Source: Acidobacteriota bacterium | Lineage (GTDB): Bacteria > Acidobacteriota > Terriglobia > Versatilivoradales > Versatilivoraceae | Direction: 5' to 3' | Assembly (NCBI GenBank): GCA_028875575.1 | Contig: JAPPDF010000026.1 | Span: 1-48,110 of the forward strand | Length of the DNA stretch: 48,110 nucleotides | Part shown: positions 1-48,110 of the stretch, piece after piece | Position numbering within the stretch: position 1 is the stretch's first letter | Layout of the letters: each line of letters begins with the position of its first letter | Notes under the pieces: generated by a model | Seen by the model: only the letters and a program-made list of their open reading frames with translations | Told to the model about the DNA's origin: nothing | Database searches by the model: none | Translations under genes and position numbers: made by a program

Positions 1-566
1 ACAAGGCTTCCAGTAGAACTCTATCACTCCCCCCTTGAGGGGGAGTCGGCGAGGCCAACGCGGCGCCCCGAAAGCGAAGCCCGCAGTCGAACCGGTGGGG
101 GTCCAGTCTCCCAGGTTCGTAAGAGGCCCCTGTTTCTCCCTGTATGATCTGCCCGGCAGGGCAGGAGCGTTACCTGGCTGGAACAGCGCCCAGCGCCAAG
201 TGTCGAAAAACCGATTCATAGTCAAACAGGAGCAGTGAATCACAGATGGACACGAATGAACACAGATTACTCTTGGTAGCGGATCGATCCTCGATTGCAG
301 GCGTCCACAGCTCGAGTGGAAGAGGCTGGTGCCATGACTCCATTCAAGTCCATTGGTGCGAATTCGTGGATCTCTTTTCGCTCCATGCCTGCGGGTCTGT
401 TGCGACCCCTGGCACGGCCCGCGGCCGGGCGCCCTGTCTGGCATTCTCGGGAGTCGGGTGTTAGAGTAGCCGCACGGTGATGCTGCGCCTCCACGCTTCG
501 GGCGGGCGATCCTATTTCGCGCTACCGTCGCCAGCGACGTGGACTGCCGTTGAGGGAATTTCAGTA
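1..566. other. Non-coding leader region, no gene supported
   Basis: I see no convincing gene before the sensor kinase. The short open frames here overlap one another on both strands and have no ribosome binding site or recognisable product. The stretch holds a small palindrome (26-46) and, at about 236-270, a degenerate 'cacagatggacac' type repeat of the kind scattered between genes in many environmental genomes. Confidence 0.6.
26..46. repeat. Palindrome with CCCCCTTGAGGGGG core
   Basis: ACTCCCCC pairs with GGGGGAGT around a TTGA-containing loop. The same core, with a longer 17-bp stem, occurs at 47990-48027 near the other end of the window, so this is probably one copy of a dispersed REP-like element. 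Here the bases after the stem (cggcgagg) differ from the other copy. Confidence 0.6.
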
Positions 567-1913
567 GTGGAAATCTTTGCCGCCAACCGGGAGATATTGA
601 TTGCGCTCCTGGTCAAGCTGGGGATTATCGCCTCCCTGGCGTCCTTGCTGACTCGTTCTCAAACCTTTCGCAAAACGCTCTTTGCCGAGGAGAGGGAAGC
701 CGCGGAGAAACTCACCCTCATCCGGTTTTGGGGTCTGCCGCTCTGTATCGGGGTGGTCATCCGAGGCGCCGGGGTGGGCAGCGGGACCATCAATCCGTTC
801 GCTGCCTTCGACCTCAGCCTGGAGGGCACTTTCATTGCCGGTCTCCTGGGCGGCACCGTCGTCGGAGCCATTGTCGGGGGCTGCGTGGGGATGGTGGCGC
901 TGCTGCAGCAGCAGGAGTGGGCGGCCCTGGCGATCTACCCGACCCTGGGGCTGTTGAGCGGGCTGCTGCGCAACCTTTCGCCCAGGAAAGAAGAGATCTG
1001 GAACTTCTCGCCCTTCGTTTTTATCAACCTGATTCTTTCCTTCTTTTCCAGGCAGCTTTTCAGCAAGAGCGGCTGGCAACTCATCTTCTTTTTCAGTTGC
1101 GTCGGCGTGGAGGCCCTGCGGCAGCTACTGGGACAAGCATTGACCTCGTCGCGACTGTTTTATTTTCCCACCGACAGCCTGATCGTGTTTGCCCTGATTC
1201 TGGTGGCCTCGCTGAGCTGCATCGGAGTCACCCTGAAGGTCTGGAACAACACCCGGCTGGAAATCAAGCTTGCCGAGCAGGAGGTGCTGGTGGTGAGGGC
1301 CCGCCTGGACGCCCTGGCCAATCAGATCAATCCTCATTTCCTCTTCAACACCCTGAACTCCATCGCGTCGCTGATCCGTTCCAACCCCGCCAAGGCGAGA
1401 GCCACTGTCCTGAAGCTTTCGCACATCCTGCGCAAGCTGTTGCAGGGACACGAAAACTTCATCCCTCTGCGGGAGGAAGTGGAGTTTATCGACAACTACC
1501 TGGACATCGAAGTGAGTCGCTTCGGGAAAGACAAGCTGAGAGTCGAAAAGGAAATCGACGATCGGACGCTGTCCTGCATGATTCCCAGCATGATCCTGCA
1601 GCCGATCATCGAGAACTCGATCAGACACGGCATTTCGCCCAAGATCGAAGGGGGCCGAATCAGGATTTGCTCGGTGCTCCAGGAGGAACGCTTGTGTATT
1701 CAGGTTGCCGACGACGGGCTTGGAATTTCCAACGACAAGCTGTCTTCGATCTACCACTCCGGAATCGGTATCAGTAACGTGCTGGAGCGGTTGAAGGTGG
1801 CTTATCAGACCGATTTCGCATTTACGGTGAGCAGCCGGCCCGGGGAAGGCACCTTTACCCATATTGAAATCCCCCTGCAGGAATCCCGCGAAAACCGGGC
1901 GGCCGGAGCCTGA
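567..1913 (+). CDS. LytS-type membrane sensor histidine kinase
   Basis: This is a sensor kinase of the LytS/YehU (HPK8) class, acting in the inner membrane and predicted to phosphorylate the LytTR regulator encoded just downstream. The N-terminal half has several hydrophobic segments resembling the 5TM-Lyt sensor region (for example around 'FIAGLLGGTVVGAIVG'). The C-terminal half carries the His_kinase signature NPHFLFNTLNS, with the phosphoacceptor His codon at 1335-1337, and an ATP-binding domain with an N-box (ENSIRHG) and G-box (DDGLGIS). I favour the GTG at 567 (448 aa), which has GAGGG ten bases upstream; an in-frame ATG at 477 has no ribosome site. The ligand cannot be told from sequence. 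No LytTR-independent output domain is present. Confidence 0.88.
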   Translation: MEIFAANREILIALLVKLGIIASLASLLTRSQTFRKTLFAEEREAAEKLTLIRFWGLPLCIGVVIRGAGVGSGTINPFAAFDLSLEGTFIAGLLGGTVVGAIVGGCVGMVALLQQQEWAALAIYPTLGLLSGLLRNLSPRKEEIWNFSPFVFINLILSFFSRQLFSKSGWQLIFFFSCVGVEALRQLLGQALTSSRLFYFPTDSLIVFALILVASLSCIGVTLKVWNNTRLEIKLAEQEVLVVRARLDALANQINPHFLFNTLNSIASLIRSNPAKARATVLKLSHILRKLLQGHENFIPLREEVEFIDNYLDIEVSRFGKDKLRVEKEIDDRTLSCMIPSMILQPIIENSIRHGISPKIEGGRIRICSVLQEERLCIQVADDGLGISNDKLSSIYHSGIGISNVLERLKVAYQTDFAFTVSSRPGEGTFTHIEIPLQESRENRAAGA

Positions 1914-1940
1914 TTGGTTCCGGGGAGAGAAAATCCTGAG

Positions 1941-2708
1941 ATGCCTATTTCCTGTATCCTGGTTGACGATGAGGAGTTGGCCCTGGAGGAGCTTCACTTC
2001 CTGCTGGATTCGGTTCCCGGCGTCGGGGTGGTCGGCCAGGGCCGCAACGGGGTGGAAGCCATTCGTCTGGTCAAGGAGTTGGAGCCGGATCTGATGTTTC
2101 TCGACATTCAGATGCCTGGACTCAACGGTTTTCAGGTGGTTCACCAGCTGGTCAAGGAAGAGGTTCTGCCTCAGGTCATTTTTGTCACGGCTTACGACCA
2201 GTATGCGGTCAGGGCCTTTGAGGTCAACGCGGTGGACTACATCCTCAAGCCGGTTGAAAAATCCAGGCTGGAAATGGCCATCCAGAGAGCAAGGAAGCAA
2301 CTGGAGTCCAATGTTCCGGTCGACGACCGGATCAGGAACCTGCTCAAGCAGTTCATTCCGGCCACCCCCAGGAAGTCGAAGCTTCTGGTCACGGACAGGA
2401 AACGCCACCTGATGGTCGATGCCGACGACATTGTCTTTGCCAGCGTTTCGGATGGCTGTGTTCAGGTGTCCACCCGGGATCTCAATGGGGAGACCCACTA
2501 TCGAACTCTGGAGGAGTTGCAGGCCAATCTGGATCCGCAGGTCTTCTGGCGTGTTCATCGGTCCTTCCTGGTAAATATCAACAGGATCAAGGAGGTGGTT
2601 CCCTGGTTCAACCGGACCCTGCAGCTCAAGATGGCCGACCAGGCCGGGACCGAAATACCGGTGAGTCGTTCCAACTCCCGAAAACTGAAGGAATACTTGA
2701 AGCTGTAG
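1941..2708 (+). CDS. LytTR-family response regulator
   Basis: This 255-aa regulator is the likely partner of the upstream kinase, whose stop lies 27 bases before. Residues 1-120 form a receiver domain with acidic residues D9/D10, phosphoacceptor D55 (in FLDIQMPG), a T in 'FVTAYDQ' and K in 'YILKPVE'. Residues about 145-250 form a LytTR DNA-binding domain ('VHRSFLVNINRI' near its end is typical). The ATG at 1941 follows GGGGAGAGA; an upstream TTG at 1914 is less likely. LytTR regulators usually activate from paired direct repeats about 20 bp apart; I did not find a convincing target in this window. Kinase-regulator pairs of this type often control envelope or transport genes, but the target here is unknown. 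Confidence 0.9.
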   Translation: MPISCILVDDEELALEELHFLLDSVPGVGVVGQGRNGVEAIRLVKELEPDLMFLDIQMPGLNGFQVVHQLVKEEVLPQVIFVTAYDQYAVRAFEVNAVDYILKPVEKSRLEMAIQRARKQLESNVPVDDRIRNLLKQFIPATPRKSKLLVTDRKRHLMVDADDIVFASVSDGCVQVSTRDLNGETHYRTLEELQANLDPQVFWRVHRSFLVNINRIKEVVPWFNRTLQLKMADQAGTEIPVSRSNSRKLKEYLKL

Positions 2709-2846
2709 TGTTTTTGACACAGGAGACCAGCCTGTTCGCGAGCGGCCCGATTGCTCCTTGAGTTGGTCTTTGGCGCTGTGATAGTTTTGGGCAATGGAGG
2801 CAGATCGGAAATCAGGCTTTAGCAAACAGAAGGAGGACAAGGAACG

Positions 2847-3074
2847 GTGTCAAGCGCCTTGGATATTAGAGAGCATCTCTTGCAGTCCAGTGACGAGTTC
2901 AGAAAACTTGCCAAAGAACACAGCGCCTATGACGAAAAACTGTCCCTATTGCTGAACAGAAGTTTTCTTTCCGAGCAAGAAAAGCTCGAGGAAGTGACCT
3001 TGAAGAAGTTGAAGCTGCGGGCCAAGGACCGAATGCAGCAGATGATTCAAGCCCAGAGGCAGCAGCAGGACTGA
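2847..3074 (+). CDS. DUF465 (YdcH-like) small coiled-coil protein
   Basis: A 75-aa, highly charged, largely helical protein matching the DUF465/YdcH family in length and pattern: 'LAKEHSAYDEKL' at residues 22-33, then a Lys/Glu-rich helix ('LKKLKLRAKDRM') and a Gln-rich tail. The family is widespread and its role is not established. It starts with GTG; AGGAGG at 2831-2836 supports this start. It is followed by a rho-independent terminator at 3148-3174, so it ends its own transcript or the one that begins with the two-component genes. Confidence 0.85.
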   Translation: MSSALDIREHLLQSSDEFRKLAKEHSAYDEKLSLLLNRSFLSEQEKLEEVTLKKLKLRAKDRMQQMIQAQRQQQD

Positions 3075-3147
3075 AGGTCCGGGTGGGCGGGCTTGGCTGA
3101 GGCCCGCCAGGGAATGGTCGGACCTTGAAGGATGTTTGGCCGGATCG

Positions 3148-3174
3148 AAAGGGAACCCTGCGGTTCCCTTTTTT
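3148..3174 (+). terminator. Rho-independent terminator
   Basis: GGGAACC (3151-3157) pairs with GGTTCCC (3162-3168) around the loop CTGC, followed by six T. Three A before the stem also pair with the first three T. It lies 74 bases after the DUF465 stop codon and is the clearest intrinsic terminator in the window. Confidence 0.88.
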
Positions 3175-3206
3175 CGTTCCGGCAGACAATGTTGCAGCCG
3201 GTCGAG

Positions 3207-3255
3207 CCCACATTTCTCACCGGGGAGTCGATCGAGGCAGTCAATATCTACAAGA
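3207..3255 (+). repeat. Decayed single end related to the 21.2-kb MITE
   Basis: CCCACATTTCTCACCGG here matches CCCGCATTTCTCACCAG, the terminal repeat of the element at 21174-21424, at 15 of 17 positions. Weaker similarity continues inward ('gaggcag', then 'acctttaattgg' against 'accttgattgg'). No opposite end is nearby, so this looks like a solo, degraded end left in the psd upstream region. Confidence 0.5.
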
Positions 3256-3436
3256 CCTTTAATTGGATGCATTCAACATTTTGATAATAAAAATCATTGT
3301 ATCCTTATTTCCGCGAGCCGGTGAGGAATCCGAGTGAGAGAGCAGCGGCTCCAAGGCTGCTGACATCCTGGCAGGTGACGGCTTCCACCCGGCACCTGAT
3401 ATATAATGGATGGGCTACGAAGCCAGGGTCGCTACC

Positions 3437-4057
3437 ATGAAGATCGCCGCTGATGCCTTTGTCTTCCTGATCCCCCTGCTGGTGATCACCGGTCTGCTGT
3501 GGATCATGGGCTTCATGCTGCTCGGGTCGGTTTGTCTGGGGATCGCTCTTTTGGTTGGGCTCTTTTTCCGCGACCCCCACCGGAATATACCGGGCGAAGA
3601 GGATCTGGTTCTGGCTCCGGCGGACGGGAAGGTCGTGGATTTGGCGAAGCAAGCGGATGGGACCACCAGGGTTTCCATCTTTCTCTCCCTTTGGGACGTG
3701 CACATCAACCGCTCGCCGATCGCGGGCACCATCCAGGATGTTTGCTATCATCCGGGAAAATTCCGAATGGCCTTCGACCGGCGCGCTTCGGTAGAGAACG
3801 AGTGCAACGTACTGACGGTCGCCAACGGTTCCTTGACAGTCCGTTTCAGTCAGATCGCCGGGATATTGGCGCGTCGAATCGTATGCTGGAAGAAGCCTGG
3901 TGACGCGGTCGAGTCCGGCGAGCGCATCGGCTTGATTCGGTTCGGCTCCAGGGTGGATGTTTTTGTTCCCGAAACGGTGGTTCTGGAATTGAGTCGGGGA
4001 ACTCGGGTGCGGGGAGGCAGCACCGTAATCGGAAGGGTCGTGCGCAATGAGGAGTAA
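3437..4057 (+). CDS. psd: Phosphatidylserine decarboxylase, small type
   Basis: Removes CO2 from phosphatidylserine to give phosphatidylethanolamine at the inner membrane, the step after PssA, whose gene overlaps this one. The protein (206 aa from the ATG at 3437) has an N-terminal hydrophobic hairpin, 'LFFRDPHR', 'APADGKVVD', 'SLWDVHINRSP' with its family-typical His, and near the C-terminus 'RVRGGST', where self-cleavage before the Ser should create the pyruvoyl cofactor. The length fits the short Psd/archaetidylserine-decarboxylase-like group. An in-frame ATG at 3410 is possible, but a TATAAT at 3402-3407 sits just before it, which makes the 3437 start more natural. Family starts also resemble 'MKIA..'. 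Confidence 0.93.
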   Translation: MKIAADAFVFLIPLLVITGLLWIMGFMLLGSVCLGIALLVGLFFRDPHRNIPGEEDLVLAPADGKVVDLAKQADGTTRVSIFLSLWDVHINRSPIAGTIQDVCYHPGKFRMAFDRRASVENECNVLTVANGSLTVRFSQIAGILARRIVCWKKPGDAVESGERIGLIRFGSRVDVFVPETVVLELSRGTRVRGGSTVIGRVVRNEE

Positions 4058-4865
4058 TTCCCAAAAACGCCGGTTTCGGCGGGGCATTTACGTCCTGCCG
4101 ACGCTGTTCACCATCGGGACCATCTTCTGCGGATTTTTTGCGGTCACCAACGCCCTCAAGGGTGAATTCAACCTGGCTGCCATTGCCATCGGCTTTGCCG
4201 TGGTGTTCGATGGGCTGGACGGCAGGATCGCCCGAATGACCAACTCCTGCAGCGAATTCGGCGTGCAGATCGATTCCCTGGCCGATGTGGTTACCTTTGG
4301 TCTGGCTCCGGCCATACTGGCCTATCTCTGGGGAGTTCGGACACTCGCTCCGGAGTCGCCCCATTCGCTGCACCTGCAACAACTGGGATGGATCGTTTGC
4401 TTTGGCTTCCTGGTGTGTGGCGCCATGCGGCTGGCGCGTTTCAACATCCAGAGCGCAAAGCCCTCGCCCTCGGGAACCGGATCGGAAAGGCCCTTTGTGG
4501 GAATGCCGATTCCGGCCGGCGCAGCCATGATTGCCGCCGCCGTGCACTTTTCTCCGGAACCTCCGGAACACTGGCTCGCGGGGATTCTGTGGAATGTGCT
4601 GGTTGGATTCCTGGGCTTCTTGATGGTCAGCACGCTCAAATATCCCAGTTTCAAGCATATCGACCTCAAGAGCCGCAAGCGATTCGTCAATTTCGTGCTC
4701 CTGGCCATGCTGGTGGCGCTCATCTACTTCTACTCGCAAATCGTCCTGCTCCTCATGGCTGCCGGGTACGCGTTTTCGGGATTGGGGTGGAAGGCTTACG
4801 GCCTGGTCAAACAAAAGCCGGAAGGCGTCCTGACAGCCGGAAAGCTCAGGGCGGATGATACCTGA
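4047..4865 (+). CDS. pssA: CDP-diacylglycerol-serine O-phosphatidyltransferase
   Basis: Transfers the phosphatidyl group from CDP-diacylglycerol to L-serine, making the substrate for Psd. The CDP-alcohol phosphatidyltransferase signature DG-x2-AR-x8-G-x3-D-x3-D is complete (from 'DGRIAR' to 'GVQIDSLAD'). About seven to eight hydrophobic segments predict an integral membrane protein of the PssA-II type, and 272 aa is normal. The start overlaps the psd stop by 11 bases, so the two genes are translationally linked, a common arrangement in bacteria. The following 151 bases before the next gene show no terminator. Confidence 0.95.
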   Translation: MRSNSQKRRFRRGIYVLPTLFTIGTIFCGFFAVTNALKGEFNLAAIAIGFAVVFDGLDGRIARMTNSCSEFGVQIDSLADVVTFGLAPAILAYLWGVRTLAPESPHSLHLQQLGWIVCFGFLVCGAMRLARFNIQSAKPSPSGTGSERPFVGMPIPAGAAMIAAAVHFSPEPPEHWLAGILWNVLVGFLGFLMVSTLKYPSFKHIDLKSRKRFVNFVLLAMLVALIYFYSQIVLLLMAAGYAFSGLGWKAYGLVKQKPEGVLTAGKLRADDT

Positions 4866-5016
4866 ACCCCCGGCATGTCCGAGCCGGGACCCCCGGGCCT
4901 CTGTGGTTCTCCGCCCGAAGCGCCGCGGCTGCGGCCGAATCCCTGTCCCCGCTTCCAGGGTAGCGGGGTCCACGAACAAGGCCTTTCCATCTCCTGCATC
5001 ATTGCGGTAACTGCCG

Positions 5017-5973
5017 ATGCCTCGATCGCTGATTCTGGTAGACGTGCCTCTGGCTTCCTTTATTGAAGAGCTGTTTGCTCCGGACTGCCGCTCGGGACCC
5101 TGGAGTTTGCTGGAGGAGGGATCCAGGGAATCCCTGCAGGAGGTCGCGGGACTTTTTCTTTACGGTCATCCCATTATTGACGGGCCCTTTATGGACCGCT
5201 TGCCCAATCTCAAAGTGATCAGCAACTTCGGTGTCGGCATCGACCATGTGGATCTTGCGGCCGCGGCGACCCGGGGCATTGCGGTGGGGAACACCCCCGG
5301 AGCGGTAGAAGGAGCCACCGCCGACCTGACCATGGCCCTGCTGCTGGCCTCAGCCCGCAACCTGGTTGCCGGTGACCGCTTTGCACGTGGGCCTGACTTT
5401 CTGTACTACGACCCCTCGCTGTTCCTGGGACGAGAAGTCCACGGCAGCACGCTCGGAATTGTCGGCCTGGGCCACATCGGGCGTGAGGTGGCTCGTCGGG
5501 CTCGCGGATTCGACATGCGGATTCTCTACCACTCCCGGCACCGAAAGCCGGTGGCGGAGAGCGAGCTGGGAGCGGAGTATGCCAGCCTGAGGGAACTTCT
5601 TGAACAATCCCATTTCGTGACGCTCAATGTTCCCATGACGCCGGAGACCAGGCACCTGATCGGAGAGGAGCAGCTTTCCTGGATGCGTCCGGACGGCATT
5701 CTCATTAACGTGGCCCGGGGAGGGGTAGTGGATCACGAGGCACTCTATCGGGTCCTGGCCGACAAGAGGATTGCCGGCGCCGCCATTGATGTCACCGAAC
5801 CTGAGCCATTGCCACGCGACCACCCGCTGCTGCAATTGACCAACCTGGTGATCACTCCTCACCTGGGTTCAGCCGGATCGCGGACCCGCCTCCGCATGGC
5901 CCGGATGACCGTGGACAACATTCGAGCCGGTCTGCAAGGCAAGCCCCTTCCCTACGCGGTCGAACAGTTCTGA
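5017..5973 (+). CDS. D-2-hydroxyacid dehydrogenase, hydroxypyruvate/glyoxylate reductase type
   Basis: A 318-aa NAD(P)-dependent oxidoreductase of the D-isomer 2-hydroxyacid dehydrogenase family. The Rossmann motif GLGHIG is at 150-155; catalytic R234 ('NVARGGVVD'), E263 ('EPEPLP') and H282 ('PHLGSA') are all present. Arg/His residues after the second strand ('YHSRHRKP') suggest NADPH rather than NADH. The 'DVTEPEPLP..HPLL' block resembles glyoxylate/hydroxypyruvate reductase more than 3-phosphoglycerate dehydrogenase, and there is no C-terminal ACT domain. It ends two bases before the M16 gene, so they share an operon. Substrate is inferred, not proven. There is no strong Shine-Dalgarno before the ATG. 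Confidence 0.85.
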   Translation: MPRSLILVDVPLASFIEELFAPDCRSGPWSLLEEGSRESLQEVAGLFLYGHPIIDGPFMDRLPNLKVISNFGVGIDHVDLAAAATRGIAVGNTPGAVEGATADLTMALLLASARNLVAGDRFARGPDFLYYDPSLFLGREVHGSTLGIVGLGHIGREVARRARGFDMRILYHSRHRKPVAESELGAEYASLRELLEQSHFVTLNVPMTPETRHLIGEEQLSWMRPDGILINVARGGVVDHEALYRVLADKRIAGAAIDVTEPEPLPRDHPLLQLTNLVITPHLGSAGSRTRLRMARMTVDNIRAGLQGKPLPYAVEQF

Positions 5974-5975
5974 GC

Positions 5976-8801
5976 ATGGTCCCCACACGGTCCAATTGGC
6001 GAGCGGCGGTTCTCTGCGGTTGGCTGGGACTGTTGAGCCCCATCGGCCTGGTGGAGCCCGCCAATTCCTGCCACGCCTCGCAAGACAATGCAGCCGACTC
6101 TCCACCGCTGAGAATCGTCGGGCCCTTTATGTCTCGAGAGGATGTCGGGCCCTTCACCAAGGTCGTGTTCAAGAACGGCCTGTCGGTGCTCCTTTTCGAG
6201 AGGAGCAACACGCCGCTGGTGGCCATGGTGACTTACGTCAAGGCCGGCCGCCTGCACCAGGACGCATCCAGTCAGGGTTTCTGGGATTTCTGGTCTCCGC
6301 TGCTGCTTCATTCCCCATTAACCGGTGGACAGGAAACGGTTGCCCGGGAAGCCAGGAGAATCGGAGCGGTGTTGGAAACCGGGGTGGGTGAGGACCATGC
6401 CTGGTTTTCCACTGTTCTTCCCCGAGAAGCCTATCGGAAGGGATTGGACCTTCAAGTCGCCGCTCTTGAGAAATGGAATCCGTCGCCCGAGAGAGTGCGG
6501 AAACTTCTACGAACAGTCCGCCAACCGCGCCGATTCAGAAAGGCCTCCCCGGAGCGCGAGTACGGCCGGCAGCTGTTTGACCTGGCGTTGAGAAGGGGAA
6601 GGGGATTCGATCAAAGGACCGGTTCCCCCGGCAATCTGCATGACATCGACGGTTCTCGATTCAGCAGAATTCATAGTCGTTGGTTCGCTCCCGGCAACGT
6701 CTTGCTCACCGTCACCGGTGATTTTGACCGGCGGGCTCTCCTGCGAGAGATCGTCAAGCGTTTCCGCGCACTTCCTACGGGACCCACGCTCGATCATCCG
6801 CCCGCTCCCACCCCCGGAACGGATGGCTTCACCTACGCCTACCGGCGGGCAGACCTGCATCAAGCGGGGATCCAGATGGGATTTCCCCTGCCTGCCGCCT
6901 TCACCCGGGACTGGTACGCCTGCAAGGTGCTGCAAGCCGTATTGACGGCAGGCAAGACTTCGGTGCTGAATCGCCGCCTGGAGATGGCCCGGTCGACGGT
7001 TCATGTGGCCGATACCGACACCATCGTTCCTGGCCAGACCGGTTTTCTCTCCCTGAGCCTTGGCGCGGGCGGTCCGGGGTTGGACCGGTCGGCGGTGACC
7101 GCTCTGGCCGCTATAGAGCGGATCAGGCGGGGCGTCCTGGCTGAATCGGACCTCCAGCGAGCCCGGGCGTTGGTCGCTGTCGAGTATCTGCAGGCACAGG
7201 AAGGGCTGTTGGGCCTGGCGATTCAGATTGCCCGGCACGAGCACCTGGCGGATTTCAAGATCTGGCAGGAAACCCTTCAGAGAATCGAATCGGTGACCTC
7301 TGAGGAAGTGGTTGCCGCAGCCCGTCGGTATCTCGCTCTGGAAAGGTGCACGCTTCTGGAGTACCAGTCGAACTCGCAGGAGATCAGGCAATTCAACTCC
7401 AACAGCTACCGCGAGTTCCTGAGAATTGCGCTGCCTCGCGCCGTCGGTGAAATCAAGGGCGACGATTGGATCGAGGTTCCCCTGCCGGAGCAGACGGAGC
7501 AGGCAGAAGGGCGGTCGTCCAGTCAGAGGGGCCCCCGGGAAATCAGCACGGCGGGGCTGGTGCCGCCCCTGAGAAAGTTCTCCATCCTCAGAGGACCTGA
7601 CGTTTGGGTCCAGGAAGGGCGCTGGTTGCCGCTTGCCTCCATGGGGATCTTCTTTCCGGGTGGCCAGGCCTCGGAACCACCAGGCAAGCAGGGAATTACC
7701 GGCCTGATGGCTGCCGCCGCAATCGGGGCCGGGTCGGCCCTGCAACCCACCCATCCGGCCGCCCTCATGGAGAGGCTGGGAGTGGAAGTGAATGCAGTGG
7801 TAAACCCTGACTATTTTGGTTTTGTGCTCCATGGTCTCTCCGAAAATTTCGCCGCCTGTGTGGATATTCTGGCGGATTCCCTGCAACGGCCGACCTTCGA
7901 AGAAGAGGCCATTACGGCTCAGAAACAGGCCTTGCGCTTGCAAACCGCAAGGCAGTTGGACGATCCACGCCGTCAGGCGGAGCAATTGTTCCTGCGGGCC
8001 GCCTACGGCGCTCATCCCTATGGCAGGGGCCCCAATGGAGAGCGGGCAGCCCTGCAAACGTTAACCCGTCAGGACCTGTTGGAATGGCACCGGCGATATG
8101 TCCTGGGTACTCAGCCGGTTGTGGTCATTGCCGGAGACGTGGAGGGGAGCTTCTTTGCCGCCAGGTTCGCGGGCAAGTGGAGGCGCTCCGGGATGTCCCG
8201 CATCGAATACGAAGACATTGCCGATCTGCAAAGTCTGACCGGGGCTCGCGCGCTCGAGGGAAGGACCGGGAAGGGGCATCCCTGGCTGGCACAGGCCGGA
8301 TTTCTGGGGCCGCAGGCCTCCGATCCGCGACTGGCGGCCTTTACGGTGCTGCAGCACCTGGCCTCAGGTATCGGAGGCAGCCTGTCGCTGGCTCTGAAGC
8401 AGCGCCAGGGTTTGGCAATCGACATCCTGGCCTCGCAGCGCCGACTGAAGTGGGGGGGATACTTCTTTGCCCGCCTGACGGCTGCACCCACTGACGGTGC
8501 CAGGGCTCTGGAGGCAGTGCGAGCTCAGCTGACCGCGCTGGGCGAGGGATCGCTGTCGGAGGAGACTATCGATCAGGCCAGGAGAGCAGCCATCCGAAAC
8601 TATCGGACTTCCAGCCAGCACCGGCGCCGGCAGGTTCTGGAACTGGCTGAGAAAGCTATTTTCGGACAGTCCGTCTATGACGTCACCAACACCCTGAAGC
8701 AAATCGAGGCAGTGAAATCCAAGGAAGTTGCCGCGCTGGCGCGGGAATTCTTCCGGCCGGAGCTTTTTATTGCCGGGGTGGTTCCAGGGTCCGAGCCTTG
8801 A
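5976..8801 (+). CDS. Exported double-length M16 (pitrilysin-fold) protein without zinc motifs
   Basis: A 941-aa protein with an N-terminal signal-like segment (residues 1-35) followed by two M16-type units. Unit one begins near residue 60 ('VVFKNGLSVLLFERS') and unit two near 550 ('GIFFPGGQASEPPG'). Insulinase-family features are clear: 'RIGAVLETGVGEDHAWF', 'FAPGNVLLTVTGDFD' and 'YGAHPYGRGPNGE'. Active M16 units carry HxxEH after the first strand pair. Here the matching positions read GFWDFWSPL (101-109) in unit one and 'GITGLMAAA' in unit two, so all His and Glu ligands are missing in both. It may be a binding or chaperone-like partner of an active M16 subunit encoded elsewhere, or act on substrate differently. 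It sits between the dehydrogenase and the VWFA gene. Confidence 0.85.
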   Translation: MVPTRSNWRAAVLCGWLGLLSPIGLVEPANSCHASQDNAADSPPLRIVGPFMSREDVGPFTKVVFKNGLSVLLFERSNTPLVAMVTYVKAGRLHQDASSQGFWDFWSPLLLHSPLTGGQETVAREARRIGAVLETGVGEDHAWFSTVLPREAYRKGLDLQVAALEKWNPSPERVRKLLRTVRQPRRFRKASPEREYGRQLFDLALRRGRGFDQRTGSPGNLHDIDGSRFSRIHSRWFAPGNVLLTVTGDFDRRALLREIVKRFRALPTGPTLDHPPAPTPGTDGFTYAYRRADLHQAGIQMGFPLPAAFTRDWYACKVLQAVLTAGKTSVLNRRLEMARSTVHVADTDTIVPGQTGFLSLSLGAGGPGLDRSAVTALAAIERIRRGVLAESDLQRARALVAVEYLQAQEGLLGLAIQIARHEHLADFKIWQETLQRIESVTSEEVVAAARRYLALERCTLLEYQSNSQEIRQFNSNSYREFLRIALPRAVGEIKGDDWIEVPLPEQTEQAEGRSSSQRGPREISTAGLVPPLRKFSILRGPDVWVQEGRWLPLASMGIFFPGGQASEPPGKQGITGLMAAAAIGAGSALQPTHPAALMERLGVEVNAVVNPDYFGFVLHGLSENFAACVDILADSLQRPTFEEEAITAQKQALRLQTARQLDDPRRQAEQLFLRAAYGAHPYGRGPNGERAALQTLTRQDLLEWHRRYVLGTQPVVVIAGDVEGSFFAARFAGKWRRSGMSRIEYEDIADLQSLTGARALEGRTGKGHPWLAQAGFLGPQASDPRLAAFTVLQHLASGIGGSLSLALKQRQGLAIDILASQRRLKWGGYFFARLTAAPTDGARALEAVRAQLTALGEGSLSEETIDQARRAAIRNYRTSSQHRRRQVLELAEKAIFGQSVYDVTNTLKQIEAVKSKEVAALAREFFRPELFIAGVVPGSEP

Positions 8802-8837
8802 CCCGTCCCCATGATACCCGTGTTAGAATCCAGTGCC

Positions 8838-9890
8838 ATGTACACCCGTTGCGCTTGGACCGCCATGGTGATCCTGCTCGGGTTGGCGCTGCTGTCGCCA
8901 TTGCCCTTGGCGGGACACGGCCCTCCACCCGGAAGTCCACAGGAGGACGACGGGCCTTTCCGTCTGGAAGTGGATGTGGACCTGGTGGTGTTGAACGTCA
9001 CGGTGGTGAACGAAAACGGAGACAATGTCACCGACCTGACGCGGGAAGATTTTACGGTTTTCGAGAACGGGATCCGGCAGGACATCTCAACTTTTTTCCC
9101 GGTGGAGGCTCCCTTCAAGTTGGTGCTGCTGGTCGACACCAGCATCAGCACTCGAAACAATCTCAACCTGATCAAGGATGCCGCCCGCAACTTCACCAAG
9201 GAACTGCGTCCCGACGACCAGATATCGGTCACCGAAACCCACTTTTTCCCCCAGGAAGTTCAGAAGTTCACCAATAGACGCAAGCTGCTTCGAAGAGCCA
9301 TCAAGCGGTTGTCCACCTATTCGGTCGGCGGCTCTCGGGTCTACGACGGGGTGGACATGGCCCTCAAGAGCCTGCAACGGACTCGCAGCGGCCGCAAGGC
9401 CATCGTGGTGCTGAGTGACGGAATGGAGAACTCCAGCCGGGTGTCTTTCGATGAATTGCGCAGACGACTGGCCCAGGACGATGCCGTCTTCTATCCCATC
9501 ACTATCCTGAACAAGGACCGGCAGAAGCAGATCCTGGAACGCTATATCCGGGAAAGCGAGGACAAAGAGGAGGATCCCTACGTGGAAAACGCTCGGCTGA
9601 GTCTCTCGGTTCTGGAGGAGGTCTATCAGATTCAAACCGAGCGATTGAGCCAGCTTTCCAACGAGACCGGCGGAAAAATGTTCCTGGTGGCCGACCTGTC
9701 GGACCTGAAAGGAGAATACTCCAAGGTTGCCCATGAATTGCGGCACACCTTCAGTCTGGCTTACTATTCCAACAGCCCCGCTACACAGGGTGGAATGCGG
9801 CGAGTCCGGGTAGAGGTGAGAGATCCCAGCCTTCGGGCCAGGACCCGCACCACCTATTTCGTGCCTGAGACGGATCGGGCCGGCTTCTGA
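8838..9890 (+). CDS. VWFA-related Acidobacterial domain protein, exported
   Basis: A 350-aa protein with a signal peptide (about residues 1-26), a short beta domain ('FRLEVDVDLVVLNVTVVNENG', 'LTREDFTVFENG') and a von Willebrand A domain. The metal-ion-dependent adhesion site DTSIS is at 100-104, followed by 'GGSRVYDGV' and 'VLSDGMENSS', so metal binding looks intact. The C-terminus ends in a family-typical 'VRDPSLRARTRTTYF'. Genes of this kind are abundant in Acidobacteriota and are thought to act in periplasmic or surface protein contacts; the precise role is unknown. I chose the ATG at 8838 over 8811 because the signal peptide then begins cleanly. A TAGAAT box at 8824-8829 lies just upstream. 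Confidence 0.88.
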   Translation: MYTRCAWTAMVILLGLALLSPLPLAGHGPPPGSPQEDDGPFRLEVDVDLVVLNVTVVNENGDNVTDLTREDFTVFENGIRQDISTFFPVEAPFKLVLLVDTSISTRNNLNLIKDAARNFTKELRPDDQISVTETHFFPQEVQKFTNRRKLLRRAIKRLSTYSVGGSRVYDGVDMALKSLQRTRSGRKAIVVLSDGMENSSRVSFDELRRRLAQDDAVFYPITILNKDRQKQILERYIRESEDKEEDPYVENARLSLSVLEEVYQIQTERLSQLSNETGGKMFLVADLSDLKGEYSKVAHELRHTFSLAYYSNSPATQGGMRRVRVEVRDPSLRARTRTTYFVPETDRAGF

Positions 9891-10062
9891 ACGGTCTGCT
9901 CCGAAATATTGCCGGTGCAGAGGATCGTTTCCGGCCGGGTTGCACTTGCGGCCGGGTCACCGGAGGCATCCGGGACGGTTTTTCGCCGGCGGGCAGTTGC
10001 TTCTTGCTCGAGTGCTTGAGGGTAAAAGGGGTTGAGGAGAGCGCTTCCCCGCGGAAGGGCGG

Positions 10063-10821
10063 TTAATGGATGGTGTCGTTATCGCGGCGTTGGCGTTCTT
10101 TCCTGTTGAGGTATACCTCGAATTTTTGTCGGGCCCGCCGAAAACGGTACTCCAGGTAAGCGTCCTTGATCGGTTGATACCATCTCGCTCCCGGCCGGCC
10201 TCGATAGGGACCTCGCTTCAGATAGAGGTAGCCCACCAGCATGCCGCCGAGGTGAGCCGCATGGGAAATTCCGGAGGCGCTTCCGGACAAGCTCGAAAGG
10301 AAGGCAATGCCCCCGAAGACCATCACGGCGATTTTGGCGGGAAGCGGGAAGAACAGCATCACGTAGATGATGCGGTCGGGAAAGGTCATCCCGTAAGCCA
10401 GCAGGACGCCATAGATGGCTCCCGAAGCCCCCAAGGTCGATCCCTGATAGGAAAAGAAGTTGACCACCGTGATGCAGAGGCCGGCGCCGATTCCGGTTAC
10501 CAGGAAGTAGCGCCAGAATTGCCGCCCTCCCCAGTAACGCTCCAATTCGCACCCGAACATGAAAAGGATCAGCATATTGATCAGCAGGTGAAAGACGCCG
10601 GCATGCAGGAAGATGTAGGTAAACAACTGCCAGAGATAAAGGCTGCCGAGCACCATCGAAGGGGTGAGGCTGAACAGAGCCGTGATCGGTCCGCTCAGTC
10701 CTCCCGAAAGGACCTGCATCACGAACACCACCACGCAGGCGATGATGATCCACTTCACCGTGGGTGTCAGGGGCCCCCCAAAGGAGATGGAGCTGGTCGC
10801 GTATCGATAGCGGTAATTCAT
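10063..10821 (-). CDS. Rhomboid-family intramembrane serine protease
   Basis: A 252-aa integral membrane protease that cuts transmembrane helices. Catalytic Ser is S133 in 'GASGAIYG', and the catalytic His is H190 in 'AAHLGG'. 'WQLFTYIFLHAGVFHLLINM' carries the conserved His/Asn of the oxyanion region, and 'ELERYWGG' is the L1-loop E-x-x-W-G motif. Six transmembrane helices are expected. The soluble tail after residue 205 is very basic ('RKERQRR'). It is transcribed away from the sulfatase-like gene, with 157 bases between starts. The + strand shows 'ctcacctcaagg' after its start codon, i.e. CCTTGAGGTGAG on the coding strand as ribosome site. Confidence 0.93.
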   Translation of the reverse strand: MNYRYRYATSSISFGGPLTPTVKWIIIACVVVFVMQVLSGGLSGPITALFSLTPSMVLGSLYLWQLFTYIFLHAGVFHLLINMLILFMFGCELERYWGGRQFWRYFLVTGIGAGLCITVVNFFSYQGSTLGASGAIYGVLLAYGMTFPDRIIYVMLFFPLPAKIAVMVFGGIAFLSSLSGSASGISHAAHLGGMLVGYLYLKRGPYRGRPGARWYQPIKDAYLEYRFRRARQKFEVYLNRKERQRRDNDTIH

Positions 10822-10978
10822 GAACTCACCTCAAGGAAAGGTGCGCTGGGGGCTTGGGCTATTGTAGCGGGTTTTGGTGGCAATGCCATTCCGAAACAAC
10901 CGGGAGGCAGGGTCAATCGGCACGATTCCCGGATTGCGCCGTGACCGGGCCGGATGGCAGGTGGAGGACCGCAATTTC

Positions 10979-12535
10979 ATGAAGATCATGCTTGCGCTGG
11001 TGCTTGCCCTGTGGATGCTTTACGGGGGTTCGGAATTCCACGCCTCCCAGCGCGAGGGCCCGGCGGAGGAGACTCAAGAGAATCCAGGCGCTGAGGATGC
11101 CAAGGGTTCCGGAGCGGCCGAGGAAGGTGGAGAAGTTGAAGAAGTTAAAGAAGGTGAAGAAGTTGAAGAAGAGGAGCCGCCTCGTCCCCCCAACGTCCTG
11201 TTGATCCTGGTGGATGATCTGGGCTATGGGGACCTGTCCAGTTCGGGCGCGGAGGACTTGCAGACCCCTCACATCGACGCTCTGGTCGAATCGGGCATGC
11301 GCTTCAATCAATTTTATGCGAATTCGACGGTGGGAGCTCCCACCCGCGCGGCACTCTTGACCGGAAGGTACCCTGACCTGGTAGGAGTCCCGGGAAACAT
11401 TCGGCCCGAGCCCGAGAGGAGTTGGGGCTACCTGAATCCGGAGGCAACGCTGCTTCCCGGTTTGCTGCAGCAGGCGGGATACCAGACCGCCCTGATCGGC
11501 AAGTGGCATCTGGGTCTGGAATCGCCCAATCTCCCCAACGAGCGGGGATTCCACCTGTTCCGGGGGTTTTTGGCCGACCGGATGGACGACTATTTCCTTC
11601 ACACGCGCCGCGGCGTGAACCACATGCGGTTCAATGCAGAGACCATCGAGCCGGCCGGACATGCCACCGACCTCTTCACCCAATGGGCGATCGACTATCT
11701 GATGGATCGGGCAGAGGACGACCAGCCGTTTTTTCTCCTTCTTGCCTACAATGCCCCTCGTGCGCCGGCTCAACCGCCGCCTTTCCACCTGGAGCGGCTG
11801 GCGCAGCGGAGTGGGGGGCTGAGCGAAAAACGGGCCCGTTTGGTGGCTCTCATCGAGCATCTGGATGAGGGAATCGGAATGGTGATGGAGGCGCTCCGGG
11901 AAAACGGGCAGGACAGCGAAACCCTGGTGTTGTTTACCAGTGACAATGGCGGGGACCTGCGGGCGGAAGCCAACTGCGGGGACCTGCGGGGTGGAAAGAG
12001 GGAGATGTACGAGGGAGGGATTCGGGTACCGCTGGTGGTGGTCTGGCCGGAGAAAATCCGTCCCGGCACTACCTCCAACCGGCTGGCGCTGACCATGGAT
12101 CTTTTCCCGACCATCTGTACGGTGGCGGGGCTGACGGTGGAGTCGGAGACCGACGGAGTGTCCCTGTTCAGAACCCTGGTGGGGCAAATGGCGCCGCCGA
12201 TCGAACGCACCCTCCATTGGGTTCGCCGGGAGGGAGGGCGACTCCACCAGGGACAAGACTACTATGCGGTCCGCCAGGGGCACTGGAAGCTGCTGCAGAA
12301 CTCACCCTTCGAGCCCTTCAAGCTGTTCAATGTGAGGGAGGACCCCCTGGAAGAACACGACCTTGCCGAACAGGAGCCCCGCGTGGTTTCCAGGCTCTCG
12401 CGCATTCTTCGACTGCGGATCCAAAAGGCCGGCGCCGTTCCCTGGCAACCCGGGCCGCCCCCTCCGTCCGAGTCGGAAGTCCCGTCCGAGCCGGAAGCTC
12501 AGTCCGATTCGGAAGCTTCCACGATCTTGCCGTAG
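10979..12535 (+). CDS. Exported sulfatase-family protein lacking the formylglycine residue
   Basis: A 518-aa alkaline-phosphatase-fold protein of the type I sulfatase family. It has a signal peptide (about 1-22), then a Glu/Lys-rich linker to residue 72, then the sulfatase domain. Metal ligands are in place: D79/D80 ('VDDLGYGD') and 'SDNGG' near the middle; 'GKWHLG' is also intact. The core sulfatase motif should be C/S-x-P-x-R-A-A-L-L-T-G-R, but here it reads GAPTRAALLTGR with Gly119 (codon 11333-11335) where Cys or Ser must be oxidised to formylglycine. Normal sulfatase chemistry is therefore not expected. I start at the ATG at 10979 (GGAGG at 10963-10967), since the ATG at 10874 would bury the signal peptide. 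The last codons overlap the 3' end of the convergent nitrilase gene. Confidence 0.85.
   Translation: MKIMLALVLALWMLYGGSEFHASQREGPAEETQENPGAEDAKGSGAAEEGGEVEEVKEGEEVEEEEPPRPPNVLLILVDDLGYGDLSSSGAEDLQTPHIDALVESGMRFNQFYANSTVGAPTRAALLTGRYPDLVGVPGNIRPEPERSWGYLNPEATLLPGLLQQAGYQTALIGKWHLGLESPNLPNERGFHLFRGFLADRMDDYFLHTRRGVNHMRFNAETIEPAGHATDLFTQWAIDYLMDRAEDDQPFFLLLAYNAPRAPAQPPPFHLERLAQRSGGLSEKRARLVALIEHLDEGIGMVMEALRENGQDSETLVLFTSDNGGDLRAEANCGDLRGGKREMYEGGIRVPLVVVWPEKIRPGTTSNRLALTMDLFPTICTVAGLTVESETDGVSLFRTLVGQMAPPIERTLHWVRREGGRLHQGQDYYAVRQGHWKLLQNSPFEPFKLFNVREDPLEEHDLAEQEPRVVSRLSRILRLRIQKAGAVPWQPGPPPPSESEVPSEPEAQSDSEASTILP
11120..11180 (+). repeat. Glu/Val/Lys-coding low-complexity repeat
   Basis: Units like 'gaagttgaagaa' and 'gaaggtgaagaa' repeat in-frame inside the sulfatase-like gene and encode the acidic linker (EVEEVKEGEEVEEEE). 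The period is a multiple of three, so copy changes would alter linker length without breaking the frame. Confidence 0.7.
12466..12519. repeat. 18-bp tandem repeat at the overlapping gene ends
   Basis: Three imperfect 18-bp units start at 12466, 12484 and 12502 (consensus GTCCGAGYCGGAAGCTCM). On the + strand they encode the sulfatase tail 'SESEVPSEPEAQSDSEAS'; the last unit is also the antisense end of the nitrilase copy 1 (EASESD). The sulfatase C-terminus therefore seems to have grown by duplication of nitrilase antisense sequence. Confidence 0.7.
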
Positions 12536-13344
12536 TACTGGGGCCTGCGGTCCTTGAAGCGGTTGATTTCGTGTTTGCCGGGAACGCGGGTGATGTGCTT
12601 GTCGCGAGCGGCAGAGGGATCGATTTCAGCGAAGATGATGTCTTCATCCTCGGGGCCGGCCAGGGCCAACGTCCGGCCCGAGGGATCGGCGATACGGCTT
12701 GTGCCGATGAAGCGAAACCCTCTCTCCCGGCCGACCCGATTGACCGCCACCGAATACACCTTGTTTTCCAGGCCCCTGGCGTTGACCAGAAACTCGGCGA
12801 ACTCCTCCGCCCCCGTGGGCCAGTTGGTTGGAAGCAGAATCATGTCGGCTCCCTGGAGTGCCATGGTGCGCGCGCTCTCCGGGAAGGATCCGTCGTAGCA
12901 GATGTTGAGCCCGATGCGTCCAAGAGAGGTCTGGTGCACCCCGAAACCCAGATCTCCAGGGTCCACGAAGCGGTCCACTCCCAAATAGGGTAGATGCACC
13001 TTGCGGTACTTGCCCACCACCCCCTCCGGTCCAATCAAGACCGCCGCATTGAAGCAGCGGTCACCGTCTTTCTCCAGCATCCCCAGAACCAGGTAGGCCC
13101 GGGTTCTGTGGCAGAGACCGGCCAAAAGTTGAGTGGAAGGCCCGGGAATGGATTCGGCGTAGGGAAGGGCTTCCTGGAGGCTTTCGAAACAGTAACCCGT
13201 CAGGGCGCATTCGGGAAAAACCACCAGTCGAGCCTGCTTGGCGACGGCGATCTCCACCGAATCGATCATCCCCGCCAGGTTGGCCTCCTTGTCCATCAGG
13301 GTGGGGTCCATCTGCACCCCGGCCAGCGTGAATTTTTCAGGCAT
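12499..13344 (-). CDS. Carbon-nitrogen hydrolase (nitrilase superfamily), copy 1
   Basis: A 281-aa cytoplasmic nitrilase-superfamily enzyme, hydrolysing an unknown amide, nitrile or carbamoyl substrate. The Glu-Lys-Cys triad is complete: E45 ('FPECAL'), K115 ('YRKVHLP') and C149 ('NICYDGSFPE'). There is no signal peptide. The frame stays open upstream to 13935, but that part is a shadow; the ATG at 13344 is set by GGAGG five bases before it. It overlaps the stop of copy 2 by 8 bases and its own 3' end overlaps the convergent sulfatase gene by 37 bases. It differs from copy 2 at about 17 positions, nearly all after residue 115 (for example Y120 against C). Confidence 0.9.
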   Translation of the reverse strand: MPEKFTLAGVQMDPTLMDKEANLAGMIDSVEIAVAKQARLVVFPECALTGYCFESLQEALPYAESIPGPSTQLLAGLCHRTRAYLVLGMLEKDGDRCFNAAVLIGPEGVVGKYRKVHLPYLGVDRFVDPGDLGFGVHQTSLGRIGLNICYDGSFPESARTMALQGADMILLPTNWPTGAEEFAEFLVNARGLENKVYSVAVNRVGRERGFRFIGTSRIADPSGRTLALAGPEDEDIIFAEIDPSAARDKHITRVPGKHEINRFKDRRPQYYGKIVEASESD

Positions 13345-14260
13345 TGTCACCTCCGCTATAAAAGGCGTGCTGATGTAGACGGGTTGTGGTGAATGTTCCC
13401 GGGTCCGGGTCGGAAGCTTCCACGATCTTGCCGTAGTACTGGGGGCGGCGATCCGTGAAGCGGTTGATTTCGTGTTTGCCGGGAACGCGGGTGATGTGCT
13501 TGTCGCGAGCGATGGAGGGATCGATTTCAGCGAAGATGATGTCCTCTTCCTCGGGACCGGCCAGGGCCAGGGTCCGGCCCGAGGGGTCGGCGATACGGCT
13601 TGTGCCGATGAAGCCAAACCCTCTCTCCTGGCCGACCCGATTGACCGCCACCGAATACACCTTGTTCTCCAGGCCTCTGGCGTTGACCAGAAACTCGGCG
13701 AACTCCTTGGCCGCCGCGGTCCAGTTGGTTGGCAGCAGAACCATGTCGGCTCCCCGAAGTGCCATGATGCGTGCGCTCTCGGGAAAGGATCCGTCGTAGC
13801 AGATGTTGAGGCCGATACGTCCCAGAGGGGTCCGGTGCACCCCGAAACCGAGATCTCCGGGGTCCACGAAGCGGTCCACTCCCAGACAGGGCAGATGCAC
13901 CTTGCGGTATTTGCCCACCACCCCCTCCGGTCCAATCAAGACCGCCGCATTGAAGCAGCGGTCCCCGTCCTTTTCCAGCATCCCCAGAACCAGGTAGGCT
14001 CGGGTTCTGTGGCAGAGACCTGCCAGGAGCTGGGTGGAGGGACCGGGGATGGATTCAGCGTAGGGAAGGGCTTCCTGGAGGCTTTCGAAACAGTAACCCG
14101 TCAGGGCGCATTCGGGAAAAACCACCAGTCGAGCCTGCTTGGCGACGGCGATCTCCACCGAATCGATCATCCCCGCCAGGTTGGCCTCCTTGTCCATCAG
14201 GGTGGGGTCCATCTGCACCCCGGCCAGCGTGAATTTTTCAGGCGTCTTCGTCGATTCCAT
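13337..14260 (-). CDS. Carbon-nitrogen hydrolase (nitrilase superfamily), copy 2
   Basis: The upstream member of a tandem pair, 307 aa, about 94 % identical to copy 1 by my alignment, with the same Glu-Lys-Cys triad. It differs by a short N-terminal extension (MESTKT in place of M) and by about 25 extra C-terminal residues ('PGTFTTTRLHQHAFYSGGDNA'). The final codons GGA GGT GAC AAT GCC TGA contain the ribosome site and start codon of copy 1, so translation of the two is coupled. I start at the ATG at 14260; an upstream start at 14356 would run through a REP-like repeat. No strong ribosome site is visible before 14260. Two slightly different isozymes, perhaps forming mixed oligomers, are plausible. 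Confidence 0.88.
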   Translation of the reverse strand: MESTKTPEKFTLAGVQMDPTLMDKEANLAGMIDSVEIAVAKQARLVVFPECALTGYCFESLQEALPYAESIPGPSTQLLAGLCHRTRAYLVLGMLEKDGDRCFNAAVLIGPEGVVGKYRKVHLPCLGVDRFVDPGDLGFGVHRTPLGRIGLNICYDGSFPESARIMALRGADMVLLPTNWTAAAKEFAEFLVNARGLENKVYSVAVNRVGQERGFGFIGTSRIADPSGRTLALAGPEEEDIIFAEIDPSIARDKHITRVPGKHEINRFTDRRPQYYGKIVEASDPDPGTFTTTRLHQHAFYSGGDNA

Positions 14261-14328
14261 GGGTCGAGTATGGACGAAGGGTTGAAATGAGTGCCTGGGG
14301 ATACCCCGGATGGCCTGGAATGCGCCCA

Positions 14329-14361
14329 CCCGGGAGCGCGGGCGTCCCGCCCGCATTCTTG
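14329..14361. repeat. REP-like GC-rich palindrome
   Basis: GCGGGCG (14338-14344) pairs with CGCCCGC (14348-14354) around TCC, within 'gggagcgcgggcgtcccg'. This resembles a dispersed intergenic repeat often seen in high-GC environmental genomes. It lies upstream of the nitrilase pair. No other full copy is in this window. Confidence 0.5.
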
Positions 14362-14469
14362 TTCCTTAACCTGTCAGGTGCACAGGCGATACTCCCGGCC
14401 CTTGAACGGACCACCGGTAAGGAATCCCGGTACTAAAATCACGTTGTCCAGCCCGCCGCCGGACGCCAT

Positions 14470-14498
14470 TTGATCCGGCCGGGCAGATATGTTACAAG
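14470..14498 (+). promoter_or_regulatory. Possible promoter of tRNA-Arg
   Basis: TTGATC (14470-14475), a 17-base spacer and TACAAG (14493-14498) resemble a sigma-70 promoter and would start transcription about 45 bases before the tRNA. The -10 box is poor, so this is tentative. Confidence 0.35.
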
Positions 14499-14548
14499 AT
14501 GGGGTCGCTTGACGAAAGTCAGTCTCGCCGTGCCGGCCCTCATGCGGA

Positions 14549-14625
14549 GCGCCCGTAGCTCAGTTGGATAGAGCGTTGGTCTACGAAACCAAAGGTCGCA
14601 AGTTCGAATCTTGCCGGGCGTACCA
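14549..14625 (+). tRNA. tRNA-Arg (anticodon ACG)
   Basis: A full cloverleaf: acceptor GCGCCCG/CGGGCGT, D-arm GCTC/GAGC, anticodon stem TTGGT/ACCAA with loop CTACGAA (anticodon ACG), T-arm GCAAG/CTTGC with loop TTCGAAT. CCA is encoded. The first acceptor pair is G-U (G1, U72) rather than G-C. Reading CGN codons needs A34 to become inosine, which is the job of TadA, encoded 2.4 kb downstream. Confidence 0.96.
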
Positions 14626-14802
14626 CTTCCCCATCTCTCGTTCAATTGCAGGCGGCTTGCTTGGGCTGCCCGAGCGGCCGTTCCCCTGGAGCCGGCGGCA
14701 GTCTCGATATTGGCCATCAGTGTTTCGTTTTTGGATCAATCCCCGGGATGATTGGATGTTGTCTGACGGTGACATGGGGTAGCAAAAGGGAGGTTGGAAT
14801 CG

Positions 14803-16164
14803 ATGAATAATCGGAACCTCACGGATCGGCGAAGCTTCCTGAGGAGTGTCGGGGCCGGGTTGGGTCTGGGCCTGGCAGGGCCGGTCGGACCCTTGGCCTT
14901 CCCCGGCGGATCGTGGGCCAGTGAATCTCCCGCAATGGTTCGATACCGCTGGGTCAGCGTGCGCGAAATCCATGGAGACGGCACCCACAACGCCTGGCCT
15001 GACATCTGTCGCTGGCAGGGGCGCTACTATGTGGCTTTCAACTCGGGCGGCAAGAACCACGGCGGAGGCCACGGCCTCCTGGTCGTTTCTTCGACCGATG
15101 GCGTCAACTGGGAGACGGTGCTTCACAAGTCTGCAGGGGAGTGGGGAGTCCTGGAGAACACCACCCGTACGACCGTGTGCCCCAAGTTTCTTCCCCTCAA
15201 AGATCGGTTGATTCTGGTCTTTTACTTCTATACCTCGGGAGATATGGACGTCAGCCCGCAACGCAAGGCCGATCTCAAGCGCCGCTGGCTGAGCCTGAAG
15301 GGATCGGAGGAAAGCTTCGAACGGTGGGTCGGCCACCACAATACATCTTTTCGTACCGGGGTCAGCTACACCGAGGACGGCGTCCGCTTTGAGGACCCTG
15401 AGCCCTTGCTGGACCCGAGCTGGCGGATCTGGCGGCCCCAGACCTTCAAGGGGCGCCACTACATTATCGGTTACCGCTGCCACGGGCAGGAGTGGTCCTT
15501 TTCGCCTGAGCTGGAGAGCATGATTCCGGAGGCCCACACCTTCGAGATGTTCGAGAGCGCCTCCTTGTTCAGCTCGGCGGACGGTTTGAGCTGGGGGAAG
15601 GTCAGCGATATTGCCGCCGAGGACAACGACGAGACCGACTTCGACTTCGCCCCGGATGGCCGAATCCTGGCGGTGAGCCGCAAGGGCGCTTCCTCCAAGC
15701 TTCATCCGGGAGCCAGGCCCGGGAGCCGGCATGCCCTCGCATACCTCAGCCATCCGCCCTATCGGAGCTGGCGGCGCCTGCCCCTGGATCGAATGATTCA
15801 AGCCCCGGCGGTGCGCTGGGCCAAGGATCGATGGATGGTCGCCGGCCGCTATATCGACGGAGATAGCGAGCAGGTTCACCCGCAGCGCCCTGACTATCCT
15901 CACAAAGCACAGCGCTACGGGACCCGCATGTGGACCCTGGAGGACCGGACCGGCGCCCTGACCCAGGCGGTAACCTTGCCCAGTTGGGGAGACTGTTCCT
16001 ATCCGGGCATGATCGAGGAAGCCAATGGCGATTTGCTGGTGGTTTATTATTCCCACTCGATCACCACTGACGCCCATCAGTACATCGGCGGCGGGCTGTG
16101 GCCGGGCAAGATGCCTCCCGCCTCGATCTATCTGGCCCGAGTGGTCAGGGAAGAGTTGGGTTAG
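14803..16164 (+). CDS. Tat-exported sialidase-like beta-propeller protein
   Basis: A 453-aa protein with a twin-arginine signal (DRRSFLRSVGAG, residues 8-19) and a hydrophobic stretch to about residue 40. The mature part has Asp-box-like turns 'SSTDGVNW' and 'SSADGLSW' and a related 'SYTEDGVRF', the hallmark of sialidase/BNR propellers. I do not see the full catalytic set of a GH33 sialidase and cannot name a substrate; it may be a glycoside hydrolase or a binding propeller. GGGAGG at 14788-14793 sets the ATG at 14803 over an in-frame TTG at 14794. Tat export suggests it folds, perhaps with a cofactor, before leaving the cytoplasm. Confidence 0.72.
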   Translation: MNNRNLTDRRSFLRSVGAGLGLGLAGPVGPLAFPGGSWASESPAMVRYRWVSVREIHGDGTHNAWPDICRWQGRYYVAFNSGGKNHGGGHGLLVVSSTDGVNWETVLHKSAGEWGVLENTTRTTVCPKFLPLKDRLILVFYFYTSGDMDVSPQRKADLKRRWLSLKGSEESFERWVGHHNTSFRTGVSYTEDGVRFEDPEPLLDPSWRIWRPQTFKGRHYIIGYRCHGQEWSFSPELESMIPEAHTFEMFESASLFSSADGLSWGKVSDIAAEDNDETDFDFAPDGRILAVSRKGASSKLHPGARPGSRHALAYLSHPPYRSWRRLPLDRMIQAPAVRWAKDRWMVAGRYIDGDSEQVHPQRPDYPHKAQRYGTRMWTLEDRTGALTQAVTLPSWGDCSYPGMIEEANGDLLVVYYSHSITTDAHQYIGGGLWPGKMPPASIYLARVVREELG

Positions 16165-16201
16165 GACTCTGCCGTTGCTCCCTCCGAATTCTCTGTTCGC
16201 C

Positions 16202-16951
16202 ATGATCGCCGGCGTCATCCTGGGCGTGCCCATGCTGTCCGGATTTGCGTTTCCGTTCTCGCCTCGGCCGACACCCGTGCAGGCGGGCTGTTTCGAGGCC
16301 GCGGGAACCGGGGGAACAACAGTCTTCGGACCCATGCGGGAAAAGGCCCTGGTTTGGGACCGCTTCCTGCTGGGGTTCCTGGTCCGCCGGATTGCCGGCC
16401 AACAGTTGGAAGCCTATCGGAAAGAGCAGGGAATCCCGCTCCGCTTCATGCTGGCTCAGGAAGACGGCGGAGCCCTCCCATCGGGTGTCCGGGAGGTGCT
16501 GAGGCGGTCGGGAACGGCGGGCAACCTTGAGTCCCATCCCTGCGGAACGGCCGTCCAGGCCTTTGTCAAGGATCTCGGAAGCCATGGACTGTCGGAATGG
16601 CTGCTGCCCGACTGGGTGCTGGAATTTAACAGGAAGGGCAAGGTCATCGCCCGCTGGGATCTCCCCTTGAACGCGCCGGTTCGGGCGGTCCAGGGGGATT
16701 CCATCTGGGTGAGCTGGGACCCGCAGCCGCTCTGTTCCAGCCAAAGCCTGGACGTGAAGGCCTATCTGGTGATCGGAAGGGATGGAAGTCTCAGGGCCGC
16801 CACCCGCCCGGGGCTCATCTCGGAGGGACGCAAAATCGAATGCCCCAACAGCCCCGACATCCCGCCTTCCGAGTTCCTGGTCTGCGAGTCCCTGCGAGAC
16901 CTCAAGACCCGCAAGAGACGCAGATTGGCCTACCAATTGCCCTGCGACTGA
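16202..16951 (+). CDS. Hypothetical exported protein
   Basis: I do not recognise this 249-aa protein. From the ATG at 16202 it begins with a signal-like hydrophobic segment ('MIAGVILGVPMLSGFAFPF'), then a basic, mixed-fold body. Phrases such as 'FNRKGKVIARWDLPLNAPV' and 'YLVIGRDGSLRAA' look like short beta repeats. There are several Cys residues in the mature part. It follows the sialidase-like gene by 37 bases on the same strand, so the two are probably co-transcribed and may act together outside the cytoplasm. The frame is open further upstream into the preceding gene; the start is uncertain because no clear ribosome site is present. Confidence 0.6.
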   Translation: MIAGVILGVPMLSGFAFPFSPRPTPVQAGCFEAAGTGGTTVFGPMREKALVWDRFLLGFLVRRIAGQQLEAYRKEQGIPLRFMLAQEDGGALPSGVREVLRRSGTAGNLESHPCGTAVQAFVKDLGSHGLSEWLLPDWVLEFNRKGKVIARWDLPLNAPVRAVQGDSIWVSWDPQPLCSSQSLDVKAYLVIGRDGSLRAATRPGLISEGRKIECPNSPDIPPSEFLVCESLRDLKTRKRRRLAYQLPCD

Positions 16952-17036
16952 AACCGGCCCGGCTCGAAGCGGTCTCCTACCGCCTCTCAAAGGCCGCGGC
17001 AAGGTCATCGGCAGGGCCCGAAGGTTCAGGTGTCCG

Positions 17037-17540
17037 ATGTTCGATCTGAATTCAAGTCCCGCTAAAGGAACTGTGGTGAGCCATCAGGACCCGCCCATAG
17101 CCGATCCTTTCATGGAAATGGCCCTGCGCCTGGCCCGAAAGGCTTTCTCGATGAACGAGGTCCCGGTGGGGGCAGTGGTGGTGGTGGATGGCAACGTGGT
17201 GGGACGGGGCTATAACCAGAGTATCACCCGATCAGATCCGACGGCCCACGCCGAGGTGGTGGCCCTGCGCCAGGCTGCCAGAAGCGTGGGGAATTACCGT
17301 TTGACTTCAGCGACGATTTATTGCACCTTGGAGCCGTGTGCCATGTGTGCCGGCAGCCTGGTGTGGGCCCGGGTCCAACGCCTCGTCTACGGCGCCAAAG
17401 ACCGCAAGGCCGGCGCGGTCGATTCCCATCTCCGGCTGTTCGAATCGGGATCGGTCAACCACCGGGTGGAGGTGGTGTCGGGGGTCGGGGAAGCCGAATC
17501 CGTCAAGCTGTTGCAGGAGTTCTTCCGGCTTCGGCGCTAG
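17037..17540 (+). CDS. tadA: tRNA-specific adenosine deaminase
   Basis: Deaminates A34 of tRNA-Arg(ACG) to inosine so that one tRNA reads CGU, CGC and CGA. The zinc and catalytic motifs HAE (in 'PTAHAEVVALR') and PCAMC ('LEPCAMCAGS') are intact, with family-typical 'NEVPVGAVVV' and 'YGAKDRKAGAV'. From the ATG at 17037 it has 167 aa; a GTG at 17073 would give about 155 aa, closer to the usual length, and 'aaagga' lies upstream of it. The gene ends 38 bases before tRNA-Ser. Its substrate tRNA is encoded upstream at 14549-14625 on the same strand. Confidence 0.93.
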   Translation: MFDLNSSPAKGTVVSHQDPPIADPFMEMALRLARKAFSMNEVPVGAVVVVDGNVVGRGYNQSITRSDPTAHAEVVALRQAARSVGNYRLTSATIYCTLEPCAMCAGSLVWARVQRLVYGAKDRKAGAVDSHLRLFESGSVNHRVEVVSGVGEAESVKLLQEFFRLRR

Positions 17541-17578
17541 CCCGATTCCGGGCTGTCGAGACACAGTCCCATCATGCG

Positions 17579-17671
17579 GAGAGGTACCGAAGTGGTCATA
17601 ACGGGGCCGCCTCGAAAGCGGTTAGGGGGTTAGTCACTCCCACGCGGGTTCGAATCCCGCCCTCTCCGCCA
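17579..17671 (+). tRNA. tRNA-Ser (anticodon CGA)
   Basis: Acceptor GGAGAGG pairs with CCTCTCC; anticodon loop CTCGAAA gives anticodon CGA for UCG codons. The long variable arm ('ttagggggttagtcactccc') is the class II feature expected for Ser. T-arm GCGGG/CCCGC with loop TTCGAAT, discriminator G, and encoded CCA. Confidence 0.95.
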
Positions 17672-18209
17672 GGAATGATATGTAAGTCTATTATCATGAT
17701 TATTTTATCTAGTTTAACAATTGGTTTGATCCACCCTGTAATCCCCCGCCCGTAAACGCCGTTAACATTCTTACATCCCCTGTCCAGTTGTCTGAAACCC
17801 AGCATTCTGAGCTGGAACACTTTTCTGTCAGACATTATTGCCCCGAGAAGAATAAACGTACCACCCGGTCTGCCGGCCACAGGGAGATGGGTTCGTGGAA
17901 GGATTGCCCAGCACACTGCTGATGGAGCACATTCACGTCGAGAGTCAAATGAAGATCCAATGAACCGTGGAAGTGGCTTTTGCCCTGAAACAGGTCCTGG
18001 AGTTCTAAACCCGGGTTCACAACTCCAAGTGCTGTAAACCCTTTTACAACCACTGGTACAAGAACTCGGTCCGGTCAGGAACTTTCTCAGCTGACTTTCA
18101 AGTCTTGGTGATTGATCCAAGGTCCCAATGGAAATGGGTTGAATTCTCCAGACGAGTTGCCAAAGATGTCACGAACATTGTCCCAGGTAAGACCTGAAAG
18201 GAGGCGATC
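17672..18209. other. Gene-free spacer after tRNA-Ser
   Basis: No gene is supported in these 538 bases. They are visibly more AT-rich at the left end (around 17680-17740) than the flanks. The minus-strand open frame reading through tRNA-Ser is an artefact. I looked for a repeat of the tRNA 3' end that would mark an integrated element and found none in the window. Confidence 0.55.
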
Positions 18210-19928
18210 ATGAGATTCTGGCTGCCTTGGACCTTGATCGCAGCCTTGGCGATTGTCAGTTGTCAGTCAACCAACGACTATGCCGTGTTGATTCGTGGCG
18301 GTACGGTTTACGACGGATCGGGTAACGCGCCGATTGTGACCGACGTTGCCATCGCTGGAGACACGATCGCTGCAATGGGCAATCTCGAGGGGGCCACTGC
18401 CGATCAGGTGATCGATGCTACGGACCTGGCTGTTGCGCCCGGATTCATCAACATGCTGAGCTGGGCCACCGAATCCCTCATCATCGACGGTCGCAGCCAG
18501 GGAGATCTCCTTCAGGGCGTCACCCTCGAAGTATTCGGAGAGGGGAAGTCACCTGGGCCAATGAACGAGGCCATGAAGCAGGTATGGCTGGACCGTTTCT
18601 CCAGATATGTCGGGTCTGACGAGGAAGTATCCAGGCTACTGGACAGTGACCAAGTCCCGTGGACTACGTTGGGTGAGTACCTGGAGTTTCTGGAGGCGAA
18701 GGGTGTTTCCACGAATATCGCCTCGTTCGTGGGGGCTACATCGGTCCGCATTCATGAACTCGGCTACGAAGATCGCAAGCCTTCTCCAAAGGAACTCGAG
18801 CGCATGATCGCGCTGGTCACCGAAGCCATGAAAGACGGCGCTTTGGGCCTTGGCTCTTCGCTCATCTACGCTCCGGCTTTCTACGCCGAGACTGACGAGT
18901 TGATTGCGCTCTCCGCCGAGGCGGCCAGGTTTGGAGGCATGTACATTTCTCATTTGAGAAGCGAGGGGAATCGTCTAATCGAGGCGCTCGATGAACTGCT
19001 TACGATTGCCGAGGAGGCCGACATTGCGGCCGAGATCTACCACCTCAAGATGAGCGGCGAGGAGAACTGGTCAAAGATCGAAGACGTGGTAGAGCGCATC
19101 GAAGCAGCCCAGGCAAAAGGCCTCCGCATCACGGCCAACATGTATACCTACACGGCCGGAGCCACCGGCTTGAATGCCGCGATGCCTCCGTGGGTTCAGG
19201 AAGGCGGGTACGCGGCGTGGAGCGAACGGTTACAGGATTCGGAAACCCGCAACAGGGTGGAGCGCGAGATGCTGGAGCGATCCGACGATTGGGAGAACCT
19301 CTTGAGTGCGGCCGGTTCCGAAGGAACCCTTCTGACCCGTTTTTTGAATCCCGACCTGAAGAAATACAACGGGTGGACTCTCGCCGAGGTCGCCGCCGAG
19401 CGAGGGACTTCCCCGCAGCAAACGGCTATGGATCTCGTGATCGAAGACGGCAGCCGTGTCGGGGTGGTGTACTTCCTGATGTCCGAGCAAAACGTGAAGC
19501 GCCTCATTGCCTTGCCCTGGATCTCTTTCGGATCGGACGCAGCGTCCATGGCACCGGAACCACCCTTCAACCACTTCGGCACGCACCCGCGTGCATACGG
19601 AAACTTCGCCCGACTCCTTGGAAAATACGTTCGTGAGGAGAGTGTGATTTCTTTAGAAGAAGCGATCCGGAGACTCACGTCTCTCCCGGCCGGGAACCTC
19701 GGGATCAAGAGACGTGGAAGCCTCACACCCGGGTTTTTCGCGGACATCGTCGTCTTCAACCCCGACGGAATCGTGGATCATGCCACTTACAAAGACTCAC
19801 ATCGATTTTCGTACGGCGTGATGCACGTTCTCGTCAACGGTCAGCCGGTCATCAAAGAGGGTGAGCACACCGGCGCAACTCCGGGCCGGGTGGTGCGGGG
19901 ACCAGGGTGGACGGGTGGCGACCTGTAG
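18210..19928 (+). CDS. Lipoprotein amidohydrolase, D-aminoacylase-like
   Basis: A 572-aa amidohydrolase of the N-acyl-D-amino-acid deacylase group. The N-terminus is a lipoprotein signal with lipobox 'AIVSC' (Cys18), so it should be anchored facing the periplasm. The usual first metal motif HxH after 'PGFID' is replaced: residues 79-88 read FINMLSWATE. Other ligands are kept: E111 where D-aminoacylases have a Cys or acidic residue, H248 ('YISHLRSEG'), H278 ('IYHLKMSG') and a later 'GSDAAS' Asp. This fits a one-metal site like the tight beta site of D-aminoacylase. AAAGGAGG at 18197-18204 supports the ATG. Likely role: releasing D-amino acids or dipeptides from peptidoglycan or detritus; substrate is inferred. 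Confidence 0.87.
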   Translation: MRFWLPWTLIAALAIVSCQSTNDYAVLIRGGTVYDGSGNAPIVTDVAIAGDTIAAMGNLEGATADQVIDATDLAVAPGFINMLSWATESLIIDGRSQGDLLQGVTLEVFGEGKSPGPMNEAMKQVWLDRFSRYVGSDEEVSRLLDSDQVPWTTLGEYLEFLEAKGVSTNIASFVGATSVRIHELGYEDRKPSPKELERMIALVTEAMKDGALGLGSSLIYAPAFYAETDELIALSAEAARFGGMYISHLRSEGNRLIEALDELLTIAEEADIAAEIYHLKMSGEENWSKIEDVVERIEAAQAKGLRITANMYTYTAGATGLNAAMPPWVQEGGYAAWSERLQDSETRNRVEREMLERSDDWENLLSAAGSEGTLLTRFLNPDLKKYNGWTLAEVAAERGTSPQQTAMDLVIEDGSRVGVVYFLMSEQNVKRLIALPWISFGSDAASMAPEPPFNHFGTHPRAYGNFARLLGKYVREESVISLEEAIRRLTSLPAGNLGIKRRGSLTPGFFADIVVFNPDGIVDHATYKDSHRFSYGVMHVLVNGQPVIKEGEHTGATPGRVVRGPGWTGGDL

Positions 19929-19989
19929 CCCAGCTATGCACCTGCCCTGAGGTTGCGCCGAATCCACGGTCAACTCGGCAAGAAAAAAA

Positions 19990-20251
19990 GGGGACGTTGT
20001 TGAATTACTGGAATAACTCTCCCAGTTTCTTATTCCTGGCCGGCCGAAACGGCGAAGCAGCAGATGCTCTCTGGAGCGCGTCGGCACACCCGCAGGCAAA
20101 GACAGCGCGATTCGTCCTCATAACGCGTCCGAAACGTTGCACCAAGCAGTTCCACAACGGAATCTTGGACGTTTACCGCGGTTCTTCCTTCCTCTCTAGG
20201 CGTCAACAGAATCGCCAGACAGAATAATTCCACTAATTCAACAACGTCCCC
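19990..20251. mobile_element. MITE-like element with 18-bp terminal inverted repeats
   Basis: A 262-bp stretch bounded by perfect 18-bp inverted repeats: GGGGACGTTGTTGAATTA at 19990-20007 and its complement at 20234-20251. After one mismatch, six more bases (TGGAAT) also pair inward. No gene lies inside and no clear target duplication flanks it. It sits between the convergent amidohydrolase and ZIP genes. GGGGAC ends of this sort are seen at small elements mobilised by Y1/REP-type transposases, but none is encoded in the window, so the family is a guess. Confidence 0.7.
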
Positions 20252-20274
20252 GATTGATTATCATTGGAGGATCC

Positions 20275-21117
20275 CTACACCCAGATTCCCAGGACCGCCA
20301 TGCCGGCGAGGCCGACGAATACCAGAACGAATTTGAGGAAACGGTCGGTGTCCTTTACCGGCATCGGCACGTCGTCTTTCCCGATCAGTGTGCTGCGAAT
20401 GAAGTGCGCGACGCGGTCGTCGATCCTGGACATTTCCGCGTTGATGACGTCCAGAATGGCTACGTAGATGAAGGTTCCCGCCGCCAGGGCGTTGAAACTC
20501 CCTTCGATCAGCTTTGCAGCCTGTCCCTCGAGAAGGTTGGAAGCCACCGTCCCGACCAGGATTCCCAACGGAGTCATCGCGACGAAAATGGTCAGTACCG
20601 TCCAGAGGCGTCTCCGATCGGCGCCGGAAGCACGGACGCTGACCATCAGGGCGAAGGCAGCCGAACCCTTGTGGAACAGGATGCCCAGCATAACGAGCAC
20701 CGATGTGGCGACTTCGGCCTCGAGACCCAGGGCGGCGCCGGCGATGATGGAGTGGATGGAGAGAACTACAAGTAGAACCAGGGGATAAATCGGCTGACGG
20801 GTTTCCTTTCCCTCACCCGGTCCCGCGTAGCCTTCAAACAGAACACGGTCTATGAGCAGCAGCAGGCCGACCCCCACTGCCGCCAGCAGTGGCGCAACGG
20901 GATACTCGAATGCCCCCTCAAAGGCCTCTCCCGCTTCGGGCAGCAGGTGGATGAACCCCGCACCGAGGAAGATGCCGCCGGCCAGGGAGTTGCCCAGTGA
21001 CAGGAATCTGCGGCTTCCGTGTTGACGAGCCGCCAACAGTGGAATGATGCCTCCGGCGATACCGACGGCAAGGATCGATAGAGCCGCAACGATTTTGATG
21101 GTGAGCAGGGAGTCCAT
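20275..21117 (-). CDS. ZIP-family metal transporter
   Basis: A 280-aa membrane protein that should bring Zn2+ or another divalent metal into the cytoplasm. ZIP hallmarks are the metal-binding helix motifs 'HSIIAGAALGLE' and 'HKGSAAFAL', plus 'GAGFIHLLPEA' in the second helix. About eight transmembrane segments are seen. The loop after helix three is short and poor in His, unlike many ZIPs. AAGGAGG (complement of 21129-21135) sets the ATG. It is transcribed alone, between two inverted-repeat elements. Metal preference cannot be told from sequence. Confidence 0.9.
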   Translation of the reverse strand: MDSLLTIKIVAALSILAVGIAGGIIPLLAARQHGSRRFLSLGNSLAGGIFLGAGFIHLLPEAGEAFEGAFEYPVAPLLAAVGVGLLLLIDRVLFEGYAGPGEGKETRQPIYPLVLLVVLSIHSIIAGAALGLEAEVATSVLVMLGILFHKGSAAFALMVSVRASGADRRRLWTVLTIFVAMTPLGILVGTVASNLLEGQAAKLIEGSFNALAAGTFIYVAILDVINAEMSRIDDRVAHFIRSTLIGKDDVPMPVKDTDRFLKFVLVFVGLAGMAVLGIWV

Positions 21118-21173
21118 AGTGGCTTCCGCCTCCTTATCCCAAACGATGCTCTCCAGAATCTCTCAGAGCGGGT

Positions 21174-21424
21174 TTAACCCGCATTTCTCACCAGGCCGCT
21201 GGAGGCAGGACAAGAAGTAGATTATCTTCAGCACCTTGATTGGCTCAATGTCAAGGGCTTGCGCATCACAGACGGCGCTGGGCATGCCCTGGCTTGTCCT
21301 TTTCCCTTCAGCGCGCACATGCTCCCTCGACCGTAGTGACCGCTACGCTCTTCGGTCGCGAGCACGCGCTGAAGGGAAAATTCCTGCGCCATGATCATGC
21401 CCCCTGGTGAGAAATGCGGGTTAA
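21174..21424. mobile_element. TTAA-flanked MITE with 17-bp inverted ends
   Basis: TTAA then CCCGCATTTCTCACCAG at the left (21174-21194) and the exact complement ending in TTAA at the right (21404-21424). The element proper is 21178-21420, 243 bp. Nested inside is a perfect 16-bp inverted repeat, TTTTCCCTTCAGCGCG at 21300-21315 and its complement at 21365-21380, with a further short hairpin within. There is no coding capacity. TTAA targets and CC-starting ends recall IS1380/piggyBac-like transposons, so this may be a non-autonomous derivative; that assignment is inference. It lies between the ZIP gene and a conserved hypothetical gene. Confidence 0.72.
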
Positions 21425-21592
21425 TGGCGCAAGACAATTTTTTGGGCATTGGCCCAGGTGCCTCACGACGGGCAGGTAGCATCAGTGTTGGATGGTCTCC
21501 GCAATAAGTCATAAGGCACGAGCGAATCTGCAAATTCCGGCCTGGGGTCAGTCATTGGTGTGAAACTTCGTGTTGGGAGGGAATACGGTTTG

Positions 21593-21991
21593 TCAGGCCG
21601 GCTCGTCTTCATCGGGGGCGGTCAACTGCTTCAAGAAGGGATGACCCTTGGCTTTCAGCTTCTTCTCCAGCCGTTCCGTGCAGTCGCAGTCGGTGCAGGC
21701 CCAGGGTTCCTCGCCGTTCATGTCCCGGCAGCGGTTGCGGTCATGGGCGTCCTGCACACGCTCCAGGTCGAAATACTCCTCCCAATAGGGACGTTCTTCC
21801 TGCAGCGGAGTCGGACAGAAGCAGACCTCGACCCAGCGGACCCGTCCGTCAGCCGTCCTGCGCGCCTCTTCCATGTTTCGAAGATACTCGCCTCCGGCTA
21901 CCGATCCGCGGCCCAGGGACTTGTCCTCGATGGCCTCAAGCAGGGGACGCTTTCGGTTCGACTTGAGTTGAGCAGTGACGAGGTATCTCAT
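21593..21991 (-). CDS. Conserved hypothetical protein with Cys cluster
   Basis: A 132-aa cytoplasmic protein I recognise only as a conserved hypothetical type, not by function. The N-terminus 'MRYLVTAQLK' looks like a ferredoxin-like strand-helix start; 'GRGSVAGGEYL' and 'RWVEVCFCPTPL' follow. Six Cys lie at 57, 59, 88, 99, 102 and 104, the last three as C-x2-C-x-C, which could bind a metal or an iron-sulfur cluster. The C-terminus is a charged helix. It stands alone, with the MITE downstream. The ATG at 21991 has 'gcggag' upstream as a weak ribosome site. Confidence 0.75.
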   Translation of the reverse strand: MRYLVTAQLKSNRKRPLLEAIEDKSLGRGSVAGGEYLRNMEEARRTADGRVRWVEVCFCPTPLQEERPYWEEYFDLERVQDAHDRNRCRDMNGEEPWACTDCDCTERLEKKLKAKGHPFLKQLTAPDEDEPA

Positions 21992-22227
21992 GGACAGACG
22001 ACTCCGCTCTGTTCAGACAGACTTCTTGAGGCGCGTTTCTGCCAAACTTCGGGATTCAAGACCGATTAACCCCAATATTACGGAGTTTTGCGGAATTGGC
22101 AACACTCGCGGGAACGATGGCGGAAGTAGAGTGGGCGTCGGGTGGAAGGGTTTGGCAGGCGTTGGTGGGTGAGGTTGGGCAAAACGTTGCCGAGGTGATT
22201 TCCGGGGTCATCTTTCCGGATTGAATG

Positions 22228-22908
22228 TCATCTCCCTAGCCGCATCATCTTGTTCCCACCCCTCTGGAACTCGTAGGAAACCGTTTCGATGGAGGCCTGA
22301 AGCCCTTTTGACTTGAAGTACTCAATCACTCCCTGAACGTGAGGCGAGGGTGTACCGCCAACCTGCAGCAGGGGGAAGACACGTGCCTCTGAGGCTACCC
22401 TAAGCATTTCTTGCAGAGCGCTGCAATGAAAGGCCAGATCGAACTGGGCGCTGTAAAGAAATAGAAAATGCGAGGATAACGCCAGATCGTACCTGGCGTC
22501 GCTAAAGGGCAAATGGGGTAGTGATGCATCCCAATATCGTCCTTCGATCTTGCCTGTGGGAAAGTCGGAAAGGAATCTGCGCATAGCCAACATCCGCCTT
22601 CGTCCCAGTTCCTGAATGGACGGCACATGGGTCCAGACAAAATCCTGCTGATTATCACGCGCCTGCTTCATGACGACGTCGAAAGTTTCCTGCCCCCGCC
22701 GTTCGATGACGGCAGCGGAATACGCATACAGCGGATCGACGGAGACGACGGCACGGTCCAGGGCCGACATCTCCGCATTGAAACTGGCCGGTCCGTCGCC
22801 ACAGCCCAGGATTCGGCCGCCGAGATCACCTTCCGAGAGGTCGAACATCGCCCGATATTCGGCCAAGGTGCGCCCCCAGGGAATCACACTGTCGATGGAG
22901 AAAGGCAT
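22228..22908 (-). CDS. SAM-dependent methyltransferase-like protein
   Basis: A 226-aa protein with class I methyltransferase landmarks: motif I 'ILGCGDGPASFN', an acidic residue at the end of the next strand ('VVSVDPLY') and a late 'FSDARYDLALSSHFLFLYS' resembling the post-I/IV region. The substrate is unknown. The ATG at 22908 seems a better start than a TTG at 22932. It begins 43 bases after the toxin stop on the same strand and could be transcribed with the toxin-antitoxin pair, though a functional link is not shown. It might also be a standalone enzyme. Confidence 0.68.
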   Translation of the reverse strand: MPFSIDSVIPWGRTLAEYRAMFDLSEGDLGGRILGCGDGPASFNAEMSALDRAVVSVDPLYAYSAAVIERRGQETFDVVMKQARDNQQDFVWTHVPSIQELGRRRMLAMRRFLSDFPTGKIEGRYWDASLPHLPFSDARYDLALSSHFLFLYSAQFDLAFHCSALQEMLRVASEARVFPLLQVGGTPSPHVQGVIEYFKSKGLQASIETVSYEFQRGGNKMMRLGR

Positions 22909-22951
22909 GTCGCGCCCCGGATCCGTTCTCAATGGACGCAGTGGGTAAAGA

Positions 22952-23248
22952 TCAGGCCTGGCTTACCGGCTTCCCCTGCGTTAGCAGGTCTCTCAACGTC
23001 TCGTAGACATCACGTCTCGGTCCGATGTAAACCACCGTTACCCCACGGGAATCGGGCCGGTAGATGATTCGGTACCGTGCGACGGGGAGAGACCACAGGC
23101 CGGCAAGTTCGGCAACCAGAGGTTTCCCCTGAAACGGATGTTCTCGAAGATCATCCAAGGCGGTGCGGATTGCCTTCTTCGAGGTTGGATGAAGGTGCCG
23201 CAGAATCTCTTTTGCAGCTTCGGAAACGAAAACTGAGGAAGGTCTCAA
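22952..23248 (-). CDS. RelE/ParE-superfamily toxin
   Basis: A 98-aa basic protein with the RelE/ParE pattern: 'AKEILRHLHPTSKKAIRTALDDLREHPF', 'LWSLPVARYRIIYR' and 'VYIGPRRDVYE'. The RYRIIY core and the Arg-rich C-terminal strand suggest an mRNA-cleaving RelE type rather than a gyrase-binding ParE type, though this is not certain. It starts at TTG, inside TTGA that also carries the antitoxin stop, so translation is coupled. The order antitoxin-toxin on one strand is the classic layout. Confidence 0.85.
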   Translation of the reverse strand: MRPSSVFVSEAAKEILRHLHPTSKKAIRTALDDLREHPFQGKPLVAELAGLWSLPVARYRIIYRPDSRGVTVVYIGPRRDVYETLRDLLTQGKPVSQA

Positions 23249-23511
23249 TCCTCGAAAGCCTCTTCCACGCTCACAACCCGCCCGGCGGTGACGTCGTCCA
23301 GACCCTTCCGGATCCCCTGAACCATCGCCGGATCGGCAAGTATTTCGATCGTCTCCCGCAGGCCTTCGAAATCCCGGTAGGGGAGCAAAACCGCCTTGGG
23401 CGTACCATTCTTGGTGATGACCACCTTGGCGTGCTGCTCTTCAATGCGGCGGAGTACGTTAAGGAGTTGCGACTTCGCCGTGGATACGGGGATATACTCG
23501 TCAATGGACAT
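23245..23511 (-). CDS. Phd/YefM-family antitoxin
   Basis: An 88-aa antitoxin. The N-terminal DNA-binding part matches Phd/YefM: 'YIPVSTAKSQLLNVLRRIEEQ' then 'KVVITKNGTPKAVLLPYRDFE'. The C-terminal tail ('VTAGRVVSVEEAFED') is acidic and should wrap the toxin. I chose the ATG at 23511 rather than a TTG at 23547, since the promoter's -10 box lies at 23519-23524. The protein likely represses its own promoter with the toxin as co-repressor. It overlaps the toxin by four bases. Confidence 0.87.
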   Translation of the reverse strand: MSIDEYIPVSTAKSQLLNVLRRIEEQHAKVVITKNGTPKAVLLPYRDFEGLRETIEILADPAMVQGIRKGLDDVTAGRVVSVEEAFED

Positions 23512-23518
23512 GGTGAAA

Positions 23519-23547
23519 ATTATGACTGGGATTCTGACTATTGTCAA
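23519..23547 (-). promoter_or_regulatory. Promoter of the toxin-antitoxin operon
   Basis: On the minus strand TTGACA (23542-23547), exactly 17 bases, then CATAAT (23519-23524). Both boxes are near consensus. The expected start point is at about 23512, next to the antitoxin ATG at 23511, so the transcript would be leaderless. The antitoxin probably binds here. Confidence 0.7.
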
Positions 23548-23823
23548 CGGACCCGATCATGGACATTCCTCGCAGTTGGGGCCTTCCTCCTGCAGGGGTT
23601 CCCGTGCCCTCGGACGCACAGCCGTATCATCACACCTTCCATTGACCCTTCTTCTCCCTTATCGCTATAGTGGACAGCCCGCGTGAGATGAGCAGAGGAG
23701 CCTCTCCATTACTCTTCTCCGTCGCCTTTCGGATCGCTGTCACGACAATGGTTCCGGCCAAGTTCCGGCGCAGCCGTGACGGATTCCCGCTCGGAACACT
23801 CCGAACCGAAAGAATTGAAACCC

Positions 23824-25041
23824 ATGGCCTCCCCCGACCATGAACGACTGAACCAGATTCGACAGTCCCTGGCCGAGGGGGGACTGGACGCCCTGCTGCT
23901 GCTCTACCCGGACGACATCCTGATGGCCACCGGCATGCTGCCGGCGAGCACCCACGTGGCCGTCCTGGTGGACCGGGACGGCGGGGTCGGCCTGCTGACC
24001 CCCTGGTGGCGGGAATCCTTCGTGGCCGAGGAGAGCTGGGCAGACCGTATCGACTGCTTCGACTGGTGCAAGCGGGGCTGCCAGGTGGACCCCGATCAGG
24101 CCGTCATCGAGTGGCTTCGGAGCGAGAGGTCGAGGCAGGGGATTGAAAAGGTCGGGGCGCATCTTGAAGTGCACCATTACGGCCCCAACAAGATGCCATC
24201 GGAGTGTTTGACCTATGACAGGATCAGGGCCGAGCTGCCTTCGATTTTCCCCGTGGTTGAGGACGCCGGGGACCGGATCAACCAGCTCAAGTCGGTCAAG
24301 TCCTCCCGGGAGGTCGGCAAGCTCAAGCTGGCCCACCAGGTGGTGCGAGCGGGAGCGCAGGCCTTCTACCAGTTGGCGCAGGCAGGCATTCGAGAAATCG
24401 ATCTGGCCACCGAGGTCCACTGCGCCGTCCTCCGGAAGGCGGCATCACTGGGAATCGACTACGTCTTTTGCGAGATGCCGCAGATTACCTCGGGTGCTGA
24501 GCGCACTGGGATAGCCGATACCCTTTCCAATCATCCCACAGCGCGACGACTGCAACAGGGAGATCTGGTGCTGTTGGAATTGGGCGCCCACGCCGAGGGG
24601 TACTGGGCCGACATCACTCGGGCCACGGTAGTCGGCGAACCGACCGCATTGCTTCGGAGGTTGCACCAGGCCGTCCTGGATGCCCAGGCGGCGGCAATCG
24701 CGCGTTATGTCCCGGTAAAGAGCACGGGGGAACAACTCTGCGAGGCCTCCTGGCAGGCCATGCGAGAGGCCGGATTCGAGCAGGGAATCACCCATTTTCT
24801 GGGCCATGGCCTCGGTTTTGCCTACCACGAGGACCGTCCCACCCTGGGTCCCGGAGAACAGCGGCCGGTATTGCCCGGGCAGGTGACCTCGATCGAGCCC
24901 GGACTCTACTGGCGGGAAGGCGGCCGTCCGGTGGCCGGCATCCGGGTTGAGGAAAACGTGGTATGGGGTTCCCGAGCCGGAGAAGTCGAGATCCTGTCCG
25001 ACTATTACCGCGGGCTGGATCGTCAGGGCGGGGGATTTTGA
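23824..25041 (+). CDS. M24-family peptidase (Xaa-Pro dipeptidase-like)
   Basis: A 405-aa protein with a creatinase-like N-terminal domain (1-160) and an M24 'pita-bread' domain (165-395). Metal ligands are E252 (normally Asp), D263 ('ADITR'), H328 ('GHGLGF'), E358 ('SIEPGLY') and E376 ('RVEENV'). The first ligand is Glu in place of Asp, a conservative change that may alter metal use or mark a non-peptidase M24 such as a creatinase relative. There is no signal peptide, so it should act in the cytoplasm, probably on proline-containing dipeptides. The frame is open upstream to 23776; I prefer the ATG at 23824 because the fold starts at once. Confidence 0.85.
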   Translation: MASPDHERLNQIRQSLAEGGLDALLLLYPDDILMATGMLPASTHVAVLVDRDGGVGLLTPWWRESFVAEESWADRIDCFDWCKRGCQVDPDQAVIEWLRSERSRQGIEKVGAHLEVHHYGPNKMPSECLTYDRIRAELPSIFPVVEDAGDRINQLKSVKSSREVGKLKLAHQVVRAGAQAFYQLAQAGIREIDLATEVHCAVLRKAASLGIDYVFCEMPQITSGAERTGIADTLSNHPTARRLQQGDLVLLELGAHAEGYWADITRATVVGEPTALLRRLHQAVLDAQAAAIARYVPVKSTGEQLCEASWQAMREAGFEQGITHFLGHGLGFAYHEDRPTLGPGEQRPVLPGQVTSIEPGLYWREGGRPVAGIRVEENVVWGSRAGEVEILSDYYRGLDRQGGGF

Positions 25042-25124
25042 GTCCCGGCGGGAGACTTGTTGCGAGTCCGGACGGTGCCCGCGGAAATGGTCGGTTCGGC
25101 TGTGGAATCCTCGGGAAATTGGCG

Positions 25125-25153
25125 TTAACGGCGAAATGGCTGCCGTGTATAAT
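25125..25153 (+). promoter_or_regulatory. Promoter of acs
   Basis: TTAACG (25125-25130), a 17-base spacer, and a perfect TATAAT (25148-25153). It would give a leader of about 46 bases before the acs ATG at 25206. Confidence 0.65.
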
Positions 25154-25205
25154 AGCGCCCCTGTGTTCGGGTTGTGGAATGGCTGTGTAACCACAAGGGG
25201 GTCTG

Positions 25206-27161
25206 ATGAATCGCTCCGATCAACCCATTGAAGCTCTGCTGGACGAAGAGCGCCTCTTTCCGCCTCCGGAGGAGTGCTCTCGAAACGCCAATATGGCCGA
25301 TCCGGACATCTATCAACGGGCGGCCAAGGACCCCGAGGCCTACTGGGCCCAAGCTGCCGAGAGCCTGGAGTGGATGCGCAAGTGGGATCGAGTCCTGGAC
25401 TGGAAGCCACCTATTGCTCAATGGTTTGTGGGAGGGAAGTTAAATGTATCAGTGAACTGCCTGGACCGGCATGTTCGGGGTTGGCGTCGCAACAAGGCCG
25501 CCTTCATTTGGGAGGGAGAACCCGGAGAGGAGCGGGTTCTGACCTTTGCCGACCTCTACCGGGAGGTCAACCGGTTCGCCAATGCCATGAAGCGGCTGGG
25601 TGTGCAAAAGGGCGACCGGGTCACCATCTACATGCCCATGATTCCGGAATTGCCCATCGCCCTGTTGGCCTGTGCCCGGATCGGCGCCCCCCACAGCGTG
25701 GTCTTCGGCGGGTTCAGCGCCGAGTCCCTGCGAGACCGGATCAACGACGCTCAGTCCAAGCTGGTGATCACTGCCGACGGGAGCTACCGGCGCGGTCAGA
25801 TCGTTCCCCTCAAGCGAAACGTGGACGCTGCACTCGAGGATTGCCCCTGTGTCGAGAAGGTGGTGATGGTTCGAAGGATCGGGGATGCGGCTCCGGTGGC
25901 GGTGGACGAGACCCGGGACGTCTGGTGGCACCGCGTCGTGGAAAATGTCCCGGCCTACTGCGAGCCCGAGCCCATGGACTCGGAGGACCCGCTGTTCATT
26001 CTCTACACCTCAGGGACCACGGCCAAGCCCAAGGGTATTCTGCACACCACCGCCGGCTACATCCTGGGGGCGTCCCTGACTCACAAGTGGGTGTTCGACG
26101 CCAAGGAAGAGGACGTCTACTGGTGCTCGGCCGACATCGGCTGGGTTACCGGGCACAGTTATATCGTCTACGGGCCCCTGGCCAACGGAACCACCGGGGT
26201 TCTCTACGAGGGTTCCCCCGACTGGCCCGACAAGGACCGCTGGTGGGCCATGGTGGCCAAGTATGGCGTGAATGTCTTCTATACGGCTCCCACGGCCATC
26301 CGGGCCGTCATGAAGTGGGGCGAGTCCTATCCGGCGAAGCACGACCTGTCCACGCTGCGCCTCTTGGGGACGGTGGGCGAGCCCATCAACCCCGAGGCCT
26401 GGATGTGGTATCACGAGAAGATCGGGCAGGGGCGCTGCCCCATCGTGGACACCTGGTGGCAGACCGAAACCGGCTCCATCATGATTTCGCCTCTGCCGGG
26501 CCTCACCACCACCAAGCCGGGTTCGGCCACCTTCCCGCTTCCGGGCATCGATGCCGACGTGGTGGACGAGGCCGGTAACAGCGTCCCGCTGGGCGGAGGC
26601 GGCTACCTGGTGCTCAAGTCTCCCTGGCCTTCCATGGCCCGCACCATCTATGGAGACCCCAAAAGGTATGAAGAGACCTATTGGCAGCGCTTCGGCAAGA
26701 ACGTCTATTTTGCCGGGGACGGCTGCAAGCGGGACGAGGAAGGCTACTTCTGGCTGTTGGGCCGCGTGGATGACGTCATGAACATCTCGGGGCACCGGTT
26801 GAGCACCATGGAAGTGGAGAGCGCCCTGGTGGACCATCAGGAGGTGGCCGAGGCGGCCGTGATCGGCAAGAAGGACGATATCAAGGGAGAAGCCATTGCC
26901 GCGTTCGTAACCTTGAAGGAAGGGGCTGAGGGGAATGCCGGCAAGGTAGACGAGTTGAAGAAGCACGTGGTCCAGAAAATCGGACCCATTGCCCGGCCGC
27001 AGAGCGTGTACTTTACGGCCGAGCTGCCCAAGACCCGAAGCGGCAAGATCATGCGGCGGTTGCTGCGCGATATCGCCGAGGGACGGGCCCTTGGGGATAC
27101 CACCACCCTGGCAGACGCCACCGTGGTGGCCAAGCTGAAGAGCCAGTACGAGGAAGGCTAG
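25206..27161 (+). CDS. acs: Acetyl-CoA synthetase, AMP-forming
   Basis: Activates acetate with ATP and CoA to acetyl-CoA, through acetyl-AMP. The 651-aa length is standard. Visible motifs: P-loop-like '[11 protein letters not shown]', '[11 protein letters not shown]', '[10 protein letters not shown]', the hinge '[15 protein letters not shown]', and '[10 protein letters not shown]' with the Lys that is a known acetylation switch in this family. The N-terminal domain ('[19 protein letters not shown]') matches Acs rather than propionyl-CoA synthetase. 'aaggggg' precedes the ATG. It has its own promoter and probably supports growth on acetate released by other organisms; the lactate permease at 40650-42419 gives a second small-acid route. 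Confidence 0.95.
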
Positions 27162-27270
27162 GCGCAAACAGTCCCTGCCGGATGCCAGGTTGCAGGGTTC
27201 TGTCCGGCGAGCCGTGGAAGTTCAAGTTGTAAAACAAATAACGCTATCGATCCTAAGGAGGAAAGAAGAC

Positions 27271-27789
27271 ATGGCGCAGGAACGAGCTGGAGCCACAACA
27301 TTTCTGGGGAATCCATTGACGCTGGTCGGGCCCGAGTTGAAAGCAGGTGACCCGGCCCCCGACTTTACCCTGCTCTCCAACGACCTCAAACCCGTCGGGC
27401 TATCCGATTCCGCCGGCAAGGTGCGCCTCATCAGCGTGGTCCCGTCGCTGGATACCCCGGTTTGCGACCAGCAGAGCCGGAGATTCAACCAGGAGGCCGC
27501 CGGTCTGGGAGACGGGGTGGTGGTTCTGACGGTTTCCGCCGATCTGCCGTTCGCCCAAAAGCGCTGGTGCGGAGCGGCCGAGGCGGACCAGGTCCAGACG
27601 CTCTCGGATCACCAGGAAATGTCCTTTGCAGCCAGTTATGGCACCCTGGTCAAGGAGCTTAGGCTGAACAGCCGGGCTATTTTCGTGGTGGATTCCGGCG
27701 GAACCCTCCGCCACGTGGAGTATGTCAAGGAAATCGCCTCCCATCCCGACTATGACGCGGCGTTGGCTGCCGCCAGGGACGCCGTTTAG
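27271..27789 (+). CDS. tpx: Thiol peroxidase
   Basis: A 172-aa atypical two-Cys peroxiredoxin that reduces lipid and other hydroperoxides with electrons from thioredoxin. Peroxidatic C65 lies in 'SLDTPVCDQQ' and resolving C100 in 'KRWCGAA', the 35-residue spacing typical of Tpx. 'FLGNPLTLVG' and 'APDFTLLSNDL' are also family marks. AAGGAGG at 27255-27261 sets the ATG. It lies 109 bases after acs, so may be on its own transcript. No OxyR-like site was recognised. Confidence 0.95.
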   Translation: MAQERAGATTFLGNPLTLVGPELKAGDPAPDFTLLSNDLKPVGLSDSAGKVRLISVVPSLDTPVCDQQSRRFNQEAAGLGDGVVVLTVSADLPFAQKRWCGAAEADQVQTLSDHQEMSFAASYGTLVKELRLNSRAIFVVDSGGTLRHVEYVKEIASHPDYDAALAAARDAV

Positions 27790-27974
27790 GCACGCCTGGG
27801 ACGGACTTGCCGAATCCATGCGATTTCGGCAGGTTCCGACCATCTGTCCGAACCGCCGGCGGGGAGCCTTGATCAGCGCTCGCCCGCCCGGGCGGACGAC
27901 TTCCGGCCACCCCGCCCAACCTCTTTCCTGAATTTGCACACAGTGATTTCCAATAGTTCAAGGAGGATCCTGGC

Positions 27975-29429
27975 GTGCCGGGTGTAAGAGTACGCTTTGC
28001 GCCGTCCCCCAGCGGATCCCTGCACGTGGGCGGGGCGCGTACGGCACTGTTCAACTGGCTGTTTGCCCGAGGTCAGGGCGGTCGCTTCATCCTCCGAATC
28101 GAAGACACCGACCGGGAGCGCTCCAGCCCGGAGATGGTGGAAGACATTCTGGGGGCTCTCCAGTGGCTGGGCCTGGACTGGGACGAGGGCCCCTTCCTGC
28201 AGTCGGAACGGCTGGACCGCTACCGCCAGGTAGCGGATCAGCTCTTGAGCGCGAACAAGGCCTACCGCTGCTCTTGTTCGACAGCCGAGTTGGCGGCCAA
28301 GCGCCAGGCGGCGTCCGCTTCCGGAAAACCCTGGAAGTATGACGGCACCTGTTGCGGGTTGTCGTCAGACCGGTCAGTGGAGAGGCATGCCCGCGGTCTG
28401 CCCGGCGTGGTGCGCTTCAAGGGGCCCCGCGACGGAGAGGTTGCCTTCGAGGATCGAATCTTCGGCCGGATTGTCCACCAGGCGAAGCAGATCGAGGACT
28501 TCGTGCTGGTTCGATCCGACGGCATGCCCACCTACCACCTGGGCGTGGTGCTGGACGATCTGGACATGAAGATCACCCACGTCATCCGCGGCGCCGACCA
28601 CATCTCCAACACTCCTAAGCAGATCCTCCTTTACCAGGCCCTGGGACGGACGGTTCCCGATTTTGCGCACCTCCCGCTGATTCTGGGCCCCGACCGGACC
28701 AGGCTCAGCAAGCGGCACGGGGCCACCGCCGTGACCACCTACCGGAAACAGGGCTATCTGCCCGACCCCTTCTGCAACTTTCTGGCGCTGCTGGGCTGGT
28801 CTCCGAAAACCGAGGTGGAGTCTCTGTCCACTGATGAGTTAATCCAGCAGTTCTCCCTGAAGGGTGTGAACAAAAGCAACGCCGTCTTCGACCTGGAGAA
28901 GCTGTCCTGGTTCAACAGCCGCTATCTGCGCAACGCCCCTGCCGAGAGGCTTTTCGCGCTGATCAGGGTCGAGCTGGAAAGGGAGGGACTATGGAAAGGG
29001 GAGTTCGACTCCTCCGACCGGGCCTGGATGCTGAAGGTGATCGATCTGCTCAAGCAGCGCGTCCGCATGGTGTCCGACTTCGCCACCCAGGGGAGAGCCT
29101 TCTTCACCGATGACTTCGAGATCGAAGACAAGGCTCGCCGGAAATTCCTCAAGAATGACGCTCTGCCGGTTCTGATGCCCGCACTGGGCGCGCGTCTCGG
29201 GTCGCTGCCCGTCTTCGGACTGGAGGAGACGGAATCGGCCCTTCGCGCCTTTGCCGCCGAAAAGGAGGTCAAGGCGGGTCTGCTCATCAACGCGGCCCGA
29301 GCACTGCTGACCGGAAAGGCGGTAGCCCCGGGAATTTTCGAGGTCATGGCGGCTCTCGGGCAAAAACGGACCGTGACCCGCCTGTCGGGGATGTCCTGGG
29401 TTGAGGGTGAGAAGGGGACTGGAGACTGA
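27975..29429 (+). CDS. gltX: Glutamyl-tRNA synthetase
   Basis: A 484-aa class I aminoacyl-tRNA synthetase charging tRNA-Glu. HIGH motif is SLHVG (in '[17 protein letters not shown]'); KMSKS motif is RLSKRHG. A Cys cluster 'CSCS' and 'CCGL' about 24 residues apart in the acceptor-binding region resembles the zinc knuckle of bacterial GltX. Whether it also charges tRNA-Gln cannot be told; that would need a GatCAB amidotransferase, not seen here. It starts with GTG, set by AAGGAGG at 27960-27966. It is followed by a repeat-bearing gap. Confidence 0.95.
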
Positions 29430-29451
29430 GGTGGAGCGATGAAAAGAGTTA

Positions 29452-29490
29452 TCCACCAAGGGCCACGAAGGAATACGAAGGGCCACCAAG
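29452..29490. repeat. Dispersed 'ccaccaagggccacgaag' repeat
   Basis: A run of degenerate 'CCACNAAGGGCCACGAAG' units between gltX and the MFS gene. A second copy is at 35772-35795. Such repeats are common between genes in environmental bacterial genomes; no role is known from the sequence. Confidence 0.55.
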
Positions 29491-29596
29491 AAAACCAAAA
29501 GGAAAATGGTCTTGTCGCTACTCAGCAACCGCGGCCGGAACAATGGCCCTTAGCCGGGCGCAAGCCGATAGACCGCTCCGTCAACGAGGTCAAGGT

Positions 29597-30814
29597 ATGG
29601 TTCGCCTGAAGCTCTCCGCCATGATGTTTTTGCAGTATTTCATCTGGGGGGCCTGGTACGTCACCCTGGTCACCTATTTGAGCCGGACCCTTGGCTTCAG
29701 CGACAGCCAGATCGGCTGGGCCTACGCCACCACGGCCATCGCGGCCATGATCTCTCCATTTTTCATGGGGTTGGTGGCCGACCGTTACTTTTCCTCGGAA
29801 AAGGTGCTTGCGGGGCTGCACCTAATGGGCGGGGTCCTGCTGTATTGGGTATCCGGTCTGGAAAACTTCAGCCACCTCCTCCCGGTGCTGTTGATCTACA
29901 CCCTGTGCTACATGCCGACCCTGGCGCTCACCAACTCCCTGTCCTTTCACCACATGGAGAGCCCGGAACGGGAATTCCCCAGGGTAAGAGTGCTGGGGAC
30001 CATCGGTTGGATCGCCGCCGGCCTGCTGGTGGGACGGTTGCACCTGGAGGCCACCGCCGTGCCGCTGCAAATTGCCGCCGGCGCGTCGGTGTTGATGGGT
30101 TTCTACTGCCTGCTGCTTCCCCACACCCCTCCCAAAGGGGGCGGTCAGCCCTTCAGCCTCAGGGGACTGCTGGGGCTGGATGCCCTGAGCCTGATGAGGG
30201 AGCGCTCCTTTGCCATCTTCGTGGCGGGATCGTTTCTGCTCTGTATTCCACTACAGTTTTACTACACCTTTACCAACCTGTTCCTCAACGAGATCGGAGT
30301 CAGTCAGGCCGCTAGCAAAATGACCCTGGGGCAGGGATCCGAAATTCTCTTCATGCTGGCCATGCCCTTCTTCCTGACCCGGGTGGGACTCAAGGGGACG
30401 CTACTGATCGGAATGGCTGCCTGGGTGGCCCGCTATCTGCTGTTTGCCTGGGGCGACGGCAACCAATACCTGTGGATGTTGCTGGGAGGCATTCTCCTGC
30501 ACGGCATCTGCTACGATTTCTTTTTCGTGGCCGGCCAGGTTTACGTGGACCGCAAGGCACCCATCCGGGTTCGGGCAGCGGCCCAGGGATTCATCGCCCT
30601 GGTCACCCTGGGCCTGGGCATGTTCGTGGGCGCCAGGGTTTCCGGGCTGGTGGTGCAGCATTACAGTTATCTTGATGGGGCTGGTGCCGTGCAGCATCAT
30701 TGGGGTGAGGTCTGGCTGGTGCCCGCGGTGGCCGCAGCGGTGGTGCTGGTGCTCTTTGCGTTCTTCTTTCGGCCCGGGAGGGTGGAGGCGAATGAAGCGC
30801 CCGGGTCGGGCTAG
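29597..30814 (+). CDS. MFS transporter, nucleoside:H+ symporter type
   Basis: A 405-aa membrane protein with about 12 transmembrane helices. It opens with '[24 protein letters not shown]' and has '[19 protein letters not shown]' and '[16 protein letters not shown]', which resemble the NupG/YegT nucleoside:proton symporters. Other MFS substrates remain possible. I start at the ATG at 29597 (gaggt upstream), not the ATG at about 29543, because the family begins at 'MVRLKLS'. It stands alone between gltX and a small zinc-ribbon gene. Confidence 0.82.
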
Positions 30815-30893
30815 TCCGTCGCCCGTGGCGGAATAGAGGCATGGGCCGCCTGTTTCCAGGCTGAGCCGGTAGCGGTCCTTATTTGCTCCTTTC

Positions 30894-31103
30894 ATGGAAA
30901 CAGCCCTCAATATCCTGCTGGCTGTTCTGATCCTGGGCGGAAGCGCCTTCCTGACCCAGTGGTTCACGAACACCATGTACATCCGCTGCCGGAGCTGCGG
31001 GACCCTGAATGCCCGGCGGAGGACTCATTGCAGGGCGTGTTCCAGTCCGTTGGAAGAAAACTCCCGGAGACCAGGTCGGAGAAAAGGTCAAGGTCCTGGT
31101 TAG
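30894..31103 (+). CDS. Small membrane-anchored zinc-ribbon protein
   Basis: A 69-aa protein with one N-terminal transmembrane helix (residues 6-25) and a zinc ribbon made by C32, C35, C46 and C49 (C-x2-C-x10-C-x2-C). The tail is basic (RRPGRRKGQ). I do not know its role; similar short proteins are often unannotated. No strong ribosome site is seen ('ctcctttc' precedes the ATG), which lowers confidence. Confidence 0.55.
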   Translation: METALNILLAVLILGGSAFLTQWFTNTMYIRCRSCGTLNARRRTHCRACSSPLEENSRRPGRRKGQGPG

Positions 31104-31876
31104 CCGCTTCCCGTCCCCGACGACGGGACGGATCATACAGAGTGAACCAGGGATGCTTCAGAGGAGTGGAGAGTGAAGAGGGAAGAGCTCTTTGATCGAC
31201 ACGCAAAGCATCGTTCCGGCCTCGGCGCAGTCCTTCAAATAGGTCTGGAATCGATCAGTCAAATGTCCTGTTGCTCTCGGCACGGTCCTTGAGAAAGTGC
31301 AACTGGGTCATCAAGCGCTTGGCTGCTTTCAGCACCATCCGCTGACCACTCTTCACTCTCCACTATTCACTTTTCACCCAGGCGCTCCTCCCTCCCCAAC
31401 GACGGGGCGACTCATAGGGGCGGAACCGGGAGGTTTCAGACAAGTACCGCCCCCGCCCTGTCGTGCGGATCATTCGAGGGTGAAACAACGAATCTTCATA
31501 GCCTGTCGGGGAAAAGGGTCCTGTTCCGTTAGCACGGTTTTCCACCTAATTGAACATCGATGCACAGGATGCACAGGATTAACGGGACAAGAGCTTCCAG
31601 CACGAGAGGCCAGCTCAGGCGATGATCCGGTGCGGTTTTGCGGATTCCCGGCATGAAGAGCTAGCCGTTTCCTGAAAAAAATCCTGTATATCCTGTGCAT
31701 CGATGTGAATAAAAAATTTGCCCATGCTCGACTTTGAACCGGTTTCCAGCCACTAGGCGCCAGCGTTTGTTTCAGGTAAGGGATGCCCAGGATGCTTTGA
31801 CCGAGTCCGCCGGAGTTGTGCTAATCTGAAAACCAGCGGGAGTCTCTGCTTTCTTCCCGCGGAAACGAGACTATCC
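31104..31876. other. Gene-free spacer with a 27-bp inverted repeat
   Basis: No gene is supported in these 773 bases. It holds an inverted repeat (31554-31580 and 31680-31706) and, at 31148-31180 and 31340-31375, low-complexity 'gtggagagtgaag' / 'cactcttcactctcc' stretches that also pair. The region looks like accumulated repeat debris between gene blocks. Confidence 0.6.
31554..31706. repeat. 27-bp imperfect inverted repeat
   Basis: ACATCGATGCACAGGAT... at 31554-31580 and its complement at 31680-31706 match at 25 of 27 bases. The 'atcctgtatatcctgtgcat' word is a dispersed repeat type found between genes of many bacteria. About 100 bases separate the arms. Confidence 0.6.
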
Positions 31877-33034
31877 GTGTTTCGGGATACCCTGAACCTG
31901 GCTCTCAAGAATGCGCTGCGCAACCGGCGCCGAACGCTGCTGACGGTTGCCAGCATCAGCATTTCGCTGTTTCTGCTGGGAGTACTCCTTTCGGTCTATC
32001 AGGCCTTCTACCATCAGGAGGGCCCTCCCGAGCAGGCCCTGCGACTTGTGACCCGCAACCGGGTCTCTCTGACCTTCTCCCTTCCCGAATACTATGAACA
32101 GCAGATTCGCCAGGTACCTGGCGTGCGCGAGCTGGTGCCCACCTCCTGGTTCGGCGGGGTCTATATCGACAATCGACCGGAAAATTTCTTCCCGCGGTTC
32201 GCCACCGATCCGGAAAGGATCTTCGAGGTCTACAAGGAGTTCACGGTGCCTCCCGAACAGCTCGAGGCCTTTCAGTCGGAGCGCACGGCCGCGGCTGTCG
32301 GCAAGAGCCTGGCCGAGCGGCTGAACTTCAAGCTGGGCCAGAGGATTACGATCAAGGGGGACATCTACCCGATGGACCTGGAATTGACCATTCGGGCCCT
32401 GTTTGAAAGCGATGTCGAAAACCAGGACTTCTCCATGTATTTTCACCGGAAATACCTGGAAGAGGGCTTGCCCGAGTCCCGGCGCGGGATGGTGGGAACC
32501 TTTGGCGTCCTGGCCGATTCCGCCGAGTCGGTGCCGCGCATCGCGCAGCAAATCGACGATCTCTATCGAAATTCGGAGCGCCAGACCAAGACCGAGACCG
32601 AGCGGGCCTTCCAGTTGAGCTTCGTTTCCATGCTGGGCAACGTCAAGGTGTTCCTGCTCAGCATTTGCGGCGCCCTGGTTTTCACCATTCTGCTGGTGGC
32701 CGCCAACACCATGGGCATGTCGGTGCGGGAGCGCATCACCGAGATCGGGGTGCTCAAGACATTGGGATTTACCACCGGCAAGGTGCTGGGCATGATCGTG
32801 GCCGAGGCCGTCCTGATATCCCTGGCGGGGGGCCTGCTGGGATGCGGCCTGGCCTGGGGAGCATCGGGGTTCTTGCGACAATCGCAGCTCATGCTTTCCG
32901 GGCTGTCGTTTTCACCGCCGGTGTTCCTGATCAGCCTGTCCATTGCCCTGGCCATCGGCATTCTGAGCTCCCTGGTCCCGGCCCTGGGAGCGACCCGGAT
33001 GCCCATTACTTCGGCGCTTCGGCACACGGGGTGA
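31877..33034 (+). CDS. ABC transporter permease, FtsX/MacB type (1)
   Basis: A 385-aa permease with one N-terminal transmembrane helix ('TLLTVASISISLFLLGVLLSV'), a large extracytoplasmic domain (about 45-240) and three C-terminal helices, the MacB/FtsX topology. The cytoplasmic loop 'REIGVLKTLGFTTGKVLGMI'-like segment is the ATPase-coupling site. It starts with GTG at 31877. It forms a set with a second permease, a fusion protein and an ATPase on the same strand, so it probably works as a heterodimer in efflux of a macrolide-like compound, peptide or lipid. Confidence 0.88.
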   Translation: MFRDTLNLALKNALRNRRRTLLTVASISISLFLLGVLLSVYQAFYHQEGPPEQALRLVTRNRVSLTFSLPEYYEQQIRQVPGVRELVPTSWFGGVYIDNRPENFFPRFATDPERIFEVYKEFTVPPEQLEAFQSERTAAAVGKSLAERLNFKLGQRITIKGDIYPMDLELTIRALFESDVENQDFSMYFHRKYLEEGLPESRRGMVGTFGVLADSAESVPRIAQQIDDLYRNSERQTKTETERAFQLSFVSMLGNVKVFLLSICGALVFTILLVAANTMGMSVRERITEIGVLKTLGFTTGKVLGMIVAEAVLISLAGGLLGCGLAWGASGFLRQSQLMLSGLSFSPPVFLISLSIALAIGILSSLVPALGATRMPITSALRHTG

Positions 33035-33188
33035 CAGCCGTTTGTGCTCAAGGAGCAGCCGGATAGTGGGGAGAAATTGAGCGCGTCCTCAACCGATTGA
33101 AGCGTCTGGTTCGGAGCCCTTGCGGCCGCGCGGTGTTCCTCCCGTCGGCCTGGATGGCTGAGACGGTGGGGAAGCCCTGAGTCACGAT

Positions 33189-34352
33189 ATGCCTTTGCCT
33201 CTCTCCTACAACTTGAAGAACCTGACGGTCCGCAAGACCACCACGGTCATGACGGCCTTGGGCATAGGACTCACGGTGGCGGTGCTGCTGGGAATACTGG
33301 CCCTGGTCGGAGGCCTGGAAAAGTCTCTCCAGGCCACCGGGCATCCGCTCCACCTCCTGGTAATGAGGAAGAACTCCATCTCGGAGCTGGTCAGCCAGGT
33401 CACCCGCGAGGCCGTGTCGACCATTCGCAACAAGCCGGGGATTCAGCAACTGGAGGGGGGGCCCATGGTTTCCCCCGAAATAGTGACCGTCATCAATTTG
33501 CCGCGCCACAACAGTCCCGAGGGGGCCAACGTGAACATCCGGGGCCTGCCCCCGATGGGAATCCGAATGCGGCCCAACCTGAAGTTGAGCGAGGGCCGTT
33601 GGTTCCAGCCGGGTCAGCGGGAAGTGGTGGTGGGGAAATCGATCGCAAGGCGGTACGTCAACGCCGGCGTGGGAGATCGGCTGCGCTTCGGCCGCGGCGA
33701 CTGGAATGTGGTCGGTATTCTTGACGCCGGCAATACTGCCTTCGACAGCGAGATCTGGGTCGGTCTCAATCAACTGGCCACCGATTCCAATCGCATGGAA
33801 GTGCTTTCCTCGGTTCTGGTCCGCGCCAGCGATCCGGTGAGCCTGCAGGCGCTCCAGAACGCCCTGGCCGACGATCAACGGCTTTACCTGGAGGGCAAGC
33901 GGGAAGTGAACTACTACCAGGAGCAGACCGCCTCGGCCGAGCCGGTGAAGTTCCTGGGCATCTTTGTTGCCGTCATCATGGCTGTCGGAAGCTGCTTTGC
34001 CGCCATGAACACCATGTATGCGGCCGTGGCTCGTCGCTCGCGGGAGATCGGGACCCTGCGAGTACTGGGTTTTTCGGGAGGCAGCATTCTGCTTGCTTTC
34101 GTGATCGAGTCTCTCCTCCTTTCCCTGCTGGGCGGGTTGATCGGGGTACTGCTGGTGCTGCCGCTGCATGGCCTGGAGACCGGCATCGGCAACAATCTCA
34201 CCTTCAGCGAGACCGGTTTCGATTTTCGTCTCTCGCCGGCCATTGTGGCCTTTGGGGTTGGATTTGCCTCGATCATGGGGCTCCTGGGCGGACTTCTGCC
34301 GGCCCGTGGGGCCGCCAGGGAAAGCATTCTCAATGCACTGCGGGAGTTGTAG
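33189..34352 (+). CDS. ABC transporter permease, FtsX/MacB type (2)
   Basis: A 387-aa permease with the same layout as the previous gene: N-terminal helix ('TTTVMTALGIGLTVAVLLGIL'), an extracytoplasmic MacB_PCD-like domain and three C-terminal helices; 'RSREIGTLRVLGFSGGSIL' is the coupling loop. The two permeases share little sequence outside this frame, so the pump is a heterodimer. The GTG start of the fusion protein lies four bases after this stop. A 154-base gap separates it from permease 1, with no gene in it. Confidence 0.9.
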   Translation: MPLPLSYNLKNLTVRKTTTVMTALGIGLTVAVLLGILALVGGLEKSLQATGHPLHLLVMRKNSISELVSQVTREAVSTIRNKPGIQQLEGGPMVSPEIVTVINLPRHNSPEGANVNIRGLPPMGIRMRPNLKLSEGRWFQPGQREVVVGKSIARRYVNAGVGDRLRFGRGDWNVVGILDAGNTAFDSEIWVGLNQLATDSNRMEVLSSVLVRASDPVSLQALQNALADDQRLYLEGKREVNYYQEQTASAEPVKFLGIFVAVIMAVGSCFAAMNTMYAAVARRSREIGTLRVLGFSGGSILLAFVIESLLLSLLGGLIGVLLVLPLHGLETGIGNNLTFSETGFDFRLSPAIVAFGVGFASIMGLLGGLLPARGAARESILNALREL

Positions 34353-34355
34353 CCG

Positions 34356-35735
34356 GTGGTTGAATCCGGGAAAAATCTGGAGCAGGAACTCGACAGCCTG
34401 AGAATCCACAAGAGCCGAAGGCGTTCCTCGAGCGGCCCCTCCCGGTGGACAACCCGCTGGATTCTTGCCGGTGTTGTACTGGTTCTGGCTGTGACCGCGG
34501 CCGTCACCGCTGCCCGCTTCGCCAGGCAGGAGATCGAGGTGGAAGTCTTCCGCGTGGTCGCGGGCGGTGAGTCCGGGTCTCAGGGCCCTGCGGTGGTCCT
34601 GAACGCCTCCGGGTACATCGTGGCCCATCGCAAGATCCAGTTGACGGCCAAGGTGGTGGGGAAAGTCGCCTGGATCGGTGTCGAAAAGGGGGACCTGGTC
34701 CAGCAGGGACAGGTTCTGGTCAGGCTGGAGGATGCCGAGTATCGGGCTCAGGCGCAGCAGGCCGAGGGACAACTGGCCAGCTTGCTGGCACAATTGAGCG
34801 AGCTGGAGGCCGGCTCCCGTCCCGAAGAGATCGCTCGCGCCAATGCCAACCTGGCCCGTGCCCAGGCCGATCTGAAGAACGCCAGGATCAACCTGGATCG
34901 GGTGCGGAAGCTCTTTGAGGAAGAAGTGCTGCCACGGCAGGACCTGGACAACGCCCAGACCCGCTTCGAGGCCGAGGCGGCTCGAGTGGAATCGCTGTCC
35001 AGGGAAGCCGACCTGGTGCGATTGGGTCCACGGGAGGAGCAGATCGAAGCTATGAGGGGGCGGGTCAAGCAGGCCCGTGGCGCGTTGGCTCTTCGCCGGA
35101 CCTACCTGGACTCCACCGTCATTCGAGCCCCGATCACCGGAACGATCCTGGAAAGGGCCGTGGAGAAGGGAGAATTTGTCACCACCAGCTTTGTGGGTGA
35201 ACGCGGGGCCAAGGGCTACGTGGTCACCCTGGCCGATCTGAACGATCTTCAAGTGGAACTGGACATCAGCCAGGACGACTTCGCCAGGCTCTCCATGAAG
35301 CAGGAGGCCACCCTCAAGACTGATGCCTTTCCCGACCGCTCCTACCGCGGCTATATTGCCGAGATCGCACCGGAGGCCAACCGGCAGAAGGCAACCGTGC
35401 AGGTCAAGGTCCAGGTGGCCGATCCCGACTCCTTCCTGAGACCGGAGATGAATGCCCAGGTTGCCTTCCTGGCTCCGGAAGAGCCGTCCAACGGAGATCG
35501 GGCTCCCACGGGTTTGCGGATTACCGTGCCTACCGCGTCTGTGCGTGACCGGGAGGGTCGCAAGACGGTGTTGGCGGTCCTGCAGGGCCGGGCCAGGGAA
35601 CGCCCAGTCCGGATCGGAGATCTCACTGCCGAGGGCGTAGTCGTCACCGAGGGTCTGATCGGCGGGGAAGATATCGTGGTGAACCCTCCCGGCAATTTGG
35701 AGGATGGGGACCGGGTCCGCAGGGTAGGGGATTAG
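34356..35735 (+). CDS. Membrane-fusion (HlyD/RND-type) adaptor protein
   Basis: A 459-aa adaptor anchored by a single helix ('[21 protein letters not shown]'), linking the inner-membrane permeases to an outer-membrane channel. It has a lipoyl-like half motif '[19 protein letters not shown]', a long coiled coil of Ala/Glu/Gln-rich heptads (about 125-225), the second half motif '[14 protein letters not shown]' and beta-barrel regions after '[16 protein letters not shown]'. It starts with GTG. The outer-membrane partner is not encoded in the window. A dispersed repeat lies between it and the ATPase gene. Confidence 0.9.
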
Positions 35736-35771
35736 CGAGGCTGTGCCTCGGATCGGCGAGCAGGAAAAAGA

Positions 35772-35795
35772 GATATCCACGAAGGGCCACTAAGG
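35772..35795. repeat. Second copy of the 'ccacgaagggccac' repeat
   Basis: ATCCACGAAGGGCCACTAAG matches the repeat at 29452-29490. It lies between the adaptor and ATPase genes of the ABC set. Confidence 0.55.
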
Positions 35796-35845
35796 GGTTG
35801 GAGAAGGGTCGAGAGGGGCTCGCCAAAGGTCGAAAAGGGGAATGC

Positions 35846-36547
35846 ATGGTTAACGATTTGGTGGTGGAGGCCACTGACCTGCACAAGGAGTTCCAGCGGG
35901 ACGCCTTTCAGGTCATTGCCTTGCAGGATGTTCATCTAACGATTCAAAGAGGAGAATTTGTGGCATTCATGGGACCGTCGGGGTCGGGCAAGTCCACCTT
36001 GCTCTATCTCATTGCCGCCATCGACCGCCCCACTCGCGGGCAGGTCAAGGTCCTGGGCCGGGATCTCCTTAAGCTCAAGGAGCGGGCCATAGCGGACTGG
36101 AGGAACGAGAATGTCGGTTTCATCTTTCAGACCTTCAATCTCATTCCCGTCCTGACCGCCCGGGAAAACGTGGAGCTTCCCCTGTTGCTGACCCGTCTCA
36201 GCCGACAGGAGCGGAACGAGCATGCCGCTACCGCTTTAGGGCTGGTTGGATTGTCGGACCGAATGGATCACTATCCGCGCCAGCTTTCCGGCGGCCAGGA
36301 GCAACGGGTGGCTATTGCCCGAGCCATTGTGAGCGATCCCTCCATTATCCTGGCCGATGAGCCCACCGGAGACCTGGACGCGCAGTCGGCCCAGGAGATC
36401 CTCACCATCCTTTCCAGGTTGAACCGCGACCACGGGAAAACCATCCTGATGGTGACCCACGATCCTCATGCAGCCCGCCACGCCAGCAAGATCCGCTATC
36501 TGGAAAAGGGACAATTGCTGCCCGAAGGAGCGCCCCAACCCGAATAG
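35846..36547 (+). CDS. ABC transporter ATPase, LolD/MacB type
   Basis: A 233-aa ATPase that powers the two permeases upstream. Walker [10 protein letters not shown]-loop '[22 protein letters not shown]', signature LSGGQ (followed by E rather than [14 protein letters not shown]), Walker B '[12 protein letters not shown]' and switch His 'MVTHDP' are all present. The NLIP...ENV segment is typical of the LolD/MacB group (3.A.1.122/125). I start at the ATG at 35846; the frame is open to 35798 but that part is encoded by repeat-like sequence. It is the last gene of the set. Confidence 0.93.
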
Positions 36548-36648
36548 TGCATCTCCGGATGGGTTTGGCAGACGTGGGCGATCCCGACAAGCAACCCGCA
36601 TTTTGATTGTGTAGCAAACTGCCGGTGAAAAGACCCGGCGAGCCGCCC

Positions 36649-37413
36649 ATGCCTGATCTCGGCCGCATTGCCATTGTGCTGGTGGAGACCAGCTCCCCGG
36701 GAAACCTGGGCTCGGTGGCCCGTGTCATGAAGAACATGGGTATGGGTCGACTCGTCCTGGTCGACTGCAAAGCTGATCTGAGCGAGGAAGCCCGGCAACG
36801 GGCCCGGGGAGCCGACGACCTGTTGGAAAATGCCGTACGGACCAGCGGGCTTGCCTCGGCGCTGGAGTCCTTTCACCTGAGCGTAGCCACCAGCTCGCGG
36901 ACGGTTCGATGGTTCGATCGATCCCTGCAGCCTCGGGAGATGGCAGCCGAGCTGCAGGCGCTGGCCCCCGGGCACGAGGTTGCCATCCTCTTCGGGCCCG
37001 AACGCACCGGACTGACCAATGAGCATTTGCAGTACTGCCACTGGCAGGTGAGGATTCCCACCGTCCCCGGATTCTCATCTCTCAACCTGGCCCATGCCGT
37101 GGCTATCGTGGCCTACGAGCTTTCCCAAGGACTCTCGGCACCTCCTTCCAAAGGGGTTCGGGGGCTGGCGGAACTGGGTCAAACAGAGACCTTCTCTCAA
37201 GATCTGGAAGGATGTCTGAAAGAAATCCAGTTCCTCAAGAAGCAGAATCCCCGGGAAATCATGATGACCCTGCGTCAATTGCTGGCACGGGCTTCACCCG
37301 ACGATCGCGACATCCGCATTCTGAGGGGAATCCTGAGGCAGTGGAAGTGGTACGCCCGGAGTAGGGGGATGCAAGAAGGGACACGAAGGGGGGCTGAGTA
37401 TACTGGGTCATGA
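36649..37413 (+). CDS. trmJ: tRNA 2'-O-methyltransferase, TrmJ-like (SpoU family)
   Basis: Adds a 2'-O-methyl group to a tRNA nucleotide, in known TrmJ at position 32. SpoU motifs are 'NLGSVARVMKNMG' (motif 1), 'LFGPERTGLTN' (motif 2) and 'SSLNLAHAVAIVAYEL' (motif 3), giving the trefoil-knot SAM site. At 254 aa with a C-terminal helical extension ('FLKKQNPREIMMTLRQLLAR') it fits TrmJ rather than TrmL. I start at the ATG at 36649; TTG at 36607 is less likely. It lies about 100 bases after the ABC set and has no obvious link to it. Confidence 0.85.
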   Translation: MPDLGRIAIVLVETSSPGNLGSVARVMKNMGMGRLVLVDCKADLSEEARQRARGADDLLENAVRTSGLASALESFHLSVATSSRTVRWFDRSLQPREMAAELQALAPGHEVAILFGPERTGLTNEHLQYCHWQVRIPTVPGFSSLNLAHAVAIVAYELSQGLSAPPSKGVRGLAELGQTETFSQDLEGCLKEIQFLKKQNPREIMMTLRQLLARASPDDRDIRILRGILRQWKWYARSRGMQEGTRRGAEYTGS

Positions 37414-38386
37414 GTATTGCTACGTATTTTGGGTGGCCATTTCGAATGGGAGCTGTGTGTTTGGGGCCCGCCGTTTGGTCTGCCGCGTACGCGGCTGCGA
37501 CAGTGGGTAGATGTGGCGTGGGGCGGCGTTTCTTTGGAGGAGGTGGTGCGGTCCCGAACGGGTGCTTTCAATGCGCCGCATTCGCGGCTGGGTTGGTGCT
37601 GAACCCAAACGACCCCGGGTTGACACCCGGGGCTACCCTGAGCCGCAGCTACGCAGCTCTATAAGGATGGCCCCTAGGTGGCGTCTCGCCGGGTACCCCC
37701 GTCAACCGCAGCATTCGCAGCTCTCCCCGAACCCACAATGCTGCAAGAGGAAACGTGCTTTTCTATTTAGAATATGCCCTGGCGCAGAGCCCGGGGGGAG
37801 CTATCGGGAAACGTCGCGTAGGGGAGTATAGCCGCGAACGCGGCGGCTATGATTGTTCAGTTGTAATACACTAATTATAAAAGACCTATTTTAGAGAGGT
37901 CCGTCTCCATCCCCTCATTAAATCCCTCTAGTTGAACCGTAATTTACTGGACGATTCAGGACGTTGATGGACAGGTCAGCCAAGTATCAACCTTGAGTCC
38001 GAGGCCGTCAAGCGGGTCCTGAGCCCGCCACGCGATATCCATAGCCAATGCAGTGCCCGCAGTTCGGTCCAAACCATTTTTGATCACCGGCTCTTTCTAG
38101 CACCTACGGATCCGGCGCGTGCTACGGTCGCCCTATCGGCTACCGTCGCCCCATTCCTTCGTCTAGACATAGCGTGATTCTCCTCTCCTGTAGCTTCTCA
38201 AAGAGTTGCTCAAATCACTGTCCAAAGAAATCGTGGGGCGGGAGATCTGATTCTTCCAGTTGGCTGGCCGGAAAGAGGGTCCTTGTAAGGATCTGTAAAG
38301 CCCCTCTCACAATAGAGGTGCGATATACTCGTAAATCAAACACCATCAAGAAATGTCAGGCAAGGTAACTAGAAAAGGAGGCGAAT
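37414..38386. other. Long gene-free stretch
   Basis: No gene is supported across 973 bases. The left part (37417-37700) looks like a dispersed intergenic repeat: it includes a perfect hairpin CCCCGGGT-TGAC-ACCCGGGG (37613-37632) and alternating 'gccgcgtacgcggctgcg' palindromes. Sequence from about 37860 is more AT-rich and featureless. Open frames in this block have no ribosome sites and overlap on both strands. Confidence 0.6.
37613..37632. repeat. Perfect 8-bp hairpin in an intergenic repeat
   Basis: CCCCGGGT pairs with ACCCGGGG around TGAC. It belongs to the repeat-like sequence downstream of trmJ. There is no T-run, so it is not a standard terminator. Confidence 0.6.
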
Positions 38387-38734
38387 ATGTGGAGAAAAGT
38401 ACACATCTCGGCTGTAGCGGGCGCTTTTGTCCTAGGCTTCGCCCTTGGTGCCATCCTCTTTCTCTCCCAGAAATTTGTGATCGTCCCCAAGGACAGCCCG
38501 CACCGTGTCACTGAAGAAAATACCTCTACAGGGCTCCCCTTTCATCTGATGCCAGCAAGAGTAACCCTGGGGACGTCCATTGTTAAACGGCTCGACGAGA
38601 ACAACTGGAGATACACGTTTATGAATCAGGACAAATCTGGAAAGCACACAGGGTTTCACGTGTTCCGTCTCCGGCGAGTAAATGCGGGCAAAGAGTACAT
38701 GGACGCCACCGCTGAAATCCGGCAGACCAACTAA
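38387..38734 (+). CDS. Small hypothetical membrane-anchored protein
   Basis: I do not recognise this 115-aa protein. It has one N-terminal helix ('AVAGAFVLGFALGAILFLSQ', residues 9-28) and an extracytoplasmic beta-rich domain with 'NNWRYTFMNQDKSGKH' and 'VNAGKEYMDATAEI'. A strong ribosome site (AAAAGGAGG, 38373-38381) precedes the ATG, which is the best reason to accept it as real. It is isolated inside about 2 kb of non-coding sequence next to an integrase remnant, and it looks less GC-rich than its neighbours, so recent arrival is possible. Confidence 0.6.
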   Translation: MWRKVHISAVAGAFVLGFALGAILFLSQKFVIVPKDSPHRVTEENTSTGLPFHLMPARVTLGTSIVKRLDENNWRYTFMNQDKSGKHTGFHVFRLRRVNAGKEYMDATAEIRQTN

Positions 38735-38958
38735 CCCTCCTGGCACTTCTTGACTTGCTGGTGCACTGAGAATCGACCACTTACGACTCTCCTTTGCGCA
38801 ATCTTGACAATTTGGGGTGGTCATCTGATCCGGCACAGCAGGACCAACAGGAGGTGCTGCTCGCAGAGAGCGGAGCTTTCGCCGTCGTGGTTAGGGGAAC
38901 TATGAGAGAGTGCTGAGAGCCCGGCAGATTTACCGACAAGGCCAACCTCCGGCTTCCG

Positions 38959-39117
38959 GCTCCCGGAAGGCTGGACGAAGAGGTACAATCCGTTTCCGTC
39001 GGCGTGTCTTCCGGGCGGAGCGGAGCGCAGAAAGGCGGTCGAGAGGGCGTTGCTGGGGTGGCGGCCGGTGGGCTTGGTTTTAGGTCGGGCAGGAGGGACG
39101 TTGCTTAAAGTATCCAT
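38959..39117 (-). pseudogene. Truncated tyrosine recombinase (integrase), N-terminal remnant
   Basis: From the ATG at 39117 the frame reads 'KPTGRHPSNALSTAFLRS' and 'GRHADGNGLYLFVQPSGSR', which match the N-terminal arm-binding (DUF4102) region of P4-type phage and island integrases. The match stops after 'PSGSR'; what follows is unrelated and no catalytic domain (R...HxxR...Y) is found in any frame nearby. About 53 residues remain of a protein normally near 400 aa. This marks a former mobile element. Confidence 0.6.
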
Positions 39118-39139
39118 CCCCCTGTTAAATGGGGGATGG
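39114..39139. repeat. 9-bp hairpin at the integrase remnant start
   Basis: CCATCCCCC pairs with GGGGGATGG around TGTTAAAT. It overlaps the start of the integrase remnant and has no T-run on either side. Confidence 0.55.
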
Positions 39140-39374
39140 CAGTGGAAAGCAAGGGATGTTGGTAGCAAGTCCAGCGATGGCAAGACCTAGATAATACACT
39201 CATAAATAACACAGTTATAGACTATAACGGACGGAGATAAACGTCACTGGAATTTTAATGACTGTTGCTGCGGCAACAACAGGTAGCCGTGGGCGTCAGC
39301 CCATGGGGAACGACGCTTCGCCATCCCCTGAGAATCCGGGATTGCAGGCGTCGGGGGACGGACTCCCGAACGGT

Positions 39375-39403
39375 TTTACTTTGCTCCGGGAACTGAATAT
39401 ACT
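39375..39403 (+). promoter_or_regulatory. Promoter of the aspartate aminotransferase gene
   Basis: TTTACT (39375-39380), a 17-base spacer, and TATACT (39398-39403). Transcription would begin about 65 bases before the ATG at 39475. Confidence 0.6.
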
Positions 39404-39474
39404 CTGCTTCCGCCAGGGCCGTGTGAAGCCCGGCTGAAAGCCTGGAATGACTGGAATTGACGCGGGGAGAGACG

Positions 39475-40647
39475 ATGAGACTAGCCAAACGAGTCGGGCG
39501 CCTTTCGCCCTCGCCGACCATGGCGGTATCGGAAGAGGCCAACCGCCTGCGCTCCGAAGGTCGGGAGGTGGTGGACTTCAGTATCGGTGAGCCGGACTTC
39601 AACACCCCCGACAACATCAAGGGCGTAGGACACCGGGCCATCGACGACAACTTCACCCGCTATACCTCGGCACCGGGTATCAAGGACCTCAGGGAAGCTG
39701 TGGTGGAGAAATACCGCCGCCAGTATGGGGTCGACTACTCCGTGCCCGAGGTGGTGATCTCCTGCGGCGCCAAGCACACCTTGTTCAACCTGGCCTTTGC
39801 CCTGTTCGAAGAAGGTGACGAGGTGCTGCTGCCCGTTCCCTACTGGGTGACTTTTCCCGAGCAGTTCAAGATGGTTGGAGCCGTACCGGTCGAGGTCGTG
39901 ACCCGGGAAGAGGATAACTTTGTCCTCAAGGCATCGGCCCTGGAAGCCAAGGTAACCTCCCGCACACGAGCCATGGTGGTCAACACGCCCAACAATCCTA
40001 CCGGAGCCGTAATTCCGGCCGATGAGATGAACCGGATCGTGGACCTGGCCCTGGACCGGGATCTGATGATCATTTTCGACGAATGCTATGAATTTTTCGT
40101 CTTCGACGGAAATCGGCACACCTCGCTGGCTCGGTACGCCGACCGTGCCAAGCATGTTTCCTTGCTGGTCAACACCGCTTCCAAGACCTACGCCATGACC
40201 GGATGGCGCATTGGCTACCTGGTGGCCCCGCGGGAAGTCGCCAAGAGCGTCAGCAACGTCCAGAGCCACAGCGCCAACCCGGCCTCGGTTTCCCAGAAAG
40301 CGGCCCTTGAGTCCATCCTCGGCAGCCAGGACTCGGTGTCACAGATGATTGCAGAGTATGAGCGCAGGCGTCGTTACGTAGTGGAACGGCTCAACGGCAT
40401 GCCCGGCCTGAGCTGCGCCACTCCGGGAGGCGCCTTTTACGCCTTCCCAAACATTTCCAGCTATTTCGGGAGCGAGGTGCGGGACTCGGTGGAGTTTTCC
40501 ACTTGGCTGCTGCGTCATTCGGGAGTAGCCGTGGTTCCGGGTTCAGCCTTCGGCATGGAAGGTCACGTGCGCATCTCCTTTGCGACCAGCATGGAGAACC
40601 TGGTGACCGGAATGGATCTGATGGAACAGGCTCTGGGCAGCATGTAA
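39475..40647 (+). CDS. Aspartate aminotransferase, class I fold (subgroup 1-beta)
   Basis: A 390-aa PLP enzyme moving amino groups between aspartate and 2-oxoglutarate. The PLP-binding Lys lies in 'NTASKTYAMTGWRIGY', the phosphate-cup and substrate motifs 'NTPNNPTGAV' and 'IIFDECYE' are present, and 'VRISFATS' carries the carboxylate-binding Arg. 'GEPDFNTPDNI' at the N-terminus is typical of the 1-beta group (Thermus, Bacillus AspB), some of which also use prephenate. GGGGAGA at 39463-39470 precedes the ATG. It ends two bases before the lactate permease stop on the other strand. Confidence 0.92.
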   Translation: MRLAKRVGRLSPSPTMAVSEEANRLRSEGREVVDFSIGEPDFNTPDNIKGVGHRAIDDNFTRYTSAPGIKDLREAVVEKYRRQYGVDYSVPEVVISCGAKHTLFNLAFALFEEGDEVLLPVPYWVTFPEQFKMVGAVPVEVVTREEDNFVLKASALEAKVTSRTRAMVVNTPNNPTGAVIPADEMNRIVDLALDRDLMIIFDECYEFFVFDGNRHTSLARYADRAKHVSLLVNTASKTYAMTGWRIGYLVAPREVAKSVSNVQSHSANPASVSQKAALESILGSQDSVSQMIAEYERRRRYVVERLNGMPGLSCATPGGAFYAFPNISSYFGSEVRDSVEFSTWLLRHSGVAVVPGSAFGMEGHVRISFATSMENLVTGMDLMEQALGSM

Positions 40648-40649
40648 CC

Positions 40650-42419
40650 CTACCCGGCCCGCTGCCTGCCGGCAGCGATCAGCCACACGACGGTCGCCGC
40701 AATCAACAGGACGATGAACGTTCCCGGATTCACCCAGCCTTGCCGGGAATGCCACGCGATCGCATAACCCAAAGCACCCGCCAAAAGGGCATAGGTGGCG
40801 AAGGGAAGCAGGGTTAGGCGAATGATGGCGCCCTCCTTGCCGACCAGCCCGGCCACCGCCGAAGCCGCCACCACGTTGTGAACGCAGATCATGTTGCCGG
40901 CGGCTCCGCCTACCGCTTGCAGGGACACCATCCAGACCGGATCCGCCCCGATGCGTTGCCCGACTCCAAACTGGAAGAGGGAGAACATCATGTTGCTGAC
41001 GGTGTTGCTGCCGGCTACGAAAGCCCCCAGGCCTCCGATGAAAGGGGCGAAAATCGGCCAGGCGGTCTGGGCCAGGGCGGCCACACCGGCGGCCAGCACG
41101 ATGGGCATCTTGTCGTAACCGGCGGCCCCACCGTCCGAGTTGATGAATACCTGCACCATGGGGACGGTGAAGATGAGGGCGACCGAGGCAGCTGCCGTGG
41201 TCCCGGCCGATTGAAAACACACCTCCCGGAAACGGGACAAACTCAACCGGTGAGCCCAGAAGGTCAGGACTGAAACCAGCAGAAATATGCTTCCGGGCAG
41301 ATAGAGGGGCTGCACGCGGGCCGAGATCCCGGTGTCCAGGATGTGCGGAAAGGAAATGGTCCAGGCCCGAGTCCATTCCTGAAAAGGGAAAAATCCCAGC
41401 CGGGTGAGTACCAGCAACAGGCCTACCAGAAGATAGGGTGTCCAGGCTCTCAACAGGCCCATTGGGCGAGCCGGAGGCTCCTCCTTCAGACGAACCGATC
41501 CGGTCCAGTGGCCGGGCCAGTGTTCCGGAGCATCGAAATCCCATTGATTCTCCGGCCGCGGCATGAAAATACCTCTCTTGGCGGCAAAGATCACCAGAGC
41601 CAGGCCGATGAGCCCCCCGAACAGGGAGGGGAACTCGGGACCCAGAAATCTGGCTACCAACAGATAGGGCAGGGTCATGGCGAAGGCGGCCATGAGGGCA
41701 AAGGGCCATACCCGCAATCCCTCGGCCCAGGATCGGTTCTTGCCGAAAAAGCGGGTCATCAACGCCAGAACGAACAGGGGCACCAGGGTTCCGGCAGCGG
41801 TGTGCAGCAGCGCCACCCGGAAGCCGATTTCGGAGAGGAAGCCGTTCCAATCGGTGAATCCGGCCTGGAGGGCAAAGGCCTGGATGGAGGCATCGGCGGA
41901 AAGCCCGCTGTTGACTCCGATCAGGATGGGGGTCCCCACGGCACCGAAAGAGACGGGTGTGCTTTGAATGATCATTCCGGCCATGACCGCACCCATGGCC
42001 GGGAACCCCAGTCCCACCAGCAGAGGGACGGCGATGGCCGCCGGCGTCCCGAAACCGGCAGCCCCTTCGATGAAGGTGCCGAACAACCAGGCGATGATCA
42101 CCACCTGAATCCGCCGGTCGGGAGTCACATTGGTGAAACCGCTTCGGATGGCCTGAATGGCGCCGCTTTGCCGCAGGGTGTTGAGCAGCAGAATGGCTCC
42201 AAAGATGATGTAGAGCAGGGTGGCGGCAACCACCAGGCCGTTGATGGAAGCCGCGGCCACCTGCCGCACCGGTACTTGCCACACCAACAGGCCAAGCGCG
42301 GCGGTAACCAGGTAGGCGATCGGCATGGCCCGCCTGGCGGGCCATCGCAGCAGCACCAGCAGCAGGGCTACCGCGACGATGGGGAGAGTGGCCAGCAGAG
42401 AGAGCGTGAAGGGTTGCAA
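40650..42419 (-). CDS. lctP: L-lactate permease
   Basis: A 589-aa symporter of the lactate permease family, bringing lactate (and often glycolate) in with protons. About 12-14 transmembrane helices are seen; conserved blocks '[21 protein letters not shown]', '[16 protein letters not shown]' and '[21 protein letters not shown]'-like sequence are family marks. No lactate dehydrogenase or utilisation (lut/lld) gene is in the window. It converges on the aspartate aminotransferase with a 2-base gap and diverges from ilvC. Confidence 0.94.
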
Positions 42420-42763
42420 AACGGCACCTGCGTGGTCAGTTGGTTTTTTCGGACGTTGGGTCGTTCCGGTCCTTCAATTTATGCCAGGACCGGTCGCCCG
42501 GCCCCAACAACATTTCCTCGTAGAAACAGGTGACGAGGTCTACTAGCGTAGTCGGAATGGCGCCCCGAAATTCCATGCGATTCTCTCATCCCAACCTTGG
42601 ACCCGGACAAACTGAGACACTACCGAGTTTTTTGAAGGCAGGTGATGGCTTGGTGTAACATGGGCAGCATCCATGGGCCGGAACCAGGGCTGCCCCCTGC
42701 AGGCAATCGAGGGCCCCGGAAGCAGTTTCCGGACCCAATCCATATCCAAGCGAGGACGCGTCA
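42420..42763. other. Divergent intergenic region, lctP / ilvC
   Basis: This 344-base gap should hold promoters for lctP (minus) and the ilvC operon (plus). Two small hairpins precede ilvC: GGGCAGC/GCTGCCC (42662-42668, 42689-42695) and CCGGAA/TTCCGG (42716-42721, 42727-42732). Neither is followed by a T-run, and I see no leader peptide rich in Leu, Val or Ile codons and no T-box motif. Confidence 0.5.
42632..42661 (+). promoter_or_regulatory. Possible promoter of the ilvC operon
   Basis: TTGAAG (42632-42637), an 18-base spacer, and TAACAT (42656-42661). The boxes are moderate matches. The leader to ilvC would be about 95 bases. Confidence 0.4.
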
Positions 42764-43765
42764 ATGGCGAAAGTTTATCACGATGAAGATGCAGATCTGG
42801 CTCACCTGAAGGAAAAGAAAATTGCCATTATCGGCTACGGCAGTCAGGGACATGCCCATGCCTTGAATCTCAGGGACAGCGGACTGGAGGTGGTGGTCGG
42901 ACTCTATGAGGGGAGCCGCTCCTGGGCCAAGGCCGAGGGCGAAGGACTTCAGGTGGCCACGGTGGATGAGGCTTCGGCCCAATCCCAGGTGATCATGATC
43001 CTGGTTCCCGACCAGACGCAACGGGCAGTGTTCGAAGCCTCCATCAAGCCGCATATGTCGGCAGGAAAGACCCTGATGTTCAGCCACGGGTTCAACATTC
43101 ATTTCAGTCAAGTCGTACCGCCGCCGGAGGTGGATGTCTCCATGATCGCTCCCAAGGGCCCCGGACACATGGTCCGCCAGGTCTACCAGGAGGGAGCAGG
43201 CGTTCCCGCTCTGGTTGCCATCGAGCAGGATGCTTCCGGCCATGCCCTCGACGTGGCGCTGGCCTACGCCAAGGGAATCGGCGCCGCTCGGGCAGGGGTG
43301 ATCGAGACCACCTTCAAGGAGGAGACCGAGACCGATCTGTTCGGTGAGCAAGCCGTACTCTGCGGCGGGACTTCCGCCTTGGTCAAGGCTGGATTCGAGA
43401 CACTCATCAAAGCCGGCTATCAACCGGAAGTGGCTTATTTTGAATGTCTTCACGAGATGAAGTTAATCGTAGACCTCATGTATCAAGGCGGCTTGTCCTA
43501 CATGCGCTATTCCATCAGCGACACCGCCGAGTACGGTGACTACACCCGGGGGCCTCAGATCGTCAACCAGGCCGTGCGGGATGCCATGGACGACATCCTG
43601 GAAAATGTCTGCAACGGCAATTTCGCTCGGGAATTCATCCTCGAGAACCAGTCCGGGCGGGCTTCCATGAACGCCAATCGGCGCCGGGAGGCCGAACACC
43701 CCATCGAGCAGGTGGGCAAGGGACTGAGGGACATGATGAGCTGGATGAACAAGACGGAAAGCTAG
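42764..43765 (+). CDS. ilvC: Ketol-acid reductoisomerase, class I
   Basis: Converts acetolactate or acetohydroxybutyrate to dihydroxy acids with NADPH and Mg2+, the second step of valine and isoleucine synthesis. The Rossmann motif is [12 protein letters not shown]; metal and substrate residues lie in '[13 protein letters not shown]' and '[19 protein letters not shown]'. The beta2-alphaB loop ('[15 protein letters not shown]') with Arg and Ser fits NADPH use. 333 aa is right for class I. GAGGA at 42752-42756 sets the ATG. ilvB and ilvN are not upstream, since lctP diverges here, so acetolactate synthase must be encoded elsewhere. Confidence 0.96.
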
Positions 43766-43808
43766 TCAGTGGCCCGCCAAAGGGCTCCAACCGTACCGGT
43801 GACCATCC

Positions 43809-45050
43809 ATGGTTCAGTTGCAGGAAGAAATCGAGATCGAAGGCCACCTGATCGATTCGGGCATACTCAAGTACGCCTTCGACAAGATCGTCGAAATGGA
43901 GGGCCAGTTCGAAGTCCTGCGCTTCGAGATCGGAAGGAACAACCAGGAAACCTCCCGGGCCTGGCTCATGGTGAAGGCCCGGAGTCAGCAACAGTTGCAG
44001 GACATCCTGGCTGCCCTGGAGGATTTCGGCGCCATCATCGATCGGGATGATTGCCGTCTGGTCCCGGCCGAACAGGACGGCATCCTGCCCAGCGAGTTCT
44101 ATTCCACCACCAACTTCGACACCTTCATCAAGGTCCGGGGGGAATGGCAACCGGTCGTCAACCAGAAGATGGATGCCGTCATCGTGTGGACGGGTGAACA
44201 GGCCATCACCAAGAAGATCAGCGGAGTGAAGGCGGGAGACCGGATTGTCGTCGGACGCCAGGGGATTCGGGTCAAGCCGCAGGAACGAAGCCGCGAGTAC
44301 TCGGTGTTCGATTTCATGTCCAACGACGCCAGCGCCGAAATCAACAAGGGAATACTGATTTCCCAGATTGCCAGGGAGATCGACGCGGCCAAGAAGGCGG
44401 GAGACCGGATCGCCATTGTCCCGGGCCCGGCGGTGATCCACTCGGGCGCGGACGGCTACCTGAAGGAGGTGATCCGGATGGGCTACGTGGACGTGGTGCT
44501 CACCGGCAACGCCTTTGCCGCTCACGATATCGAAAAGGCCTTTCTGAACACTTCCCTCGGAATTCACCAGGAAAGCGGCAAGGCCGTGGACGGCGGACAT
44601 CGCAACCACATTTGGGCCATCAACGAGATCAATCGGGCAGGAGGCATTGAGAGAGCGGTCGAGAAGGGAGTGCTGACCGCGGGCTTGATGTACGAGTGCG
44701 TCAAGCGGGGCATTCGGACGGTCCTGGCCGGGTCCATTCGGGACGACGGTCCCCTGGTGGACGTGGTTACCGACTGCGTGGAGGCGCAGCGGGAGTACAT
44801 CGATGCCCTGGATGGGGTGGCGGTGGTGTTGATGCTGGCCTCGACGCTGCACAGCATCGCCGTGGGCAATGTACTGAAGAGCAGCGTCAAGACCGTGTGC
44901 GTTGATATCAACGAAGCCACTCCCCTCAAGCTGGGCAATCGGGGAAGCAAGCAGGCCATCGGAATTGTGACCGATGTTTCCTTTTTCTTGAATGTTCTGG
45001 CTGCTGAGCTCAAACTATGTGGTAACGGGTCTAGTCAGGTTAGGACCTGA
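43809..45050 (+). CDS. TIGR00300-family protein (LOR/SDH-like, ornithine cyclodeaminase type)
   Basis: A 413-aa protein of the TIGR00300 family, named from the domain shared with plant lysine-ketoglutarate reductase/saccharopine dehydrogenase. Archaeal relatives and the C-terminal domain of cyanobacterial ArgZ/AgrE act as an unusual ornithine cyclodeaminase, turning ornithine into proline. Landmarks: '[12 protein letters not shown]' at the start, '[17 protein letters not shown]', '[15 protein letters not shown]', '[13 protein letters not shown]' and '[13 protein letters not shown]'. It lacks the N-terminal guanidine-modifying domain of ArgZ. It lies 43 bases after ilvC and about 60 before leuA, all on one strand, so co-transcription is likely. 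Function here is inferred from family only. Confidence 0.82.
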
Positions 45051-45112
45051 ACCCTTTGAGAGGAGCTCGCGCCTTGCGGCTTCGGCAGGTGAGCAGGACC
45101 AGGGGGAAACCG

Positions 45113-46675
45113 ATGGAAGACACCATTCATATCTTCGACACGACCTTGAGGGACGGGGAACAGTCTCCCGGTTGCAGCATGAACCTGGAGGAGAAGCTGA
45201 AGCTGGCTCACCAGTTGGAAGCCCTCCGAGTGGATGTGATGGAAGCCGGGTTTCCCATTGCCTCCGACGGCGATTTCGAGTCGGTGCGCCAGGTTGCCAG
45301 GGAGATCCGTTCGGTAACGGTGGCAGGACTGGCCCGGGCCATGGAAAAGGACATCCGCCGGTGCTGGGAGGCTTTGGACATTGCCGCCAAGCCGCGAATC
45401 CACACCTTCATCGCCACCTCCGATATACACCTGAAGTTCAAGCTCAAACGTTCCCGGGATCAAGTCCTGGAGGACACGGTCAATGCGGTTCGGTTGGCCC
45501 GGTCCCTCTGTGACGAGGTGGAGTTCTCCGCCGAGGACGCAGGGCGCAGCGACCTGGATTATCTGTGCCAGGTTGTGGAAGCGGCAATCTCGGAAGGCGC
45601 GACCATCATCAACATCCCCGATACGGTGGGATATTGCGTGCCGGAGGAGTTCGGACGGATTTTCAGTGTGCTGCGCGAAAAGGTGCCCAATATGGACCGA
45701 GCGCGCTTGAGCTGCCATTGCCACAACGACCTGGGGTTGGCGGTGGCCAACTCCCTGGCTGCCATTCGGGCCGGTGCCCGGCAAGTGGAGTGCACCATCA
45801 ACGGGATCGGCGAGAGGGCCGGCAACGCCTCCCTGGAAGAGATCGTGATGGCGCTGCGGGTACGCCGTGAGCACCTGGGTTTCAGCACCGGAATTCAGGC
45901 GGAGCAGATCTACAAGACCAGCCACCTGCTCTCCAACCTGACGGGAATGATGGTCCAGGCCAACAAGGCGGTGGTGGGCAAGAACGCCTTTGCCCACGAG
46001 GCGGGGATCCATCAGGACGGGGTGCTCAAGCAGGCCCTGACTTACGAGATCATGACCCCGCAGTCGGTGGGGGTTCCCACCAGCAACCTGGTGCTGGGCA
46101 AGCATTCGGGGCGCCATGCGCTTTCCAAGCGCTACATGGATCTGGGCTACACCCTGGACAAGAAGGAACTGGACCGAGCCTACATGCTCTTCACCAAGCT
46201 GGCGGACAAGAAGAAGAGTATCTATGACGAGGACTTGCTGGCCATCATTCACGACGGCATACGAATGATTCCCGAGCGCTACCACCTGAAGTATGTCCAC
46301 GCCACGGGCGGCAATCAGGTGCTGGCTTCGGCAACGGTAAGGCTGAGCAAGGACAACGAGTTCTGCGTGGACACCGCCCTGGGCTGCGGTCCCATAGAGG
46401 CTACCTACAGGGCCATCGATCGAATCACCGGCGTGCCCGGAAGGCTGTTGGACTATTCCGTGCGTTCGGTCAGCAGCGGCAAGGACGCCGTGGGCGAAGT
46501 CTTCGTTCACGTGCATTTCGAAGGCAATCACTTCACCGGCAAGGCCGCCAGCTCCGACCTGGTGGACGCCAGCGCCCGCGCCTATCTCAACGCCGTCAAC
46601 AAGATGATCCATGCCAGGGAGTCGGCGGCTTCCCGGCAGCGGGCCAAGCGAAAGCTGCCGGTTCCCCAGGCGTAA
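45113..46675 (+). CDS. leuA: 2-isopropylmalate synthase
   Basis: Condenses acetyl-CoA with 2-oxoisovalerate, the first committed step to leucine. The 520-aa protein has the HMGL-like barrel with '[12 protein letters not shown]' and '[18 protein letters not shown]' (metal-binding His-x-His and substrate residues), '[15 protein letters not shown]', and a C-terminal LeuA allosteric domain (from about residue 385) where leucine should bind for feedback inhibition. Overall it resembles the LeuA type rather than citramalate synthase. I chose the ATG at 45113 (aggggga upstream); the frame is open to 45056. It is third in the ilvC operon. Confidence 0.95.
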
Positions 46676-46709
46676 TAATCCTTTAAAAGGAAAGAGGCAA
46701 CGACAATCC

Positions 46710-47810
46710 ATGGGATCCAATGGTGAGAAGCGGGTCGCGGTAATCCCGGGAGACGGAATCGGGAAAGAGGTCATGGCCCAGGCCTTGCTGGTGATCGAAA
46801 GGATCGCCGCTCGGTACGGCCACTGCATCCGGACCGAAGAGGCCCTGGCCGGAGGCAGCGCCCTGGATGCCACCGGCGTGCCGCTGCCCGAACCCACCCT
46901 GGATCTCTGCAAACGGAGCCATGCCGTCCTGCTGGGAGCCGTGGGTGGTCCCCAATGGGATGACAATCCTCCCGAACTGAAGCCGGAAAAGGGAATTCTG
47001 GGCTTGCGCGCCGGCCTGGGGCTCTTCGCCAATCTCCGGCCCGCTCATGTCTACCCCACCCTGGCGGGGGCTTCCAGCCTGAAGCCCGAGATTGTCGAGG
47101 GAGTCGATCTGTTGATCGTGCGAGAACTGACCGGCGGCATCTATTTCGGTCAGCCCCGCGGCATCTCGAAAATCAACGGACAGGAAGTTGGAATCAATAC
47201 CCTGATCTATCGAACGTCCGAGATCGAGCGGATCGCCAGGGTTGCTTTCGAGGCTGCCGGCAAGAGGCGAGGCCGGCTGACTTCGGTCGACAAGGCCAAC
47301 GTTCTGGAATCGTCGCAGTTGTGGCGCCGGGTGGTTGCGGAGGTGGGCAGAAGTTTCCCCGACATTGCACTCAACCACATGCTGGTCGATAACTGCGCCA
47401 TGCAGTTGATTGCCGACCCCGGGCAGTTCGACGTCATCGTCACCACCAACATGTTCGGAGACATCCTCAGCGATGAAGCCTCCATGCTGACCGGCTCCAT
47501 TGGAATGCTGCCCTCGGCCAGCCTGGGTGGCCGCAACGGTCTTTACGAGCCCGTCCACGGTACGGCGCCCGACATTGCCGGCAGGGACCTGGCCAACCCG
47601 ATCGCCATGATTGCCTCCGCGGCCATGATGTTCAAGTATTCCTTCGGATTGGAGCGGGAAGCGGCCGCCATCGAAAGGGCGATTGCCTCGGTGCTGGACG
47701 AGGGTTACCGCACAGCCGACCTGATGGCGGCCGGCGGCCGCTCGGTGGGCACGCGCGAGATGGGACAGTTGATCCTGGACCGACTGGACGCACAAGCCAT
47801 CGACGGGTAG
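46710..47810 (+). CDS. leuB: 3-isopropylmalate dehydrogenase
   Basis: Oxidises and decarboxylates 3-isopropylmalate to 2-oxoisocaproate with NAD+. The 366-aa length is normal. Family features: '[12 protein letters not shown]', the substrate Arg-rich stretch '[13 protein letters not shown]', '[14 protein letters not shown]' with the active-site Tyr, '[10 protein letters not shown]' with the catalytic Lys, '[14 protein letters not shown]' with metal-binding Asp residues and '[15 protein letters not shown]'. 'aaaggaaagagg' lies upstream of the ATG. leuC and leuD are not seen before the window ends, so leucine synthesis is only partly encoded here. Confidence 0.96.
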
Positions 47811-47894
47811 ATTCTCCCCCTCCTGGTCCCTCCCTGGGGAGCGCCCCTGCTCCCTTCCTGCGTGGCCAGACCTACAACTGAATTTGACAGCTTG

Positions 47895-48027
47895 GCGTAT
47901 ACCCCCCACCGCATCAGCCTTCGCCATTCAGCGCTGCTTTGCGGCGCCGCGTATGCCCCCCTCCGCATCAGCCTTCGCCTGCGGCTCGGCTTCTGCGACT
48001 CCCCCCTTGAGGGGGGAGTCGCAGAAG
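47895..48027. repeat. REP-like composite element after leuB
   Basis: Two 31-bp direct repeats ('gcgtataccccccaccgc...' at 47895-47925 and 'gcgtatgcccccctccgc...' at 47949-47979, differing at a few bases), then a perfect 17-bp stem, CTTCTGCGACTCCCCCC (47990-48006) and its complement (48011-48027), with loop TTGA. The stem core also occurs at 26-46. As a strong hairpin after leuB it could stabilise or end the operon mRNA, though there is no T-run. Confidence 0.75.
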
Positions 48028-48110
48028 GTACAGACCGCATTCATCCTTTACACCCTAAACCGCAAACATGGTTTACACGCTGATAGGGTATCGATCGAGG
48101 AGGATAGAGC

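Follow-up and report, generated by a model that had tools for sequence, protein, structure and literature searches.

The locus considered here raises the question of why a bacterium would keep a full-length protein of a peptidase fold after its catalytic site has been lost, and what such a protein could be doing. The window, i.e., the whole stretch of 48,110 nucleotides analysed, carries at 5976-8801 (forward strand) an open reading frame of 941 amino acids, P0001, with an ATG start and without internal stop. An earlier inspection of the letters, referred to below as the sequence-only reading, had described it as a two-unit M16 protein with both zinc sites erased, exported and possibly recruited as a binding or assembly subunit. 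The analysis leaves us nearly certain that P0001 is dead yet maintained. The features discussed are collected in Table 1.

Table 1. Features of P0001 and its immediate neighbours, in window coordinates.
Feature	Coordinates	Strand	Basis
M16 double-unit pseudopeptidase gene P0001	5976..8801	+	ORF; Pfam; AlphaFold
N-terminal hydrophobic segment, aa 1-44, likely export signal	5976..6107	+	read by eye from the sequence
Unit 1 (D1+D2), aa 55-470, active-subunit type but dead	6138..7385	+	profile match to 3amj_C
DFWSP, aa 104-108, HxxEH column of unit 1	6285..6299	+	alignment; predicted helix 102-111
L177, auxiliary Glu column, 7 residues before the third ligand	6504..6506	+	alignment
P184, third zinc-ligand (Glu) column	6525..6527	+	alignment
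Unit 2 (D3+D4), aa 530-938, inactive-subunit type	7563..8789	+	profile match to 3amj_B; VIA
D3, aa 530-725, most constrained part	7563..8150	+	pN/pS; columns invariant in dead proteins
GLMAA, aa 576-580, unit-2 equivalent of HxxEH	7701..7715	+	alignment
K808..I815 in place of the R/Y pair	8397..8420	+	alignment
D-2-hydroxyacid dehydrogenase gene	5017..5973	+	2 bp upstream of P0001; order kept in genus; Pfam
VWFA (TIGR03436) gene	8811..9890	+	9 bp downstream of P0001; neighbour conserved in genus only

The two-unit M16 architecture is borne out by three lines of evidence. Pfam places PF05193 in two stretches of P0001 (95.9 bits) and PF00675 in unit 2 only (residues 554-684, 47.1 bits), the corresponding region of unit 1 being too decayed to score. 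The AlphaFold2 model, built on an alignment of 33 window and locus sequences, has a pLDDT of 80.7 and a pTM of 0.84, and its Foldseek search yielded full-length matches to the single-chain P. gingivalis protease 9ldy (TMq 0.73), insulin-degrading enzyme and FusC. With VIA-align, unit 2 (531-941) reached Z 39.1 against 3eoq (rmsd 2.8 over 402 residues) and Z 35.9 against 3amj_B; these rows cover mostly unit 2, and the fold of unit 1 rests on the full-length Foldseek matches and the model. The two-unit fold and the PF00675/PF05193 content place P0001 in the M16/insulinase superfamily. In the family profile, unit 1 is matched by 3amj_C (281.7 bits), named "zinc peptidase active subunit", and unit 2 by 3amj_B (191.5 bits), the "inactive subunit"; by these matches, the family unites a half of the active type with one of the inactive type in a fused chain. 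P0001 is probably exported, given its N-terminal segment. Residues 1-47 have a pLDDT below 50 in the model. A lipobox was ruled out, as the Cys near the segment end varies within the genus.

In the alignment to active relatives, the H-x-x-E-H position of unit 1 is taken by D104-F-W-S-P108 and its counterpart in unit 2 by G576-L-M-A-A580, exactly where the sequence-only reading had seen them, and the model sets DFWSP within a predicted helix (102-111) at the position of the zinc helix. The replacement goes further than this motif: the third-ligand Glu has become P184 and the auxiliary Glu L177 (active relatives read EIQVVLQE), and the R/Y pair in D4 has become K808 and I815 (active members read REKQxLAY). 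P0001 therefore lacks what defines an active M16 enzyme, i.e., one or more units with HxxEH followed by a Glu downstream, and the R/Y pair in D4. The statement that both zinc sites were erased needs narrowing, however. An absent HxxEH in unit 2 is the usual state in M16B fusions and in inactive subunits. As none of the relatives examined has HxxEH in unit 2, the claim should read one site erased: judging from the alignments, this unit never bore a zinc site in the family, and only the site of unit 1 has been lost.

Intact His/Glu ligands elsewhere in the chain, which would have spoken against a dead protein, were also looked for. No H..EH or HE..H occurs anywhere in P0001, and relocated ligands were rejected, there being neither HxxEH/HExxH nor a genus-wide H/E motif in the sequence. 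That P0001 retains enzymatic activity through a catalytic centre of another kind or at another place is thus extremely improbable: some histidines are invariant in the genus (94, 112, 141 and others), but no conserved alternative ligand motif was recognised, and all known determinants were lost together.

The replacements are shared by the whole genus. GFWD[FL]W[STP]P is read in all seven genus genomes with a readable unit 1, and GLMAA in all five with a readable unit 2. These genomes belong to Acidobacteriota, Terriglobia, include "Candidatus Versatilivorator vitaminiformans", and presumably come from sponge-dwelling bacteria, to judge by the isolate names. A sequencing or assembly artefact is unlikely, as independent genomes agree, among them the complete chromosome OX638355.1 (L077).

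Nor does P0001 appear to be the silent half of a pair. No active paralogue of the same family was found in its genome and no second M16 gene nearby. The other M16 genes with HxxEH that the sequence-only reading had thought worth seeking do exist (C40, C52, C55 and C69), on other contigs and distant from P0001. It is consequently not a pseudopeptidase with an adjacent or same-family active partner, as are those of the alpha-MPP, AlbE or SPH2682 type. The same genome also encodes a further M16_C protein of 573 aa without HxxEH (G000:C74:23827-24366, L050), not close to the P0001 family.

Selection on the gene was evaluated from substitution rates. Among the genus copies of P0001, dN/dS is 0.277-0.345, with an upper 95% limit of at most 0.414, and the reading frame is open in every copy read. 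Active family members have values of 0.08-0.20, the neighbours tested with bootstrap (VWFA and the dehydrogenase) 0.15-0.17, and other dead lineages 0.18-0.36. P0001 is under purifying selection, less tightly than an active member, and given that its dN/dS lies above those of its neighbours and active relatives, relaxed constraint is part of the picture.

The constraint is unevenly distributed along the protein. In terms of domain identity, the catalytic D1 is the most conserved domain in active groups, and D3 takes its place in every dead group. In the window genus, the pN/pS of D3 is 0.239 [0.183-0.310] vs 0.430, 0.433 and 0.450 for D1, D2 and D4, respectively; D1 of the active members of a second GTDB family, f3, has 0.070. 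For the dead f3 proteins, D4 has the lowest value and the intervals overlap; there, pN/pS does not establish the shift to D3. Within the acidobacterial clade, active and dead members alike carry a D3 signature, S..RGP.V...E....P....FF.GG...E.....GIT.LM, which the active outsiders L097, L110, L165 and L179 lack. Ten residues (S536, G540, G562, G563, E567, G573, T575, D612, G615 and W704) are invariant across 33 dead proteins. The simplest reading of these patterns is that D3 carries a function independent of catalysis.

These values bear directly on the possibility that P0001 is a decaying gene, dispensable in a sponge symbiont and with a frame just not yet destroyed. Although its dN/dS is raised (0.28-0.35 vs 0.08-0.20 for active relatives) and D1, D2 and D4 drift about equally, no confidence interval comes near 1, each genus copy read has an open frame, D3 is clearly more constrained than the other domains, GFWD.W.P is conserved throughout the genus, and other dead lineages persist with dN/dS of 0.18-0.36. 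We regard decay as quite improbable.

Outside the genus, the nearest relatives, members of its own GTDB family, retain HVVEH, HVIEH or HVMEH together with EIQVxLQE and REKQALAY. A careful tree, with the motif columns left out, joins the window genus to these active forms with support 93/98, and a quick tree of 86 rows gives the same joining (SH-aLRT 100); both groups share a longer linker with an E[IV]S[ST]A motif. Judged by this topology, catalysis would have been lost in the window genus after its split from the active same-family lineages. Among the latter, one active gene (L060:1703-4542, genome G011) is split between the units into two overlapping ORFs, with HVVEH in the first, and resembles a two-gene M16B heterodimer; the split in L059 lies elsewhere and may be an assembly error.

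Loss of the motif is also seen in f3, where HVIEH is replaced by R-V-I-S-G or H-V-I-A-G in two genomes (L069/L091 and L070). The neighbourhood of the dead f3 gene is that of the active one: Nudix, aminotransferase, nnrDE, tsaE, M16, DUF4097-like, zf-HC2/HEAT and sigma, with the Nudix, aminotransferase and sigma names read by eye. Since dead and active copies occupy the identical locus, the gene stayed in place when catalysis was lost, i.e., the loss in f3 occurred in situ. In all, 49 of the 86 rows lack H..EH, 43 of them in a large third dead assemblage that includes f8, where the order nnrDE-tsaE-M16 is kept. The underlying phylum search, with the window protein as query and E <= 1e-40, found matches in 70 of 396 genomes and is not a census.

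Parsimony on the 86-row tree requires three changes. A single clade of all dead forms was rejected (AU p 9e-5), as was a grouping of the window genus with the dead f3 proteins (AU p 2.6e-7). Constraining the window genus with the large dead assemblage was not rejected (AU p 0.22), and its loss may therefore not be separate from that of the large lineage. Hence, the trees suggest two firm losses in the family, with three as the best estimate. Given its long deep branches, the large assemblage may itself hold more than one.

In the window genus the gene order is LytS, LytTR, Psd, PssA, 2-hydroxyacid dehydrogenase, M16, VWFA, rhomboid (opposite strand) and sulfatase, conserved as far as the contigs reach. 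Given gaps of only 2 and 9 bp around the M16 gene, dehydrogenase, M16 and VWFA probably form one transcript. The VWFA neighbour reported by the sequence-only reading is real (TIGR03436, 181.7 bits). Outside the window genus, VWFA does not adjoin the M16 gene of dead or active family members, and a general partnership was rejected beyond the genus by the neighbourhood comparison; its product is a weak partner candidate for P0001. As for the suggested recruitment as a binding or assembly subunit, what stands is a dead, full-length, selected and probably exported protein, and what falls is the VWFA gene as general evidence of an assembly partner, this adjacency being confined to the genus. No partner gene is conserved across the family, neighbours varying between dead lineages, and in the conserved block 477-12532 Pfam detected none of the TonB-dependent import genes that would be linked to M16 in a FusC/PqqL system.

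Signalling genes accompany the M16 gene in parts of the large dead lineage. In one sub-clade, an ECF sigma gene directly and divergently adjoins the dead M16 gene in 11 of 11 tree rows (L170, L171, L176, L184, L190, L192, L196, L200, L202, L208 and L212), with 60-79% identity to that of L170; such a gene is also adjacent in L094, L096, L154 and L199. In another sub-clade, 12 loci (L092, L158, L160-L163, L167, L168, L172, L173, L178 and L182) have a gene for a HAMP-SpoIIE (PP2C-type) membrane protein directly downstream on the same strand. The Pfam identification covers two sigma genes and one SpoIIE gene, to which the others were matched by BLAST. The pairing fits binding or sensing better than decay. 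Neither kind of direct pairing was seen in the window genus.

These neighbours suggest a further alternative, in which the protein is a substrate-capturing regulator: its closed chamber would bind the ancestral peptides and sequester, present or sense them, as receptor or decoy, signalling to the neighbouring regulatory system. The retained fold and chamber halves, the ECF sigma or HAMP-SpoIIE pairing in a related dead lineage, and the LytS-LytTR two-component pair in the conserved block of the window genus all agree with this. However, the substrate-binding R/Y pair and D4 are not preserved, so that binding of the ancestral substrate is probably altered, and the two-component genes lie three genes away from P0001. 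We therefore consider this alternative unlikely, if less so than decay.

The reading we favour, and to which we give a fair degree of credence, is that P0001 is a non-catalytic clamshell, an envelope binding subunit acting through D3; the evidence suggests that its main job is binding, not cutting. Its ancestor would have been an acidobacterial single-chain M16B-type enzyme in which an active unit 1 was fused to an inactive unit 2. The ancestor of the genus (Candidatus Versatilivorator and kin) would then have lost the three zinc ligands, the general base and the R/Y transition-state pair, leaving a protein predicted to be zinc-free and inactive, kept because the two-unit clamshell also does a non-proteolytic job. 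Once exported, P0001 may close on or dock an envelope protein or peptide, the D3 surface at the start of unit 2 being the putative preserved contact, and may have a structural or regulatory role as a binding subunit, much like the one ascribed to the dead core proteins of complex III. A wider version, which we put forward tentatively and as somewhat doubtful, is that the Acidobacteriota M16 family gained D3 docking before catalysis was lost; catalysis would thereby have become dispensable and been lost repeatedly, giving phylum-wide envelope binding or sensory pseudopeptidases, in some lineages connected with an ECF sigma factor or with a SpoIIE-type phosphatase.

The most familiar dead M16 proteins are mitochondrial, namely alpha-MPP and the core proteins of bc1, and are assumed to act as scaffolds. 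Core I and Core II of mitochondrial cytochrome bc1 share the M16 fold, have lost or changed their zinc sites and are assumed to play a structural part (PMC12731061). They resemble P0001 in retaining the fold without intact zinc sites, but are two mitochondrial chains bound in complex III, whereas P0001 is a single bacterial chain. Alpha-MPP is a zinc-free M16 subunit with HxxDR (PMC11266112); it needs the active beta subunit in order to work and makes use of a glycine-rich loop, whereas P0001 has both halves in one chain, both dead. Among bacterial systems, the two units of P0001 correspond to the active and inactive subunits of the Sphingomonas sp. A1 M16B heterodimer SPH2681/SPH2682 (PDB 3AMJ), which, however, consists of two chains, while the P0001 family is fused in one and the "active" half of P0001 is also dead. 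FusC and PqqL (6B03/6B05, 6OFS) are, like P0001, single chains of ~900-940 aa with two M16B units, and the family profile aligns end to end with them (positions 39-873 to 6b03 and 19-869 to 6ofs), as expected of a single-chain M16B protein. Both are active periplasmic proteases serving iron acquisition (PMC12731061), whereas P0001 has no HxxEH. The Flavobacterium BAM was set aside as a dead-M16 precedent, the term "M16 peptidase" being absent from the BAM papers.

Although M16 members without HxxEH are already known, the acidobacterial single-chain dead form appears to be a new variant; our literature search found no description of acidobacterial single-chain dead M16 proteins or pseudopeptidases, which is not proof of absence. 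Active and dead orthologues at one locus in sister genera, together with the dead lineages of the window genus and of many acidobacterial families, amount to a natural experiment on the roles of an M16 clamshell other than cutting, and the D3 signature offers a concrete surface for mutation and for use as bait.

Elsewhere in the window, at 12499-14356 on the reverse strand, two near-identical carbon-nitrogen hydrolase genes lie in tandem, both with PF00795, probably as the result of a recent duplication.
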